Shown here: one piece after another, positions 1 through 64,000 of the stretch
How positions within the stretch are numbered: position 1 is the first letter of the stretch
Layout: each line of letters opens with the position of its first letter
Assembly (NCBI GenBank): GCA_028278525.1
Contig: JANQEE010000030.1
Coordinates: forward strand, 1-64,000
Direction: 5' to 3'
Length of the DNA stretch: 64,000 nt
Source: Minwuiaceae bacterium
GTDB taxonomy: Bacteria; Pseudomonadota; Alphaproteobacteria; Minwuiales; Minwuiaceae
Program-made: the position numbers and the translations under genes
Notes under the pieces: generated by a model
Told to the model about the DNA's origin: nothing
The model's input: the letters and a program-made list of their open reading frames with translations, nothing else
Databases searched by the model: none

Positions 1-948
1 CTTGATCTGGTCCATGCCCCAGACGCGCTGGCGGATGAACTCCTTGTCCTCCCAGCCGTTCTCGAAGATGTGCCAGAGGATGCCCCAGATCAGCGCCACG
101 TCCGTGCCCGGCCGGAACCGGACATACTCGTCGGCATGCGCTGCCGTGCGGGTGAACCGCGGGTCGAGCACGATCAGCGGCGCGTTGTTCTGCTCCTTCG
201 CCTTCAGCAGGTGCAGCAGCGACACCGGATGCGCTTCCGCCGGGTTGCCGCCGATCAGGAAGATCGCGCGGCTGTTGTGGATGTCGTTGTAGCTGTTGGT
301 CATCGCGCCGTAGCCCCAGGTGTTCGCCACACCCGCGACCGTGGTCGAATGACAGATCCGCGCCTGGTGGTCGCCGTTGTTCGACCCCCAGAACGCATAG
401 AACTTACGGAACAGATAAGCCTGCTCGTTGGAATGCTTGGCCGATCCCAGCCAGTAGATCGAATCCGGTCCCGACTGTTCGCGGATCTTCAGCATTTTGT
501 CGCCGATTTCGTTGACGGCCTGTTCCCAGCTCAGTCGCTTCCACTTGCCGCCTTCCAGCTTCATCGGGTATTTCAGCCGCCGCTCGCCGTGGGCGTGCTC
601 GCGCACCGACGCGCCCTTGGCGCAGTGGGCGCCCAGGTTGAACGGGCTGTCGAAGCCGGGCTCCTGGCCGACCCAGACGCCGTCCTGCACCTCGGCCATC
701 ACCGTGCAGCCGACCGAGCAGTGCGTGCAAACCGACTTCACTTCCTTGATCTTGCCAGCGCCCTGCGCTTGCGCCTTGGCCTTCTTGACCATGCCGCCCG
801 ATACGGTCGACGCCGCGGCAAGACCGCCGGCGGCGAGGCCCGAACGCGTTAAGAAAGTGCGCCTGTCGATGGCACCGCCGGTCAGTCCGGCCAGGGCTTT
901 CGACAAACGGGGGCCTCTTGCAACCCCGTTGGCCTTTTTCCTAAGCAT
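1..948 (-). CDS. fdhA: Formate dehydrogenase catalytic (alpha) subunit, N-terminal part
   Basis: Molybdopterin/tungstopterin oxidoreductase that oxidises formate to CO2; only the first 316 residues lie in the window and the gene runs off the left edge. A twin-arginine signal (RRTFLTRSG, residues 29-37) predicts periplasmic export. The N-terminal 4Fe-4S ligands are C74, C77, C81 and C109. C199, in [10 protein letters not shown], occupies the position that is selenocysteine in E. coli FdnG, so this is the Cys type. A GGGAG ribosome site precedes the ATG. It is the last visible gene of a minus-strand operon with the TAT peptide, TorD chaperone, DUF3306 and DUF3305. Confidence 0.95.
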
Positions 949-1009
949 CTCGACACTCCCTAGTGATGTCGGTTTCGTATGTGTTCACAAAGTCCGTCTG
1001 CGTTAAGGC

Positions 1010-1207
1010 CTAGAACCTGGACAGCTCGTAGACCTTCTTCACATGCGCGGTTTCGCGGTAGCCGTCGCCCTCGGCGTGGTCCGCCTCGGCCGCGGTCGCT
1101 TCCTTCGTGCCGGCGACTGCCGCGGCGGCGCCCGCCAGGCTGCCGAGGCCGGCCATCTTCAGGAAGTCACGGCGTCCGGACGACTTTCCGTCCCGCTTGC
1201 TTTTCAT
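1010..1207 (-). CDS. Formate dehydrogenase region TAT-target small protein
   Basis: 65-residue protein with a twin-arginine signal (RRDFLKMAGLGSLAG) and a short tail rich in Glu, His and Lys. It matches the small 'formate dehydrogenase region TAT target' family found beside fdh catalytic genes; the biochemical role is unknown, and a structural or escort role for the exported enzyme is inference. The ATG at 1207 has an AAGG site eight bases upstream. A GTG three codons earlier is possible but worse placed. Confidence 0.85.
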   Translation of the reverse strand: MKSKRDGKSSGRRDFLKMAGLGSLAGAAAAVAGTKEATAAEADHAEGDGYRETAHVKKVYELSRF

Positions 1208-1232
1208 GATCGTCACCTTCCTTGGCTTCGTT

Positions 1233-1823
1233 TCAGTCCATCATCGAAAACGCGGTCGCCTCGATGCCCATGAACAGCCGGCCGACCGTGCCGACCGGCC
1301 GATAGAGCGTCGCGGCTTTCGCCGTTTCCAGGTCTTCGAAGAAATGCGCCGCCCAGGGCTCCAGGTGGCGGTCGAAGAATTGCCGCTGTTCGGCCAGGTC
1401 CGCCGCCGCGCCGAATTCGCCCAATATCAGGCCGGCCATCATCTCGCAGACGGCGGCGATATGGTCTTCCGGCTCGTGCACGTCGTCGGCCCGCGCGATC
1501 CCCAGGCGCATCATATCCTGGCGCAGCTTGGCCAGCGGCTTCTCGTTCAGGAACCCGGTCAGGTAGAAAGACCCGAACGGCACCAGTTCGCCGCGCCCCA
1601 TGCCGATAAAAAGTTCGTGATATTCCTCCGACGCGGCCTCCGCCGTCGTCGATCTGGCCGCCTCGGCGATTGCCGACAGCCCTTTGCCGAGGTCCGATTC
1701 GTCGCCCAGCAACGTGCGCAGCGTTTGCAGGAATGCCTCGTTCGGAGGCCCCGCCATCAACCGGGACAGGAACCTGTAATGGTCCGCGCGCAGCCGTTCC
1801 TCTTGCGAGGGGCTGCTTTCCAA
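1233..1823 (-). CDS. TorD/DmsD-family molecular chaperone for formate dehydrogenase
   Basis: All-helical cytoplasmic chaperone of the TorD family, which binds TAT leaders and apo-molybdoenzymes until cofactor insertion. The family signature is visible as EYHELFIGMG followed by LVPFGSFYLTG, with a later EDHIAAVCEMMAGLI helix. Its position directly before the TAT peptide and fdhA makes the catalytic subunit the likely client. The TTG at 1823 has a GGGGAGG ribosome site eight bases upstream and is chosen as start (196 aa). An in-frame TTG at 1850 would add nine residues but lacks a site. Confidence 0.85.
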   Translation of the reverse strand: MESSPSQEERLRADHYRFLSRLMAGPPNEAFLQTLRTLLGDESDLGKGLSAIAEAARSTTAEAASEEYHELFIGMGRGELVPFGSFYLTGFLNEKPLAKLRQDMMRLGIARADDVHEPEDHIAAVCEMMAGLILGEFGAAADLAEQRQFFDRHLEPWAAHFFEDLETAKAATLYRPVGTVGRLFMGIEATAFSMMD

Positions 1824-2006
1824 CGGCCGTTCCTCCCCGGATGGGATCAAGCGCTGTCCTCCTCAGGACCGGGTTCTCTGAACCCAGGTTCGCCCAACTT
1901 TTCGTTGGGTCGTTTTCGATGAAAAGTCTATGACACGGAATTAACCAAGTCTACATTGACTTGCAGATTGCGAGGGCAATTCGGGTGCCGCGGACGTCGC
2001 GGAATC

Positions 2007-2546
2007 TCAGGTTTTGTCGCTGTTTTCCTCTGTATCGTCGCGTGCTTCGTCGACGGACTGCCCGTCGTCCGCATCGCTCTCTTCCGCCGCGTCCTCGCTC
2101 TCTATGCCTGGTCCCTCCGCAACGGCGGCATGCTCTTCCGCGTCTTCCTGCTCCAGCCCCTTCTGATCGGCATGTTCCGCGTCGGTCAGCAGGCCTTTGC
2201 CGACGCGATAGGCCGTCTTCATGCCTTCGATCACGGTGCCGGCGTCGGTGAAGTCTTCGCCGTAATCGACCAGGCCGTCGACATTGGCCAGCACCGGGTC
2301 CAGCCGCCACAATCGGCGCAACGCCATGCGCCGCAGATCCTCGGGCACGCCGTCGCGCATGAACACCGAAAAATCCGATTCCGCGGTCAGCGTCTCGGGA
2401 TCGGGCAAGGCCTCGATGTCGACGGGCTCTTCGGCTGTTTCCGCGTCTTCCGCTTCCGGGGGCGCCTGCTCGGGCAACACGCCCTCGCGCGCTTCCGCCT
2501 TGCGCCGCGACCACCGTTTCAGGACGCTTTCGTCTTCGTCGGTCAT
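2007..2546 (-). CDS. DUF3306 family protein
   Basis: 179-residue protein of the DUF3306 family, whose members lie in alphaproteobacterial formate dehydrogenase operons. The N-terminal half has the family core (SVLKRWSRRKAEARE, then FSVFMRDGVPEDLRRMALRRLWR). The C-terminal 80 residues are a low-complexity acidic tail rich in Glu, Asp and Ala. No catalytic motif is seen. Its ATG overlaps the DUF3305 stop as ATGA, so the two are translationally coupled. A role in enzyme assembly is inferred only from context. Confidence 0.8.
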   Translation of the reverse strand: MTDEDESVLKRWSRRKAEAREGVLPEQAPPEAEDAETAEEPVDIEALPDPETLTAESDFSVFMRDGVPEDLRRMALRRLWRLDPVLANVDGLVDYGEDFTDAGTVIEGMKTAYRVGKGLLTDAEHADQKGLEQEDAEEHAAVAEGPGIESEDAAEESDADDGQSVDEARDDTEENSDKT

Positions 2547-3079
2547 TGTCGCCGGTCCCCGGGCCGTCTGCCGAACGCCACGTCGTTCGGATCGTAGCGC
2601 TTGCGTTTGCGTTTCTTGAACGGCTCGTCCACGTGGTGCTTGTCGATAAAGTCCTGCACCCACGCGATCACCCCGTCCGGCATCGGCACCCCTTCGACCA
2701 CATCCTCGCCGCTATCCAGGTAATCCTGCGCTTCGTACGGCGATGCGGTCACCAGAAAAGGTTCGACATCCCGCTCGCCGTCGTCGGGTTCCGTCAGCAC
2801 GACATAGATAAGCGGCGGGTCGTTGGACAGGTTGGTCCGATACGCCTCGGTCTCGCGCCGATGCAGTTCCAGCGGAAGGGTCGCGGCATGGTACCGCGTC
2901 CAGCGTTGCCCGGCGCCGATCTCCTTCCAGTCGGAGACCGGCCCGGCCCCGGCGATCACGCTGACCGGCCGCCACGCATGGTCCTGCCACGGATGGTCGA
3001 TCTCGCGGCGTTCAACGACCACGCCAAGTGGCAAGCTGCGGCTTCTCTCGGTCAATCCTGTCCTCCCGTGCGGGACCAT
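2543..3079 (-). CDS. DUF3305 family protein
   Basis: 178-residue protein of the DUF3305 family, first gene of the minus-strand formate dehydrogenase operon. The family core is visible as LPLGVVVERREIDHPWQDHAWRP and later RYHAATLPLELHRRETEAY. The ATG at 3079 has AGAAGG just upstream; an earlier in-frame start would add an Arg-rich stretch and looks wrong. It stops inside the DUF3306 start (ATGA). It is divergent from the tungstate-binding gene, so the promoters of both arms should lie at 3080-3182. Confidence 0.8.
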   Translation of the reverse strand: MVPHGRTGLTERSRSLPLGVVVERREIDHPWQDHAWRPVSVIAGAGPVSDWKEIGAGQRWTRYHAATLPLELHRRETEAYRTNLSNDPPLIYVVLTEPDDGERDVEPFLVTASPYEAQDYLDSGEDVVEGVPMPDGVIAWVQDFIDKHHVDEPFKKRKRKRYDPNDVAFGRRPGDRRQ

Positions 3080-3182
3080 GCGCCTTCTTCGGCGATAGAC
3101 GAACTCAAACTGTATCACGAACTGGACAATCTTGACCGCCGGGCGGCATCATCCGAACAACCAAAAGGGGAAGGATCGGATC

Positions 3183-4013
3183 ATGAAGTTTCTGCGCAAT
3201 ACGGCAATCGCCGTCGCCGCGGTCGCCGCAATGCTGGGCGCCGCCCAGGCCGGAGACCGCCATATCGTCGTCGCCTCCACCACGTCGACAGAGAACTCCG
3301 GGTTGTTTTCGCACATTCTGCCGATGTTCGAGGCGGCGACCGGGATCGAGGCGCGCGTCGTCGCCGTCGGTACCGGCCAGGCGATCCGGATCGCGGAACG
3401 CGGTGACGCCGATGTGCTGTTCGTGCATGACGCGCCGTCCGAAAAACGCTTCGTCGACGCCGGCTTCGGCGTAGACCGTCGGGAGGTGATGTACAACGAC
3501 TTCGTGATCGTCGGTCCCGTCGCCGATCCGGCCGGTATCGGCGGCGCCTCTCTCGCTTCCGCCGCGTTCGGCATGATCGCCGAGGCGTCGGCGCCCTTCG
3601 TCTCCCGTGGCGACGACAGCGGCACCAACAAGGCGGAACTCCGGATCTGGCAGGCGGCCGGCGTCGACGCCCAGGCGGCCTCCGGCGGCTGGTACCGCGA
3701 AATCGGCGCCGGCATGGGCGCCGCGCTCAACACCGCCGCCGCGTCCGACGCCTACACGCTCAGCGACCGCGGCACCTGGCTTGCCTTCCGCAACAAGCGC
3801 AACCTGAAGATCCTGGTCGAGGGCGATCCCGGGCTGTTCAATCAGTACGGCGTCATCCTGGTCAATCCGGAGCGTCACGCCCACGTCAAGGCGGCGGACG
3901 GCAAGGCCTTCATCGACTGGATCACGTCTGAGGCCGGCCAGCAGGCGATCGCCGATTACAAGATCGGCGGCGACCAGTTGTTCTTCCCCAACGCCAAGGC
4001 GCCGAACTCCTAA
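3183..4013 (+). CDS. tupA: Tungstate ABC transporter substrate-binding protein
   Basis: Periplasmic binding protein (276 aa) with a cleavable signal peptide ending at AAQAG. The TupA signature is clear: VVASTTSTENSGLF, AVGTGQAIRIAERGDADVLFVH and MYNDFVIVGP, which form the oxyanion pocket in characterised tungstate-binding proteins. A GGAAGG site precedes the ATG. No permease or ATPase gene follows; the next gene is the 4Fe-4S protein. Placement in this locus suggests that the formate dehydrogenase uses tungsten, which is inference; molybdate binding cannot be excluded. Confidence 0.85.
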   Translation: MKFLRNTAIAVAAVAAMLGAAQAGDRHIVVASTTSTENSGLFSHILPMFEAATGIEARVVAVGTGQAIRIAERGDADVLFVHDAPSEKRFVDAGFGVDRREVMYNDFVIVGPVADPAGIGGASLASAAFGMIAEASAPFVSRGDDSGTNKAELRIWQAAGVDAQAASGGWYREIGAGMGAALNTAAASDAYTLSDRGTWLAFRNKRNLKILVEGDPGLFNQYGVILVNPERHAHVKAADGKAFIDWITSEAGQQAIADYKIGGDQLFFPNAKAPNS

Positions 4014-4113
4014 CCGCTTCGTGAGGCGATCAGCCTGTGCAATCCGAGCCGAGTGTGGCAGCATCGATTCCTTGATGGACCGCCTTTGACAGGCGGCTTC
4101 AGGGAATCGGTGT

Positions 4114-6198
4114 ATGAGATTGAATGGAAAGAAGGTTTTGGTCTGCGATTGCGAGCGCACGATGGCGCTCGACGGCGAGGCGCTGGCCAAGGCCTGCGGC
4201 GCCGGCGTATCCTCGCCGGTCAATACCCAGCTCTGCCGCGCCCAGATCGACAACTTCCGCGCCGCGGCCGCCGACGGCGAGACGCTGCTCGTCGCCTGCA
4301 CCCAGGAAGCGCCCCTGTTCCGCGAAACCCTGGAGGAGATGGCGGACCCGCCGGCCGCGGTCTTCACCAACATCCGAGAGCGGGCAGGGTGGTCCGAACG
4401 GGGCGGGGACGCCATACCGAAGATGGCGGCGCTGCTCGCCGAAGCCGCGCTCGACATACCGCCGGCGCCGACCGTCACTCTGAAGTCGGAAGGGGTCTGC
4501 CTGGTCTATGGCCGGGACGACATGGCGATTGAAATCGCCCGCCAGTTGGCCGGCCGGCTCGACGTCACCGTGCTGCTCACCCAGCCGGCCGACGTACCGC
4601 CGCCGCGCATCGCTGATGTGCCGGTCTTCCAGGGCACCATTGCCGCGGCTCAAGGGCATCTCGGCGCCTTCGAAATCGTCGTCAACGACTATGCGCCGGC
4701 CATCGTCTCCTCGCGCGGTTCCCTGGTGTTCGATCTGGCGCGGAACGGCGCCAGTTCCCGCTGCGACCTGATTCTCGATCTGACCGGCGGCGCGCCGCTG
4801 TTCCCCGCCCCGGAAAAGCGCGACGGTTATTTCAATCCGGATCCGGGCAATCCTGCGGCGGTGCAGCGCGCCCTGTTCGACCTGACCGACCTGGTCGGCG
4901 AGTTCGAAAAGCCCCGCTACGTGGATTTCAACGCCGACCTCTGCGCCCATTCGCGCAGCGGGCTTACCGGCTGCACCCGCTGTCTCGACACCTGCCCGGC
5001 CGCGGCGATCCAGCCGGACGGCGACGTGGTCAGCATCGACCCGCATCTCTGCGGCGGCTGCGGCGGCTGCAACAGCGTCTGCCCGACCGGCGCCGCGGCC
5101 TACGCCATGCCGCCGACGGTCAGCCTGGTCGAACGCCTCGACGTGCTGCTCTCCACCTTCGCCAGCGCCGGCGGCGCCGACCCGGTCCTGCTGGTGCACG
5201 ACGAACGGCACGGCGACGAGTTGATTTCCCTTATCGCCCGCCACGGTCGCGGCCTGCCGGCGCATGTCCTGCCCTTCGCCGTCAACGAGGTGACCCAGGT
5301 CGGCCTCGATTTTCTCGCCGCCGCTTTGGCCAAGGGCGCGGCCGAAATCGTGCTGCTGCCGCCGCCGAACCGCCATGACGAACTGGACGGCCTGACCCAG
5401 CAGGTCGCACTGGCGAACACGGTACTGACGGGCCTCGGCTTCGGCATAGGCCGGGTCACCGTGATGGTCGAAACCGACCCGGAGGTCCTGGAACAATCCC
5501 TCTATACATCCGACCGTATGGAAGCGCCGAAACCCGCGCCGTTCCAGCCGGCCGAAGCGAAGCGCACCCTACTGCGCCAGTCGCTCGATCATCTGCACGC
5601 CGTCGCGCCGCAACCGGTGGATCGGCTGTTCCTGCCGGAAGGCGCGCCGTTCGGCGCCGTCAACGTCGATGTCGACGGCTGCACGCTCTGCCTCGCCTGC
5701 GTCGGCGCCTGCCCGACGGGGGCGATGCAGGACAATCCCGACATGCCGCAGCTCCGCTTCCAGGAAGACGCCTGCGTGCAATGCGGCCTCTGCAAGGCGA
5801 CCTGCCCGGAAAAGGTGATCGACCTGGAACCGCGCCTCGATTTCTCGGGCGAAGCGCGCACGGCGCGCGTCGTCAAGCAGGAGGAGCCATTCCACTGCGT
5901 CCGCTGCGGCGCGCCGTTCGGCACCAAGTCGTCGATCGAACGCATCGTTGCCCAGTTGGCCGACAAGCATGCCATGTTCCAAAGCGGCGACGCGATCGAG
6001 CGGATCAAGATGTGCCAGGACTGCCGCGTCATCGCCCAGTTCGAAAACGTCGACGACCCCTTCGCCGCCGGCCCGCGCCCGACCGTCCGCACCACCGACG
6101 ACTACCTCCGAGAACGCGAGGAAATCGAAGAAGCCCGCACCCGCTTCAAGGCCGGCCAGTCCGACCCGGACGGGGAAGAGGGCAAAGGCTCGGCCTGA
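4114..6198 (+). CDS. Large 4Fe-4S ferredoxin-type protein of the formate dehydrogenase locus
   Basis: 694-residue cytoplasmic iron-sulfur protein. The N-terminal ~270 residues carry an early Cys pair (VLVCDCERT) and no recognised fold. Two ferredoxin-like regions follow: one around residues 277-325 (CTRCLDTCPAAAI, CGGCGGCNSVCPTGA), another around 525-570 (CTLCLACVGACPTGAM, CVQCGLCKATCPEKVI). A final Cys set (FHCVRCGAPFG, KMCQDCRV) may bind zinc or another cluster. Genes of this type are common next to DUF3305/3306 and fdh genes. An electron-transfer or cofactor-maturation role is inferred. Confidence 0.85.
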   Translation: MRLNGKKVLVCDCERTMALDGEALAKACGAGVSSPVNTQLCRAQIDNFRAAAADGETLLVACTQEAPLFRETLEEMADPPAAVFTNIRERAGWSERGGDAIPKMAALLAEAALDIPPAPTVTLKSEGVCLVYGRDDMAIEIARQLAGRLDVTVLLTQPADVPPPRIADVPVFQGTIAAAQGHLGAFEIVVNDYAPAIVSSRGSLVFDLARNGASSRCDLILDLTGGAPLFPAPEKRDGYFNPDPGNPAAVQRALFDLTDLVGEFEKPRYVDFNADLCAHSRSGLTGCTRCLDTCPAAAIQPDGDVVSIDPHLCGGCGGCNSVCPTGAAAYAMPPTVSLVERLDVLLSTFASAGGADPVLLVHDERHGDELISLIARHGRGLPAHVLPFAVNEVTQVGLDFLAAALAKGAAEIVLLPPPNRHDELDGLTQQVALANTVLTGLGFGIGRVTVMVETDPEVLEQSLYTSDRMEAPKPAPFQPAEAKRTLLRQSLDHLHAVAPQPVDRLFLPEGAPFGAVNVDVDGCTLCLACVGACPTGAMQDNPDMPQLRFQEDACVQCGLCKATCPEKVIDLEPRLDFSGEARTARVVKQEEPFHCVRCGAPFGTKSSIERIVAQLADKHAMFQSGDAIERIKMCQDCRVIAQFENVDDPFAAGPRPTVRTTDDYLREREEIEEARTRFKAGQSDPDGEEGKGSA

Positions 6199-6205
6199 AG
6201 AGCGT

Positions 6206-6292
6206 TGTCATCGCGAGGCGCGCAGCGCCGCGGCGATCTGGAAAACACAGAGCCTGGCGTGACGAGATTGCTTCGCGGCGCTCGCAATGACA
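6206..6292. repeat. Dispersed intergenic palindromic repeat, family A, copy 1
   Basis: 87-bp element whose ends are complementary (TGTCATCGCGAG at the left, CTCGCAATGACA at the right), with an internal GGCGATCTGG and AGATTGCTTCG. The same arrangement recurs at 7054-7139 and, in opposite orientation, at 24882-24970. It lies just after the 4Fe-4S gene and could fold into a long hairpin. Confidence 0.75.
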
Positions 6293-6324
6293 TCGAAGTT
6301 CTGGACGGGCCGTGCGTGTGGCGC

Positions 6325-6420
6325 CATGGACCCTCGGATCAAGTCCGAGGGTGACGGTTTTGGGAGCGTGAGACCTAAGCTCTACTATCATACTCGGGCT
6401 TGACCCGAGTATCCATGGTA
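6325..6420. repeat. Compound inverted repeat, two hairpin units facing each other
   Basis: The unit CCATGGACCCTCGGA...TCCGAGGGTGACG (from about 6325) is followed about 30 bp later by a diverged inverted copy, TCATACTCGGG...CCCGAGTATCCATGG (to about 6418). Each unit is a hairpin, and the two pair with each other, giving a cruciform-capable 95-bp block. No gene is seen between 6199 and 6490; this block and the preceding repeat fill most of that gap. Confidence 0.65.
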
Positions 6421-6490
6421 CGGAAGGCGCAACATCGGCGGGTTGTGCCTGATCCGCTCAAACCGAGTTGATGAAAGCATTGCAACGACA

Positions 6491-6817
6491 TTACTGCCTC
6501 ATACCCGGCAACGGCGGCGGCCCCGCCGACCCGCCGGTCTGGTCCCGACACAGTGCCTCGGCCCGGCCGCGGAAAAGCGCCGCCTGCGCCTCCTCGACCA
6601 CCCCGTCCTTCAGCATCTTATCGATATGCGCCCCGCGCTCGCCGACGCAGGCCAGAAAAGCCGCTTCCTCCGCCGATTGCACGGGCGCGTCCGCGGCCGG
6701 CCATAGCTGCTCGCGATGCAGATAGGCCAGCACGCTGGCGCTGCCGAGAAAGCACAGCAGCGCGATCGCCCGGGCGCCGGGCCCGTCGAGGAACGACCGC
6801 TCCGTTTTCGCCGCCAC
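6491..6817 (-). CDS. Small single-pass membrane protein, function unknown
   Basis: 108-residue protein with one hydrophobic segment near the N-terminus (about residues 16-31, AIALLCFLGSASVLAYL) and a soluble tail with two Cys residues and a Pro/Gly-rich end. It starts with GTG nine bases after the DUF6494 stop, so it probably shares that transcript. No family recognised. The start is uncertain because no strong ribosome site precedes the GTG. Confidence 0.5.
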   Translation of the reverse strand: MAAKTERSFLDGPGARAIALLCFLGSASVLAYLHREQLWPAADAPVQSAEEAAFLACVGERGAHIDKMLKDGVVEEAQAALFRGRAEALCRDQTGGSAGPPPLPGMRQ

Positions 6818-6826
6818 GCCCGCCGC

Positions 6827-7033
6827 TTACTCCAGCACGACCTTGCCGTCGATGGTGACGGTCAGGTCGACCTTGCCCACCTGCAGCGTAACGGTCGCGT
6901 CCAGCGTCTCGGACCCGCTTAAGCGCCCATCCGCCACCGCGTCGCGCACCGCCTTCTCGATTTCCCGCTGCGACGTCACCCCGACCGTCTTCAGAAACTT
7001 GCGAATGCTCATGTTGAACGCGTCTTCATTCAT
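6827..7033 (-). CDS. DUF6494 family small protein
   Basis: 68-residue soluble protein beginning MNEDAFNMSIRKFLKTVGVT, the characteristic start of the DUF6494 family as I recall it. The second half alternates hydrophobic and polar residues (LDATVTLQVGKVDLTVTIDG), suggesting a short beta sheet. A GGAGAG site lies upstream of the ATG. It is separated from DUF6352 only by a palindromic repeat and is probably cotranscribed. The function is unknown. Confidence 0.75.
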   Translation of the reverse strand: MNEDAFNMSIRKFLKTVGVTSQREIEKAVRDAVADGRLSGSETLDATVTLQVGKVDLTVTIDGKVVLE

Positions 7034-7053
7034 CGGTCTCTCTCCGTCTTACT

Positions 7054-7139
7054 CGTCATCGCGAGGCCCGAAGGGCCGCGGCGATCTGGAAAACATCGGG
7101 CACTACCGCTCGAGATTGCTTCGCTCCGCTCGCCACGAC
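7054..7139. repeat. Dispersed intergenic palindromic repeat, family A, copy 2
   Basis: Same unit as at 6206-6292 (CGTCATCGCGAGGC... GGCGATCTGGAAAAC... AGATTGCTTCG... CTCGCCACGA). It occupies nearly all of the gap between the DUF6352 and DUF6494 genes, so it would be transcribed inside the operon and could form a processing or attenuating hairpin. Confidence 0.75.
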
Positions 7140-7149
7140 CAACGCCGCC

Positions 7150-8175
7150 TCACGCCGCCGCCGCGAGCGGCAGGTTGAACAGCAGGTTCTGCGGCTTCAT
7201 CCGCACAACGCCGTCCTCGGTCATCGCCGCGCCCAGATAGACCGGCCGGCCGGCGATCTGCGGCATCATCGCGGTCGGGTCGCGGAACTCCAGCCGGAAC
7301 AGCGAGATCAGCCGCGCCAGCCGGTCCTCGCCGACGTGCTTGCCTTCGTACAGATCGTTCAGGATGCCGGTCGCCTCGACCTCCAGCCCGACATGCCAGA
7401 CCCAGCGCTCGTCCTTGATCGACTGCACCGGCTGCACCCGAACCGTCGCACCCAGCATATGCTCGACCCAGGCTTCCAGCACCCGGCAGAACGCGTCCAG
7501 GCCCGGTCGCGTGAAGGTCATGTCCAGCACCGTGTCGAATTTATCGCTGCGGTCCCAATAGATAGACCCGTTTTCCTCATACAGCACGTCAAGGTCGACC
7601 TGCCGCGTCGGCGTCTGGTTTTCGATCAGCAACTGACCCAATCCGCCCATCCCGCCGGTGGCCGCGTACATCTCGACGGTCTCCTCGTCGGCCATCAGGA
7701 TCGCGCCGTCGCGCAGCGTCACCTTCTGGCTGCGGAACAGGACCTCCGCCGCCCGCGGCCGGAGCGGGTCGTCGCAGTCCTCCAGAATGTTGCGCAGGAT
7801 CGCGTGCGCCAGCTGGTCCAGGAACAGCGGCGGCACGGTAATCCCGCCCTCGCCAAACAGGCTCAGATAGGCCGCCTCGATCGTGCCGTGCGCCAGCAGG
7901 TGGTCGCGGAACCGCAGGATATGCTGATAGTTTTCCCGCGCGTCCGGGTCGGCCAGCCTGGCCAGCATCCCGTTTGTGACCGTCATGGTGGGATCGGCCA
8001 GCAGGTCGGCGTGCAGCGCCCGTTCCGCATCGCACGACTCGTCCACCGGCGCGACCTCGGGCCGGTGAAAATACGCTCGCACGAAATCGGGCGTCACGCC
8101 AAGCCGGCCGTTGTCGTCGCGCGTCAGCAGCCGATAGCCGGATGACAGCCAGAAATCAGGGCGCGCTTCGCTCAT
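7150..8175 (-). CDS. DUF6352 family protein
   Basis: 341-residue soluble protein recognised as DUF6352 by its start (RPDFWLSSGYRLLTRDDNGRL) and overall length. The middle has a Gly run (TGGMGGLGQLLIENQ) and acidic stretches; no catalytic motif or membrane segment is visible. Its start overlaps the DUF6505 stop as ATGA. It sits in an operon of conserved uncharacterised genes next to the formate dehydrogenase cluster, which suggests, without proof, a shared process. Confidence 0.75.
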   Translation of the reverse strand: MSEARPDFWLSSGYRLLTRDDNGRLGVTPDFVRAYFHRPEVAPVDESCDAERALHADLLADPTMTVTNGMLARLADPDARENYQHILRFRDHLLAHGTIEAAYLSLFGEGGITVPPLFLDQLAHAILRNILEDCDDPLRPRAAEVLFRSQKVTLRDGAILMADEETVEMYAATGGMGGLGQLLIENQTPTRQVDLDVLYEENGSIYWDRSDKFDTVLDMTFTRPGLDAFCRVLEAWVEHMLGATVRVQPVQSIKDERWVWHVGLEVEATGILNDLYEGKHVGEDRLARLISLFRLEFRDPTAMMPQIAGRPVYLGAAMTEDGVVRMKPQNLLFNLPLAAAA

Positions 8176-8651
8176 TCCTCATCCTCGACGATCTCCCAGA
8201 TCTTGGTATGCACCGGTTCCGGCCGCCGCTCGATCGCGTGAAACCGCTCGACAATGCCATCCTCGCCGAATTCGCGGCTGACCGACAGCAATGTATTGGC
8301 CGGCTTGTCGCAGAGGCTGGCGGCGAACGCCGCTTCCGCCTCCGCCGCCGGCCTGGCCGCGGCCCGGTCCGGCGCGCCGTACTGCGCGACGAAGTGGTCG
8401 GCCAGCGCGTCGATCACCGCCTGGTATTCCGTTTCGTCGATCTCGGCGACCGAAACGAAGGTCGACCGGCCGAAACTGCCGGTGCCGAGAAAGCCGTTGG
8501 CGAAAGCTTGCCGCGCTTTGCCGGAAAGCGTTTCCGGATCGGCGTTCGAGAAGGCGAAGGCGCCGGACACCGCCCATTCGTCCGGCGCGGCGGCATGATC
8601 GAACACCTTCGCGTCGGAGGCGTCGAACCGGATCGTTTTCGGAAACCGCAT
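8172..8651 (-). CDS. DUF6505 family protein
   Basis: 159-residue soluble protein matching DUF6505 (TIRFDASDAKVFDHAA, then AFANGFLGTGSFGRSTFVSVAEI). It lies nine bases after the ligase-fold gene and its stop overlaps the DUF6352 start, so this is a tight operon. No metal-binding or catalytic motif is recognised. Confidence 0.75.
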   Translation of the reverse strand: MRFPKTIRFDASDAKVFDHAAAPDEWAVSGAFAFSNADPETLSGKARQAFANGFLGTGSFGRSTFVSVAEIDETEYQAVIDALADHFVAQYGAPDRAAARPAAEAEAAFAASLCDKPANTLLSVSREFGEDGIVERFHAIERRPEPVHTKIWEIVEDEE

Positions 8652-8660
8652 CGCGTCTTC

Positions 8661-9392
8661 TTAAAGCGACCAGGTCGGCGCTTTCAATGCCTGAAGCAGA
8701 TCCAGGCGCTCCGCCCGGCCATCCGTCTCCAGCAGCAGCGCGCCGGTCTCGTCGATTCCCGTCGATATGCCGGCATGCAACGCGCCGCCGAGGTCAAGCG
8801 CCACCGGCTCGCCGATGTTGGAGGCCCGCGTGTTCCAGGCGCCGCGCACCGGGCCGAAGCCGTCGTCCTGCCAGCGGTTGAGCCAGTACAGAAAGTGCCG
8901 CCCGAAACTCTCGAGGAACTGCCGCGCGGTCACCTCGCCGCAGCCTTCCTCGAACAGGCTGGTGCGGTTGACCGCGCGGCCTGGGGAGGCGTCGGCCGGG
9001 TCGCCGGCGACCGCCAGGCTGGCGGCGACGGTTATCCATTCGGGTACGGCGTCCGCATTGCCGCTGCCGCCGGCCGCCAGCCGGATACCGCCGGCCGTCG
9101 CCCCATTCACGTCGATCCGGTCCGGCCAGCCATAGGTCACCGCGACCGCCGGCGGCACCAGCGCGCCCAGCGCTTCGCCGATCCCCAACATTGCGACCGA
9201 ACCGACCAGGCAGCATGTTCGCAACGGCTGGTCCGGGGCCAGCACGACCGCGCATTCCGCCCGGTCGGTCCGGCTCGACCAAACGAATGTTCCGTCCGCA
9301 TCCCCGGTCGACGCCGCGTCGCGGGCATAGGCGAACGGGTCTTGCTCCGGGCCGATTTCGGCCGGCCGGTATATCGGCGGCAGGCTCAGCAT
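8661..9392 (-). CDS. Biotin/lipoate protein ligase-fold family protein
   Basis: 243-residue protein resembling the biotin/lipoate A/B ligase family in its Rossmann-like core: FVWSSRTDRAECAVVLAPDQPL, then AVTYGWPDRIDVNGATAGGIRLA, where ligases read W-P-N-D and a Lys in the catalytic loop. Here W-P-D-R-I-D-V-N-G is present, but the catalytic Lys of biotin ligases is not obvious. It is the first gene of the DUF6505-DUF6352-DUF6494 operon. It may attach or bind a cofactor for the neighbouring redox system; this is inference. Confidence 0.7.
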   Translation of the reverse strand: MLSLPPIYRPAEIGPEQDPFAYARDAASTGDADGTFVWSSRTDRAECAVVLAPDQPLRTCCLVGSVAMLGIGEALGALVPPAVAVTYGWPDRIDVNGATAGGIRLAAGGSGNADAVPEWITVAASLAVAGDPADASPGRAVNRTSLFEEGCGEVTARQFLESFGRHFLYWLNRWQDDGFGPVRGAWNTRASNIGEPVALDLGGALHAGISTGIDETGALLLETDGRAERLDLLQALKAPTWSL

Positions 9393-9565
9393 GGGCGTTC
9401 AGCGGACACTTACCCGGCTCCCATTATGCATTAGTTTTGCTACACTGTAGCTGAAATCTTCTCGGTTGTAGTGTCTGTTTATCAGCCACATATGGCACGT
9501 AAATGACCCAGCCGGCGACCGGGAGCAAAGCACTCCCCGGATCGCACCGGATTAGGAGATTTCAC

Positions 9566-9805
9566 ATGTCTTACGTTCATACCAGGGCCGCCGGCCTCGG
9601 CGACAGCGTCGGGTCCGGCGGCCTTAGAAGCCTCTCTGTCGCGGTCGCGGTTTTCGCCCTGATCGCCTTGACGGCGCTGCTTGCCGGCAGGCCGGTGGAC
9701 ACGGTGGATCCACGGTCGGTTGAGGAGGCCAGGCTATCCACGTCCGAGACCGACACCCGGCCCGAATTCGATGGGCGGGGTAAGTGGGGCGGCTACGCCC
9801 GCTAA
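9566..9805 (+). CDS. Small single-pass membrane protein, function unknown
   Basis: 79-residue protein with one membrane segment (LSVAVAVFALIALTALLAG, about residues 24-42) and a polar tail ending GRGKWGGYAR. The ATG at 9566 has a good TTAGGAG site, which is the main support that it is real. It stands alone between the divergent ligase-fold operon and the convergent symporter gene and ends at a strong hairpin terminator. No family recognised. Confidence 0.65.
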   Translation: MSYVHTRAAGLGDSVGSGGLRSLSVAVAVFALIALTALLAGRPVDTVDPRSVEEARLSTSETDTRPEFDGRGKWGGYAR

Positions 9806-9823
9806 GGGCGAAAGATCGGAAAT

Positions 9824-9855
9824 CCGGCAGCCACAGGCATGGCTGCCGGTTTCCT
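9824..9855. terminator. Bidirectional hairpin terminator
   Basis: A perfect 10-bp stem, CCGGCAGCCA / TGGCTGCCGG with a 6-base loop, is followed by TTTCCTTA on the plus strand and preceded by AT-rich sequence. It lies between the converging small membrane protein and alanine symporter genes and can serve both. Confidence 0.8.
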
Positions 9856-9860
9856 TATCC

Positions 9861-11393
9861 TTAGGTTCCAACGTGATCGACGGCGAACTTCTTGATCTCG
9901 CCGCTCTTCAGCCGCCCCCAGTAGGAGTCGAGTTCCTTTTTCACCACCGGGAACAGGATGTAGAGGCCGACGATGTTGGCCACCGCCATGGCGAAGATCG
10001 CGGAGTCGGAGAAATCGACCACCGGGCCGAGGTTCATCGACGCGCCGATCACCACGAAGATGCAGAAGATCACCTTGAACACCAGGTCCATGGTGCGGTT
10101 CTCGCCGAACAGGTAGGTCCAGCATTTCGCCCCGTAATACGACCATGACAGCATGGTCGAGAAGGCGAACAGCAGCACCGCAACCGCCAGGATATACGGG
10201 AACCACGAGAACGCGCTCTCGAACGCCAGCGACGTCAGTTCCACCCCGCTCATCCCGCCACCGGCCGTATAGGTGCCGGTGATCACGATCACCAAAGCGG
10301 TCATGGTGCAGATCACCACCGTGTCGATGAACGGCTCGTGCAGCGCCACCAGCCCTTCGGTGATCGGCTCTTTGGTCCGCACCGCGGAGTGGGCGATGGA
10401 CGCCGAACCGACGCCCGCCTCGTTGGAGAAGGCGGCCCGCTTGAAGCCCTGGATCAGCGCGCCGATTGCCCCGCCGGCCACGCCCTCGGGGCTGAACGCG
10501 CCGGTGAAGATGGCGACGAACGCGCCCGGCACCTTGTCGATATTGAACAGGATGATGATGATCGCCGCGGTGCAATAGACCACCGCCATGAACGGCACCA
10601 CTTTCTCGGTCACCTTGGCGATCGACTTGATGCCGCCGATGATCACGGCGCCGACCAGGAACGCCACCACCAGGCCGAACAGCCAGCCCTTGTCGGCCAT
10701 GAAGCTGCCTTCGCCGCCGGTCACGTTGACGAACTGCTGGAACGACTGGTTGGCCTGGAACATGTTGCCGCCGCCAAGCGCGCCGGCGATGCAGCAGATC
10801 GCGAAGAACACGGCCAGGAACTTGCCCAGCCCCGCCATGTTCTTTTCGGCCAGGCCCTTGCTCATGTAATACATCGGCCCGCCGGAGACCGTGCCATCGG
10901 CATATTCGTTGCGGTACTTCACGCCCAATGTGCATTCGGCGAACTTCAGCGACATGCCCATCAGGCCGGCGAGGATCATCCAGAAGGTGGCGCCCGGCCC
11001 GCCGATGGAAATCGCGATTGCGACCCCGGCGATGTTGCCGAGTCCGACCGTGCCGGACAGCGCCGTCGCCAAGGCCTGGAAGTGGGAGACCTCGCCCGCG
11101 TCCTTCGGGTTCGAATAGTCGCCCTTGATCAGGTCGACCGCGTGGCCGAACGCGCGGAAGCTGATGAAGTTGAAGTAGAAAGTCGCGATCGCCGCCGCGA
11201 CCACCAACCACACCACGATCAGCGGCAGTTGGGCGCCCAGCACGGGCACCGAATAGAAAACGACGCTGACGATGGCGTTTGAGACCGGCGCAATCGCCGT
11301 GTTGATCGCTTCGTCGATGCCGCCGGCTTCCTGCGCGAGGCAGGCCGGGGCCCACAATGCGGCCGTCAATCCGGCAAGGAACGATTTTCTCAT
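9861..11393 (-). CDS. Alanine or glycine:cation symporter family protein
   Basis: 510-residue inner-membrane symporter of the AgcS/DagA family, which takes up alanine or glycine with sodium. Family signatures include [27 protein letters not shown] and GVKYRN, followed by about ten membrane segments and [15 protein letters not shown]. The N-terminus looks like a signal peptide ending at CLAQE. The ATG at 11393 has GGGAG seven bases upstream; an ATG five codons earlier has no site. A universal stress gene lies 92 bases upstream on the same strand and may be cotranscribed. Confidence 0.93.
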
Positions 11394-11485
11394 GGAACTC
11401 TCCCTCATTACTTTGCTTGCGAACCCGTCGATGACGGATTCGCCCGCCGGGTCTGTGCCCGGCTGTTCGACGGTCGGACGGCGCG

Positions 11486-11920
11486 TTAAGGAATGACGGT
11501 GACGGGCACCGGCGAGATCTGCACCAGGCTGCCGGCGACGCTGCCGAACAGCATCGCCTTCAGTTTCGAGGTGCCGAGCCGGCCGATGAAGATCTGGCTG
11601 GCCTTATGCTCCCGCGCCAGTTGGCTCAACACATCCGCCGCGTGGCCGTGCCGGACCACGGCCTCCGTCTCCACGCCGGCCTGTTTCAGCGATGCGATGA
11701 CGGGCTGCAGCACCTCCGTGTCGGCGCGCGAAATCTCTTCCTCGCGCCGCTTGTGCCGCTCCTCGTTTTCCTGCGGTGTGTTGAAGCTGTACGGCGACCA
11801 CTCGATGACATAGGCCACCACAAGTTTCGCCTTGCTGTCTTTTGCATGTTTGGCGGCGAAATTCACCGCCCGCGCGCCGCCGTCGCTACCGTCGACGCCG
11901 ACCAGTAAAGTATCTGGCAT
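11486..11920 (-). CDS. Universal stress protein, UspA family
   Basis: 144-residue nucleotide-binding stress protein. It begins [19 protein letters not shown] and carries the ATP-binding signature G-R-L-G, nine residues, G-S ([15 protein letters not shown]) near the C-terminus, so it belongs to the ATP-binding UspFG-like group. The ATG at 11920 has a GGGGAG site. It is probably the first gene of a transcript with the downstream symporter. Confidence 0.9.
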
Positions 11921-12054
11921 TGTACGCTCCCCGAATTGTCGGCGGAACGCGCCCTGATTTCTCCGCCGGAGAATCAATGTTTTTACAATTACTGATAGAA
12001 TGCTCGCACGGAATTTGGTTGTGGGCCAGAGATTACTTTTGCCGGACCAGGCGG

Positions 12055-12153
12055 TCAGCCGAGGATCAAGCTGACGATCAGCCAGAGGTAGAGCGGCATC
12101 GGCACGGCAATCCAGATCAGTATCAACGGCCAGAGGGGAAGTCGGTTCGCCAT
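12055..12153 (-). CDS. 32-residue membrane peptide, function unknown
   Basis: Reading frame starting MANRLPLWPLILIWIAVPMP and ending IVSLILG. It is almost entirely hydrophobic, with one or two short membrane spans broken by Pro. It follows the next small membrane gene by nine bases, with GGAGCGAAGG immediately before the ATG. Its compact arrangement and ribosome site support a real small gene despite its length. No family recognised. Confidence 0.55.
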   Translation of the reverse strand: MANRLPLWPLILIWIAVPMPLYLWLIVSLILG

Positions 12154-12162
12154 CCTTCGCTC

Positions 12163-12384
12163 CTATCCGAACAGGCCGAGCCGATAGGCGGCTTCCACCG
12201 CGTAGATCAGGGGGGAGCCGACGATCAACGCCAACTGCGCGGACCCGACCAGCGTCCGGCCGACCGCGTCCATGCGAGGTTGCGGCAGCCCTTCGCTGTC
12301 CCGCATCAGCCGGATGACCACGCCGCTGAACAGGATGACGAAGATCACCGCCATCGCTTCCGCCAGGAGTACCAGATAGGGCAT
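12163..12384 (-). CDS. Two-span small membrane protein, function unknown
   Basis: 73-residue protein with two hydrophobic segments (about residues 4-25, LVLLAEAMAVIFVILFSGVVI, and 46-64, GSAQLALIVGSPLIYAVEA) joined by a polar loop with a Pro and several charged residues. It is divergent from the NsrR-type regulator across an AT-rich 125-bp region and followed by the 32-residue membrane peptide. This geometry suggests control by that regulator. No family recognised. Confidence 0.6.
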   Translation of the reverse strand: MPYLVLLAEAMAVIFVILFSGVVIRLMRDSEGLPQPRMDAVGRTLVGSAQLALIVGSPLIYAVEAAYRLGLFG

Positions 12385-12423
12385 GCCGGGGCCTCGTGCC
12401 TGTCTGCCGTCGCCGATCTTCTA

Positions 12424-12495
12424 AAGTAGTATTACAGATACTTGTTTATGAAATAGTGAATGCGGACCGGAAAATCAATATATTTGATACTTCTT
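12424..12495. promoter_or_regulatory. AT-rich divergent promoter with inverted repeats
   Basis: Strikingly AT-rich against the local background. It contains AAGTA...TACTT arms around 12424-12443 and ATCAA-TATAT-TTGAT around 12475-12489. Inverted repeats of this sort suit the dimeric Rrf2 regulator encoded immediately downstream, giving likely autoregulation and control of the divergent membrane-peptide pair. The assignment to NsrR is inference. Confidence 0.5.
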
Positions 12496-12509
12496 TTTAG
12501 GAGGCGACG

Positions 12510-12965
12510 ATGCGGCTCACCATGTACAGCGACTACGCGATGCGGGTGCTGATGTACCTCGCCCTCCGCCGGCCGGAGCTCTGCACGATTCAGGAAATCG
12601 CCGATGCCTACGGCATCTCGAAGAACCACCTGATGAAGGTGGCTTATCAGCTCGGTCTGTCCGGCTGGATAGAGACCGTACGCGGCCGGGGCGGCGGGCT
12701 GCGCCTGGCCCGCGATCCCGCGGATATGCGGCTCGGCGACGTCGTCCGCGCGACGGAAGAGGATTTTCGTCTGGTCGAATGCTTCGATCCGGAGACCGAT
12801 ACCTGCCGCATCACGCCCGCCTGCCGCCTGCAGGGCGTCCTGTACAAGGCCGGGCAGGCCTTCCTCGACGTCCTCGACGGCTACACCCTGGCCGATCTGG
12901 TCGATCGGCCAAGGGCGTTGGCGCGGCTGTTGGATATCCGGCCGGTGGCTGCCGGCGGCCGCTAG
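12510..12965 (+). CDS. nsrR: Rrf2-family iron-sulfur regulator, NsrR type
   Basis: 151-residue winged-helix regulator starting MRLTMYSDYAMRVLMYLALR, the NsrR pattern. C91, C99 and C105 (CFDPETDTC...PAC) supply the cluster ligands with NsrR-like spacing, so the protein should sense nitric oxide through a 2Fe-2S or 4Fe-4S centre. A TTAGGAGG site precedes the ATG. No flavohaemoglobin or nitric oxide reductase gene is nearby; the divergent small membrane genes are its best local target. Its last four bases overlap the convergent SnoaL-like gene. Confidence 0.85.
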   Translation: MRLTMYSDYAMRVLMYLALRRPELCTIQEIADAYGISKNHLMKVAYQLGLSGWIETVRGRGGGLRLARDPADMRLGDVVRATEEDFRLVECFDPETDTCRITPACRLQGVLYKAGQAFLDVLDGYTLADLVDRPRALARLLDIRPVAAGGR

Positions 12966-13324
12966 CCGTCGGCCGGTTCGAACAGCTTCGAGTCCGCGTA
13001 GAGTTCGATCGCACGTATCCGGTCGCCCTGGAACTCCAGCACGTCGCACATCGGAAACTTCGCCTGCATCGGCGCCGCGACGTCCAGAACGAACTGGTGC
13101 GCGACCCTTTCCCCGTCGACGATCAGCCGGGAGTTCGTGACGTCCGCATCGAAATTCAGCAGCATTTCCACGAAGGCGTCCGGATTGTCGACCGACATCG
13201 TCGGCCCGCGAAACGTGAAGTCGTCCGTCAGGGCGGACCGAATCCGTGCCGCGTCCTTTTTCATCGCGCCTTTGTAAAAGTCGTCGAACGCCCTGCGTCG
13301 CTCGGCGGGGAGTGTCGTGGCCAT
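12962..13324 (-). CDS. NTF2/SnoaL-like domain protein
   Basis: 120-residue cone-shaped alpha+beta barrel protein of the NTF2-like superfamily: FDDFYKGAMKKDAARIRSALTDDFTFRGP, then a C-terminal sheet with RIRAIELYAD. Members bind small ligands or act as isomerases; no specific activity can be read here. An AAGGAGG site precedes the ATG. It is third in a minus-strand set with the ArsR regulator and SRPBCC protein. Confidence 0.8.
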   Translation of the reverse strand: MATTLPAERRRAFDDFYKGAMKKDAARIRSALTDDFTFRGPTMSVDNPDAFVEMLLNFDADVTNSRLIVDGERVAHQFVLDVAAPMQAKFPMCDVLEFQGDRIRAIELYADSKLFEPADG

Positions 13325-13340
13325 GGTTGCCTCCTTGGCG

Positions 13341-13793
13341 TTACTGCGTTTTGGAAAAAAGGCGGCTTAGCCGGTCGAATATGCCGTTCCAGCCTTCGGC
13401 GTGGTGTATGCCGGCCTCTTCCGACGGCAGTCGGTCATGGGTCAGGACGACTTCGGTCGCATCGCCCTTGTCGACGAACTGGATCAGCACCCGTGTCCGA
13501 ACGTCGGCATGCGGGTAAGGCGGCTCCCAAATCCAGGAAAAGACAAGCTGATCGGGGCGCGCAATTTCTTCGTAGATGCCGCCGACAACCGGCTGCACGC
13601 CGTCCGGCATGGTGTAGCGCAGCCGAAACCGGCCCTCCGGCGCGAACTCGAACGTCAGCACCTCGACCGAGATATCCGGGCTCGGCGAAAACCATTGGGT
13701 CAATGCCTCCGACTTGCTGAACGCGTCGAATACGCTTTCGCGGCGCGCCCGTATCAGGCGGCGGACGGTGATCGTATGCATGGTTTCGGTCAC
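13341..13793 (-). CDS. SRPBCC (AHSA1-like) domain protein
   Basis: 150-residue START-like protein with the AHSA1 pattern: RRLIRARRESVFDAFSKSEALTQWF at the start and VVLTHDRLPSEEAGIHHAEGWNGIFDRL at the end. The GTG at 13793 overlaps the ArsR stop (GTGA) and has AAGGA upstream, so it is chosen over an internal ATG at 13781. ArsR-SRPBCC pairs of this type are common, with the regulator controlling its partner. The ligand is unknown. Confidence 0.85.
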   Translation of the reverse strand: MTETMHTITVRRLIRARRESVFDAFSKSEALTQWFSPSPDISVEVLTFEFAPEGRFRLRYTMPDGVQPVVGGIYEEIARPDQLVFSWIWEPPYPHADVRTRVLIQFVDKGDATEVVLTHDRLPSEEAGIHHAEGWNGIFDRLSRLFSKTQ

Positions 13794-14140
13794 GGGCTTT
13801 CCTTACGTTTCCTGGTGCCGGTCAGATAGTCGTCCAGCCGTTGCAGGGTGCCTTTCCAGAACGCTTCGTGTCTGGCGATCCAGTCCTCGGCTTCCTTCAT
13901 CGGCGCCATCTCAATCCGGAATCGGTGCGTTCGGCCGTCGATCTCGCGCGTCACCAGCCCGGCTCGCTCCAGCACCTTCAGATGCTTGGATATCGTCGGC
14001 TGGGCCACGTCGAACGGCGCATGCAGCTCGTTCGCCGACCGTGGGCCTTCCGTGGCCAGCATCGACAGGATCTGCCGCCGCGTCTCGTCGCCCAGGGCAT
14101 GAAACGTGTGATCCAGCGGGTGGTTATATTGTATAGCCAT
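13790..14140 (-). CDS. ArsR-family transcriptional regulator
   Basis: 116-residue winged-helix repressor (DHTFHALGDETRRQILSML, then QPTISKHLKVLERAGLVTRE). No metal-binding Cys pair is present, so it belongs to the SRPBCC-linked subgroup rather than arsenic sensors. The ATG at 14140 sits inside an 18-bp palindrome, so autorepression would block its own initiation region. The short upstream extension to 14164 is not needed. Confidence 0.88.
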   Translation of the reverse strand: MAIQYNHPLDHTFHALGDETRRQILSMLATEGPRSANELHAPFDVAQPTISKHLKVLERAGLVTREIDGRTHRFRIEMAPMKEAEDWIARHEAFWKGTLQRLDDYLTGTRKRKESP

Positions 14141-14149
14141 ATGGCTATA
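14132..14149. promoter_or_regulatory. Perfect 18-bp operator palindrome over the arsR start codon
   Basis: TATAGCCATATGGCTATA is perfectly symmetric and contains the regulator's own ATG. Dimeric ArsR proteins bind such sites, so this is the probable autoregulatory operator. Confidence 0.75.
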
Positions 14150-14263
14150 TATTGTCGTTATCACGGCATTGTCAACCCGGGGGCGGGACCGCCGCTTTTC
14201 CGTCCCTATATCCTTAAGCAGGATCTATCGGTGTTATCGCTCAAACGCGCAGGAGCTGGGACC

Positions 14264-15655
14264 ATGCCGCGTGACTTCGACCCCGATGGCAAACGCCTGC
14301 CCATCAAGCTCGATTCCACGTCCAACGGCGAGTTCATGCCGGTGCCGTTGGATAAGACCAGCCGTCTGGCCAACCGCCTGGCGCAGGACCGGGCGGGCGA
14401 GAACGCGAAGCGCCTCGGCGTCGGCCGTCGCGCGTTCATGACGTCGGCCTGCGGCGCGGCCAGCACGCTGCTCGCCTTTAACGCGGCCAACGCCGTCGCC
14501 GGGCGTACCGGCGGTTATTTCGATCTCGACCAGGTCGCCGCCCTCGACCCGGAGATCGCCGAGAACCGCCTCGGTGGCCGAGAGTTCGTCTTCGACGTGC
14601 AGGGCCATTTCGTCGGCGAGCACGGGCTCGGCCGCACCGGCCTGGGCGGCTCGGACAAGTTCATCAAGGACATCTTCCTCGATTCCGACACGGACATGAT
14701 GGTGCTGTCCTTCATCCCGTCGCGCCGCGAAAAGGAGTTCCTGACGATCCAGGAGGCGGACGAGACCCGCCGCATCATCGACGAGATGGCGGGCACCAAA
14801 CGGCTTCTGATCCACGGCCGCGTCAATCCGAACCAGCCCGGCGACCTGGAAGACATGGACGAGTTGGCGGAGACCTGGGGCGTTTCGGCCTGGAAGTGCT
14901 ACACCCAGTGGGGCCCGGACGGCAAAGGATTCTTCCTGTATGACGAGGATACCGGCCTCCGCATGATCGAGAAGGCGCGCGCCCTCGGCGTCAGGAACAT
15001 CTGCATCCACAAGGGCCTGCCGTTCTCCCGGCGCTCCTACGAACACAGCCTGTCGACCGACATCGGCGTGGTCGCGAAGATGTTCCCGGACGTCAATTTC
15101 CTCGTCTACCACTCCGGCTTCATCACCGGCCAACCGGAAGGGCCGTACGATCCGGGCCGGGGCGAGGGCGTCGACGAACTGATTCGCTCGGTCGAGGAGA
15201 ACGGGGTGCCGCGCAACGCGAACGTCTACGCCGAGCTCGGCAGCACCTGGCGCTTCGCCATGCGCAATCCGGAGATGGCCGCCCACATCGTCGGCAAGCT
15301 GCTCAAGCATATCGGCGAAGAGAACGTGCTCTACGGCTCCGACTGCATCTGGTACGGCTCGCCGCAGGACCAGATCCAGGGTCTCCGCGCTTTCCAGATC
15401 TCCGAGGACCTGCGCGAGAAACACGGCTACCCGGAAATCACGCCAAAGCTCCGCGCCCAAATCTTCGGCCTCAACGCCGCCCGGGTCTACGGCATCGACG
15501 TCGACGAAGTTCTGAAACGCGCCCGCCACGACCCGGTCGAACGCCGCCGCGCCGAATACCGCGAGAACCCCAACCCCCACTTCCAAACCTTCGGCCCCAA
15601 GACCCGCCGCGAGTTCCTCGCTAATCTCAAGGCGAGGGGCGGGACCCCGGTCTGA
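14264..15655 (+). CDS. TAT-exported amidohydrolase family protein
   Basis: 463-residue metal-dependent TIM-barrel hydrolase of the amidohydrolase-2 family. A twin-arginine signal (RRAFM, residues 55-59, then a hydrophobic stretch ending in NAVAG) lies unusually far from the N-terminus. Barrel features include HKGLPF, LVYHSGF and a YGSDCIWYGSP Asp. The usual first D-x-H-x-H motif reads DVQGH (residues 111-115), so one His ligand is replaced by Gln. An AGGAG site precedes the ATG at 14264. The substrate is unknown. Confidence 0.82.
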   Translation: MPRDFDPDGKRLPIKLDSTSNGEFMPVPLDKTSRLANRLAQDRAGENAKRLGVGRRAFMTSACGAASTLLAFNAANAVAGRTGGYFDLDQVAALDPEIAENRLGGREFVFDVQGHFVGEHGLGRTGLGGSDKFIKDIFLDSDTDMMVLSFIPSRREKEFLTIQEADETRRIIDEMAGTKRLLIHGRVNPNQPGDLEDMDELAETWGVSAWKCYTQWGPDGKGFFLYDEDTGLRMIEKARALGVRNICIHKGLPFSRRSYEHSLSTDIGVVAKMFPDVNFLVYHSGFITGQPEGPYDPGRGEGVDELIRSVEENGVPRNANVYAELGSTWRFAMRNPEMAAHIVGKLLKHIGEENVLYGSDCIWYGSPQDQIQGLRAFQISEDLREKHGYPEITPKLRAQIFGLNAARVYGIDVDEVLKRARHDPVERRRAEYRENPNPHFQTFGPKTRREFLANLKARGGTPV

Positions 15656-15670
15656 CTACTGCGAGATCGT

Positions 15671-15712
15671 CCCTCTCCCTCCGCTTGCTGGGGGAGAGAT
15701 TAGGTGAGGGGA
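15671..15712. repeat. Short intergenic hairpin repeat, family C
   Basis: CCCTCTCCCTCCGC...GGGGGAGAG followed by TTAGGTGAGGGG. Related hairpins appear at 16806-16842, 45133-45166 and 45225-45260. The gap 15656-15849 holds nothing else recognised. Confidence 0.6.
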
Positions 15713-15849
15713 TATTCACGAAAGGGCATTGCTCCTGGCAAACCAGCGCAGAGGAACGTCCACGCAGAACTAGGCTCCGGACCCACTGAATCCGTTTGAT
15801 CCCATTTCACAGGGAATGGCAAATTCTCGACAGAATTGGTCATTGCCGC

Positions 15850-16386
15850 CTAGATGCTCAAACCAATCGCTTGGCTGATTTTCTTGCCAGCGTTCACTGC
15901 CTGGTATGTCGGAAATGGGGAACGCTGGGAAACATCTATTTCGCGCTTGAGCCACGCCTGTTGTTCCAGAACGCATAATGATTTGGATAAGGCGCGATCC
16001 GTGATCGCTCCTAGTCCGGATTTGATGATCGAAAAGCGTTTCGGTGACTCCGTTACGGCTAGAATGGGCACTGCCCAACTCCGCTTTATTATGGCGAACG
16101 CGTCGTCGTCGGGCACAATCTCCACAATCCTGCTTGCCATTGCGGCAACCAACACTCCTGTGTGGGTCAACCGAAACTCCGGCCGCAATGGATGGCCATG
16201 ACCTGGGTTTTTCTCAAGCAATCCAAGTTGAACCAGATGATCCAGGCTCGATGCAAACGAGGTGCGGCTTGCTTTGGTCGCCGCTATCAATGGAGCCTGC
16301 CGGCCCGGGACGCCAGAATGCAAAAGGGCCAGAATTTTCAACGACCAGGCTTTGGACGTGAGGTTGACAAGCAGTGTTATATCCAT
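15850..16386 (-). CDS. Winged-helix transcriptional regulator
   Basis: 178-residue protein with an N-terminal winged helix (KAWSLKILALLHSG, then SRTSFASSLDHLVQLGLLEK) resembling small HxlR-like regulators. The C-terminal half contains IIKRSWAVPILAV, as if the DNA-binding half were duplicated. Base composition is visibly more AT-rich than the surroundings, a possible sign of transfer. The ATG directly abuts the operator palindrome with no ribosome site, so the transcript may be leaderless. It is divergent from a VOC-family gene. Confidence 0.7.
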   Translation of the reverse strand: MDITLLVNLTSKAWSLKILALLHSGVPGRQAPLIAATKASRTSFASSLDHLVQLGLLEKNPGHGHPLRPEFRLTHTGVLVAAMASRIVEIVPDDDAFAIIKRSWAVPILAVTESPKRFSIIKSGLGAITDRALSKSLCVLEQQAWLKREIDVSQRSPFPTYQAVNAGKKISQAIGLSI

Positions 16387-16387
16387 A

Positions 16388-16406
16388 AAGTATAGTTACT
16401 ATACTT
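16388..16406. promoter_or_regulatory. Operator palindrome between divergent regulator and VOC genes
   Basis: AAGTATAG-TTA-CTATACTT has perfect 8-bp arms, begins one base upstream of the regulator start and lies 20 bases before the VOC start. It is the probable binding site for the winged-helix protein and could control both directions. Confidence 0.75.
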
Positions 16407-16426
16407 TTGCTCCATGAGGAAGCATT

Positions 16427-16798
16427 ATGCCGGTAGTTTCTTTGGACACCACAATCACTTTGGCTCTTTCAGTTCGTGACAGGCATGCAAGTGCTGATTG
16501 GTACGAAAAAAACCTTGGTTTCCAACTGCTCGTTCATATCGACGAAGCCGGTTGGAGCGAGATGCAGACCAATACTGAAGGCGTCACTCTGGGATTGGGC
16601 GAACAATCGGAACCCACACCCGGCAACACTGTTCCCGTGTTTGGCGTGGCAGACATCGCGGTTGCGCGCGCAGCATTGGAAAATGTTGGTGTGAAATTTG
16701 ACGGAGAAACCGAAACCATCGAGGGGATGGTCAGCACCGCAACATTCTATGATCCAGACGGCAATGCCCTCATGCTGGCTCAAGACCTTTCGAAATAA
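16427..16798 (+). CDS. VOC (glyoxalase/bleomycin resistance) family protein
   Basis: 123-residue single-domain vicinal oxygen chelate protein: TLALSVRDRHASADWYEKNLGFQL at the start and TFYDPDGNALMLAQ at the end, the usual metal-site region. It could be a small dioxygenase, isomerase or resistance binding protein; the substrate is not readable. GAGGAAG precedes the ATG. Divergent control by the winged-helix gene is likely. Codon use is less GC-biased than in neighbours. Confidence 0.82.
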   Translation: MPVVSLDTTITLALSVRDRHASADWYEKNLGFQLLVHIDEAGWSEMQTNTEGVTLGLGEQSEPTPGNTVPVFGVADIAVARAALENVGVKFDGETETIEGMVSTATFYDPDGNALMLAQDLSK

Positions 16799-16805
16799 GC
16801 AGGAT

Positions 16806-16842
16806 CTCACCCAACCCCTTCCCCTGAAGGGGGAGAGGGCAA
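16806..16842. repeat. Short intergenic hairpin repeat, family C
   Basis: CTCACCCAACCCCTTCCCC followed by GGGGGAGAGGG between two converging genes. It can act as a hairpin terminator. Confidence 0.55.
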
Positions 16843-16851
16843 GCCGAACTT

Positions 16852-17310
16852 CTAGATCGCCCGGCCCCGCTCGATCAGCGTTCGGATCGTGCTCAGAAAC
16901 CGGTCGCCGGCCGGCCCGACGGGACAGGCCCAGTAGTCCATCACCCCCTGACAGACCTCGAACAGCCTGGCCGAATCGCGTACGTCCTTGCCGCAGATCA
17001 CGATGGCGCCGGTCCTGCCCATGGTGCGGAGATGCGAATGCAGCCAGGCGACGAAGCCGATCGCGCTCGGCCCGTCCTCCGCGAACCGGAAACAGACCAC
17101 GGTAAACCGCCCGTCCTGCGGATCGCCCGCACCGGCCGGCACAAATTCGTGCCACCGCTCGCGGTCGCGCACGCAGGCAAGCGCGGCGGGGTCTGGCGCC
17201 GCGCCATCGTCCAGCGGCCGCCAAAGATACTCCTGTTCATGAAATTCGGTGTCCGCCGCGGCGATCACCTTGCAGAGCCGCGTTTCGAATTCCGCGTCCG
17301 TTTCGTCCAC
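16852..17310 (-). CDS. Conserved hypothetical soluble protein
   Basis: 152-residue protein with no family I can name. It contains FTVVCFRFAEDGPSAIGFVAWLHSHL and GRTGAIVICGKD, suggesting an alpha/beta fold. The GTG at 17310 has AAGGAGG at ideal distance and is chosen over an ATG at 17358 that lacks a site. It is convergent with the VOC gene and divergent from the glutathione transferase gene. Confidence 0.65.
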   Translation of the reverse strand: MDETDAEFETRLCKVIAAADTEFHEQEYLWRPLDDGAAPDPAALACVRDRERWHEFVPAGAGDPQDGRFTVVCFRFAEDGPSAIGFVAWLHSHLRTMGRTGAIVICGKDVRDSARLFEVCQGVMDYWACPVGPAGDRFLSTIRTLIERGRAI

Positions 17311-17433
17311 TTGCCGGTTCCTCCTTGGTTGGTCTTCCCGTCGATACGCCGACGGCATCGGCGCGGGTCATGAAGCAATTCTCGTCATGTGATAGAACAG
17401 GCGCAAATAGCAAACACGGCATCGGGGATCGCT

Positions 17434-18210
17434 ATGAAACTGTTCGACAGCGCCTTCAGCCCGTTCGCGCGCAAGGTGCATCTGGTGCTTGAATACAAGG
17501 GGCTGCCGTTCGAGTCGGTCGACGGATTGCTCAAGGAAAACCACGACCAACTCCGGGAGGTGAACGGCCGGGTCGAGGTGCCGGTTCTGGTCGATCGGGG
17601 GCTCACCGTCGTCAACTCGTCCGATATCGTCGACTATCTGGAGTTCCGGTATCCCGAGAAACCGGTATACCCCGCCACGGCGGAAGGGCGGGTCAAGGCC
17701 CGCGCCTGGGAGCGCGCCGCGGACACATTGATCGATTCCATTCTGGTGGACATCTCCTATTGGGGCTGGGCCAACCGGCCGGACAGCATGCCGGACGGTC
17801 TGCTGGACGCGGCGCGGGCCGATCTGGCGCAGGTCTATGAGGCGCTCGATCGCGACCTGGCCGGCAACGACTTCGTCTGCGGCGACCTCTCGATCGCCGA
17901 TTTCGCGCTCTTTCCGCAAATCTCTTCCGTGAAGGCGTTGGATGTTGCGTTCTCTCCGGACGACCATCCCAACATCGCCCGTTGGGCCTCCGCCATGCTT
18001 AGTCTGCCGCTCTGTGTTGATGACATTCGCCGTCTCCGGGAGTACCTGTCCCGCCTCGACGAAACGAGTGTCGAATTGAACCGCATCTTCTGGCGCGGCG
18101 ACCGAATCGAATGGATACTCGCCAAGGGCTATCATGACTGGTTCTTCGGCGAGATCGAGGCCGGCCGGGTGATGTGGCCCGGCCTCGCCGTTCCCGCGCC
18201 GATCGCTTAA
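17434..18210 (+). CDS. Glutathione S-transferase family protein
   Basis: 258-residue two-domain transferase. The N-terminal thioredoxin-like domain reads KLFDSAFSPFARKVHLVLEYKGL, with the active-site Ser in SPFARKV, and has the VPVLVDRG cis-Pro region and NSSDIVDYLE glutathione-binding motif. The helical C-terminal domain has DLSIADFALFP. GGGGAT precedes the ATG. The substrate is unknown. It leads a short plus-strand run with the DUF1801 and acetyltransferase genes. Confidence 0.88.
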   Translation: MKLFDSAFSPFARKVHLVLEYKGLPFESVDGLLKENHDQLREVNGRVEVPVLVDRGLTVVNSSDIVDYLEFRYPEKPVYPATAEGRVKARAWERAADTLIDSILVDISYWGWANRPDSMPDGLLDAARADLAQVYEALDRDLAGNDFVCGDLSIADFALFPQISSVKALDVAFSPDDHPNIARWASAMLSLPLCVDDIRRLREYLSRLDETSVELNRIFWRGDRIEWILAKGYHDWFFGEIEAGRVMWPGLAVPAPIA

Positions 18211-18221
18211 GGGATTGCGTC

Positions 18222-18650
18222 GTGAAGAAAACCAACAGGCGGTTCGAGAGCCCGGACGTCGCGGCGGTCTTCGATTCCTATCCGAAGGATACGAAGAAAC
18301 CGCTGCTGCGCCTCCGCCAACTGATCTTCGAAACCGCGTCGTCGACCGTCGGCGTCGGCGATTTGCAGGAGACCCTTAAATGGGGCCAGCCGAGTTACCT
18401 CACGACAAAACCGAAGACCGGCAGCACGATCCGGATAGACCGCGTCAAAGGCGGGGAAGGGCGGTACGCCATGTACTTCCACTGTCAGACCAATCTGGTC
18501 TCCACCTTCCGGGAAATCTACCCGGAGGCGTTTTCCTTCGAAGGGAACAGAAGTATCGTCTTCGATGCGGGCGATAGCCTGCCGGAAGCGGAACTCCGCC
18601 ACTGTATCTCCCTGGCTCTGACCTACCACCTTAGGAAAAAAGCGGCATGA
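18222..18650 (+). CDS. DUF1801 domain protein
   Basis: 142-residue protein with the DUF1801 pattern, including LLRLRQLIFETAS, LKWGQPSYLT and KTGSTIRIDR. The fold resembles YdhG-type proteins. The GTG at 18222 has AAGGGA upstream; longer starts would overlap the transferase. It overlaps the next start as ATGA. No activity is established for the family. Confidence 0.78.
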   Translation: MKKTNRRFESPDVAAVFDSYPKDTKKPLLRLRQLIFETASSTVGVGDLQETLKWGQPSYLTTKPKTGSTIRIDRVKGGEGRYAMYFHCQTNLVSTFREIYPEAFSFEGNRSIVFDAGDSLPEAELRHCISLALTYHLRKKAA

Positions 18651-19105
18651 ACATACGCCCCGCCACACCGGAAGATCTTGAGGCGATCCGGAACTGCGCC
18701 GCCGCTTCCTATGCAATGTACATAGAGCGGATCGGCCGAGAGCCCGCCCCGATGGTCGCCGACTTCGCGACGCAGATATCCGAAGGCAAGGTCCATGTCG
18801 GCGTCGAGGAGTCGGGCGAGGTTTGCGGCTACGTCGTCTTCTATCCGCGCGGCGACAGCGTGCACCTGGAGAATGTCGCCATATCGCCCGATCATCAGGG
18901 CAGGGGATATGGCGGCCAACTGGTCGCCTTCGTGGAGCGGCAGGCTCGGGAGCGGGGCATTGCCACCGTCGACCTCTATACGAACGAGAAGATGACCGAG
19001 AATATTGCGCTCTATCCGCGCCTCGGTTACGAGGAAGTCGGCCGCTGGGAGGAAGACGGCTTCAATCGGGTCTTCTATCGAAAGTCCGTCGTCGGCCCGG
19101 CCTAA
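18647..19105 (+). CDS. GNAT family N-acetyltransferase
   Basis: 152-residue acetyl-CoA-dependent transferase with VHLENVAISPDHQGRGYGGQL (acetyl-CoA pyrophosphate loop Q-G-R-G-Y-G) and TENIALYPRLGYEEVGRW near the end. The start overlaps the DUF1801 stop. The acceptor is unknown. Confidence 0.87.
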   Translation: MNIRPATPEDLEAIRNCAAASYAMYIERIGREPAPMVADFATQISEGKVHVGVEESGEVCGYVVFYPRGDSVHLENVAISPDHQGRGYGGQLVAFVERQARERGIATVDLYTNEKMTENIALYPRLGYEEVGRWEEDGFNRVFYRKSVVGPA

Positions 19106-19194
19106 CGCGCCGGGTTTTGATCGGAGTCAATGTCGGTCACAGCGCTATTTGCCAAACCGTCGGCAGCTTCCAACCGAACCGCGAGGAGTTTGCC

Positions 19195-19662
19195 GTGCCG
19201 ACATTCGAACTGACGGACGTCGACGAGATGCCGTATCTGTATGCGGAACGCAGTTGCAGCATGGACCCGGGCGACATCGGCGCCACGATGGCCGGTGCGT
19301 TTCAAGAGGTCATGGCCTTCCTCCAGAGCCACGCCATTCAATCGACGGGCAAGGCGCTGTCCGTTTACTACACCTTCGATCCCAATCGCATGACGTTTCG
19401 GGCGGGCTTTTCCGTCTCGGCGGACGATGCCGCCAAGGCCGAGGGTGGGATCATGGCCGGCACGACGCCGGCGGGAAGGGTTCTGTCCTTCACCCATGTC
19501 GGGCCCTATGCCGGGCTTCGCGTGAGCTACGGCGAGATGATGGCGTTCATGGAAGCCAACAACCTGAAGATCGGCGCGCCGACCTGGGAAGTCTACGTCA
19601 ACAGCCCCGAGACAGTGCCCGAGGACGAGCTTCGCACCGACGTTTTCGTCTCCCTGGCCTGA
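19195..19662 (+). CDS. GyrI-like small-molecule-binding domain protein
   Basis: 155-residue stand-alone effector-binding domain of the GyrI/SOUL-like fold: ALSVYYTFDPNRMTFRAGFSV, VLSFTHVGPYAGLRVSYGEM and a PTWEVYVNSPETVPEDELRT ending typical of these domains. GAGGAG precedes the GTG at 19195. Members bind hydrophobic cations or act as toxin scavengers; no ligand can be assigned. Confidence 0.8.
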   Translation: MPTFELTDVDEMPYLYAERSCSMDPGDIGATMAGAFQEVMAFLQSHAIQSTGKALSVYYTFDPNRMTFRAGFSVSADDAAKAEGGIMAGTTPAGRVLSFTHVGPYAGLRVSYGEMMAFMEANNLKIGAPTWEVYVNSPETVPEDELRTDVFVSLA

Positions 19663-19746
19663 CACGGTCGGCCTGCCGGGCCATTGCTTAACGCCTGATT
19701 TCGGCTAAAACCCTATCCGTCGGCAAGACGGAGACGGTTGCGTTCG

Positions 19747-20139
19747 ATGCAGCGGATAAAGCAGGTCATCCTGATCCGCAAGGATCTGAAGATGCGGCGC
19801 GGCAAGGAGATCGCTCAAGGCTCGCACGCGTCGAACGCATTCCTGATCGATCGGATCGTCAACGGCTTCGGCGCCGGCGCGCTCGTCGTCATGACCCTGG
19901 ACAAGGCGGAGAAAGCCTGGATCGAGAACGGCATGGCCAAGGTCTGCCTGCAGGTGACGTCCGAGGAGCAACTCGTCGAGTGCCATGTCAGGGCCCAGGC
20001 CCTCGGCCTCCGCAGCCATCTGATTCGGGACAGCGGCCGCACCGAGTTCGCCGGCGCCCCGACACTGACCGCCTGCGCCATCGGCCCGGACGATGCCGAG
20101 AAGATCGACCGGGTGACGGGCGACCTGGCGCTTTATTGA
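19747..20139 (+). CDS. Peptidyl-tRNA hydrolase 2 (PTH2) family protein
   Basis: 130-residue protein of the archaeal/eukaryotic-type PTH2 family: KQVILIRKDLKMRRGKEIAQGSHAS carries the catalytic Lys/His region, with WIENGMAKVCLQV and DSGRTEFAGAPTLTACAIGP following. It would release peptides from stalled peptidyl-tRNA. This type is sporadic in bacteria, which normally rely on Pth1. A TTG at 19738 with a nearby GGAG is an alternative start. It overlaps the convergent transporter by seven bases. Confidence 0.85.
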   Translation: MQRIKQVILIRKDLKMRRGKEIAQGSHASNAFLIDRIVNGFGAGALVVMTLDKAEKAWIENGMAKVCLQVTSEEQLVECHVRAQALGLRSHLIRDSGRTEFAGAPTLTACAIGPDDAEKIDRVTGDLALY

Positions 20140-21323
20140 GGCCGCTGCAGCAGTAGAAAATGCCCGGCGAGGCCTGCCACCGTCAGCCCGGCCATGATCG
20201 ACGCCGCCGGCAGCGCGGTGTCCGCATGGAAGACGCCGACCAGGAAGCTGGCACCGCTCGCGGCGGCGAGGTGCGCGGAGCCGGAGACGGCGGAGGCCGC
20301 GCTTTTCGGCAGGTCGCCGACATTGTCGAGCATCAGCAACGGCCCGGTCGCGTTCATCAGGCCGAGCCCCAGCGCGAACACCGTCATGCCCCCGATAACG
20401 CTGTAGAGCGACTCGAAGCCGCCGAGGACCGAGGCGGCCAATAGCGTCACCCCGCCCGTCGAGAAGACAAGGGAGATGCGTTGCAGCCGTCGGGTGTCGA
20501 CAATCCCGCCCAGGCGGTTCGCGATCATGGCCCCGGCCACGGCCGCCAGGATGACCGTGCCGAACCAGAGTCCGTAATCCTCGGTGGCGACGCCGTAATG
20601 GTCGATCAGCAGGAACGGCCCGCTGGTGATGAAGGCGAACAGGACGCCGAAGTTGGCCGCCATCGGAAACAGGTAGGCCATCGCCGTTCGTTGCCTGAAC
20701 GTCGCGCCGTAATTGCGCAGGATCGGCCGCCAGTGCAATGCGGTTCTCTCGCCGCGGGTCTCCGGCACGTTGCGCAAGACCAGCACGGCCACGCCCGCGG
20801 CGAAGGCGGCCAGCAGCCAGAAGTTGGCCCGCCAGCCGAAATAGACGAACACATAGCCGCCAATCAGCGGCCCGATAATCGGCGCGACGGCGACCGCCAT
20901 GCCATGGAAACCGAGGATGCGCACGGCGCGGCCGCGGCCGTAGAGCTCATGGATCACCAACAGCACCACGACCGACGGCACGCTGCTCAGCAGGCCCTGC
21001 ACCGCGCGTCCGGCGATCAGCGCTTCGATCGACGGCGCCAGGGCGCAGGCGGCGCTCGCTGCCGCGAACGTCGCCATGCCGAACACCAGCAGAGACCGGC
21101 GCCCGAACCGGTCGGCGAGCGGCCCATGCACCAGTTGCGCGATGGCGTAAGCCGCCAGGTTGACGCTCATGGTCAGCGTGGCGGCCTGCTCCGTGGTGTC
21201 CAGCAGGCTGGGCAGATGCGGCAGGCTCGGCGTGTACAGGTCGGTCGACAGCACGCTGACCCAGGTGCAGGCGACCAGGAAGACCGGCACCGACCAATGC
21301 GGATTTTCCGGGTGCGTCGTCAT
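20133..21323 (-). CDS. MFS multidrug efflux transporter, Bcr/CflA type
   Basis: 396-residue inner-membrane drug/proton antiporter with twelve predicted spans. The MFS signature GPLADRFGRRSLLVFG lies between spans 2 and 3, and STDLYTPSLPHLPSLL in the first loop is typical of Bcr/CflA proteins. AAGGA precedes the ATG at 21323; ATGs at 21341 and 21374 are less well placed. It is divergent from a LysR regulator that may control it. Confidence 0.87.
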   Translation of the reverse strand: MTTHPENPHWSVPVFLVACTWVSVLSTDLYTPSLPHLPSLLDTTEQAATLTMSVNLAAYAIAQLVHGPLADRFGRRSLLVFGMATFAAASAACALAPSIEALIAGRAVQGLLSSVPSVVVLLVIHELYGRGRAVRILGFHGMAVAVAPIIGPLIGGYVFVYFGWRANFWLLAAFAAGVAVLVLRNVPETRGERTALHWRPILRNYGATFRQRTAMAYLFPMAANFGVLFAFITSGPFLLIDHYGVATEDYGLWFGTVILAAVAGAMIANRLGGIVDTRRLQRISLVFSTGGVTLLAASVLGGFESLYSVIGGMTVFALGLGLMNATGPLLMLDNVGDLPKSAASAVSGSAHLAAASGASFLVGVFHADTALPAASIMAGLTVAGLAGHFLLLQRPQ

Positions 21324-21437
21324 CCGGGCCGTCCTTCCCATGCCGATTGCGTTTCGCTGCCGGGTGTAGCCCATGGCCGCGACGTTGATAATCGCGTCCT
21401 CTTATGAAAGATTGTCCGTAAAAATAGGATAATAGCC

Positions 21438-22331
21438 ATGCACGACCTGACGGCGATGCGCATCTTCGTGCGGGTGGCCGAAGCCGGCTCTTTCGCCGCC
21501 GCCGCCCGCGGCCTCGGCCTCTCCACGTCGGTGGTGAGCCATCACGTGGCCAAGCTGGAACGGTCGCTCGGCACCGCGTTGTTGCAGCGGACGACCCGGC
21601 GCATCGGCCTGACCGAAGCCGGGGGACGCTACCTGCCGCGCGCCAACGCCATCCTGGAGGAGTCCGACGCCCTGCTGCATGAGATGCAGGCCCTCGGCGC
21701 CTCGCCGTCGGGGCGGCTCCGCGTCTCCGTCCCGCCCGGCATCGCCGAAAGCCTTGCCGCGCCCGCCATCCTCGAATTCATGGACGATTACGACGGCATG
21801 ACTGTCGCGCTCGACGTGACCGACCGTGTCGTCGATCTGGTCGCGGAAGGCTACGACGCGGCCATCCGCACCGGCGCGTTGACGGATTCCAGCGAGAAGG
21901 CGCGGCGGATCGCCGATCTCGCCTTCACCGTCTGCGCCAGCCCCGATTACATCGCGCGGCGCGGCGCACCGCTCAGGCCGGGCGACCTGGCCGGCCACGA
22001 CATCGTGCATTGGTTCACGCGGAGCGGACGTTCGGTCTGGACGTTCGTGCGCGGCGACGACGCCGTCGACATAACCGTCACCGGCCGCCTGATCACCAAC
22101 AGCATGCCGAGCCTGCTCGCGGCGACGAAAAGCGGCATGGGCATCGCCGCGCTGCCGGATTTCGCCGTCGGCCCGCCGCTCGCCGACGGCTCTCTCGTCT
22201 CTTTGCTCGGCGACTACACCGTGATCGGCCTGCCGATCTGGATTACCTGGCCGGTGAGTCGCATCGAGCCGCGCAAGCTCCGTCTGCTGATCGATCATCT
22301 GGTCGCGGCGTTCGACGCGCGGCGCCCCTGA
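21438..22331 (+). CDS. LysR-family transcriptional regulator
   Basis: 297-residue regulator with an N-terminal winged helix (MRIFVRVAEAGSFAAAARGLGLS, LERSLGTALLQRTTR) and a periplasmic-binding-like effector domain (RLRVSVPPGIAESLAAP). It belongs to the common group that controls divergent transporters or enzymes. Divergence from the efflux gene suggests that target. Confidence 0.9.
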   Translation: MHDLTAMRIFVRVAEAGSFAAAARGLGLSTSVVSHHVAKLERSLGTALLQRTTRRIGLTEAGGRYLPRANAILEESDALLHEMQALGASPSGRLRVSVPPGIAESLAAPAILEFMDDYDGMTVALDVTDRVVDLVAEGYDAAIRTGALTDSSEKARRIADLAFTVCASPDYIARRGAPLRPGDLAGHDIVHWFTRSGRSVWTFVRGDDAVDITVTGRLITNSMPSLLAATKSGMGIAALPDFAVGPPLADGSLVSLLGDYTVIGLPIWITWPVSRIEPRKLRLLIDHLVAAFDARRP

Positions 22332-22364
22332 CGCAACGCCGCGTCCCCGCCACGGCCGGGTCGG

Positions 22365-22856
22365 TCAGTTCGATAGGTCCAGCGTGAATGCGCCCTTCAA
22401 ATAAGTGCTGCCGCCCTTGTCGACCGGCTCGAGCCGGCGCCCAGCGAACTCTCCTTCGCCCGATGCTCCGGCGAACCGCCCGGTTCCGGAGAAGTCGTGA
22501 AGTTTGGCCTCGACCTCGAAGTCGCCGGTACTTGCCCTGCGTGCGTCTCCTTCGTAGGCGGCTTTGATCTCCGATCCGTCCTCGAAGCGCCACAGCGCAT
22601 AACCGTGAAACTTGCCCGAGCCGTTCTCGAGATCGAACCAGCCATCGTAGCGATGCACGGCGATTTCATCTTCGGAGAATACTGCGATCCCGCGAAACGC
22701 CGCGATGCCGACGACATGGGTCGGCTGGTCGAGCACGGGCGCGCCGTGTGACGCGTTGACATGCATCACCGCCTGGTACGAAAGCGTGATCGTTTCCGCG
22801 TGCGCGCCCTGTATCGTCAGAACAGCCCAGATCAATCCCAAAATGGCGCGCTTCAT
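22365..22856 (-). CDS. Secreted protein of unknown function
   Basis: 163-residue protein with a signal peptide (MKRAILGLIWAVLTIQGAHA) and a mature part that looks all-beta: repeated short strands such as HVVGIAAFRGIAVF, DGSEIKAAYEGDA and GTGRFAGASGEGEFAGR, recalling dirigent or allene-oxide-cyclase-like barrels. No Cys pairs. No family assigned. Confidence 0.65.
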   Translation of the reverse strand: MKRAILGLIWAVLTIQGAHAETITLSYQAVMHVNASHGAPVLDQPTHVVGIAAFRGIAVFSEDEIAVHRYDGWFDLENGSGKFHGYALWRFEDGSEIKAAYEGDARRASTGDFEVEAKLHDFSGTGRFAGASGEGEFAGRRLEPVDKGGSTYLKGAFTLDLSN

Positions 22857-22946
22857 ACTTTCTTCCTTCCGGTCTTTTTGCGAGAAGCGTTATGTGTAGC
22901 GCGCATTCGAGGTCCGCGCACGCGGCCACATCCAGATCTTGCATAC

Positions 22947-22966
22947 AATTAGTAAATTCTCTAATT
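22947..22966. promoter_or_regulatory. Probable ArsR operator
   Basis: AATTAG-N8-CTAATT inverted repeat 12 bases before the arsR-type start codon, in an AT-rich stretch. The position suits autorepression by the following gene. Confidence 0.55.
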
Positions 22967-22978
22967 TCCAATATAACG

Positions 22979-23275
22979 ATGATCACACCGCTCAAAGCCC
23001 TGGCCAACGACCGGCGGCTCCAGATACTGGAGTGGCTGAAGCAGCCGACGCGACATTTCCCGCCGCAGGTCGATGGCGACCTGGAGCGCGACGGTGTCTG
23101 TGGCGTACTGATCGCCGAGAAGCTCGGCCTCAGCCAGCCGACGGTCAGCGCGCATATGAAGGCGCTGTCCCAGGCCGGGCTGGTCAAGGCGAAGCGGATC
23201 AAGCAATGGACGTTCTACAAGCGGGACGAGGCGCGCATCCGCGCCTTCAAGAAGGAACTCGCCAAACAGCTATAA
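22979..23275 (+). CDS. ArsR-family transcriptional regulator
   Basis: 98-residue winged-helix repressor (PLKALANDRRLQILEWL, then LGLSQPTVSAHMKALSQAGLV). A single Cys (in GVCGVLIAEKLG) lies at the helix position used by metal sensors but has no partner. It precedes the racemase-fold gene by 43 bases and may control that gene and the hydrolase-fold gene after it. Confidence 0.87.
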   Translation: MITPLKALANDRRLQILEWLKQPTRHFPPQVDGDLERDGVCGVLIAEKLGLSQPTVSAHMKALSQAGLVKAKRIKQWTFYKRDEARIRAFKKELAKQL

Positions 23276-23318
23276 TGGGATCGGGCCGTCTTCCAACCGG
23301 CTCCAAGGAGGGGATCGA

Positions 23319-23996
23319 ATGCATATCGGATTGATCGGCGGCATCGGGCCGGCCGCGACGGAGTTCTACTACAGAGGTTTGGTCCGTGCCCATGCCGCCG
23401 CCGACCGGGCGATGGAACTCACCATCGTGCATGCCGACATGAAACCGATGGTCCGCAACATGACCGAGAACCAGCCGGAACGTCAGGCGGACGCTTTCCT
23501 GCCTCTGGTCGAACGGCTGAAGGCGGCCGGTGCGGACATCGCCGCCGTCACCTCGATGACCGGGCATTTCTGCATCCAACAACTGGCGGCGATTTCGCCG
23601 CTGCCGCTCGCCAACGCTCTGCCCGAGATCGATGCCGCCATCGCCGGGCGGGGCCTGAAGAAAGTCGGCCTGCTCGGCACCCGCATGGTGATGGGCTCCC
23701 GGCTCTACGGCGAGATCCCGTCCGCCGAGATCGTCCTGCCCGAGGGCGAGCTGTATGACCAGACCCACGACAACTACATGGCGATCGCGACCTCCGGCGC
23801 GGTCACCGACGCCCAGCGCGACTTCTTCTTCTCCGTCGGCCGCGAGCTTTGCGAGAAGCAAGGCGCCGAGGCCGTCCTCGTCGGCGGCACCGACCTGTTC
23901 CTCGCCTTCGACGGCCACGATCCCGGCTTCTCGCTGATCGACTGCGCAGAGGTGCATATCGAGGCGCTGTACCGGTTGTCGGTCGGTGGGTCATAA
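23319..23996 (+). CDS. Aspartate/glutamate racemase superfamily protein, catalytic cysteines absent
   Basis: 225-residue two-lobed protein of the Asp/Glu racemase superfamily: IGLIGGIGPAATEFYYR, KKVGLLGTRMVM and VLVGGTDLFLAF are family motifs. The first catalytic Cys is replaced (VTSMTGH, S79) and the second, normally in G-C-T-E, is Gly190 (GGTD). Two-base racemisation is therefore not expected; a lyase, isomerase or binding role is possible. AAGGAGG precedes the ATG. It lies between an ArsR regulator and a hydrolase-fold gene. Confidence 0.82.
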   Translation: MHIGLIGGIGPAATEFYYRGLVRAHAAADRAMELTIVHADMKPMVRNMTENQPERQADAFLPLVERLKAAGADIAAVTSMTGHFCIQQLAAISPLPLANALPEIDAAIAGRGLKKVGLLGTRMVMGSRLYGEIPSAEIVLPEGELYDQTHDNYMAIATSGAVTDAQRDFFFSVGRELCEKQGAEAVLVGGTDLFLAFDGHDPGFSLIDCAEVHIEALYRLSVGGS

Positions 23997-24017
23997 TCCG
24001 TTTCGGAGTGCAAACCT

Positions 24018-24833
24018 GTGACCAATGAAAACAGTGCGGCCGCGCGCTACGAAACTGTCCTAGACGCCGGCCCCGACGCGCCGTGGATGACGATGGTGCA
24101 CGGCGTCTCGCAGGACCGGCGCGTCTTCTCCGCCCAGGTCACGGCGTTTCGCGGGCGGTTTCGCCTGCTGTTGATCGACCTGCCGGGCCACGGCCTTTCG
24201 ACCGACATGCCCGGGCCCTACGGTCTGGCGGAATTCGCCTCGGCCATTCGGGCGACGTTCGGCGAAGCCGGTGTCGAGCGCACGCATTTCTGGGGCACCC
24301 ACCTCGGCGCCGGCGCGGGCCTGCTGCTCGCCTGCCGCAAGCCGGATCTGTTTCTCTCTCTCATCCTGGAAGCGCCGGTCTTCCCCGGCCGGCCGTTGCC
24401 GGTGGTGTCAGGCATCCTCGCCCGCATCGCCGCCACCGCGACCGAGCAGGGCATGGACGCGGCGCGCCGCACCTGGTGGGAGGATGGCGCCTGGTTCGCC
24501 GCGATGCGCGACAACCCCGAATGCCGCGGCGAAGAACACCGCGCGATCATCGAGGATTTCCAGGGCCGGCCCTGGCTCGATGCCGGACTGGCGACCCGCC
24601 CGATCGATCCGATCGACGGCCTGCTCGCCGACTTGACGCTGCCGGTACTGATCTACAACGGCCAGCACGACGTGCCCGACTTCCTTCAGGCGGCCGACGC
24701 CCTGGAAGCGGCGCTCTCCGCCTGCGTCCGTAGGATCGTCCCGGACGCGGCGGGCTTTCCGTTCTGGGAGTACCCGGATCGGGTGAATGCCGAGGTTCGC
24801 CGCTTTCTCGGCTCGCTGCCGCCGGCTGATTGA
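24018..24833 (+). CDS. Alpha/beta-hydrolase fold protein lacking the usual triad
   Basis: 271-residue protein with the alpha/beta-hydrolase core: MTMVHGVSQDRRVF (oxyanion region), LLLIDLPGHGLST and ILEAPVFPG. The nucleophile elbow, normally G-x-S-x-G, reads G93-T-H95-L-G97, and the position of the terminal His reads AGF (F247). The Asp in NGQHDVPDF remains. It may be a non-hydrolytic member or use another chemistry. GTG start with GGAG upstream, 21 bases after the racemase-fold gene. Confidence 0.8.
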   Translation: MTNENSAAARYETVLDAGPDAPWMTMVHGVSQDRRVFSAQVTAFRGRFRLLLIDLPGHGLSTDMPGPYGLAEFASAIRATFGEAGVERTHFWGTHLGAGAGLLLACRKPDLFLSLILEAPVFPGRPLPVVSGILARIAATATEQGMDAARRTWWEDGAWFAAMRDNPECRGEEHRAIIEDFQGRPWLDAGLATRPIDPIDGLLADLTLPVLIYNGQHDVPDFLQAADALEAALSACVRRIVPDAAGFPFWEYPDRVNAEVRRFLGSLPPAD

Positions 24834-24847
24834 CGCTCTTGCCTGCG

Positions 24848-24876
24848 GTCATCCTTCGACAGGCTCAGGATGAGCC
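24848..24876. repeat. Short hairpin repeat, family B fragment
   Basis: GTCATCCTTCGACAGGCTCAGGATGAGCC, the core of the same hairpin family that forms the larger elements at 39058, 43957 and 51747. Confidence 0.55.
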
Positions 24877-24881
24877 TCCCC

Positions 24882-24970
24882 TCGTCATTGCGAGCGAAGC
24901 GAAGCAATCTGGATAGGCAGTGCCCAGTCTTCCCGAGATCGCCACGGCGCTGCGCGCCTCGCGATGACGG
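24882..24970. repeat. Dispersed intergenic palindromic repeat, family A, copy 3
   Basis: Inverted orientation of the units at 6206 and 7054 (CGTCATTGCGAGCGAAGC... GAGATCGCC... CCTCGCGATGACG). It lies between the converging hydrolase-fold and alcohol dehydrogenase genes. Confidence 0.75.
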
Positions 24971-25023
24971 GTTGGACCGATAGATTGCCGAGCTTTTCGA
25001 AGGCCGACCGCCGGTAAAAGCCA

Positions 25024-25049
25024 CGGCGGGCCGGTTCACCGGCCCGCCG
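25024..25049 (-). terminator. Terminator of the PQQ alcohol dehydrogenase gene
   Basis: Perfect 12-bp arms CGGCGGGCCGGT / ACCGGCCCGCCG with a 2-base loop, followed on the minus strand by TGGCTTTTAC. It lies 10 bases after the dehydrogenase stop codon. Confidence 0.8.
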
Positions 25050-25058
25050 CGTCTCGCT

Positions 25059-27152
25059 TTACTTAGGACGAACCGCGTCGGCGGTGCCCTGGATGAAGGC
25101 GATGATCTTGTCGAGATCGCCTGTCGTCAGCTTGCCCTCGAAGCTCGGCATACCGCCCTCGATCAGGGCGCCGGCCAGCACGATGTCTTCCGCCTTCAGC
25201 AGCACTTCCTTGGCGCTGTAGCCGAGGTTGGGCACGTTGCCGCCGCTGTTGACGCCCGGCACGCCGTGGCAGAACAGGCAGTTGGAAACGTACAGGTCCG
25301 TGCCGTGCGGAACGTCGTCCGGGTCGTAGGGAATGCCGGCGACCAGTTCCGCGCCTTCCAGCATGACCATCTTCGGCATCTCGCCGGCGCCATCCACCTT
25401 GAAGGTGTAGACGCGGCCTGGGCCGACCCGGTCGGTCGCCCGCTGGGTCATGCCGTAGACGCCGCCCCAGCCGACGGCGATGGTCACGTACTGTTGGCCG
25501 TCGTGCTCCCAGGTCGCGGGCGCCGCGACCACGCCGGAGCCGACCGGCGTCTGCCACAGCACTTCGCCGTTACGCGCGTCGTAGGCGATGAAGCGTCCAT
25601 CAGCCGTACCCTGGAACACCAGATTGCCGGCCGTGGTCAGCGTGCCGCCGTTCCACGGCGAGACGTATTCGGCCCGCCAGGCTTCCTTCTGCTTGACCGG
25701 GTCCCAGGCCAGCAGGTGGCCGAACGGCGTCGCCTGTGGCGCCACGGTGTTGAACAGGTAGCCGAGGTTCCAGCCAAGGCCTGACATGGGGCTGCCCGGC
25801 TTGTGCTTGTTCAGTTCCCAGGCGGTGTCGTCCTGCTGCACCAGTGGAATGCCTTGCGCCGGGATGTAGACCAGCCCGGTCTCCGGGTTGAAGCTCATCG
25901 GGTGCCAGTTATGCGCGCCGTAGGCCGACGGGATCGTCTCCCACGGTTTGGTGGCGGAACGCGCGCCCTCGGCCTCGATCGGCCGGCCGTTCTCGTCGTA
26001 GCCGGTCGCCCATGTCACGGTCACGAACGGTTCGGCGGAGATGAAGTCGCCGTTGGTCCGGTCGATCACATAGAAGAAGCCGTTCTTCGGCGCCTGCATC
26101 AGCACCTTGCGTTCCTGGCCCTCGATCTCCAGGTCGGCCAGGATGATGTGTTGCGTGGAGGTGTAATCCCAGGTGTCGCCCGGCGTGTGCTGGTAGTGCC
26201 ACTTGTATTCGCCGGTATCCGGGTCCAGCGCCACGACGGAAGCGAGGTATAGATTGTCGCCGCCGGCGGGGCTGCGGATGTTGCGGTTCCACGGGCTGCC
26301 GTTGCCGGTGCCGACATACAGCAGGTTAAGCTCCGGATCGTAGGCCATCGCGTCCCAGATCGTGCCGCCGCCGCCGGCCTTCCACCATTCGCCGGCCGGG
26401 TCCCAGGTCTTGGCCGCCGCTTCCTGCGACGGGTCCTCGAACGGTTTCGACGGATCGCCCGGCACCGAGTACCAGCGCCAGATCATCTCGCCCGACTGCA
26501 CGTCGTAGGCCGAGACGTAGCCGCGCACGCCGTATTCGGCGCCGCCGTTGCCGATAATGACCTTGCCGTTCACGACGCGGGGCGCGCCGGTGATGGTGTA
26601 GGACATCTCGCGGTTCTCGATGGTGTCCGCCTTCCAAAGCGGCTCGCCCGTCGCGGCGTCCAGCGCGTGCAGGTTGCCGTCGTAGGCGCCGACGAACACC
26701 TTGCCGCCGTGGATTGCGACGCCGCGGTTCACCACGTCGCAGCAGCCCTTATAGGCAAAGTCGCGCGGCACTTCCGGATCGTAGACCCAAAGCTTCTCGC
26801 CGGTCACGGCGTCCAGCGCGTGGACGACCGACCAGGATGCGGTGACGTACATGATGCCGTCGATCACGATCGGGGTGGCTTCGACGCCGCGGCGGGAATT
26901 CAGCCCATAGGTCCAGGCGACGCCCAGCTTGCCGACATTCTCGGTGTTGATGCTGTCCAGCCTGCTGAACCGCGTTTCCGCGTAGTCGAGGCCGTAGTTC
27001 AACCAGTTCCGCGTCGTTGCTGCGTTAGCGATGATCGCCTTGGTGTCGATCCCGGCCGTGGCTTCGCGGATCGATTGCGGCGTTAGTCCGTCTGCAGCCG
27101 CGCTACCCGCGACGCAAGCTAATAGTCCAGCCGTGATGGCCAAGCGTTTCAT
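25059..27152 (-). CDS. PQQ-dependent quinohaemoprotein alcohol dehydrogenase with C-terminal cytochrome c
   Basis: 697-residue periplasmic enzyme oxidising primary alcohols and passing electrons through its own haem. Signal peptide MKRLAITAGLLACVAGSAAA, then an eight-bladed PQQ propeller with the vicinal disulfide Cys pair (AYKGCCDVV) and catalytic Asp in DTWDYTSTQ. The residue two after that Asp is Thr, not the extra Asp of lanthanide enzymes, so calcium is expected. The C-terminal domain has CLFCH and a Met ligand (GGMPSF). GGGAGG fits the ATG at 27152; an ATG two codons earlier is too close to that site. Confidence 0.93.
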   Translation of the reverse strand: MKRLAITAGLLACVAGSAAADGLTPQSIREATAGIDTKAIIANAATTRNWLNYGLDYAETRFSRLDSINTENVGKLGVAWTYGLNSRRGVEATPIVIDGIMYVTASWSVVHALDAVTGEKLWVYDPEVPRDFAYKGCCDVVNRGVAIHGGKVFVGAYDGNLHALDAATGEPLWKADTIENREMSYTITGAPRVVNGKVIIGNGGAEYGVRGYVSAYDVQSGEMIWRWYSVPGDPSKPFEDPSQEAAAKTWDPAGEWWKAGGGGTIWDAMAYDPELNLLYVGTGNGSPWNRNIRSPAGGDNLYLASVVALDPDTGEYKWHYQHTPGDTWDYTSTQHIILADLEIEGQERKVLMQAPKNGFFYVIDRTNGDFISAEPFVTVTWATGYDENGRPIEAEGARSATKPWETIPSAYGAHNWHPMSFNPETGLVYIPAQGIPLVQQDDTAWELNKHKPGSPMSGLGWNLGYLFNTVAPQATPFGHLLAWDPVKQKEAWRAEYVSPWNGGTLTTAGNLVFQGTADGRFIAYDARNGEVLWQTPVGSGVVAAPATWEHDGQQYVTIAVGWGGVYGMTQRATDRVGPGRVYTFKVDGAGEMPKMVMLEGAELVAGIPYDPDDVPHGTDLYVSNCLFCHGVPGVNSGGNVPNLGYSAKEVLLKAEDIVLAGALIEGGMPSFEGKLTTGDLDKIIAFIQGTADAVRPK

Positions 27153-27309
27153 CGGCATCCTCCCTCATGTCGTCGCCTGTGGTTCGGCGATCGTGATTAG
27201 TGTTTGCAAGCGTAGGACGAAGAAGCCCGGATACTCAAGCGTCGGTTCTTCGTTCGGCCTGTCTAATCGTAAGACTAGATCGGCCGCGGGCGATTTTCCA
27301 CTTCGAACG

Positions 27310-28536
27310 TTATGCAGCCTGTTGCCGGCTACTGCTCGCGATGGCCGCGGCGAAGGCCAGCAGGGCCAGAACCAGGATGCCGGTCAGTATCCAAAGCACG
27401 GCATCGTAGCCGCCGGTCCCGGACCAGATCGCCGCCGCCGCGGCCGGGGCCAGGGCGCGTCCGGCGGTGACGGGGCCGTTGATCGCGCCGTTGACGGCGC
27501 CGAACCCGGCGCGGCCGAGCAGTTCGGCAACCGCGTTGGCGCGCGCAATCGTCGCGATCCCGTTGCCGATGCCCAGGCAGACCGCGAACAGCGCGATTGT
27601 CCAAAACCCCTGCGGCCCGGCCAGCAGGACAATCAACCCGACCGCCGGAAGCCCAAGCGCCAGGCAGCCCGCCGCGAACAGCTTGGTGCCGGGGGCGATG
27701 ATGACCACCAGGATACGCCCGGCCACCTGGGCCGGTCCGATCAACGCGATGGCGGAGACCGCAAGCGTCGGCGAATAGCCGCGCTCGCCCAGCATTGGCA
27801 CGGAGTGGAAGGTAAGCGCCGACACCGCGAAGAAGCCGGCGGTGAACGCGACGGTCAGCCACCAGAATGCCGGCCGCCGGATCGCCGTCGCCATAACCGG
27901 CCCGGCCCGGCTGTCGGAAGCGGCCTCTGCCGCCGGCCTTCTTTCGCCGCTGAGCGACAGCCAGTGGATCGGCGCCGCCACCAGGACGTTCAGCGCGGCG
28001 AGGATTGTCAGCGCGTCGCGCCAGCCGAACGCCTCGATCAGCAGATGCGTAAGCGGTATGAATAGCGTACTGGCGAAACCGGCGATCAGCGTCATCGTGG
28101 CGATGCCGCGCTTGCTCAAGCCGCCGAGCGATCGGACCAACACAGCGAATGCCGGCTCGTACAGCGTTGCCGCCAGCACCAGGCCGAGGCCGATCCAAAG
28201 CGCGAAGAATTGCGCGGCCGTTTCCACGTGGGACCACGCCAGTAACAGCGCGCCGCCCAGCAGCGACGCACCGGTCATCAATAGGCGCGCATGGCCGCGG
28301 TCGATCAGCGCGCCGACCGGCAGGGAACAGACACCGGCGACCAGCAATCCTGCGGTCAGCGCGCCGGTGAGTTCCGTCCGCGCCAGTCCAAGCTCCGCCT
28401 CCATCGGCTCCAGGAACAGCGTGAAGCTGTAGTAGATCGACCCCCAGGAGATCAGTTGGACCAGCGAAAGCGGCCAGACCAGCCGGGCGAAACCCGGCCC
28501 CGGTGCGACGAGGGCGCGAAGCTCTTGCCGCGTCAT
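27310..28536 (-). CDS. MFS transporter
   Basis: 408-residue permease with twelve predicted spans; the inter-span motif reads GALIDRGHARLLMTG. It resembles monocarboxylate/oxalate-type MFS proteins in its first span (LVQLISWGSIYYSFTLFLEPM). Its start overlaps the acetyltransferase stop (ATGA), so the two are coupled, and the PQQ dehydrogenase lies 157 bases downstream on the same strand. The substrate is unknown; a product or substrate of the dehydrogenase is possible. Confidence 0.87.
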   Translation of the reverse strand: MTRQELRALVAPGPGFARLVWPLSLVQLISWGSIYYSFTLFLEPMEAELGLARTELTGALTAGLLVAGVCSLPVGALIDRGHARLLMTGASLLGGALLLAWSHVETAAQFFALWIGLGLVLAATLYEPAFAVLVRSLGGLSKRGIATMTLIAGFASTLFIPLTHLLIEAFGWRDALTILAALNVLVAAPIHWLSLSGERRPAAEAASDSRAGPVMATAIRRPAFWWLTVAFTAGFFAVSALTFHSVPMLGERGYSPTLAVSAIALIGPAQVAGRILVVIIAPGTKLFAAGCLALGLPAVGLIVLLAGPQGFWTIALFAVCLGIGNGIATIARANAVAELLGRAGFGAVNGAINGPVTAGRALAPAAAAAIWSGTGGYDAVLWILTGILVLALLAFAAAIASSSRQQAA

Positions 28537-29063
28537 TCAGTGCCGACGATCGAACTGCGCCGTTCCATCAGCACCACGTCGCGCCATTGGCCGGCCAGCG
28601 GACCGTGTTGCATTTTGCCGACCCGGTCGCGGATCCCGATTACCCTGAAGCCGACCCGCTCATGTAAGGCCATGCTGGCTTTGTTTTCCAGGAAGATCCC
28701 CGCCTGCAAGGTCCAGATCCCGGCCCGTTCCGACTCCGAGATAACCTGCTGCATCAGCCGCCGGCCAACCTTCAACCCGCGCGCCGCATTGCCAACATAG
28801 ACGCTCACTTCCGCGACGCCGCGGTAGACCGGTCGTTTCGACACCGCGGTGAGCGCCGCCCAACCGAACATCGCGCCGGCCTTCATGGCGACGACGCGGC
28901 CCTCGGTCAAATGGCCGGCGTCCCAGCTATCCCAGTCGGGCGCGGCCGTTTCGAACGTCGCGTGCCCGGTATCGATCCCTTCCTGGTAGATCCGAAGCAC
29001 GGCTGCTCTGTCGTCCGGCGTCATCGCCCGTATCGTCACTCTTTCCATGACTTCAGTGTCCAT
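28533..29063 (-). CDS. GNAT acetyltransferase, phosphinothricin acetyltransferase-like
   Basis: 176-residue transferase with the Pat-like pattern: IRAMTPDDRAAVLRIYQEGIDTGHATFE, VAEVSVYVGNAARGLKVGRRL for acetyl-CoA binding, and ALHERVGFRVIGIRDRVGKM. Relatives acylate phosphinothricin, methionine sulfoximine or related amino acids. GGAGG precedes the ATG at 29063; an upstream ATG-equivalent at 29099 lacks a site. Coupled to the MFS gene. Confidence 0.85.
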   Translation of the reverse strand: MDTEVMERVTIRAMTPDDRAAVLRIYQEGIDTGHATFETAAPDWDSWDAGHLTEGRVVAMKAGAMFGWAALTAVSKRPVYRGVAEVSVYVGNAARGLKVGRRLMQQVISESERAGIWTLQAGIFLENKASMALHERVGFRVIGIRDRVGKMQHGPLAGQWRDVVLMERRSSIVGTE

Positions 29064-29172
29064 CGCCTTTTCCTCCGGCGCCAGCTTTCCTGTGATCATG
29101 TTCGTAAGATTAGATGTTCGATCTCCGGAAAGAAAATTGATAATAATTCTGTAGAAGATTATATTTTCTTAT

Positions 29173-30066
29173 ATGAAGCAGCTTCGCCCTTCGTTGGCCC
29201 GTCTCCGAGCGCTTCAGGCCGTCTGCCGCACCGGCAGTTTCTCAGAAGCGGCGCACGACCTGCTGCTTACCCAGCCGGCTGTCAGCGCCCAGATCCGCCA
29301 GTTGGAGGAGGAAACCGGCGTTTCCCTGGTCGAACGGATCGGCAAAACCGCCCGGGCGACGCCGGAAGGCGCGCGCCTCATCGCCTGCGCGGACCGGATC
29401 TTCCACGACCTCGACGGCACCTTGCAGGAACTGGCCGGCCTGCGGGGCGAGGTCACGGGCCGCCTGCTCATCGGCGCCGGCGGTACCGCGACCACCTATC
29501 TACTGCCGGATATCCTCGCCGACCTGGAACGGACTAATCCAAAGCTCGAGATCGGCGTGCTGACCGGCAACACGCCGGATCTCGCCCGGCAGTTGATCGA
29601 CGCCTCGCTCGACATCGCGGTCCTGACCGCGCCGATCCCTGACGACCGTCTGGCCGAGGCGCCCTTCTACCGCGACCGCCTCGTTTGCATCGCCGCGGCG
29701 GACGAGGCTGTCGGCCGCTCCAGCATCCGCCGCCGTGATCTCGCCGGCCGCCGTCTCGTCCTGTTCGAACGCGGCGGCACCATCCGCAACGCCGTGGACG
29801 GCTGGCTGAAGCCGGAGCGGGGCGACGCCCCCGCGATCCTGGAGATCGGCAGCGCCGAGGCGCAGAAGAGTTTCGTCCGCGCCGGCTTCGGCTGGTCGAT
29901 CATCTCCGAGATGTCGGTCGCGCGCGAGGCGGCTGAGGGGCTGTTACAGGTCCTGCCCCTGTCGCCGCCGCTGTCACGCCGGCTCGTCACCGTGTGGCGC
30001 CGCGACCGCGAAAACAACCCGGCGATCCGGGCCGCGCGCGCGACCCTCGGCCGCTTCGCCGAATGA
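29173..30066 (+). CDS. LysR-family transcriptional regulator
   Basis: 297-residue regulator with RLRALQAVCRTGSFSEAAHDLLLTQPAVSAQI as DNA-binding helix-turn-helix region and an effector domain starting GRLLIGAGGTATTYLLPDIL, similar to CysB/CbbR-like members. The upstream stretch is AT-rich and has no clear ribosome site. It is divergent from the acetyltransferase/MFS pair, the likely targets. Confidence 0.9.
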   Translation: MKQLRPSLARLRALQAVCRTGSFSEAAHDLLLTQPAVSAQIRQLEEETGVSLVERIGKTARATPEGARLIACADRIFHDLDGTLQELAGLRGEVTGRLLIGAGGTATTYLLPDILADLERTNPKLEIGVLTGNTPDLARQLIDASLDIAVLTAPIPDDRLAEAPFYRDRLVCIAAADEAVGRSSIRRRDLAGRRLVLFERGGTIRNAVDGWLKPERGDAPAILEIGSAEAQKSFVRAGFGWSIISEMSVAREAAEGLLQVLPLSPPLSRRLVTVWRRDRENNPAIRAARATLGRFAE

Positions 30067-30087
30067 ACGGCACGCGCCGCCGGCGGT

Positions 30088-30705
30088 CTAAGTCTTCTTG
30101 GCGACGACGAACCGGGCCGGCGGCGGATAGATGCCGGTTTCGATGATCTCAAAGCCTTGTTTGGCGATCGCGTCGTCGATGTCGGCGTAGCTCAAAGTCT
30201 CGACAAAGGGCGCGTACCCGACTTTCTGCATCAGGTATATGAGAACGCCCAGCAGTCTGGTTTTCTCACGCAGACAAACCGTTTTCGAGATGAACAAACC
30301 GCCCGGCTTCAGCAGTTCCCTTATGCGCCGGATCGTGCCCTGCATGTCTTCCTGCAGATGCAGGAAACTGAAAGCCATGACCACGTCGAATGACCCGGCT
30401 TGCAACGTGCCGTCGAAAACGGTTCCGTGAACGAAGCTGACGTTGTCGACCTGCTGATCTCTGGCCTTACCTTTGGCGATCCCGACCATGTTGGACGAGA
30501 TGTCGACGCCGGTGATCTGCTTCACGTTGCCGGCCAGCAGCAGCGCGGTCGACCCGGTGCCGCACCCGACCTCCAGCACGTTGTCGCTCTCCGACAGGTA
30601 GGTTCTGACTCTCTCCAGCGTCTTCTCGTACGCCGCCATGTTCTTGATCGGCGACTTGGCATACTTCTTCGCGTTCGAGTCCCAAAAATCTTCCGAACTG
30701 CGCAT
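30088..30705 (-). CDS. Class I SAM-dependent methyltransferase
   Basis: 205-residue methyltransferase with motif I VLEVGCGTGSTALLLAG, the acidic strand end GVDISSNMVGIAKGKA and motif IV region FDVVMAFSFLHLQEDM. The tail holds a hydrophobic segment (LLGVLIYLMQKVGY). AGGGGG precedes the ATG at 30705. The acceptor is unknown. Confidence 0.87.
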   Translation of the reverse strand: MRSSEDFWDSNAKKYAKSPIKNMAAYEKTLERVRTYLSESDNVLEVGCGTGSTALLLAGNVKQITGVDISSNMVGIAKGKARDQQVDNVSFVHGTVFDGTLQAGSFDVVMAFSFLHLQEDMQGTIRRIRELLKPGGLFISKTVCLREKTRLLGVLIYLMQKVGYAPFVETLSYADIDDAIAKQGFEIIETGIYPPPARFVVAKKT

Positions 30706-30888
30706 AACGCCCCCTTTGCAGACCTGAACCGCCACCCGCGGGTCGAGGCAGAGGTAAGAACTCTTGCGCGAATTTCGAGAGTTGACTTAATCCCCGTTTT
30801 ATCGATGGCGGCGGCCCGATTCTTGACCGGGCTTATCCTGACCCCATCTCGCAGGTAGGCTGTCCGCCCACGGCAAACCGGAGATCCG

Positions 30889-31296
30889 ATGAGCAACTAT
30901 TCAGGCCAATGTCTGTGCGGCGCCGTTCGCTATGATATTCGCGGGCCGATAAGCGACATGCATGCCTGCCATTGCGGACAATGCCGCCGGCAGAGCGGCC
31001 ATTTTGTGGTGGGTGGAAACGCCGCGCGCGCCGATTTCTCCCTGACCGAGTCGCGCGGCCTGAAATGGTACCGGTCTTCCGAATGGGCCCGGCGCGGCTT
31101 CTGCGCCGAGTGCGGGTCCGCGCTGTTCTGGGACGATGGCGGCGACAACATCGGCATCAACGCCGGCAGTCTGGACCAGCCCACCGGCCTCGCGCTCGAG
31201 AGTCACATCTTCGTCGACGACAAGGCGGACTATTACGACATCGCCGACAGCCTGCCCAAATACGCCGGCCCCGACCGGCCGCTGGAAGCGGAGTAG
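30889..31296 (+). CDS. GFA family (glutathione-dependent formaldehyde-activating enzyme-like) protein
   Basis: 135-residue zinc protein with the GFA Cys pattern: QCLCGAVRYDI, CHCGQCRRQSGHF and GFCAECGSALFW. Most family members are not true formaldehyde enzymes, so only fold and metal binding are supported. GGAG precedes the ATG. Confidence 0.87.
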   Translation: MSNYSGQCLCGAVRYDIRGPISDMHACHCGQCRRQSGHFVVGGNAARADFSLTESRGLKWYRSSEWARRGFCAECGSALFWDDGGDNIGINAGSLDQPTGLALESHIFVDDKADYYDIADSLPKYAGPDRPLEAE

Positions 31297-31400
31297 CTTG
31301 GCGGTCGGCGCCGTGCGCGCTTGACCGCCGGCGTCACTTTCCTGCAAGACGGAGGCGCTTCCCCCGGTCTTTATTACCGCTCTGGATGGAGTAGCGTGCG

Positions 31401-32165
31401 ATGGATCTTTCGATAGCCGCGATGCTGTTCGCCGCCGGCATCGCCGGCGGCGTCGCCAATGCGATTGCCGGCGGCGCGTCGCTGGTCACCTTTCCCGCGA
31501 TGCTGGCCGCCGGTCTGCCGCCGATCGTCGCCAACGCCTCCAACGCGGTTGCGGTCGTCCCCGGCCATCTGGTCGCCGCCATCGCCGACCGGGAATCGCT
31601 GGGGCCGCCCGACCGGGCCATGGCCGTCGCGGCGCTTGCCGTGTTCGTCGGCGGGGGTGCCGGCGCCGTCCTGTTGATGGTCACGCCCGAGACGTTGTTT
31701 ATCCTGCTGGTCCCGGCGCTTGTCGGTCTCGCCACCGCCGTGTTCGCCTTCGCCAAACCGATCCAGCGCGGCGTCGCCCGCCTGGTCGGCGGGCAGGCCG
31801 CCCGGATGCCCCGCCTGCGCGCCGCGGTGTTGTTGCCGACCTGCGTCTACGGCGGCTATTTCGGCGCCGGTCTCGGCGTCATGCTGCTTGCCGTGCTCAG
31901 CATCACGGGGCGCGAAGACATCCGCGCCGCCAACGCGCTGAAGAACCTGCTGTCGACCGTCGTCAGCGCCATCGCCGTCAGTATCTTCGTCGTCAGAGGC
32001 GCGGTAAGCTGGCCGGAGGTTGCGGTCATGTTCGCCGGCGGCGCCGTCGGCGGCTATCTCGGCGGCCGCCTGATCAGGGTTCTGCCGGCCCGTGTGGTGC
32101 AGTCGGTGGTGGTGACCATCGGCTCTGTCATGACCGCGATTTACGCTTGGCGGTATTGGTTTTGA
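31401..32165 (+). CDS. TauE/SafE family sulfite-exporter-like permease
   Basis: 254-residue membrane protein with eight predicted spans and internal repeat typical of TauE/SafE: AAGIAGGVANAIAGGASLVTFPAML in the first half, VYGGYFGAGLGVMLLAVLSI in the second. Members export sulfite, sulfoacetate or other organic anions. It precedes the LysE-type exporter by eight bases, so an operon is likely. Confidence 0.87.
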   Translation: MDLSIAAMLFAAGIAGGVANAIAGGASLVTFPAMLAAGLPPIVANASNAVAVVPGHLVAAIADRESLGPPDRAMAVAALAVFVGGGAGAVLLMVTPETLFILLVPALVGLATAVFAFAKPIQRGVARLVGGQAARMPRLRAAVLLPTCVYGGYFGAGLGVMLLAVLSITGREDIRAANALKNLLSTVVSAIAVSIFVVRGAVSWPEVAVMFAGGAVGGYLGGRLIRVLPARVVQSVVVTIGSVMTAIYAWRYWF

Positions 32166-32173
32166 GGTAAGCC

Positions 32174-32797
32174 ATGAGTTGGACATTGTTCGGCATGTTT
32201 CTGGTCGCCGGCGCGATCGTCGCGGCCGCGCCCGGCCCGACCGTTTTGCAGATCTTCGCCCATTCCATGAGCCGCGATCCCCGCCGCCCGGCCAGCCTGA
32301 TCGCCGGCTCCATCTTCGCCAACACCCTGATGGTCGCCGCCACCGTGCTCGGCGTCAGCGCGCTGATCCTCGCCTCGCAGACGGCCTTTACGGTGCTGCG
32401 CTGGGCCGGCTCCGCCTACCTGATTTACCTCGGCATCCACTATTGGCGCATGCGGGTGGAATCCCTCTCCGCCGCGCGTCCGGCGACCGCCCGGCCGTAC
32501 AAGGTGCTGTTCGTCCAGGCCGCGCTCACGTCGCTGACCAACCCCAAGGGCCTCGTCTTCTACGTCGCCTTCCTGCCGCAGTTCGTAGCACCCGGCGGCG
32601 ACGCGCCGACGCAGCTCGCCATCCTCGGCGCGGCCTATATCGGTCTCTGTCTTGTCGCGGATGTCGGCTACGCTCTGGCCGGCAGCGCGTTTTCCGGCTT
32701 GTTGATGACCGAGCGCGCGGTCCGCATCCGCAACCGCCTGACCGGCACGGTCTTCATCGGCGCCGGCCTGTCGCTCTTGAGATACGAAAGGGCATGA
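32174..32797 (+). CDS. LysE/RhtB family exporter
   Basis: 207-residue inner-membrane amino-acid-type exporter with six predicted spans. The family signature GAIVAAAPGPTVLQIFAHSM lies at residues ~12-31 and LTNPKGLVFYVAFLPQF marks the centre. GAGGT precedes the ATG. The stop overlaps the following VOC start (ATGA). Confidence 0.88.
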   Translation: MSWTLFGMFLVAGAIVAAAPGPTVLQIFAHSMSRDPRRPASLIAGSIFANTLMVAATVLGVSALILASQTAFTVLRWAGSAYLIYLGIHYWRMRVESLSAARPATARPYKVLFVQAALTSLTNPKGLVFYVAFLPQFVAPGGDAPTQLAILGAAYIGLCLVADVGYALAGSAFSGLLMTERAVRIRNRLTGTVFIGAGLSLLRYERA

Positions 32798-33156
32798 CCA
32801 TGCAGCTTTACGCGGTTCGGCTTTTCGTCCGGCAATGGCCGGAAGCCTGCACCTTCTACGGCGACACCCTCGGCCTGCCCGAGCGTTTCCGCAACGACGA
32901 GATCGGCTGGGCCGAATACGACGTCGGCGGCCCCTGCTTCGGTGTCGAGCGGGTGCGCCCCGGCGACACCGAGGGCGAGGCGCTGGTCGGCCGCTTCGTC
33001 GGCGTCTCGCTCCGGGTCGACGATATCGACAGTGTCTACAAATCCCTGTCCGACAAGGGCGTGCTGTTCGTGGCGCCGCCGGAAAAGCAGGACTGGGGCG
33101 GTTCGCTCGCCCATTTCCAGGACCCCGACGCCAACGTGCTGACATTGCTCGGCTGA
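32794..33156 (+). CDS. VOC family protein
   Basis: 120-residue vicinal oxygen chelate domain: VRLFVRQWPEACTFYGDTLGL at the start and LAHFQDPDANVLTLLG at the end. The start overlaps the exporter stop, so it is translated from the same operon. The ligand is unknown. Confidence 0.85.
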   Translation: MTMQLYAVRLFVRQWPEACTFYGDTLGLPERFRNDEIGWAEYDVGGPCFGVERVRPGDTEGEALVGRFVGVSLRVDDIDSVYKSLSDKGVLFVAPPEKQDWGGSLAHFQDPDANVLTLLG

Positions 33157-33157
33157 C

Positions 33158-34522
33158 ATGCCGGACCCGATAGCGGCGCTGACCCCCAGGGGCCCCGGCC
33201 ACCAGTTCGTCCTCTACGGCGATTCCTGTTCCGGCGTTCCCGGCGCGCCGCACCAAAAGACCTTCGCCGCCGTCAACGCCGTCGTCTCCCGCCTCTCGCC
33301 GTCGCCCGAGTTCATTATCTTCCCCGGCGACGAGATCGTCGGCCTCACGGCGGACGAGGACGAACTCCGCGCGCAATGGCGCCATTGGCTCGACGTGGAA
33401 ATGGCCTGGCTCGACCGTCAGGCCGTCCCGCTCTACCACACCACCGCCAACCACACGACCTACGACGCGATGAGTGAGCGCGTCTTCGCCGAGATGCTGC
33501 CTCACCTGCCGCGGAACGGCCCGCCGGATCAGCAGGGTCTCACCTATTTCGTCCGCCGCGGCGACCTGCTGCTCGTCTTCGTGCACACCGCCTGGTCGGG
33601 CCTCGGCGGGGAAGGGCATGTCGAAACCGACTGGCTCGACGAAACCCTCGGGGAGCATGCCGATGCCCGCTACAAATTCGTCGTCGGTCATCACCCGGTG
33701 TTCCCGATCAACGGTTTCTCAGGCGAACACCAGCGCGAGATCGGCGCCGAACACGCCGCCGACTTCTGGCGGATCCTGGTCGAACACAACGTATTCGCCT
33801 ATCTCTGCAGCCACATCCTCGCCTTCGACGTGCAGGTCCACCAAGGCGTGCTGCAGATCCTCACGGCCGGCGCCGGCACCGCCCACCGCATGCCCGAAGA
33901 TGTTGAGTACCTGCACTGCGTTCAGGCAGTCCTTGATGAACAGGGCCTCCGCTATCAGGTGCTGGACACCGCCGGGCAGGTCCGCGAGTCCCTGTCGTGG
34001 CCGCCGACCCTGCCGCCATCCAACCGTTGGACGCCGCTGGCACACGGTGAACAAGCTGCGCCGACGCGGGACGAGGAAAATCCCATAACCGCATGGCGCG
34101 TCACGGGTACGGCGGCAGCCGATCGAGCCGGCCCGGCGCAAACCCTCATCGCCGCCTGGTCGCCGGGCGGTGCACTCGCGCCACTCTGGGTCGGCCTGAC
34201 CGGCCGCACTCAACGCCTCACCGTCATCCTCGCCCCGACGCCGGGCCGCAGCCCGCACTACTGGTTCGGCCCAGACCTCATGCCCGCCGAACCCTTCGAC
34301 CTGCAAATCGCGATCCACGCCGGCATGGGCCCGGGCGGCATACTGTGGCGGGCCGATGACGCGTCGCCCTGGTCGTCGCTCCGCGCCGCCTCGGCCTGGG
34401 GCGCAGAGCGGCTGGACTGGCCGGAACGGTGGTGCGTCGGCGTCGACAAGGCCGGCGTGGAAGACCGCCCGTTCGGGGGACAGGACTTGTCCATCTCGGC
34501 GCTGCTGCCCGCTCTACGGTAG
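33158..34522 (+). CDS. Metallophosphoesterase-like protein with extra C-terminal domain
   Basis: 454-residue protein. The first ~270 residues match the calcineurin-like phosphoesterase fold, with variant motifs: LYGDSCSG, IIFPGDEIVG, ANHTTYD, VGHHPVF and CSHILAF in place of the usual G-D-x-H, G-D-x-x-D, G-N-H-D/E and G-H-x-H. The remaining ~180 residues are a Trp-rich domain, probably beta-sandwich. No signal peptide is seen. It starts one base after the VOC stop. The substrate is unknown. Confidence 0.78.
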   Translation: MPDPIAALTPRGPGHQFVLYGDSCSGVPGAPHQKTFAAVNAVVSRLSPSPEFIIFPGDEIVGLTADEDELRAQWRHWLDVEMAWLDRQAVPLYHTTANHTTYDAMSERVFAEMLPHLPRNGPPDQQGLTYFVRRGDLLLVFVHTAWSGLGGEGHVETDWLDETLGEHADARYKFVVGHHPVFPINGFSGEHQREIGAEHAADFWRILVEHNVFAYLCSHILAFDVQVHQGVLQILTAGAGTAHRMPEDVEYLHCVQAVLDEQGLRYQVLDTAGQVRESLSWPPTLPPSNRWTPLAHGEQAAPTRDEENPITAWRVTGTAAADRAGPAQTLIAAWSPGGALAPLWVGLTGRTQRLTVILAPTPGRSPHYWFGPDLMPAEPFDLQIAIHAGMGPGGILWRADDASPWSSLRAASAWGAERLDWPERWCVGVDKAGVEDRPFGGQDLSISALLPALR

Positions 34523-34524
34523 CA

Positions 34525-35001
34525 ATGCAGGATTCACCGCGCCGTCGCCTCACACTCCGGGCCGCCGAGGCCAAGGACGCCGAAGCAATCGCCCGCGTGT
34601 TTTCGCCGTCCTATCGGCTGCTCACCTTCCTGCCGGACCTGCACACGGTCCAGGAAGACCGATGGTTCATTGCCAACATCATCCTGAAAGAGTGCGTGGT
34701 CACCGTGGCCGAACACCGCGATTCCATCGTGTCGTTTCTTGCTCGCGACAACGAAGAAATTCGCTTGCTGCACACCCACCCGGACTTCGTCGGGCAGGGG
34801 GCCGGCGCCCTGTTGCTGAACGCCGCCAAGAATGCCGGCGTTGCCGCGCTTGAACTCTGGTGTTTTCAGGCGAACGCGGACGCACGGCGGTTCTACGAGC
34901 GGCATGGCTTTCGCGCGATCGCCTTCACCGACGGCGCGCGCAACGAAGAGAAAACGCCGGATGTCCGCTACCGGTGGGAGCGGCCGGAAACGCCGCCCTG
35001 A
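34525..35001 (+). CDS. GNAT family N-acetyltransferase
   Basis: 158-residue transferase: LTLRAAEAKDAEAIARVFSPSYR, IRLLHTHPDFVGQGAGALLL as acetyl-CoA loop and ARRFYERHGFRAIAFTDG near the end. It starts two bases after the phosphoesterase stop and probably ends the operon begun at 31401. The acceptor is unknown. Confidence 0.86.
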   Translation: MQDSPRRRLTLRAAEAKDAEAIARVFSPSYRLLTFLPDLHTVQEDRWFIANIILKECVVTVAEHRDSIVSFLARDNEEIRLLHTHPDFVGQGAGALLLNAAKNAGVAALELWCFQANADARRFYERHGFRAIAFTDGARNEEKTPDVRYRWERPETPP

Positions 35002-35085
35002 CGAGCCGCCAACAGCCGCTTGACCCGTCTATAGCTTCACCCTTCATGGTCGCGTCCGTTTTGCATGAACGGACGGAGCCGGACC

Positions 35086-36024
35086 ATGAAGCGATCGATT
35101 TTCCTGTTGCTCGACCACCACCCGGAGACGGGCGAGACGTTGGCGGACATCCACGCCTTCGTGCTGGAGCATGCGCGCCGGGCCGATGCCCTGGGCTTCG
35201 ACGCGCTGTGGCTCGCCGAGCATCATTTCCTGCGGATCGGCACCGTGCCCAACCCGGCGGTGATGCTCGCCGCCATCGCGATGGAGACCGAGCGGCTGCG
35301 CCTCGGCCCGGCGGTATCGGTCCTGCCCTACCGCAATCCCGTCCTCGTCGCGGAGGACTACGCCCTGGTCGACCAACTCTCGCGCGGCCGTCTCAATATG
35401 GGTGTCGGATGCGGTTCGCAGCGCGCGGAGTTCGCCGGCCTCGGCGTCGAGTTCGAGAGTCGTAACAACGACTTTCATCGTAACCTGGATGCGCTGCGTG
35501 AGCTGTGGTCCGGCGACAAGCTCAACGTCGTCCCATGTCAGCCCCGGCCGCCGATCTATGTCGCGACCACGAACGCCGACACGGCCCGCGCCGTCGGCCG
35601 CCGCGGCGATTCCGTCATCACTTTGCTTCGTCCGGGCACGCCCGGTCTCGATGCCCTGGCGGCACTACTCGCCGCGCATCGTCAGGGCTTGGAGGAGGGC
35701 GGTCATGCCCGCGCCAGCGCCGAGGTCGTCGTCGCGCTGCTCGCCCACGCCGCGTTGAAGGACGCGGCGGCGCGCCGCGCGGCGGTTCCCGCCATCGCCC
35801 GGTTTCCCGGTGCCCCGTCGATGGACGATGCCGAGGCCGACCGGTTATACCTGTCGATGCAACAGGCGGCGACGGCCTGTTTCGGCGCGCCGGAACAGGC
35901 GCGGGATATCGTCGCCAGGCTGGAGCGCGAAGGCGTGGCCCACATCGCATTCATCACCCGTTTCGGCAATCTCGGCCCGGCGGCGGCGCACCGGTCGTTG
36001 CAACTGGTCGCGCCGACAGCATGA
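35086..36024 (+). CDS. LLM-class flavin-dependent oxidoreductase (luciferase-like)
   Basis: 312-residue FMN-dependent monooxygenase-like TIM barrel: FDALWLAEHHFLRIGTVPNPAVML, LRLGPAVSVLPYRNP and SRGRLNMGVGCGSQRAEFAGLG are class signatures. GGAG precedes the ATG at 35086. The stop overlaps the MerR start (ATGA), so enzyme and regulator are coupled. The substrate is unknown. Confidence 0.88.
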   Translation: MKRSIFLLLDHHPETGETLADIHAFVLEHARRADALGFDALWLAEHHFLRIGTVPNPAVMLAAIAMETERLRLGPAVSVLPYRNPVLVAEDYALVDQLSRGRLNMGVGCGSQRAEFAGLGVEFESRNNDFHRNLDALRELWSGDKLNVVPCQPRPPIYVATTNADTARAVGRRGDSVITLLRPGTPGLDALAALLAAHRQGLEEGGHARASAEVVVALLAHAALKDAAARRAAVPAIARFPGAPSMDDAEADRLYLSMQQAATACFGAPEQARDIVARLEREGVAHIAFITRFGNLGPAAAHRSLQLVAPTA

Positions 36025-36560
36025 TCAGCGTCAGCAGGCTCGCCCGAAAGGTCGGACTGTCCCGCACCACGTTGCTTTACTACGACCGTATCGGGCTGCT
36101 CAGCCCGGCGGCCCGATCCGAAGCCGGCTATCGGCTATATGGTGAGAGTGAGGTCGAGCGGCTGAAGACCATCTGCGCCTATAGGGATGCCGGCCTCAGT
36201 CTTCAGGAAATCAAGCAGTTGCTCTTAAGGCCTGAAGCGCCGGATGAAAAGATTCTGCGCCAACGGCTGACGCAGCTCGACCGCGATATCGGCCGGTTGC
36301 GCGTTCAGCAGCGGGCGATCCTCGGCATCCTGCGAAGCCTCGGCGCGTCGGACTCGATCAACGCCATCGACAAGGACGCCTGGATCGACATCCTGCGCGC
36401 CGCCGGCCTCAGCGACGACGACATGAGCCGCTGGCACGCTCAATTCGAACGCAACGCGCCGGACGCCCACCATGCCTTTCTGCTGTGGCTCGGCATCGCG
36501 GAGGACGAGGCGCTGGCGATCCGCGCAAGGTCGGGGCAACGACGCGACAAGTCGGATTGA
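36021..36560 (+). CDS. MerR-family transcriptional regulator
   Basis: 179-residue regulator: ISVSRLARKVGLSRTTLLYYDRIGLL is the MerR winged helix, followed by a coiled-coil (LRQRLTQLDRDIGRLRVQQ) and a C-terminal effector region without metal-binding Cys. Translationally coupled to the flavin oxidoreductase gene. Confidence 0.9.
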   Translation: MISVSRLARKVGLSRTTLLYYDRIGLLSPAARSEAGYRLYGESEVERLKTICAYRDAGLSLQEIKQLLLRPEAPDEKILRQRLTQLDRDIGRLRVQQRAILGILRSLGASDSINAIDKDAWIDILRAAGLSDDDMSRWHAQFERNAPDAHHAFLLWLGIAEDEALAIRARSGQRRDKSD

Positions 36561-36561
36561 T

Positions 36562-36579
36562 TCAGAACAATTGTTCTGA
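36562..36579. promoter_or_regulatory. Perfect 18-bp palindrome, probable operator
   Basis: TCAGAACAATTGTTCTGA is perfectly symmetric, starts one base after the MerR stop and lies 40 bases before the next gene, followed by a further ACTGTTCTCA half-site at 36591-36600. It is likely a repressor site for the downstream gene. The cognate regulator is not identifiable. Confidence 0.6.
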
Positions 36580-36618
36580 TATTTCTTTTTACTGTTCTCA
36601 GCAAGCAACGAGAGGGCC

Positions 36619-37281
36619 ATGGCTCGCCCGAAATCCGCCCTCGCGCCGTTCGAACCGGTTCCCGGCCTCACCGCCGTCCACGAAGCGCGCGGTAAAACGC
36701 TCGGCGCGTTCGCCGTCCGGCTCAAGTCCGGCGGCGTCAGCGTCTTCAGCCCCGTTGCCGGCCTGACCGATGCGGTGAAGGAGAGCTTGCTTGCGCTTGG
36801 CGACGTCGCCGTCCTGTTCGCCCCGAACCACTATCACAACATGGCAATCCGGGAATACGCGGCGGCCTTTCCCGCCGCACGACTGGTCGCCCCCGCCGCG
36901 ACGATCCCGCGTCTCGAAAAGGTGACGGGTCTCTCTTTCGCGGATGCGGACGCGCTTGGCAGCGACCTGCCGCGCGGTGTCACGCTTCTCCAGCCGGACG
37001 GTCTGAAGACCGGCGAAGCCTGGCTGCGTGTCCGCGATAGGAAAACCACCGCCTGGATCGTGGTTGACGCCTTCTGCGGCCCGCAGTCCGGCGGCCGCGG
37101 GCCGGGACTTCTCAAGACGTTTCCGAAGTACGGCCTCGGCGACAGGGACAGCTACGTCGCCTGGGTGCAAAGGCAGATCCGGCGAGACAAACCAACGTCG
37201 CTTCTTCCCTGCCATGGCCGCTCGGTCCACGCCCCGGCCTTGCCGGAAAGCTTGCTCGATCTTGTCTCGAACCGACTGTGA
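36619..37281 (+). CDS. Metallo-beta-lactamase-fold-like (DUF4336-like) protein
   Basis: 220-residue protein resembling degenerate metallo-beta-lactamase-fold proteins: LFAPNHYHNMAIREYAAAFP at residues ~71-90, VAPAATIPRLEKVTGL, then WIVVDAFCGPQ and LLPCHGRSVH. The full H-x-H-x-D-H motif is absent (reads N-H-Y-H-N-M). It has its own operator-like palindrome upstream. The function is unknown. Confidence 0.7.
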   Translation: MARPKSALAPFEPVPGLTAVHEARGKTLGAFAVRLKSGGVSVFSPVAGLTDAVKESLLALGDVAVLFAPNHYHNMAIREYAAAFPAARLVAPAATIPRLEKVTGLSFADADALGSDLPRGVTLLQPDGLKTGEAWLRVRDRKTTAWIVVDAFCGPQSGGRGPGLLKTFPKYGLGDRDSYVAWVQRQIRRDKPTSLLPCHGRSVHAPALPESLLDLVSNRL

Positions 37282-37407
37282 CGGCGAGCGCCCGACGGAC
37301 CGCCGCGCGTCCGTTCTGGCGTACGCCGCCACTTGCGCTACAATTTCCGCTCAAGCAACCGATGTCAGCGCGTGATCGAGGTGTGCAGACCGGAACCGGA
37401 GGCTTCC

Positions 37408-39060
37408 ATGACCTATTTTGATCTTGGCGCGTTCAGTCGAAGCATCACGACCAATTCCGCCGAGGCCCAGCTTTGGTTCGACCGCGGCCTCAACTGGATC
37501 TATGGCTACAACCACGAAGAAGCGGTGGCCTGCTTCCGGAACGCGCTGGACCACGACGCCGAATGCGCGATGGCCTACTGGGGCGTCGCCTACGCGGCCG
37601 GTCCCAACTATAACCTGCCCTGGCATCTGTTCGACCCGGCGGGCCGGGCCCAGGCCCTGGCCGCGGCCTACGACGCGACAGAGCAGGCGCTGGCCCATGC
37701 GGAAGGCGCGACACCGGTCGAGCAGGCGCTGATCGGCGCACTGCCGGCGCGCTATCCGCAGCGCGACCCGATCGACGACCAGTCTCCCTGGAACGACGAT
37801 TTCACGGACGCCATGCGCGCTGTCTACGAAGCGCACCAGGGCGACCTGGAAGTCCGCGCGATCTTCGCCGAAGCGATCATGAACCGCACGCCCTGGCAGA
37901 TGTGGGACCTGAGGACCGGCGGCGTCGCCGACGGCGCCGGCACGGCGGAGGCGCGCGACGTGCTGGAGAGCGCGTTCCGCGACATCCCCGCGTCCTGGGA
38001 CCATCCGGGCCTGCTGCACCTTTACGTGCATCTGATGGAGATGTCGCCGTTTCCCCAGTTGGCCCTGCGCGCCGGCGACCGCTTGCGCGACCTGGTGCCG
38101 GACGCCGGACATCTGATCCACATGCCGACGCATATCGACGTGCTCTGCGGTCAGTACCGCGACGTCGTGGTCTACAACGAAAAGGCTATCGTCGCCGACC
38201 GAAAGTTTCTGGCCGAGGCCGGGCCGTTCAACCTCTATTCGGCATATCGGACGCACAACCATCACTTCGCGATCTACGGCGCCATGTTCCTCGGCCAATA
38301 CACCCCGGCGATCCGCGCGGCCCAGGAACTGATCGACACCACGCCGGAGGAACTGCTGCGCGTTCCGTCGCCGCCGATGGCGGATTTCATCGAAGGCTAC
38401 ATCCCGATGAAACAGCATGTGCTGGTCCGTTTCGGCAAATGGCAGGAGATCATCGACCAGCCGTTGCCCGAGGACGCGGAACTCTATTGCTCCACCGTGG
38501 CGATGATGCGCTACGCCAAGTCGGTTGCACACTCGGCGCTCGGCAATGTCGCGGAGGCGGAGCGCGAGCGCGACGCCTTCCTGGCCGCCAAGGCGAAGGT
38601 GCCGGAAAGCCGGCGGGTCCACAACAACACGGTGGTCGACCTGTTGGCGATTGCCGAGGAGATGCTGAACGGCGAGCTCGAATACCGGCGCGGCAACTAC
38701 GACGTCGCCTTTGCCCACCTGAGAAAGTCCGTCGAGCTGGACGACGCGCTGCCCTACGACGAGCCCTGGGGCTGGATGCAGCCGGCCCGCCACGCGCTCG
38801 GCGCACTGCTGCTGGAACAGGGCCGGGTGGACGAGGCGGAAGCCGTCTACCGCGCCGACCTCGGGCTGGATCAAACGCTAAGCCGCGCCTGTCAGCATCC
38901 GAACAATCTCTGGAGCCTGCACGGGCTGCACGAATGCCTGACCCGCCGCGGCGAAACGACGGAAGCGTTGCTGATTAAACAGCAGTTGGATCAGGCGCTG
39001 GCCCGGGCGGAGGTCCCGGTGCATGCCTCCTGCTACTGCCGGCAAAAGGCGGCGGCCTAG
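37408..39060 (+). CDS. Tetratricopeptide repeat protein
   Basis: 550-residue soluble protein with TPR units, clearest at the start (AQLWFDRGLNWIYGYNHEEAVACFRNALDHD) and the end (ALGALLLEQGRVDEAEAVYRADLGLD). The middle has conserved stretches such as MAYWGVAYAAGPNYN and HMPTHIDVLCGQY, a known pattern in uncharacterised TPR proteins. No signal peptide. GGAGG precedes the ATG. The TAG stop is the first three bases of a 179-bp repeat element. Confidence 0.85.
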   Translation: MTYFDLGAFSRSITTNSAEAQLWFDRGLNWIYGYNHEEAVACFRNALDHDAECAMAYWGVAYAAGPNYNLPWHLFDPAGRAQALAAAYDATEQALAHAEGATPVEQALIGALPARYPQRDPIDDQSPWNDDFTDAMRAVYEAHQGDLEVRAIFAEAIMNRTPWQMWDLRTGGVADGAGTAEARDVLESAFRDIPASWDHPGLLHLYVHLMEMSPFPQLALRAGDRLRDLVPDAGHLIHMPTHIDVLCGQYRDVVVYNEKAIVADRKFLAEAGPFNLYSAYRTHNHHFAIYGAMFLGQYTPAIRAAQELIDTTPEELLRVPSPPMADFIEGYIPMKQHVLVRFGKWQEIIDQPLPEDAELYCSTVAMMRYAKSVAHSALGNVAEAERERDAFLAAKAKVPESRRVHNNTVVDLLAIAEEMLNGELEYRRGNYDVAFAHLRKSVELDDALPYDEPWGWMQPARHALGALLLEQGRVDEAEAVYRADLGLDQTLSRACQHPNNLWSLHGLHECLTRRGETTEALLIKQQLDQALARAEVPVHASCYCRQKAAA

Positions 39061-39236
39061 CAGGCTGCTGAAAAAGGCAATCGGTCGTTTGCCCATCCTT
39101 CGAGACGCGTCCCTTCGGGCCGCTCTTCAGGATGAGGGCGTCGTGTTGTCAACATGCTAGCCCTCATGCTGAGGAGGCGCGAAGCGCCGTCTCGAAGCAT
39201 CCAGGCCACAAAGCGCCTTTTTTCAGCAGCCTGCTA
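39058..39236. repeat. 179-bp element with 18-bp perfect terminal inverted repeats, copy 1
   Basis: Left end TAGCAGGCTGCTGAAAAA (39058-39075) is the exact complement of the right end (39219-39236). Inside is a family-B hairpin (ATCCTTCGAGACG... CTTCAGGATGAGG... CTCATGCTGAGGAGG... CGTCTCGAAGCATCC). Both ends start with TAG and supply the stop codons of the converging TPR and XRE genes. No coding capacity. It resembles a miniature inverted-repeat element and can also form a bidirectional terminator. Confidence 0.85.
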
Positions 39237-40043
39237 AGCAGCGGCCCAACGCTTGAAGATCTCCGCCGAGGCATCGTCGGCCGGAAAGAAGCACTCCACC
39301 CGGATCTCCTGGGCGGTGATGTCGAGCGGCGTTCCAAGCGTGGCCAGGGTGGTGAATAGCTTCATCCTGGTGTCGCCCTTCTCGATATGCATCGAGAGAA
39401 CCGGGTCCGGCCCGCCGTCGGTCGGCGTCGCGTCGAGAACCGACCGGACGTCTGGATAGCCAAGCAGCCGGTCGAACAGCGCTTTCGTCTCGTCCGTGCC
39501 GTCCGCCAGGGCGTCGGCGCGCACGCCGCGGATGAACTGGTTCACGACCTCGCGCCAATTGGTAAACAGCGGGCGCATCGGTTCGGGCGCGAGGAACGCG
39601 TCGGCCAGGTTGACCGGCGCCTCCGGGTCGGGCGCGAACAGCGGTACGCCCAGCAGAAACCCGGCAAAACGCTGTCCGCCGCGGTTGGCGCGCAGCAGGT
39701 GCCACCGCCGGTCGAGGACGAAGGCCGGAAACGGCTCATGCTGCGCCAGCATGAAATCGAGCGCCCGGTCGATCATCGCCATTTCGGTTGTACCCGGTGA
39801 CGACTGGCGCCAGACAGGCGCGAAGCCGGCGGCCAGCAGCAGGGCATTCTGTTCGCGCAACGGCAGGTCGAGCACCGCGCAAAGGCGCATCACCATCTCG
39901 CGGCTCGGCGCCGTGCGGCGAAGCTCCAGGAAACTGATGTGGCGCTGCGACACGTCCGCCTGAAGCGCCAGGTCCAATTGCGACAGACCCCGCTTCTGCC
40001 TCCAGGCGCGCAGCTTCGATGCGAAATCCGGCGTTACGTCCAT
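39234..40043 (-). CDS. XRE-family regulator with MmyB-like ligand-binding domain
   Basis: 269-residue regulator: helix-turn-helix LRAWRQKRGLSQLDLALQADVSQRHISFLE at the N-terminus, then a PAS-like MmyB domain (PAFVLDRRWHLLRANRGGQRF) that binds small hydrophobic ligands in relatives. The ATG at 40043 has an AGG upstream; an ATG at 40070 is possible. Its stop codon comes from the repeat element that follows. It is divergent from the EamA transporter, a plausible target. Confidence 0.87.
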   Translation of the reverse strand: MDVTPDFASKLRAWRQKRGLSQLDLALQADVSQRHISFLELRRTAPSREMVMRLCAVLDLPLREQNALLLAAGFAPVWRQSSPGTTEMAMIDRALDFMLAQHEPFPAFVLDRRWHLLRANRGGQRFAGFLLGVPLFAPDPEAPVNLADAFLAPEPMRPLFTNWREVVNQFIRGVRADALADGTDETKALFDRLLGYPDVRSVLDATPTDGGPDPVLSMHIEKGDTRMKLFTTLATLGTPLDITAQEIRVECFFPADDASAEIFKRWAAA

Positions 40044-40137
40044 GACTACCTGCCCGTTAATACCTGCCATGTAGTTGATCGCCCCCGCGCCGCCGCGATG
40101 ATGGCAAGCCCTGGCGGTCTGGTAAAGGAGCAGGGCG

Positions 40138-41043
40138 GTGAACGAGCGGATCGGCGTTGCAATCGGAATCCTGTCCTGCAGTTTCGGCGCCGTCGCGGCC
40201 GTCGCGACGCGCTACCTGATTGCTGACAGCGATCCGATCACGTTGGCCGCCATTCGTTTCGGTGGCGGGTTTCTTTGCATCGCACCGCTGGCGCTGTTGC
40301 TGCGCGTGCAATGGCCGGCCCGCCGGGATTGGGCGGCCGTGGCCGGATTGGGCTTTCTGTTCTACGGCGTTTTCGTGGTGTTCTACAATCTGGCGCTGGA
40401 TTTCACGACGGTCGCCCGGGGCACGCTTGCCCTATCGACGCTGCCGTTGATGACGATGGCCGTCGCCGCCGTGCTTGGCCGGGAACGCTTGACCGTCCGG
40501 AAAACCGTCGGCGTTCTGGTGGCGGTCGGCGGTGTTGTCGTCGCGCTGGCGTCGGGGTTGTCGACGGCGCCGGCGGGTGCCTGGCGCGGCGATCTGATCA
40601 TGGCCGGGGCAACGCTTTGCATGGCTGTCTACAGCATCTACTCCAGGCCCTACGCAACGCGCTCCAGCCCGCTCGGCGTGCTGGCGGTGGGCATGGCCGC
40701 TGGCGGCATCGCCATGGTCGTGGCAAGCGTCGCGACCGGTGGCGGCGATGCGCTCGGCCGTTTCGGTGCCGGCGAGTGGTTCGCCGCCGCTTATCTGGCG
40801 GTCGGCGGCGGCGCTGCCGCGTTTCTGCTTTGGATCTATGCGCTGCAATTGGCGAGCCCGACGCAGGTCACCAACACGATGACCGCAAACCCGATGGTCG
40901 CGGCGGCGCTCGCCGCCTGGCTTTTAGGTGAGCCCATCACCGCCGAGATCGTCGCCGGCCTGGTGGCGGTGATCGTCGGGCTCTGGATTTCTACTATGGG
41001 GGCCGCGTCGCCGGACCGACGCCTCAAAGGAGGCGCGGAGTAA
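40138..41043 (+). CDS. EamA/DMT-superfamily transporter
   Basis: 301-residue permease with ten predicted spans in two EamA repeats (IGILSCSFGAVAAVATRYLIAD... ; LIMAGATLCMAVYSIYSRPYATR...). Members export amino acids or other small metabolites. GTG start with AAGGAG upstream, divergent from the XRE regulator. Confidence 0.88.
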   Translation: MNERIGVAIGILSCSFGAVAAVATRYLIADSDPITLAAIRFGGGFLCIAPLALLLRVQWPARRDWAAVAGLGFLFYGVFVVFYNLALDFTTVARGTLALSTLPLMTMAVAAVLGRERLTVRKTVGVLVAVGGVVVALASGLSTAPAGAWRGDLIMAGATLCMAVYSIYSRPYATRSSPLGVLAVGMAAGGIAMVVASVATGGGDALGRFGAGEWFAAAYLAVGGGAAAFLLWIYALQLASPTQVTNTMTANPMVAAALAAWLLGEPITAEIVAGLVAVIVGLWISTMGAASPDRRLKGGAE

Positions 41044-41175
41044 TCCCTGTTGCGTCCGGTCCCGAACCGGTTTGATTGGTCAGCGAACGAACACCCGGTG
41101 TTCATGCATCTTTCAGGAAAGGCTGTCGCCGCCTGCGGTATGATCCCGTGAGTTTCGGATGAGTCTTCGGAAGCA

Positions 41176-43941
41176 ATGGGCATGACCGCCGATCGAAATA
41201 TGCCGGGCGCTGCAGACAAGGACACCCCGCTCCGCGAGGATATCCGTCTGCTGGGCCGCCTGCTCGGCGACATGGTACGCGATCAGGAAGGCCGGGAGAT
41301 CTTCGATATCGTCGAGGAGATCCGTCAGACCTCGATCCGCTTTCACCGCGACGACGAATTGCAGGCCAGGCACGATCTGGAAGCAATCCTGGCGGGGCTC
41401 AATCCCGACCGCGCCGTCCAGGTGATCCGCGCTTTCAGCTATTTCTCCCACCTGGCCAATCTGGCCGAGGACCAGCATCATATCCGCCGCACCCGCGCGC
41501 ATGACATTGCCGGCTCGCCGCCCAGGGCCGGCACCATCGCCTTGGCGCTCCGGCATGCGGCGGAGGCAGGCCTTACTGCCGCCGACCTTCAGGCCTTCTT
41601 CAACGATGCCCTCGTCAGTCCGGTGCTCACGGCGCATCCGACGGAAGTTCGCCGCAAGAGCACCATGCGTTGGGAGATGGCCATCGCCGACCTGATCGAT
41701 CGGCGCGAGCGCGGTGCCTGGACGCCGGAGGAGGCGGCGGAGATCGACGCCAGATTGAGCCAGGCCGTCCTGACGCTCTGGCAGACCAACCTGCTGCGCC
41801 AGACCCGGCTGCAGGTCGAAGACGAAGTCGAAAACGGCCTGACCTATTACGACTACACGTTCCTGCGCGAACTGCCGCGTCTTTACGCGCGCCTCGAAGA
41901 CCGGATCTCGGCCATGGACCCGTCTGCGCGACCGGCGCGCATGGCGTCCTTTCTACGCATCGGCAGTTGGATCGGCGGCGACCGCGACGGCAACCCGTTC
42001 GTCACCGCCGAGGTCATGCAGCGCACCCTGCGCATGCAGAGCGGCAGGGTGCTCAGATTCTATCTCGGCGAACTGGAAAGGCTCGAATCCGAACTGTCGC
42101 TTTCCGTTCGCCTTGTCGATGTCTCCGATGCGCTCGCGGCTTTGGCCGACCCGTCGCCCGACACCTCGCCGCATCGCCGCATCGAGCCCTACCGCCTTGC
42201 CATCTCGAACATTCGCGCGCGGCTGACCGCGACGGAGGAAGCGCTGCGGAACGGATCGGCGCCGAAGCCCGGACCCGAGCCCTACGGCGATCCCGAAGCG
42301 CTTTTGATCGACCTGGATGTCGTCCACGACTCGCTCGCGACCAACCGGTCGCGCGCGCTGACCGAGGGCAGGCTTCGCCATCTCCGCCGCGCCGTCGACT
42401 GCTTCGGCTTCCACCTGGCGAGCCTCGACATGCGGCAGAACTCCTCCGTGCACGCCGACACCCTGGCCGAACTGCTTGAAGCGGTCGCGCCGGGCACGGA
42501 CTACCATGCCGGGACCGAGGACGAACGCATCGCCCTGCTGACGGAAGAACTGACGGCCATGCGGCCGCTGATCCGGTCGTTCTGGTCCTATTCGGCGCAG
42601 ACGGAAAAGGAGCTCTCGATCCTTCGCGCCGCCGCCGCCGGCCACCGGTGCTATGGCCGCAGGGCCATTCCCACCGCCATCGTCTCCAACACGCAAAGCG
42701 TTTCCGACCTGCTGGAACTGGCGGTGCTGCTTAAGGAGGTCGGTCTGGTGACGCCGGACGGCCAAAGCGCGGTCAACGTCGTGCCGTTGTTCGAGACCAT
42801 CGAAGACCTGCGCAACTGCATCGGCATCATGGATCGTCTGCTCGCCATCCCGGCCTACCGCGCATTGGTCGACAGCCTCGGCGGCACCCAGGAAGTCATG
42901 CTCGGTTATTCCGACAGCAACAAGGACGGCGGCTACGTCACCTCCGGCTGGGAACTCTACAAAGCCGAAATCGGCCTGATCGATCTGTTCCGCAAACACG
43001 GCGTGCGCCTGCGTCTCTTCCACGGCCGCGGCGGCACGGTCGGCCGCGGCGGCGGGCCGAGCTTCGAGGCGATCCTGGCCCAGCCGGCCGGCGCGGTGAA
43101 CGGCCAGATCCGGCTGACCGAACAGGGCGAGATCATCTCGTCCAAATACACCAACCCCGACCTCGGCCGGCGCAACCTGGAAATCCTCGTCTCCGCTTGT
43201 CTCGAAGCCTCCCTGCTGCGGCCGCGCGACGGCGATGTGCCGGCGTCTTATCTCGACGCGATGGAGGCTTTGTCGGCGGCGGCCTTCCAGGCCTATCGCG
43301 ACCTGGTCTACGAGACCCCGCGCTTCGACGAGTATTTCTGGGCCTCCACCGTCATCAACGAGATCGCGACGCTGAACATCGGTTCCCGGCCGGCCTCGCG
43401 CAAGGCGCTCGGCCGCATCCAGGACCTCCGCGCCATCCCCTGGGTCTTCAGTTGGTCGCAATGCCGCCTGATGCTGCCGGGCTGGTACGGCTTCGGCAGC
43501 GCCATCAGGGCTTACCTGAAAGACGACCCGGAAACCGGCCTCGCCCTGTTGCGCGAGATGTACAAGGATTGGCCGTTCTTCCGCACCCAGCTCTCCAACA
43601 TGGACATGGTGCTGGCCAAGACCAGCATCGCCATCGCCTCGCGCTACGCCGACCTGGTTCCGGACGAAGGCTTAAGGCGGGAAATCTTCGGCCGCATCCG
43701 CCAAGAGCACGAGGCGTCGGTCGAGGCCCTGCTGACGATCACCGAAAACAACTCGCTGCTCGCCGCCAACCCGCTGCTGTCCCGCTCGATCTCGAACCGC
43801 TTCCCCTACCTCGATCCGCTCAACCACCTGCAGGTCAACCTGCTCAAGGCGTACCGCGAAGACTCCGAAAGTCCAAAGGTCCTGCGCGGCATCCAGCTCA
43901 CCATCAACGGCATCGCCGCCGGCCTCCGGAACAGTGGTTAG
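41176..43941 (+). CDS. ppc: Phosphoenolpyruvate carboxylase
   Basis: 921-residue cytoplasmic enzyme converting phosphoenolpyruvate and bicarbonate to oxaloacetate, replenishing the citric acid cycle. Signatures: [12 protein letters not shown] with the catalytic His, [41 protein letters not shown] and [12 protein letters not shown]; the C-terminus ends [14 protein letters not shown], close to the canonical NG tail that inhibitors bind. Full length for the family. Monocistronic, ending at a hairpin repeat. Confidence 0.97.
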
Positions 43942-43956
43942 TCTGGAGCCCGTTGC

Positions 43957-44070
43957 CGTCCTTCGAGACGGCGCGTCGCGGCCTCCTCAGGATGAGGCTC
44001 CGCTTTTATTTCCCAACGATTTCTCATGCTGAGGAGGCCGCGAAGCAGCCGTCTCGAAGCACCCCGAAGG
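43957..44070. repeat. Family-B hairpin repeat without terminal repeats
   Basis: GTCCTTCGAGACGGCGC... CCTCAGGATGAGGC... CTCATGCTGAGGAGG... CGTCTCGAAGCACC. Same core as the elements at 39058 and 51747 but lacking the 18-bp ends. It lies between the converging ppc and PPK2 genes, so it can serve as a terminator for both. Confidence 0.75.
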
Positions 44071-44092
44071 TAAGAGCGCTGGCCGCCCCGTC

Positions 44093-45010
44093 TCAATAAA
44101 CCTCCGGCACGTACAGCTCCTTCGGCAGCGTCTTCCGCTCGTACTCCGGATTGAACACCCGGTCGGGCAGCGTGATCTCCTCGTGCGGCACCTCCTCGTA
44201 AGGCACCTGCTGCAGCAGATGGTGGATGCAGTTGAGCCGCGCCCGCTTCTTGTCGTTGCCCTGCACGATGAACCACGGCGCATCCGGGATGTTGGTCCGC
44301 TCCAGCATCTCCTCCTTCACTTTGGTATACTGCTCCCAGCGCACCCGCGACTGCAGGTCCATCGGGCTCAGCTTCCATTGCTTGATCGGGTCGTGGATGC
44401 GCATCAGGAAGCGGAGTTGCTGTTCCTGGTCGGTGATCGAAAACCAGTACTTGACCAGCTTGATGCCCGATCCGACCAGCATCCGCTCGAACTCCGGCAC
44501 GTCGTGGAAGAACTGGTTCACCTGTTCCGGCGATGCGAAATCCATCACCCGCTCGACGCCGGCGCGGTTGTACCAGGACCGGTCGAACAGCACCATTTCG
44601 CCGGCGGTCGGCAGATGTGGGACATAGCGCTGGAAGTACCACTGATACTTCTCGCGCTCGCTCGGCGCGGGCAGCGCCACGACCCGGCAGACGCGCGGGT
44701 TCAGCCGCTGCGTGACCCGCTTGATCACGCCGCCCTTGCCGGCCGCGTCGCGTCCCTCGAAGATCACCAGCAGCTTGTACTTGGTGTGCACCACCCAGTC
44801 CTGCAGCTTCACCAGCTCCGCCTGCAGCCGCAGCAGCTCCCGGAAATAGATGCGTCGGTCCAGGGTCGACTTGTGCTTCAGCTCGGTGATGTGGCGCAGT
44901 TCCCGGCTGATCCGCTCGTCGTCCAGCTCCATCTCCAGCTCTTCGTCGAAGCTGTCCTGCAATTCGGCCTCGACCCAGCTCTGGTCTTCCTCGCGCTCCT
45001 CGCTACTCAT
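44093..45010 (-). CDS. ppk2: Polyphosphate kinase 2
   Basis: 305-residue PPK2-family kinase that phosphorylates nucleotides from polyphosphate. Walker A VIFEGRDAAGKGGVIKR, lid motif PRVCRVVALPAPSEREK and Walker B region MVLFDRSWYNRAGVERV are intact. An acidic N-terminal extension (residues 1-40) precedes the core. The ATG at 45010 fits the family; longer starts would add unrelated sequence. Single-domain class; nucleotide preference cannot be read. Confidence 0.93.
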   Translation of the reverse strand: MSSEEREEDQSWVEAELQDSFDEELEMELDDERISRELRHITELKHKSTLDRRIYFRELLRLQAELVKLQDWVVHTKYKLLVIFEGRDAAGKGGVIKRVTQRLNPRVCRVVALPAPSEREKYQWYFQRYVPHLPTAGEMVLFDRSWYNRAGVERVMDFASPEQVNQFFHDVPEFERMLVGSGIKLVKYWFSITDQEQQLRFLMRIHDPIKQWKLSPMDLQSRVRWEQYTKVKEEMLERTNIPDAPWFIVQGNDKKRARLNCIHHLLQQVPYEEVPHEEITLPDRVFNPEYERKTLPKELYVPEVY

Positions 45011-45132
45011 CTCGCGTTTCCGCCTCCCACGGTGGATGCCGATATCTGCCTGCCGATGTAAAGCCTGCAAACTGTTAAAGGACGATGACAGCCATAGTCG
45101 CATGAATGCGCGCGCCAAGGCAGCGTATAGAA

Positions 45133-45166
45133 GCCCTCTCCCCGGGGGAGAAGGTTGGGTGAGGGG
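45133..45166. repeat. Short intergenic hairpin repeat, family C
   Basis: GCCCTCTCCCCGGGGGAGAAGGTTGGGTGAGGGG between the PPK2 and thiC genes. Confidence 0.55.
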
Positions 45167-45224
45167 AAAAGACTTAATACCGGTCGCTACCCTGACCGCC
45201 TGAGGCCGGTTCGCACCTTATTGA

Positions 45225-45260
45225 TCCCCTCACCCCGGCCCTCTCCGAATGGGAGAGGGG
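45225..45260. repeat. Short intergenic hairpin repeat, family C
   Basis: CCCCTCACCCCGGCCCTCTCCGAATGGGAGAGGGG, just after the thiC stop and inverted relative to the copy at 45133; it may act as thiC terminator. Nothing else is seen in 45011-45275. Confidence 0.6.
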
Positions 45261-45275
45261 GAACAGGCCGGCGCC

Positions 45276-47210
<1,935 letters not shown>

Positions 47211-47216
47211 TCATAC

Positions 47217-47319
47217 CATCCCTACGCCAGCGTTAACTGGATCAGGTTCGAAGGGTCGCCGCGCCGGTGCATCGCTGCACCCTATCGGCCTCTCAGCTCC
47301 TTGCCGGAGCCCCCCTGGT
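47217..47319 (-). promoter_or_regulatory. TPP riboswitch (THI element) in the thiC leader
   Basis: On the minus strand: GGGGGGCTCCGGCAAGGAGC, CTGAGAGG, then GACCCTTCGAACCTGATCC, AGTTAACGCTGGCGTAGGGATGG. These are the conserved P2-P5 segments of the thiamine pyrophosphate aptamer. It lies about 115 bases before the thiC start, so thiamine pyrophosphate should repress thiC. Confidence 0.95.
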
Positions 47320-47430
47320 TACACATGGAAACTTAGGCACCGCCCGCGGCCTGTCAAGCCGCGGTTGCCACTCAATTACGCGGATCCGAATGCGCCTCCT
47401 GTCTCTCTTTCATCCGCGTCTAGACATCAG

Positions 47431-47994
47431 CTAACGAGAAACAAGCGAAGCAGGGTCCCGCCAACGCCACGGCTCGGTTGACGTGTGGTGCTCCCGACAC
47501 CGCCGCAGGTTCTCCCGCGTGACCACCGGCAACCGGTGCCCACCTAAAAGACAGGTTTCCGACAACGGCAAGGACCAGTCGAAACGCACATCGCCCCAAA
47601 ACCACGTATACGCCGCCCCGCCCGATTGCTGGACCAATGTCGTCTCCACCAAAACGCCGTGGAACAGGAAGGCGCGCTTATGTGCGAAACGCTTTGGCGC
47701 GACCTCTCTTAAGTCGTTGCGTCCCGTGGCGAGCAGACGGTCAAGGCGCTGAAACGACCGCGCCGGCAGAACAAGGTCTATGTCGTCGTGCGCACGTGGG
47801 TCGCAAAGTCCAGCCGCTTCCTCCGCCCATCCGCCGAACAGCAGGCAAGGCGCGCCACCGTCATGCAACCGACGCATGGCCTCCGCTACGGTATCGGGGT
47901 TGTTTCGCTCGCGCATCGCGTTGGAAAGATACGTGGCTTCGGAGACTGGCGAAAGAACGCCGGCTGTCGCCGCGCTGCCTAATACGCGCATCAT
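47431..47994 (-). CDS. Nucleotidyltransferase-fold protein
   Basis: 187-residue protein with the nucleotidyltransferase core CLLFGGWAEEAAGL...RAHDDIDLVLPA (G-G-x-A and H-D-D-I-D metal ligands), similar to aminoglycoside nucleotidyltransferases and MNT-type proteins. The ATG at 47994 has AGGA upstream; an internal ATG at 47916 is an alternative. No HEPN toxin gene is adjacent. The target is unknown. Confidence 0.7.
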   Translation of the reverse strand: MMRVLGSAATAGVLSPVSEATYLSNAMRERNNPDTVAEAMRRLHDGGAPCLLFGGWAEEAAGLCDPRAHDDIDLVLPARSFQRLDRLLATGRNDLREVAPKRFAHKRAFLFHGVLVETTLVQQSGGAAYTWFWGDVRFDWSLPLSETCLLGGHRLPVVTRENLRRCREHHTSTEPWRWRDPASLVSR

Positions 47995-48575
47995 GCCAAT
48001 CCTAAAGGCGAAACACCGGCATGAGCGCGGCGGCCTCGCTAGCTTTGTGCGATGACTTCCTCGACCACGTTTCAACACCCGAAGTCTCAGGGGCAGCCGC
48101 CAAAATTGGCAATAAAGCCCAAACAGAGACCGATTAGGCCATCTCACGATGAGGGCGCGCATTTCAAACAGTTTACCTCGGCGTTGGAACCCGGAGAAAG
48201 AATGCCCTTCACCGCTTCCGCTCCCTGGCGATCCGCTCAGTCTCCACTCAGCCGAGGCAGTGAAACAAAACGCCAGGCCCGGTCCCACCGGCCAAAGACG
48301 GGACAAATTTGCCGATGGACAGGTATCCCCGGGTGCAAAGTTCCCGAAGGCCGGGCGCAAGTGGGGCGGTCGAGGCGGAGGTATCGGCCAACCCCCTATT
48401 ATCGTTGGTAGATTTGCCGGTTCTGCGTTTCTACCGATCTGGCATCGTTCTTGCGACCGTTTCACGGGTGGCGACCGCGCTGCGTGGATCGCGCGGAACA
48501 ACAACGGCCGCAGGGGGTTCAGGCCTCCCTGGCGAATACGCCGATGCCTGACGGAAACACGATCGGAGCCGGCAC
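47995..48575. other. Gene-poor gap with a sigma-54-like promoter
   Basis: 581 bases without a convincing gene: the open frames here have no family similarity, atypical composition and no ribosome sites. Near its right end TGGCATCGTTCTTGCG (48440-48455) has the GG-N10-GC spacing of a sigma-54 promoter, 120 bases before the next gene. Confidence 0.45.
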
Positions 48576-49655
48576 ATGACCAGCATTGCGGTGAACTCCT
48601 ATACGCCTCAGCTTGCCGCGTTCCTGACGGAGTCTCAGAGCCGTCCGCAGCCCGATAGGGCGTCGGCGCCCGGCGTTGAGTCGAACAGCGCCGCGACGGT
48701 GACGCTCTCGCAGGCGGCCCTTGCGGCGCTCGGCGACAGAAGCACCGCAACCGTGATAGCCGACGCGGAAGCGGCCATGGAAGCGCTTCTGGCGGAAACC
48801 GGCAGGACGTCTCTTCTTGACGGCGACGACCTCGCCGTCGACCTCTCCCGCCTGGACCGCCGCGAGCTCTTTGCCATTTCTTCGAACGCCGGGGATCGGT
48901 TTTCGTCTGACCAGCAAAAGGCTGCATCGCTCGAACTGCAGCGCCGCTTCGATACGGCTTTGGCCGGTCCCGCGGCGGTGATGCGCATCACCGGCGACGT
49001 CAGTGGGCTGTACGAACTTGCGTCCGACTATCTGGATTCGGCCGGTGCGGAAGAGAAGGCGTCGACCGCCTTCCGCGACCGGAAGGCCGCCGTGGAACAG
49101 GCGCTCGCGCAGCTTGCCGCCGATCCCAACAACGCGCCTCGCGGCATCGCGAACGATCCGGTTGCCGACTATCTCCAACGGGCGTCGAACGGCGATGTCG
49201 CCAGGCAACGCGATTTCTCCGCCATAGCGAACGACGTGCGGGCCGCGCTCGACAAGCAGTATCAGAGCGCGGAAGGACAGGCTCTGGATTTTTCCCGGTT
49301 CGGCGGACGGTCGCTCTCGGCAATCGTCCTCAATACCGATAGTGGTTTCAGCACCGGCGAGATGCTGGCGGCCAAGGCCGAAGTGAACGCGCGCCTCAGC
49401 AAATCCGTCCAATCCGCCCTAAGCCATGCACGGGCGTCGAACGACCCGGCGGCCCTCTCCAAGAATCTTATTGCGCAATACGCATCGCTCAGCAGCGAAG
49501 AGCGTCAGGCCGCGGGGCTGACGCCGGAATACTTTGAAACGATCAAAAGCAACTACGAAACGTCCGTCAGAATTTCGGAAGCGCTCGGCGCGATCTCCGG
49601 GTCGGGCGCTTCGTCCGGCCGAAGCGGCATGTTGGGTCTGATCGACTTCCTCTGA
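48576..49655 (+). CDS. Conserved hypothetical protein, helical, possibly flagellar-related
   Basis: 359-residue, Ala/Ser-rich, mostly helical protein without signal peptide or membrane span. The N-terminal segment ends in VTLSQAALAAL, a pattern seen near the N-termini of flagellar and FlgM-like proteins, and the C-terminus ends GRSGMLGLIDFL. A GGAG site and a sigma-54-like promoter lie upstream. The link to motility is weak inference; no neighbour supports it. Confidence 0.6.
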   Translation: MTSIAVNSYTPQLAAFLTESQSRPQPDRASAPGVESNSAATVTLSQAALAALGDRSTATVIADAEAAMEALLAETGRTSLLDGDDLAVDLSRLDRRELFAISSNAGDRFSSDQQKAASLELQRRFDTALAGPAAVMRITGDVSGLYELASDYLDSAGAEEKASTAFRDRKAAVEQALAQLAADPNNAPRGIANDPVADYLQRASNGDVARQRDFSAIANDVRAALDKQYQSAEGQALDFSRFGGRSLSAIVLNTDSGFSTGEMLAAKAEVNARLSKSVQSALSHARASNDPAALSKNLIAQYASLSSEERQAAGLTPEYFETIKSNYETSVRISEALGAISGSGASSGRSGMLGLIDFL

Positions 49656-49698
49656 GCAGGAAAGGCTACCGAAACACCGGCACGGCGCGCCAGCCCCG

Positions 49699-50307
49699 CT
49701 ATCTTTGTGCGACGGCTTCCTCTTCCACCTGCCCGAGCCGGTCCTTGCCGAAGAACATTTCGTCGCCCACGAAGAAGGTTGGAATACCGAACGCGCCGCG
49801 CTCCACGGCCGCGGCGGTGTTCTCCACCAGCTTCGCTTTGACCGCGGGGTCCTGGGTGCGCGCCAGCAGGCCCGCGCCGTCCAGGCCCGCTTTCGTCATC
49901 GCGTCGGCGTAAGTGTCTGGATCGTCCATCTTCAGGCCGTCTTCCCACATATGCTTCAGGCCCGCCTCGACGTAAGGCTCGAGAGTGCCATCCATCTCGG
50001 CGGCGACGGCGCCGCGCATCAGCATCAGCGTGTTGACCGGGAAGTTCGGGTTCATCGCGAACTTGTCCAGCCGATGCTTCTTGATGAATCGCATCGTCTC
50101 AAGCCGCTCGTAAGCCAGTTTTCCCTTCACCTCGCCGAACGCCGTCATCGGCGACTGATTGCCGGTGGCCTTGAAGATGCCGCCCAGAAGGCAGGGGATG
50201 AGGTTGGTCCTGGCGCCGGTGCGCTCGACGATGCCGGGCAGAACCCGATAGGACAGGTAAGCGTTCGGGCTTCCGAAATCGAAGATGAAGTCAATCGTGG
50301 CGGGCAT
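49699..50307 (-). CDS. 2-hydroxychromene-2-carboxylate isomerase (DsbA-fold) family protein
   Basis: 202-residue kappa-class glutathione-transferase-like protein: IDFIFDFGSPNAYLSYRVLP carries the active-site Ser, and AVERGAFGIPTFFVGDEMFFGKDRL is the family C-terminus. Relatives isomerise hydroxychromene carboxylate in naphthalene degradation; no such pathway is nearby. It follows the HxlR regulator on the same strand. Confidence 0.87.
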   Translation of the reverse strand: MPATIDFIFDFGSPNAYLSYRVLPGIVERTGARTNLIPCLLGGIFKATGNQSPMTAFGEVKGKLAYERLETMRFIKKHRLDKFAMNPNFPVNTLMLMRGAVAAEMDGTLEPYVEAGLKHMWEDGLKMDDPDTYADAMTKAGLDGAGLLARTQDPAVKAKLVENTAAAVERGAFGIPTFFVGDEMFFGKDRLGQVEEEAVAQR

Positions 50308-50359
50308 GGCTGGCTCCTTCGGTCTTAAGGTGAAGCGGTAGGCGTTACGAGTCGCGTCA

Positions 50360-50848
50360 TCAGGATTTCTCGGAAATCTGGGACAGCCGTTGGCGCACGG
50401 CCCGGCCCGCGCCGGGCCCCGGCAGGACCGCGAGGTCGAAACGCGACAGCGGCGCCCCGTCGTGCGACGTCAATTGCAGGCGTTTGATGGGCTTGCCGGA
50501 CGCGCGCTCGATGATCGTCAACGGCACCTTGCCGTCCGGGTAAATGTGATCGTTGCCCCATTGGACCATGGCGATCAGCACGGTGTGCAGCGACTCGCCC
50601 TTTTCCGTCAGCCGATAGGCGTGCCGCGTCCCGCGCTCGCCGATGTCGCGTTTCTCGAAAATGCCGTCTTCGACCAGCCTGGCCAGTCGGTCGGCCAGCA
50701 GGTTCTTGGCGATGCCGGTGTTGCGCTCGAACTCGCTGAAGCGGGAGACGCCGTAGAACGCCTCCCGGACGATCAGCCAGGTCCAGTGGTCGCCGACGAT
50801 GTTAAGCATGCGCGCGACGGGGCAGTGTTGTCTGTGCGGCTTTGCCAT
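50360..50848 (-). CDS. HxlR-family transcriptional regulator
   Basis: 162-residue winged-helix regulator: HCPVARMLNIVGDHWTWLIV with the conserved family Cys, FSEFERNTGIAKNLLADRLARLVEDGI and an extended C-terminus. It is divergent from the SDR gene across a nested palindrome and upstream of the isomerase, so it probably controls both arms. A longer frame upstream would cross that palindrome and is rejected. Confidence 0.88.
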   Translation of the reverse strand: MAKPHRQHCPVARMLNIVGDHWTWLIVREAFYGVSRFSEFERNTGIAKNLLADRLARLVEDGIFEKRDIGERGTRHAYRLTEKGESLHTVLIAMVQWGNDHIYPDGKVPLTIIERASGKPIKRLQLTSHDGAPLSRFDLAVLPGPGAGRAVRQRLSQISEKS

Positions 50849-50874
50849 ACCGGCGTTCCGGGTCTGTTGAATTC

Positions 50875-50920
50875 GGTTGCGATTTGAAACCAATAGGTCT
50901 ATTGGTAGCAAATCGCAACC
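50875..50920. promoter_or_regulatory. Nested palindromic operator between hxlR-type and SDR genes
   Basis: Outer arms GGTTGCGATTTG (50875-50886) and CAAATCGCAACC (50909-50920) enclose inner arms CCAATAG (50890-50896) and CTATTGG (50899-50905). Both pairs are perfect. It is the probable HxlR binding region, with room for two dimers. Confidence 0.75.
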
Positions 50921-50981
50921 AATAATGTCACGCCGGGGTTTTTCGACGCCTCGCCGGACATCCAGAACAGGACCATCCGAC

Positions 50982-51746
50982 ATGAAACCCGTTTGCCTTG
51001 TAATCGGAGCCGGCGCCGGCATCGGCGGCACCGTCGGCAAGAGGTTCGCCCGCGAGGGCTATCACGCCGTACTTTGTCGCCGCAGCGACCAGGACGGACT
51101 GGACGCGCTGGTGCAGGACATCAAGGATCAGGGCGGGGAGGCGACCGGCTTCCTGGTGAACGCCATCGAAGACAACGCCATCGAGGATCGTGTCGCCAAA
51201 ATCGAGGCGGACATCGGTCCCATCGAGGTGGTGATCTACAATCTCGGCGCCCAGATCGGCGACCGCCCGCTCGAGGAAACCACCTACCGCGCCTTCGAAA
51301 TGGGCTGGCGGCTCGCGACGTTCGGCCTGTTTCGGCTTGCCAAATCGGTCTGCCCGCTGATGGAAGCCCGCGGCGGCGGCAAGATTTTGGTCACCTCGGC
51401 GACGGCCGCGGTGCGCGGCAACGCCGGCCAGCATTCCCACGCCGCGGCCATGGGCGGGCGGCGGATGCTCTGCCAAACGCTCAACGCCCAATATGCGTCC
51501 AAAGGCATTCACGTCGCCCATATCCTGGTCGACGGCGCCGTCGACGCGCCGGACACGCTCGGCAAAATGCTCGGCCCCGAACGGTTCCAGGAGTTGCGCG
51601 AGACCCGCGGCGCGGCCGACGGTCTCCTCCAGCCGGAGAAAATGGCGGACACCTACTATCACATCGCCCACCAGCACCGCTCCGTCTGGACCCACGAACT
51701 CGACCTGCGGTCCTATTCGGATGTGGCCTGGTGGAACCACGTCTGA
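50982..51746 (+). CDS. SDR-family protein with altered catalytic site
   Basis: 254-residue Rossmann-fold protein of the short-chain dehydrogenase family: CLVIGAGAGIGGTVGKRFA binds the dinucleotide, with LVTSATAAVRGNAG near the active Ser. The Y-x-x-x-K pair is replaced: HSHAAAMGGRRM, giving His153 and Met157 at the expected places, and N-N-A-G reads NLGA. It may be a non-canonical reductase or a sensor. Divergent from the HxlR regulator; its stop abuts a repeat element. Confidence 0.82.
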   Translation: MKPVCLVIGAGAGIGGTVGKRFAREGYHAVLCRRSDQDGLDALVQDIKDQGGEATGFLVNAIEDNAIEDRVAKIEADIGPIEVVIYNLGAQIGDRPLEETTYRAFEMGWRLATFGLFRLAKSVCPLMEARGGGKILVTSATAAVRGNAGQHSHAAAMGGRRMLCQTLNAQYASKGIHVAHILVDGAVDAPDTLGKMLGPERFQELRETRGAADGLLQPEKMADTYYHIAHQHRSVWTHELDLRSYSDVAWWNHV

Positions 51747-51925
51747 CAGGCTGCTGAAGAAAGGCCGCGGACCGTTTGCCCATCCTTCGAGACGCCTGCT
51801 ACGCAGGCTCTTCAGGATGAGGTCGTCGTGTTTTCAATAAGCTAGCCCTCATGCTGAGGAGCCGCCGGAGGCGGCGTCTCGAAGCATCCAGGCCACCATG
51901 CGACGACTTTTTCTGCAGCCAGCCT
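51747..51925. repeat. 179-bp repeat element, copy 2
   Basis: Starts CAGGCTGCTGAAGAAAGG directly after the SDR stop and ends TTTTTCTGCAGCCAGCCT, diverged forms of the terminal repeats at 39058-39236, with the same family-B hairpin inside (CATCCTTCGAGACG... CTCATGCTGAGGAG... GTCTCGAAGCATCC). The remaining gap to 52129 holds nothing recognised. Confidence 0.8.
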
Positions 51926-52129
51926 AACCCGCCGCGACCGGCGGCTTTAGCTCTGAACACCGACGCATCCGAGCAAATCTAAAATGCGGCCGCTGCGGTC
52001 TTTCGCGCAAGCCTGAGATCTAGATGCCGGCCGCGCTGTTCCGCCGCAGGTACCTTGAGGCCGTGCCCGTAATTCACACGTTTGAGGCAGTCAAAAACAC
52101 CCCGTCATTCCGCGTCGGAGAGGATAACC

Positions 52130-52699
52130 ATGCAGCCGTCCGTTGTAATGCCTGCGCCCCGCTCCGGCCTGCCGGGATCGTGGGACCGTCTTGTCGGTCC
52201 GGACATGGGATGGCACGAAACCCTCTTGGTGATCGGTGCGGGCTCGGTGGGCGCGATCCTCGCGGCTTGGGCGCTCGCCGCGCAGGGTGCAAGCACCTGG
52301 CTCATTGTTCTCGGTGCCGTCATCGCTCTCGATGTCATCGGCGGTGCGGTCTGTTTCGCGACGGAAACGACGAAGCGTTGGTATCACCGGCCCGACGCGA
52401 CTGTCGGCCAGCACGTTTCTTTCACCAGCCTTCACCTGTTGCACATCGGCGTCGTCGCATGGGCGTTCCGGGGCGATGGGTTTGACGCGACCTATGCGGC
52501 GGCGGTTTCCGCATGTCTCATCGTCGCAATGGTCGCCGTGCTTGCCACGCCACGCCGTCTGAAGCTGCCGGTTGCGGTGGCGTGTTTTCTGGTCGGCAGC
52601 GGTCTGGTGCTCTGCGTGCTCGGTGCGACGCCGGGCCTCGAGTGGTTCGCGCCTGCACTGTTCGTGAAGCTTTTGATTGGGCACCTCGTCCCGCGATAA
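52130..52699 (+). CDS. Multi-span membrane protein, function unknown
   Basis: 189-residue protein with five or six predicted spans (LLVIGAGSVGAILAAWALAA, WLIVLGAVIALDVIGGAVCF, AAVSACLIVAMVAVL and others). Between spans 2 and 3 is a His/Arg-rich stretch (ETTKRWYHRPDATVGQHVSF) followed by LHLLHIGVVAWAF, giving several His residues near the membrane that could bind metal or haem. GGAGAGG precedes the ATG. No family assigned. Confidence 0.7.
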   Translation: MQPSVVMPAPRSGLPGSWDRLVGPDMGWHETLLVIGAGSVGAILAAWALAAQGASTWLIVLGAVIALDVIGGAVCFATETTKRWYHRPDATVGQHVSFTSLHLLHIGVVAWAFRGDGFDATYAAAVSACLIVAMVAVLATPRRLKLPVAVACFLVGSGLVLCVLGATPGLEWFAPALFVKLLIGHLVPR

Positions 52700-52794
52700 C
52701 GCGCGGTCCCCCGCGAAACGCCGCCGTTTATGTCCGCTTCGTCCGAAAGGCGGACACGTCATGACAAATCCGCCGCCGCGTGTTACTCGGCGCT

Positions 52795-53526
52795 ATGTCT
52801 GCGTCCTACGACACGATCGGCATCAATTATTCCGATCTCAGGAAACCCGACTCCCGGATCGAGACGGCGATCGGAAGGGCTTTGGGATCGGCCAAAACCG
52901 TCCTGAATGTCGGCGCCGGAGCGGGTTCGTACGAGCCCGCCGACCGACAGGTCACGGCCATCGAGCCGTCGGCGGAAATGATCCGCCAGCGGGGCGCGTC
53001 GGCGGCGACGGCCATCCAGGGTTACGCCGAAGACCTGCCCTTCGACGACAATGCCTTCGATGCGTCCATGGCGGTCCTGACGGTCCACCATTGGACCGAC
53101 CAACGGAAAGGCCTCGAAGAGATGCGCCGCGTGACGCGGGGCCCGGTCGTCGTCCTCACATTCGACCCGTCGCACCGAGGCTTCTGGCTCGCAGACTACA
53201 TCCCGCAACTCGTAACGCTGGACGAGGCGCAAATGCCCAGGATGACGGACTACGAGGCATGGCTCGGACCGGTAGAGATTGCACCGGTCCCCATTCCGCA
53301 CGACTGCACCGACGGTTTCCTCTGCGCCTATTGGCGGCGCCCCGCGGCCTATCTCGACCCCAGAGTCCGGGCCGCCATGTCCTCCTTCTGGGCGATAGGC
53401 GACGTCTCCGAGGGGTTGCGAAAACTCGCGCGCGACCTGGACACCGGCGTCTGGGCCGAGCGCTATGCCGACCTGCTCACCCTCGACGAATGCGACTTCG
53501 GCTACCGCCTCGTCACGACGAAATGA
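52795..53526 (+). CDS. Class I SAM-dependent methyltransferase
   Basis: 243-residue methyltransferase of the UbiE/COQ5-like type 11 group: VLNVGAGAGSYEPADRQVTAIEPSAEM, DLPFDDNAFDASMAVLTVHHW and LEEMRRVTRGPVVVLTFDP. No clear ribosome site at the ATG; a GTG at 52780 is possible. The substrate is unknown. Confidence 0.85.
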   Translation: MSASYDTIGINYSDLRKPDSRIETAIGRALGSAKTVLNVGAGAGSYEPADRQVTAIEPSAEMIRQRGASAATAIQGYAEDLPFDDNAFDASMAVLTVHHWTDQRKGLEEMRRVTRGPVVVLTFDPSHRGFWLADYIPQLVTLDEAQMPRMTDYEAWLGPVEIAPVPIPHDCTDGFLCAYWRRPAAYLDPRVRAAMSSFWAIGDVSEGLRKLARDLDTGVWAERYADLLTLDECDFGYRLVTTK

Positions 53527-53577
53527 CACGCTCTGACGTTTGCGACCACGTCCCCTGAATCCCGAACACCGCCATCC

Positions 53578-53640
53578 GCGCGGCGGCGGGAAATGCGTGC
53601 TTGTCGGCGGCGAGACGCCGGACGGCCGGTGCCCGACCCG
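53578..53640. repeat. Direct repeat flanking the tautomerase gene, left copy
   Basis: GCGCGGCGGCGGGAAATGCG...GGCGGCGAGACGCCGGACGG...CCCGACCCG. It is about 88% identical over 62 bp to 54217-54278 in the same orientation. In one frame both copies read R-G-G-G-K-C-x-L-V-G-G-E-T-P-D, so they may be tails of the same lost gene. Confidence 0.75.
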
Positions 53641-53724
53641 AAGCGGTCACTGGTGTTGGGCGATACGAACAGCCAAAAACCGGACGCCTCTACCGTTCCA
53701 ACGGGTCCAGTGCAACGAGTGATT

Positions 53725-54114
53725 TCAGAGGCCCAAGACGGACTTGACGGACCCGGCGTCACTGAACGACCAGTCTATTGGTCTGTTCTCGATCAGGAAG
53801 ATGATCGAATTCTCTGGTGGGAAATCGATCGCGCGAAGTCGACGGCGAACGTCCTTGAACAGCGCTTCCTTCTGTTCATCCGAGCGCCCGGCAAGTAGTG
53901 CGATCTCAATGACGACGGTTGAAGCAGGATCCCTGTTCCCGAGAAAAGTAGGATGCAAGATCATATCCTCTGCTGAGTATCGCGAGACGAGGCAGAAATA
54001 GTCCTCCGGGTTCACGCCGCAGGTTTCGACGAGACTGTCATGCAGGAGATCGTTGATGGCATGGCTCGTCTCGACTGGGAGGTGTTTTGGGACATGAAGC
54101 TTGTTGAAGGGCAA
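53725..54114 (-). CDS. Tautomerase family protein
   Basis: 129-residue protein of the 4-oxalocrotonate tautomerase superfamily: PFNKLHVPKHLPVETSHAIND begins with the catalytic Pro after the start Met. The body has IEIALLAGRSDEQKEALFKDV, the usual beta-alpha unit. TTG start with AAGGA at good distance. The gene is less GC-rich than its surroundings and is bracketed by direct repeats, suggesting separate acquisition. Confidence 0.82.
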   Translation of the reverse strand: MPFNKLHVPKHLPVETSHAINDLLHDSLVETCGVNPEDYFCLVSRYSAEDMILHPTFLGNRDPASTVVIEIALLAGRSDEQKEALFKDVRRRLRAIDFPPENSIIFLIENRPIDWSFSDAGSVKSVLGL

Positions 54115-54216
54115 TGACGCATCCTTTCGAACGATTGGCGCTCTTGGAAATTAAAGGGACAACATATTCATCTTCAATCGTATTCTGAGAGATAGATATA
54201 CTGTCGACGGAATTCT

Positions 54217-54278
54217 GCGCGGCGGCGGGAAATGCGAGCTTGTTGGCGGCGAGACGCCGGACGACGGCTCCCGACCCG
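54217..54278. repeat. Direct repeat flanking the tautomerase gene, right copy
   Basis: Partner of 53578-53640. The frame here runs G-G-G-K-C-E-L-V-G-G-E-T-P-D-D-G and on to a stop at 54308-54310, like the C-terminus of a protein. The surrounding gap 54115-54502 is AT-richer and holds no other recognisable gene. Confidence 0.7.
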
Positions 54279-54502
54279 GCACGGTCGTCCGGGCCATCGG
54301 CGGCGAATGACCGGTATCGAAGCCGAAGCGGCCTCTTAGACCTGAAACCAGGAAGGTCTGAGATTAGCCAAACCCAGACATCAGACACGGGATTTGATAC
54401 AGTATCAGAAGAGATACGATCTATCATGGGGCCGGGGAAGGACCTCCGGTGCAGCTGTTCTCTCGAGCGGATGGGCAACGACCGTGTGAGAGCTGACTGA
54501 AA

Positions 54503-54853
54503 ATGAAAGGACCGGCTGGACAGAGATCAACCGACGTCGCCGCCTTACTTGCGGCGGTCGCGCTCTCCCTCGCGATCTATCACTCCGCCCCGGCCGCAGA
54601 GGAGATCGACCCCGAAGCTTGTTTCTGCCTGCAACACGACAGCGGGCAAGCCCAACGGGGATGCCGCGCCGTAAAAGCCTCGGCGGACGAAGTAACGATT
54701 GCAGACTGCAAAGACCCGGATTCAGGACAACTGTTCCAAACGGAGATCCGCGCGCCATGGACGGTGATCCTCGACGGCAATCCGGGGTGCGAGCTTTGCC
54801 GCCCCCAGAGCCGTGGACCGGACGACGTCATTCGCGGAGAGAATGATGACTGA
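54503..54853 (+). CDS. Small secreted Cys-rich protein of the TPR-CHAT cluster
   Basis: 116-residue protein with a signal peptide or N-terminal anchor (VAALLAAVALSLAIYHSAPAA). The mature part has six Cys (C40, C42, C54, C69, C96, C99), which in the periplasm would form three disulfides or bind metal through the C-x-C and C-x-x-C pairs. It overlaps the next gene by eight bases. No family recognised. It is the first gene of a three-gene unit ending in a TPR-CHAT protease. Confidence 0.65.
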   Translation: MKGPAGQRSTDVAALLAAVALSLAIYHSAPAAEEIDPEACFCLQHDSGQAQRGCRAVKASADEVTIADCKDPDSGQLFQTEIRAPWTVILDGNPGCELCRPQSRGPDDVIRGENDD

Positions 54854-55514
54854 GTCGAGCCCGCCGCCGGCCGGCCCGGGCGCAGCATCGGGACCGTCGC
54901 TCGGAGATGTGATTTCGTGCGTGGCGCTTGTGGTTGGTCTGATCACGGCATGGCTCTACGTCGCCGGTTGGACCCACGCCTACTACTACTTCGATCGCTT
55001 CCGGATCCCCATGTTGATGCTCGACCTGCCACGCGAACATCTCTTTGTGTATGGAGGCTTGACGGTTTGGAAGAACTCGCTTGCGGCCGTATTGATCACC
55101 GCCGTCGCAATCGCCCTGGTTTGGCTGTCGGTAAAATTTCGCAGGGTGCTTGGGCGGGCCGTTCTGGCCGGCGTGGCGGTTTTCGGGATCGTCGCTCTGT
55201 TCGGCCTGGCCAGGCTGGCGGGCATCGAAACCGCAAGAAACGAGTTTGTCGAGCAGCGCCTGTCGGACTATAGGGCCTATCCGCGTGTCGAGCTGACTCT
55301 GACGGATGCGCTGACCCAGGAAAGCCCACCGGCCGGCGATGCTTCGAAGGTTGCGCGTTCCGGCTGCGCCCGGTTGCTGCTTTTCAGTGATGACCGAGTT
55401 TTTTTCATCCGACCGATCAAAGACGCCCCAGCGGCGGAGTTGCACGCATTTGTACTTCCTTGGTCCGCAGTGAAGGACATGCGGATCAGGCACGAATACT
55501 GGAGCTGCGAGTGA
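54846..55514 (+). CDS. Three-span membrane protein of the TPR-CHAT cluster
   Basis: 222-residue protein with three predicted spans (about residues 21-42, 77-95 and 103-122) and a C-terminal soluble domain of ~100 residues with short strands (RLLLFSDDRVFFIRP, HAFVLPWSAVKDMRI). The first loop carries AYYYFDRFRIPMLMLDLPRE, a Tyr/Phe-rich motif I recall from uncharacterised membrane proteins. The ATG at 54846 has GGAG six bases upstream. It is 19 bases before the CHAT gene. Role unknown. Confidence 0.7.
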   Translation: MTESSPPPAGPGAASGPSLGDVISCVALVVGLITAWLYVAGWTHAYYYFDRFRIPMLMLDLPREHLFVYGGLTVWKNSLAAVLITAVAIALVWLSVKFRRVLGRAVLAGVAVFGIVALFGLARLAGIETARNEFVEQRLSDYRAYPRVELTLTDALTQESPPAGDASKVARSGCARLLLFSDDRVFFIRPIKDAPAAELHAFVLPWSAVKDMRIRHEYWSCE

Positions 55515-55533
55515 TTTATTGAGGAGTTGGCTG

Positions 55534-58401
55534 ATGTGCAGGAAGAGCTTTCGATTTCTTGCCTTGACTGTCGCCGTCACCGCTACGCTTGTTTGCGCCG
55601 ACGAGTTTAAAGCCCGCGCTCAAAGTGAGGATCCCCTCTCGGGCGACCTCATCATTCGAGCGCTACGGCAAATGGAAGCCTTGGCTCCGAACGCCGACGA
55701 ATACTGGTCCTTGCTTATGGCCAGCGTCGATGGTTCGATCAACAAGGGCAACTACGAAAAGGGCATCATTGTCGCGCAAGAGGGGCGCCGCTACGCCGAG
55801 CAGAACTTTGCGCCGAACGATCGCAGGGCGAACGCGATCCTGAACAGGCTTGCTCTGCTCTACAAACACACCAACCGCTATGCCGACAGCGCGCTTCTCT
55901 ATACCGAGGCCTATCAGGGTTCTATGACCGCGTTTGGCGAGGCCCACCCGGATACGCTCGCAAACCTGATGGGCATTGGCAGCGTGCGCGCACTAGAGGG
56001 ATTCCAAGCCGAGGCGGAAGACCTCCTGGCCAAGGCAGTGAGGATCGGTCGCGAGCGGCTGGGTGAAGAGCACGAAATGACGCTTACCAGCCTTAACCAG
56101 CTGGGGTGGTTCTACGAGGCGCAGGGCCGCTACGGCGAGGCGGAGCCCTTGTTCGTAAAGGCCTACGAAGTCCGCATAAGGGTGCTAGGCAAGACCCATG
56201 AACACACGCTCATAAGTCTCAACAACCTGGCGGCGCTCTATCATTCCCAAAAACGTTACGACAAGGCCGAGCCGTTGTACCGGAAAGCGCTGGAGCTTCG
56301 CCGCGACACGCTCGGAGCAGGCCACTATGACACGCTGCTCAGTCATTTGAACCTCGCGACGCTCTATTTGCATCAGCAACGATACGCGGATGCCGAGGCG
56401 CTTTCTTCGGAGGCCCTCATCCAAGCGGTTCAGAATCTGGGCGCCGATCATCCGCTGACTCTGGCCGTAGCCAACGGTCTCGCCGGAGCCTTGGATCACC
56501 AAGGCCGATACCAGGAAGCCGAGGAGCTCTTCCGCCGTGTCATGACGGCCAAACTGCGGTTCCTTGGTGAGAGGCACCCATCGACGCTGGTCGCGCTCAA
56601 CAACGTCGCCGCGCACCTTCATCAACAAGGTCGCCACGAGGAAGCCAAGGCGCTCTACGAACAAGCGGAAGTCGGGCTGCTCGAGCAACTCGGGCCGCTG
56701 CATCCTGACACACTGATTACCCAGCTCAGCATGGCGGGCAATGAGGTTGGCCTGCAGCAGCCGGAGGCCGCCGCCAAGCGATTGTTAGACATGGAAAAGC
56801 ATTTGCTGACCTGGCTGGGGACGGAACTCCACACGACGGCGAGCGCCGCGGCGCGGCGCGGCCTCGTGTTCTCGCAGGCAAACTACCAGTTCTTCGCAAT
56901 CTCGCTCGCGCTACGTTATCCGGACTTCGAACCGGCACAAGAACTCGCGGCCCTGGCGGCGCTTCGCTTCAAGGGTGTGCAGGCCGAAGAAGAGGCGCTG
57001 CTCGCTCGACTGGCGCGGCGCGGCAGGGAGCCGGAGGCGGCGAAGTTGGCTGCCGAGATTGCGGCAAATCGCAGCCGCCTTTCCCGTGCGTTCCATGAGG
57101 GCGGCGAGGACATCGACAGTCTCAAGGATGTCCTCGAAGCCAAGGAGCTTGCGCTCGCCAAGGTTAGCCGCCGCTACAATCGATCCTTGCAGGTGCGGTC
57201 GGCAAGCCTCGAGGAACTGCGGCAATCTCTGGCCGACGATACGGTGCTCGTTGAGTTCCGTCGCTATGAACCTTTCGAATTCGAGCGGCTTGAGTCCGGC
57301 CTGCCCAGATGGGCGGCGATTGTCATTGCGCGGTCCGATGTGCTGAAGGTTGTCGACCTGGGTCTTGTCGGACCGACCCTGCCGCTCATCCGGTCGCTGT
57401 TGGGCAGCGACGACACCACTGCGGCCCAGCCGCTCTATGACCGATTGGTCGCTCCAATCGCGCGGTGGATCGTCAACCGCGAGACGGTCATCCTCGCGCC
57501 TGATGGCGACTTGCACCTTGTACCTTTCCACCGTCTGGCCGACCCGGACGGCCGCCTTTGGGCCGAGCGCGATCAGCTGGTGCGGGTAGTACAGACCGGC
57601 CGCGATTTGATCCGACCATCCTCGAGCGAGGGCGGTGGCGGTTTGCTTGCCTTGGGCGGCGTCGACTTCACTGCTGGTGAGAAACCTGCGCCCGTCGGTC
57701 AAGGTCACGACGAGTCCGATCCGTTTCTTTCGCGCGGTCAGGCCGAGGCGCTGCGTGCTAGCACCGGCGAGATCTTTCGTGGCGGCTTCAAGGCGCTTAA
57801 GGAAAGCAAGGAAGAGGTTGAATCGATTTGGCGCCGCTTCCGGATCATCCACCGGAACGAGCCGGCCGTTATGTGGACGGAGAGAAAGGCAAGCGAGGCG
57901 CGACTGAAAGCCCTAGAAAGTCCACCACGGGTTCTACACCTCGCGACGCACGGCTTCTACCGACCGCGCGTGCGTCCGACAGAACGGCCAATGCTGCTTT
58001 CCGGCGTCGCGCTGGCCGGCGCCAACCAGGCGCTGAAAGGCGACGTCGAGGACGGCGTCCTCTACGCCCTTGAGGCGCAGGGTCTCAATCTCGAGGGGAC
58101 GGAACTGGTCGTTCTCTCCGCCTGCAAGACTGCTCAGGGCGAAATCGACCATAGCGAAGGCGTCTACGGGCTGGTCCGTGCGTTTCGGACCGCAGGCGCG
58201 CGAAACGTTCTGGTCAGCCTGCGTCCGGTCGGTGACGCTTCCGCCCGCAGATTCATGGATCGATTCTATCGTCACTGGCTTGAAGAAACGCCGGACGATC
58301 TGACTCGCGCCCTGCGCGAGACGCAGCGCGACTATCTGGATGAGGGCAACAGGAAAGACTGGGTTCCCTTCGTCCTCATCGGGACGGGAACCTCAAGCTA
58401 G
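55534..58401 (+). CDS. Exported TPR-CHAT domain protease
   Basis: 955-residue protein. A signal peptide (MCRKSFRFLALTVAVTATLVCA) predicts export. Residues ~80-420 form about seven kinesin-light-chain-type TPR units of 42 residues, each with L-G-x-x-H-x-x-T-L. The C-terminal ~300 residues are a CHAT caspase-like peptidase with the His-Cys dyad: H806 in HLATHGFYRP and C864 in VLSACKTAQG, then GVYGLVRAFRTAGARNVLVSL. TPRs would recognise a partner that triggers or receives cleavage. GAGGAG precedes the ATG. Third gene of a unit with a Cys-rich secreted protein and a membrane protein. Confidence 0.92.
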   Translation: MCRKSFRFLALTVAVTATLVCADEFKARAQSEDPLSGDLIIRALRQMEALAPNADEYWSLLMASVDGSINKGNYEKGIIVAQEGRRYAEQNFAPNDRRANAILNRLALLYKHTNRYADSALLYTEAYQGSMTAFGEAHPDTLANLMGIGSVRALEGFQAEAEDLLAKAVRIGRERLGEEHEMTLTSLNQLGWFYEAQGRYGEAEPLFVKAYEVRIRVLGKTHEHTLISLNNLAALYHSQKRYDKAEPLYRKALELRRDTLGAGHYDTLLSHLNLATLYLHQQRYADAEALSSEALIQAVQNLGADHPLTLAVANGLAGALDHQGRYQEAEELFRRVMTAKLRFLGERHPSTLVALNNVAAHLHQQGRHEEAKALYEQAEVGLLEQLGPLHPDTLITQLSMAGNEVGLQQPEAAAKRLLDMEKHLLTWLGTELHTTASAAARRGLVFSQANYQFFAISLALRYPDFEPAQELAALAALRFKGVQAEEEALLARLARRGREPEAAKLAAEIAANRSRLSRAFHEGGEDIDSLKDVLEAKELALAKVSRRYNRSLQVRSASLEELRQSLADDTVLVEFRRYEPFEFERLESGLPRWAAIVIARSDVLKVVDLGLVGPTLPLIRSLLGSDDTTAAQPLYDRLVAPIARWIVNRETVILAPDGDLHLVPFHRLADPDGRLWAERDQLVRVVQTGRDLIRPSSSEGGGGLLALGGVDFTAGEKPAPVGQGHDESDPFLSRGQAEALRASTGEIFRGGFKALKESKEEVESIWRRFRIIHRNEPAVMWTERKASEARLKALESPPRVLHLATHGFYRPRVRPTERPMLLSGVALAGANQALKGDVEDGVLYALEAQGLNLEGTELVVLSACKTAQGEIDHSEGVYGLVRAFRTAGARNVLVSLRPVGDASARRFMDRFYRHWLEETPDDLTRALRETQRDYLDEGNRKDWVPFVLIGTGTSS

Positions 58402-58506
58402 TAGCATTCCGTCGCTTCGCAGCCGCATGCACAACAGGATGGAGCCGTGCAGGTCGGCTTCGGGTCAATTGTGGAAGTTGACCCCGCCTTATGCATATGT
58501 CCGCTT

Positions 58507-58557
58507 CCCGCCCAACACGGTCGTCATACCGAGCCTGAGACGGAACACCGCTACCAG
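58507..58557 (-). pseudogene. Remnant of a second chrA 3' end
   Basis: 51 bp matching 59461-59511 inside chrA at 44 of 51 positions, same orientation. The reading is conserved: L-V-A-V-F-R-L-R-L-G-M-T-T-V-L-G-G here against L-V-A-V-F-R-L-K-L-G-M-T-T-V-L-G-G in chrA, followed by a short new tail and a stop. It overlaps the last codons of the creatininase gene. The rest of 58402-58550 holds nothing else recognised. Confidence 0.75.
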
Positions 58558-59306
58558 AGTTCGTCTCCGAGCAGGGTCTCTGCGAGCTCTTCGGCCGCGG
58601 CATCGAGTAAGAGTTCCCCTTTCTCCGCGGTCGCCACGGCCGGCACGCCGTTGACACCGGTTTCCGTCAGCTCGGCAAACGACCGGAATCGGTATGCGCC
58701 GCTTGGCCCGACCATGTTCGTCATCGTGCCCTGTGTATGCGCCATGGATTCCCGGTCGACGAGTTCCGGGAGCAGCGCCAACACCATCGAGCTTTCGGCC
58801 TCGCCTGCATGGCGGACGTTCTCCTGTTGCTCGAGAATGTCCTTATAGCGCTGCGCCGTGCCCGCGAGATAACAATAGGTCGCGGCGAACACCGGAGCCT
58901 CCAGCTCGCGGCCGATGTCGCCGGCAATCACGTTGAGCGCGCTCACGTTTCCCCCGTGACCGTTCAACAGCAGGATGCGGCGAAATCCCTGCCGCACCAA
59001 AGATTGGCATATGCAACGCAGCACGCCCCTGAAGGTGTCGAAATCCAGGGTCATGGTGCCGCCGAAGTCCATGTGGTGCTCCGCCAGGCCGCACCAAACG
59101 GTCGGCGCCACCACAACCGGTTCTCGTTCCCGAACCCGCCGCGCGGCGCGGATGCAGATCTCCGTCGCAAGCAACGAGTCGACCTGAACCGGCAGGTGCG
59201 GCCCATGCTGTTCCATGGACCCGACAGGCACCAAGACGATGGCATTCCGACGGGCCAGTTCGCTGAGCTCCGGGGCTCTCAGGTTGGCCCATAGCACTTC
59301 TGTCAT
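58551..59306 (-). CDS. Creatininase family protein
   Basis: 251-residue metal-dependent amidohydrolase of the creatininase family (creatinine, MftE/ArfB-type substrates). Metal and fold motifs: VPVGSMEQHGPHLPVQVDS, FGGTMTLDFDTFRGV, LLLNGHGGNVSAL and HAGEAESSMVLAL. The ATG at 59306 follows GGAAAT; a TTG nine codons earlier is less likely. It lies after chrA on the same strand, and its stop codon falls within a chrA-like repeat. Its link to chromate is unclear. Confidence 0.9.
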   Translation of the reverse strand: MTEVLWANLRAPELSELARRNAIVLVPVGSMEQHGPHLPVQVDSLLATEICIRAARRVREREPVVVAPTVWCGLAEHHMDFGGTMTLDFDTFRGVLRCICQSLVRQGFRRILLLNGHGGNVSALNVIAGDIGRELEAPVFAATYCYLAGTAQRYKDILEQQENVRHAGEAESSMVLALLPELVDRESMAHTQGTMTNMVGPSGAYRFRSFAELTETGVNGVPAVATAEKGELLLDAAAEELAETLLGDELW

Positions 59307-59409
59307 TTGCGGATTTCCGGATCTGATTTTCAAAGATAGGCTTCGAGTCCAATCCTACATCCGTCGGATTTCCGCGTCACGTCAGGCCGATAGTCCACCC
59401 ACGTCGCGT

Positions 59410-60777
59410 CTAAACGCCCGCCCACCCGAATGAATGGAACACGACGCCGGCGGCCGCCGCCCCGCCCAGTACGGTCGTCATGCCAAGCTTAAGACGGAAC
59501 ACCGCCACCAGCGCACCGGCAACCAGCAGTGCGGCGGCGAGGTCCAGGCTTGACCAGACGGGCACGTCGAGCGTCGCGCCGAAGCCCTGGACAATCCGAA
59601 GCTCGCCGAACAGTACGTGCAGGCCGAACCAGATCGCCAGGTTCAAAATCACGCCGACCACGGCCGCGGTAATCGCGGCGAGCGCCGCGGCGATGCGGCG
59701 GTTCTCGCGCAGGCGTTCCACGTAGGGCGCGCCGAGGAAGATCCACAGGAAACAAGGCGTAAACGTCACCCAGGTGGTCAGCAGCCCGGCCAGCGTGCCG
59801 GCCGCGAGCGGCGGCAGGCCGCCCGCGTCGCGGAAGCCGGCCAGGAAACCGACGAACTGCGTCACCATGATCAGCGGCCCGGGCGTCGTCTCGGCCATGC
59901 CGAGCCCGTCCAGCATCTCGCCCGGCGCCAGCCAGCCGTAAGCGTCGACCGCCTGCTGCGCCACATAGGCCAGCACCGCATAGGCGCCGCCGAAGGTCAC
60001 CACCGCCATCTGCGAGAAGAACAGCGCCACCTGCGTGAACACGTTCTCGCCGCCGAGCAGCCCGAACAGCGCCACCACCGGCCCGAGCCAGAGCGTCAGC
60101 AGCACGGCCCCCACCGCGAGCGACCGCGCCCGGTTCGGCCGGGCGTGGTCCGGCGTCGCTTCGCCCAGCACCGTCTCGGCATCGGCAATCCCGCCGCCCG
60201 CCGCGCCATGCCCGTTGCGGGCCCTAACGCCCGGCAGGCCCGCGAACCCGGCCAGGCCGGCCAGAACGATAATCAGCGGAAACGGCAGGTCGAACACGAA
60301 GATGCCGACGAAGGAGAGGGCGGCGAGCCCGACCATCGTACCGGTTCCGAGCGCCCGCCCGCCGATCCGGATCACCGCCTGCAACACGATCGCCAGCACC
60401 GCGGCCTTCAGCCCGAAGAACAGCCCCTCGACCACGCCGACGTCGCCGACCAGCACATAGACCCAGCTTAAGCCCATGATCGCGATCAGCCCGGGCAGCA
60501 CGAACAGCACGCCCGCGACGATGCCGCCCGCCGTCCGGTGCATCAGCCAGCCGATATAGACGGCGAGCTGCTGCGCCTCGGGCCCAGGCAGCAGCATGCA
60601 GAAGTTGAGCGCATGCAGGAACCGCGCCTCGCCGAGCCACCGTTTCTCCTCGACGATGATGCGGTGCATCACCGCGATCTGCCCGGCCGGCCCGCCGAAA
60701 CTTAAGAGCGCAATCCGCGCCCAGACGACGACCGCCTCGGCGAAGCTCGGGTAAGACGGCCGTTCCCCGTCGCTCAT
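59410..60777 (-). CDS. chrA: Chromate transporter
   Basis: 455-residue CHR-superfamily permease exporting chromate. Two homologous halves: the first with LLSFGGPAGQIAVMHRIIVEEKRWL and LLPGPEAQQLAVYIGWL, the second with VVTFGGAYAVLAYVAQQAV and TTPGPLIMVTQFVGFLAG. About twelve predicted spans and full length for the two-domain type. The ATG at 60777 overlaps the preceding stop (ATGA), so it is coupled to the rhodanese-ChrB gene. Confidence 0.95.
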   Translation of the reverse strand: MSDGERPSYPSFAEAVVVWARIALLSFGGPAGQIAVMHRIIVEEKRWLGEARFLHALNFCMLLPGPEAQQLAVYIGWLMHRTAGGIVAGVLFVLPGLIAIMGLSWVYVLVGDVGVVEGLFFGLKAAVLAIVLQAVIRIGGRALGTGTMVGLAALSFVGIFVFDLPFPLIIVLAGLAGFAGLPGVRARNGHGAAGGGIADAETVLGEATPDHARPNRARSLAVGAVLLTLWLGPVVALFGLLGGENVFTQVALFFSQMAVVTFGGAYAVLAYVAQQAVDAYGWLAPGEMLDGLGMAETTPGPLIMVTQFVGFLAGFRDAGGLPPLAAGTLAGLLTTWVTFTPCFLWIFLGAPYVERLRENRRIAAALAAITAAVVGVILNLAIWFGLHVLFGELRIVQGFGATLDVPVWSSLDLAAALLVAGALVAVFRLKLGMTTVLGGAAAAGVVFHSFGWAGV

Positions 60778-61613
60778 GCCCGGACTTCCGCGCCGGCGGC
60801 GGGCCAGTTGTGCGTCTCGTCGGCGGCGTCGCGGCACCATCGGTAGAACGCGTCGTAGATGCCCATGCCCGCCTCCAGTTGGTCCAGGTCGTTCTTATAC
60901 ATGACCGACAGGCCGAGCGAGGCGGCAAGCAGGCCGGCCGCTTCGGCCGCGAGGTCTAGCCGCGCGGTATCGGCGCCGCGCACGATCTCGGCCAGCCGCA
61001 TCAGCGGCGGCGTTTGCAGGCCGAATTCCGCCAGCATGGTGTCGAAGCTGCACCGATCGCCGCGGTGGCTCCAGAACGCGCCTTCGATGTCGAACGCCGT
61101 GGCGCCGAGTTTGTCGGCTACGGCCGCGACCTCGCTCTCGGCCACGAACAGGAACACCGCCGAGGGGTCGACGAACCGTCGGATCAGCCAGGGGCAGGCG
61201 ATGCGGTCGATCTTCGGCCGCTCCCGCGTGACCCAGACCGTCCGGCCTTGGCCGTCGCGCGGCGGCAGTGCCCGGGCCGGCACCGTCGGCAGGCCCGCGT
61301 CGTTCCAGGCCTCGATGCCGCCGACAAGGTGCTGCGCCCGCGCACCCGCGTGGCGCATCCAGGCCGCGGCGCCGGCGCTGAGTTTCAGGCCTTTCTGGCA
61401 GATCACGATGGCGGCCGCCCCGGCGAACCCGTCGGCCCAGTCGGCAACCTCGAACGCCGACCGGCGGATCGAACCGGGAATGAAGCGCGGGTCAGCATCG
61501 AAATCCTCATCGATACGCACATCGATCAGCACCGGACAATCCGGCGTGCCGATCAGGCGGGACAAAGTTTCAAGGGAAACGGAGGAAGAGAAAGCAGAAT
61601 GATATGACAGCAT
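60774..61613 (-). CDS. Rhodanese-ChrB fusion, chromate resistance protein
   Basis: 279-residue protein. Residues 1-~110 are rhodanese-like (VLIDVRIDEDFDADPRFIPGSIRR, VICQKGLKLSAGAAAWMRHAG) with Cys in the active loop. Residues ~120-279 are the chromate-resistance ChrB domain: VWVTRERPKIDRIACPWLIRRFVDP, FDIEGAFWSHRGDRCSFDTML. It should sense or assist chromate handling and is coupled to chrA. GAAGGA lies upstream of the ATG. Confidence 0.9.
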   Translation of the reverse strand: MLSYHSAFSSSVSLETLSRLIGTPDCPVLIDVRIDEDFDADPRFIPGSIRRSAFEVADWADGFAGAAAIVICQKGLKLSAGAAAWMRHAGARAQHLVGGIEAWNDAGLPTVPARALPPRDGQGRTVWVTRERPKIDRIACPWLIRRFVDPSAVFLFVAESEVAAVADKLGATAFDIEGAFWSHRGDRCSFDTMLAEFGLQTPPLMRLAEIVRGADTARLDLAAEAAGLLAASLGLSVMYKNDLDQLEAGMGIYDAFYRWCRDAADETHNWPAAGAEVRA

Positions 61614-61752
61614 GATGGCATCCTTCTCGCACAGGCTTAAGGATGCGATGCTTGGGCTGCTGCCTGACGGGGAGATCGCTTAAGTCCCCGTGCCTTCCAT
61701 ATCGCGCCGGCCCCGTGGTATGTCAAGCCGTGCGCTCTTAATTTGCCCACGC

Positions 61753-61779
61753 TTAATTTGATTGTCCGTTCAATTAAAA
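61753..61779. promoter_or_regulatory. Probable BetI operator of the bet operon
   Basis: TTAATTTGATTGTCCGTTCAATTAAAA is an imperfect inverted repeat with TTGATTG and TTCAAT arms, resembling known BetI boxes. It lies 40 bases before betI in an AT-rich stretch, so BetI should repress the operon until choline is present. Confidence 0.7.
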
Positions 61780-61818
61780 TACGATAAGCGGCAGGTTCGT
61801 GTTTCGGAGTTGCCGCCC

Positions 61819-62405
61819 ATGCCGAAAGTCGGAATGCAGCCGATCCGCCGCCGCCAGTTGATCGAGGCGACCATCGCGTCGATTCACGCCCGCGGCCTTG
61901 CCGACACCACGGTCAAGCAGATCGGCCAGGCCGCGTCCATCTCGCCCGGCATCATCCACCATTATTTCGGCAGCAAGGACGAACTGTTGGTCGCGACCAT
62001 GCGCTCTTTGCTGGAGGAACTCCGCACCCACGCGGTCGCCGGCCTTGCCGCGGCGCGGACTCCGCGCGAGCGGGCGGAAGCGATCCTCGACGCCAATTTC
62101 AGCCTCGCCGGCTTCGAGCAGCCGGCGGTCACCGCCTGGCTCGCCTTCTGGGCCGAGGTGCGCCACGAACCCAAACTGATGCGCCTGCAGACCATCAACA
62201 GCCGCCGGCTCGAAAGCAACCTGGTGCACGCGCTGGCGCAGATCGTGCCGCGCGATCGCGCCCGAACCGTCGCCGTCGGCCTGATGGCGCTGATGGACGG
62301 TCTCTGGCTGAAATGCGCGCTCACCGGCGGCGGCCTCGACCAGGCCGAAGCCCGCGCCATCACCCACGATTACCTCAACGCCCTGCTCGCGATGGAGAAG
62401 GCGGC

Positions 62406-62409
<4 letters not shown>
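61819..62409 (+). CDS. betI: Transcriptional repressor of the choline-betaine operon
   Basis: 196-residue TetR-family repressor of BetI length. [32 protein letters not shown] and [22 protein letters not shown] form the DNA-binding region with high similarity to BetI. Choline relieves repression in characterised members. The stop overlaps the betB start (ATGA). Confidence 0.95.

Positions 62410-64000
<1,591 letters not shown>

Follow-up and report, generated by a model that had tools for sequence, protein, structure and literature searches.

Within the window, the whole stretch of 64,000 nucleotides that was analyzed, three tightly packed genes on the forward strand (54503–58401) encode a six-cysteine secreted protein, a three-span membrane protein and a TPR-CHAT protein. 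The reading we favor, tentatively, is that the trio would constitute one envelope proteolysis unit, in which a portable partner module is paired with an exported CHAT protease. The packing, the domains, the catalytic dyad, the homology and the recurrence of the two partner families were read directly from the sequences.

The first gene (P0001, 54503–54853, + strand) encodes 116 aa with an N-terminal signal peptide for which an APA/AEE-type site is likely. The second (P0002, 54846–55514, +) encodes 222 aa starting at ATG 54846 (or 54843), and the third (P0003, 55534–58401, +) encodes 955 aa. P0001 and P0002 overlap by 8 bases, and P0003 follows after a gap of 19 bases holding a ribosome-binding-like GAGGAG (55521–55526, +, read from the sequence). 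This overlap and gap with its ribosome site suggest a single transcript. The coordinates, lengths and spacing given in the original prediction were exact, and its treatment of the three genes as a unit is backed by their packing and by their similar composition. The annotated frame was the top of six in codon usage for each gene. The GC3 of the three genes was 0.67–0.72, whereas most of the window's long genes have about 0.85–0.9; this suggests a common, perhaps foreign, origin.

GC3 below that of the host in all three genes is also what would be expected if the CHAT gene had come together with the six-Cys/three-span pair on one acquired segment, with no joint function. In that case the pair would have its own envelope role, and protease neighbors would reflect regions rich in surface genes. 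This is a quite possible alternative, against which the 8-base overlap and the 19-base gap with its ribosome site speak by suggesting one transcript.

Seven flanking genes scanned with Pfam were DSBA-like, methyltransferase, tautomerase, creatininase, chromate transporter, ChrB and one without a match. The ChrB-type protein that adjoins the chromate transporter carries a rhodanese domain (59410–61613 for the two together). ARAGORN called a tRNA at 14445–14539 whose anticodon, tta, was taken as that of a stop-codon tRNA; the call is probably spurious.

Pfam searches with the 955-aa protein returned TPR_12 (E=1.2e-59) and CHAT (PF12770; 195.9 bits against a curated cut-off of 24, E=1.3e-57). P0003 is laid out as a signal peptide (about residues 1–30), TPRs (about 70 to 420) and the CHAT domain (630–950). 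The predicted catalytic dyad is intact, with both residues present as claimed (H806 within ATHG and C864 within SACKT), and the H, G and C columns were invariant in an alignment of six CHATs (P0003 and five relatives). By its domain and dyad P0003 is a CHAT protein, with a divergent CHAT domain (24–27% identity to the five aligned relatives). Its branch was very long in a quick, unfinished CHAT tree, which was not used for placing the protein. P0003 is encoded by the only CHAT gene in the host genome. Two Peptidase C14 (caspase) domains were observed elsewhere in that genome (G000:C37:34505-35203 and G000:C28:24808-25341). Pattern scans of the genome collection found no relatives of P0003 or P0002, and AlphaFold models built without an alignment were poor for both (pLDDT 39.5 for P0003 and 57.3 for P0002).

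P0003 starts at ATG 55534 with the signal peptide MCRKSFRFLALTVAVTATLVCADEFKARAQ. The GAGGAG at 55521–55526 lies 7 bases upstream of this ATG and supports it, so the signal peptide is independent of a doubtful start. The predicted signal peptide behind a well-placed start likewise backs the placing of the protease in the envelope.

Export was scored across CHAT proteins of the window's class, which is probably Alphaproteobacteria. CHAT was present in 80 of 385 sampled genomes; 100 loci were fetched around the matches, and 100 complete CHAT ORFs were scored, the window's own included. An export signal was found in 71 of the 100 CHAT ORFs vs 127 of 742 background long ORFs; these figures are approximate, since they come from a crude signal-peptide rule, applied at every start, and not from SignalP. 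Many of the export-positive ORFs were lipoprotein-like, and the four CHAT ORFs taken from the window's family (L107–L110) all passed the rule. The contrast is large, so the export of P0003 is not unusual; in this class most TPR-CHAT proteins appear to be exported, and the novelty originally seen in export, by contrast with cytoplasmic TPR-CHAT proteins, is not supported. At four loci (L075, L091, L097 and L100) class CHAT genes were seen near TPS exoprotein and ShlB-like genes. Neither exported TPR-CHAT proteins as a group nor this three-gene arrangement was found described in the open-licence PMC literature.

A defense-related or stress-triggered proteolytic switch in the manner of Craspase had also been proposed, and we regard it as highly improbable. 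It would account for the TPR and CHAT architecture with its intact dyad, and CHAT domains are found in conflict systems (PMC10907252). It is opposed by the predicted export of P0003 and by the flanks, which carry tautomerase, methyltransferase, creatininase and chromate genes. Among the PADLOC defense models the only matches were a generic TPR model and BovA, the latter below threshold (E=0.05), and PDB searches with P0003 and with the CHAT profile matched no Craspase chain. The defense models, the PDB searches and the flanking genes thus gave no positive evidence for such a role. No Cas protein was found among the seven neighboring genes in the Pfam scan; judged by sequence match, signal peptide and scanned neighbors, P0003 is not a Craspase.

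The six-Cys protein has cysteines at C40, C42, C54, C69, C96 and C99 behind a signal-peptide-like start, in agreement with its description as a secreted six-Cys protein. P0001 had no Pfam or NCBIfam match, and no convincing relative of it was found in the window's class. All six cysteines are kept in two homologues, P0004 (G549:C381) and P0009 (G416:C127). P0004 has 31% identity to P0001, is secreted and is encoded directly upstream of a three-span gene; P0009 carries its domain twice, the second copy being partial. With leave-one-out profiles, P0001, P0004 and P0009 each scored above 2000 of 2000 shuffles. A Cys-rich protein of G459 (P0010) was rejected as a homologue by the same profiles and shuffles. 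By these profiles the six-Cys protein is a real, undescribed family.

P0002 has hydrophobic spans at residues 22–40, 78–96 and 101–119, followed by a soluble tail. Spans 2 and 3 are joined by a loop of net positive charge in 5 of 5 complete members of the three-span family, and the N-terminus is likewise net positive in 4 of 5, that of P0002 being without K or R. This charge distribution places the tail in the periplasm, and P0002 is predicted to be N-in with a periplasmic C-terminal tail; the membrane partner with a soluble tail was thus recovered, on the predicted side. Two tail cysteines, C174 and C221, are common to P0002, P0005 and P0006, the three closest members, and would fit a disulfide-rich envelope complex with P0001.

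A phylum-wide search found as relatives of P0002 the proteins P0006 at G416:C27 (7.8e-14) and P0005 at G549:C381 (2.4e-9). They lie in another class, which is probably Magnetococcia; a profile search of 48 genomes of that class turned up three more loci, G549:C108, G459:C35 and, with a fragment at the contig end, G416:C127. The further three-span relatives found by profile (P0007, P0008 and P0011) each scored above 2000 of 2000 shuffles in leave-one-out tests. Closer to the window, no relatives of P0002 were found in 60 nearby genomes and no convincing ones in the 385 class genomes; weak class-wide matches were dropped as short or containing stop codons, and a G393 match (E=9.7e-4) was dropped when a wider profile gave it no support. 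A six-sequence profile run over 210 class genomes matched the window only, and no second three-span relative was found within the host genome. Viral contigs yielded no relatives, and plasmids none beyond one insignificant match. In searches that included Pfam and NCBIfam, no library family matched the three-span protein. By its profile matches it is a real, undescribed family, and the earlier view that neither partner matches a known family is upheld.

The six-Cys/three-span order, present in the window, is seen again at G549:C381 and G416:C127, which makes three places in all. The pair is patchy, being found only in its own genome among the 385 class genomes and in 3 of 48 genomes of the other class, a distribution that is in keeping with acquisition of the pair and the CHAT gene on one segment. 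At G416:C127 the pair comes last, after a TPS exoprotein and, before that, a protein that joins a Peptidase C13 domain (E=5.8e-9) to RCC1 repeats. The large RCC1/Peptidase C13 protein (L186, 3062–7030) also matches carboxypeptidase-regulatory and Ig-like domains. At G459:C35 a ShlB-like transporter, a TPS exoprotein and an unrelated Cys-rich protein precede the three-span protein. The C-terminus of that exoprotein (L185, 4503–9284) contains SGHG (1439) and SSCHAG (1487); Pfam and PDB searches recognized no protease fold in this HG/C domain, the assignment being a motif reading alone. The two motifs resemble caspase-fold active sites. At G549:C108 the three-span protein is followed by a matrixin-like metalloprotease. 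The ORFs at this locus (L184) comprise one with radical-SAM/SPASM-type Cys motifs upstream of the three-span relative (551–1873) and the matrixin-like one downstream (2659–3933).

A known or possible secreted protease therefore lies near 3 of the 5 three-span relatives elsewhere, and none was found beside those at G549:C381 and G416:C27. These five loci are suggestive of a link between the partners and secreted proteases. The two relatives without an adjoining protease, and the absence of the pair from every other CHAT locus fetched, fit joint acquisition with no shared function; the proteases of different families near the three other relatives argue against it.

The association is not specific to CHAT. 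A close upstream ORF was present at 86 of the 100 CHAT ORFs, and it was a small 2–4-span protein in two besides the window. All ORFs of the fetched CHAT loci were scanned with profiles of both partners, and neither partner turned up outside the window's locus; no CHAT was found at the other partner loci, so the exact trio has been seen once. Co-occurrence of the partners with CHAT genes elsewhere, set beforehand as the test of the original prediction, was not seen at the loci fetched, and by that test a specific partnership with CHAT is not supported.

For the trio as one envelope unit, we infer that the genes are co-transcribed, where in the cell the proteins lie and with what topology, that the protease is active and, from few loci, that the parts are functionally coupled. 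The CHAT protein would be exported, apparently like most CHATs of its class, and would act in the periplasm or on the cell surface, as a His/Cys protease at the outer face of the inner membrane, with its TPR arm binding a protein partner. The portable module would consist of two parts: a six-Cys protein that is secreted and disulfide-bonded, and an inner-membrane protein with three spans and a Cys-containing periplasmic tail. Most likely the module would dock, restrain or sense for the protease at the membrane; the three-span tail or the six-Cys protein could be a bound inhibitor or a substrate. In other bacteria the module would be paired with different secreted proteases. A bolder extension, which we consider rather unlikely, is that an undescribed portable module both anchors and controls secreted proteases, exported caspase-fold ones among them, as an extracytoplasmic protease switch in which lineages swap the protease itself: CHAT in this genome, and Peptidase C13 or HG/C-type TPS exoproteins in others. 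If confirmed, the conserved two-gene membrane partner would help to show how such proteases are both held and triggered outside the cytoplasm, and two new protein families would be named.

A substrate role of the partners is possible and has a precedent in Csx30 and Craspase, CHAT substrates often being encoded nearby (PMC9729208). It is improbable that P0003 is a stand-alone exported TPR-CHAT protein for which the two upstream genes provide specific local substrates, as Csx30 does for Craspase, and no anchor or regulator. Both partners are predicted to lie in the compartment of the CHAT protein, as this would require; the pair is found elsewhere without CHAT, and hence has a role independent of this protease.

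Among known systems, the exported TPR-CHAT (PF12770) proteins of the class have the same domain order, export signal and His/Cys dyad as P0003, which differs in its divergent CHAT domain and in six-Cys/three-span neighbors that are unique among the fetched loci. TPS loci with CHAT or caspase-fold proteins are alike in their exported proteases, TPS or ShlB-like genes lying beside some class CHATs and two three-span relatives. A search for the TPS exoprotein domain (PF05860) found none in the host genome, nor in any control genome; no ShlB/FhaC transporter was found among the neighboring genes scanned. In Craspase (Csx29, type III-E CRISPR) a TPR arm is joined to a CHAT domain with a His-Cys dyad (PMC9729208). 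P0003 shares the arm, the domain and the dyad. The TPR-CHAT protein of Craspase is cytoplasmic, whereas P0003 carries a predicted signal peptide behind a well-placed start.
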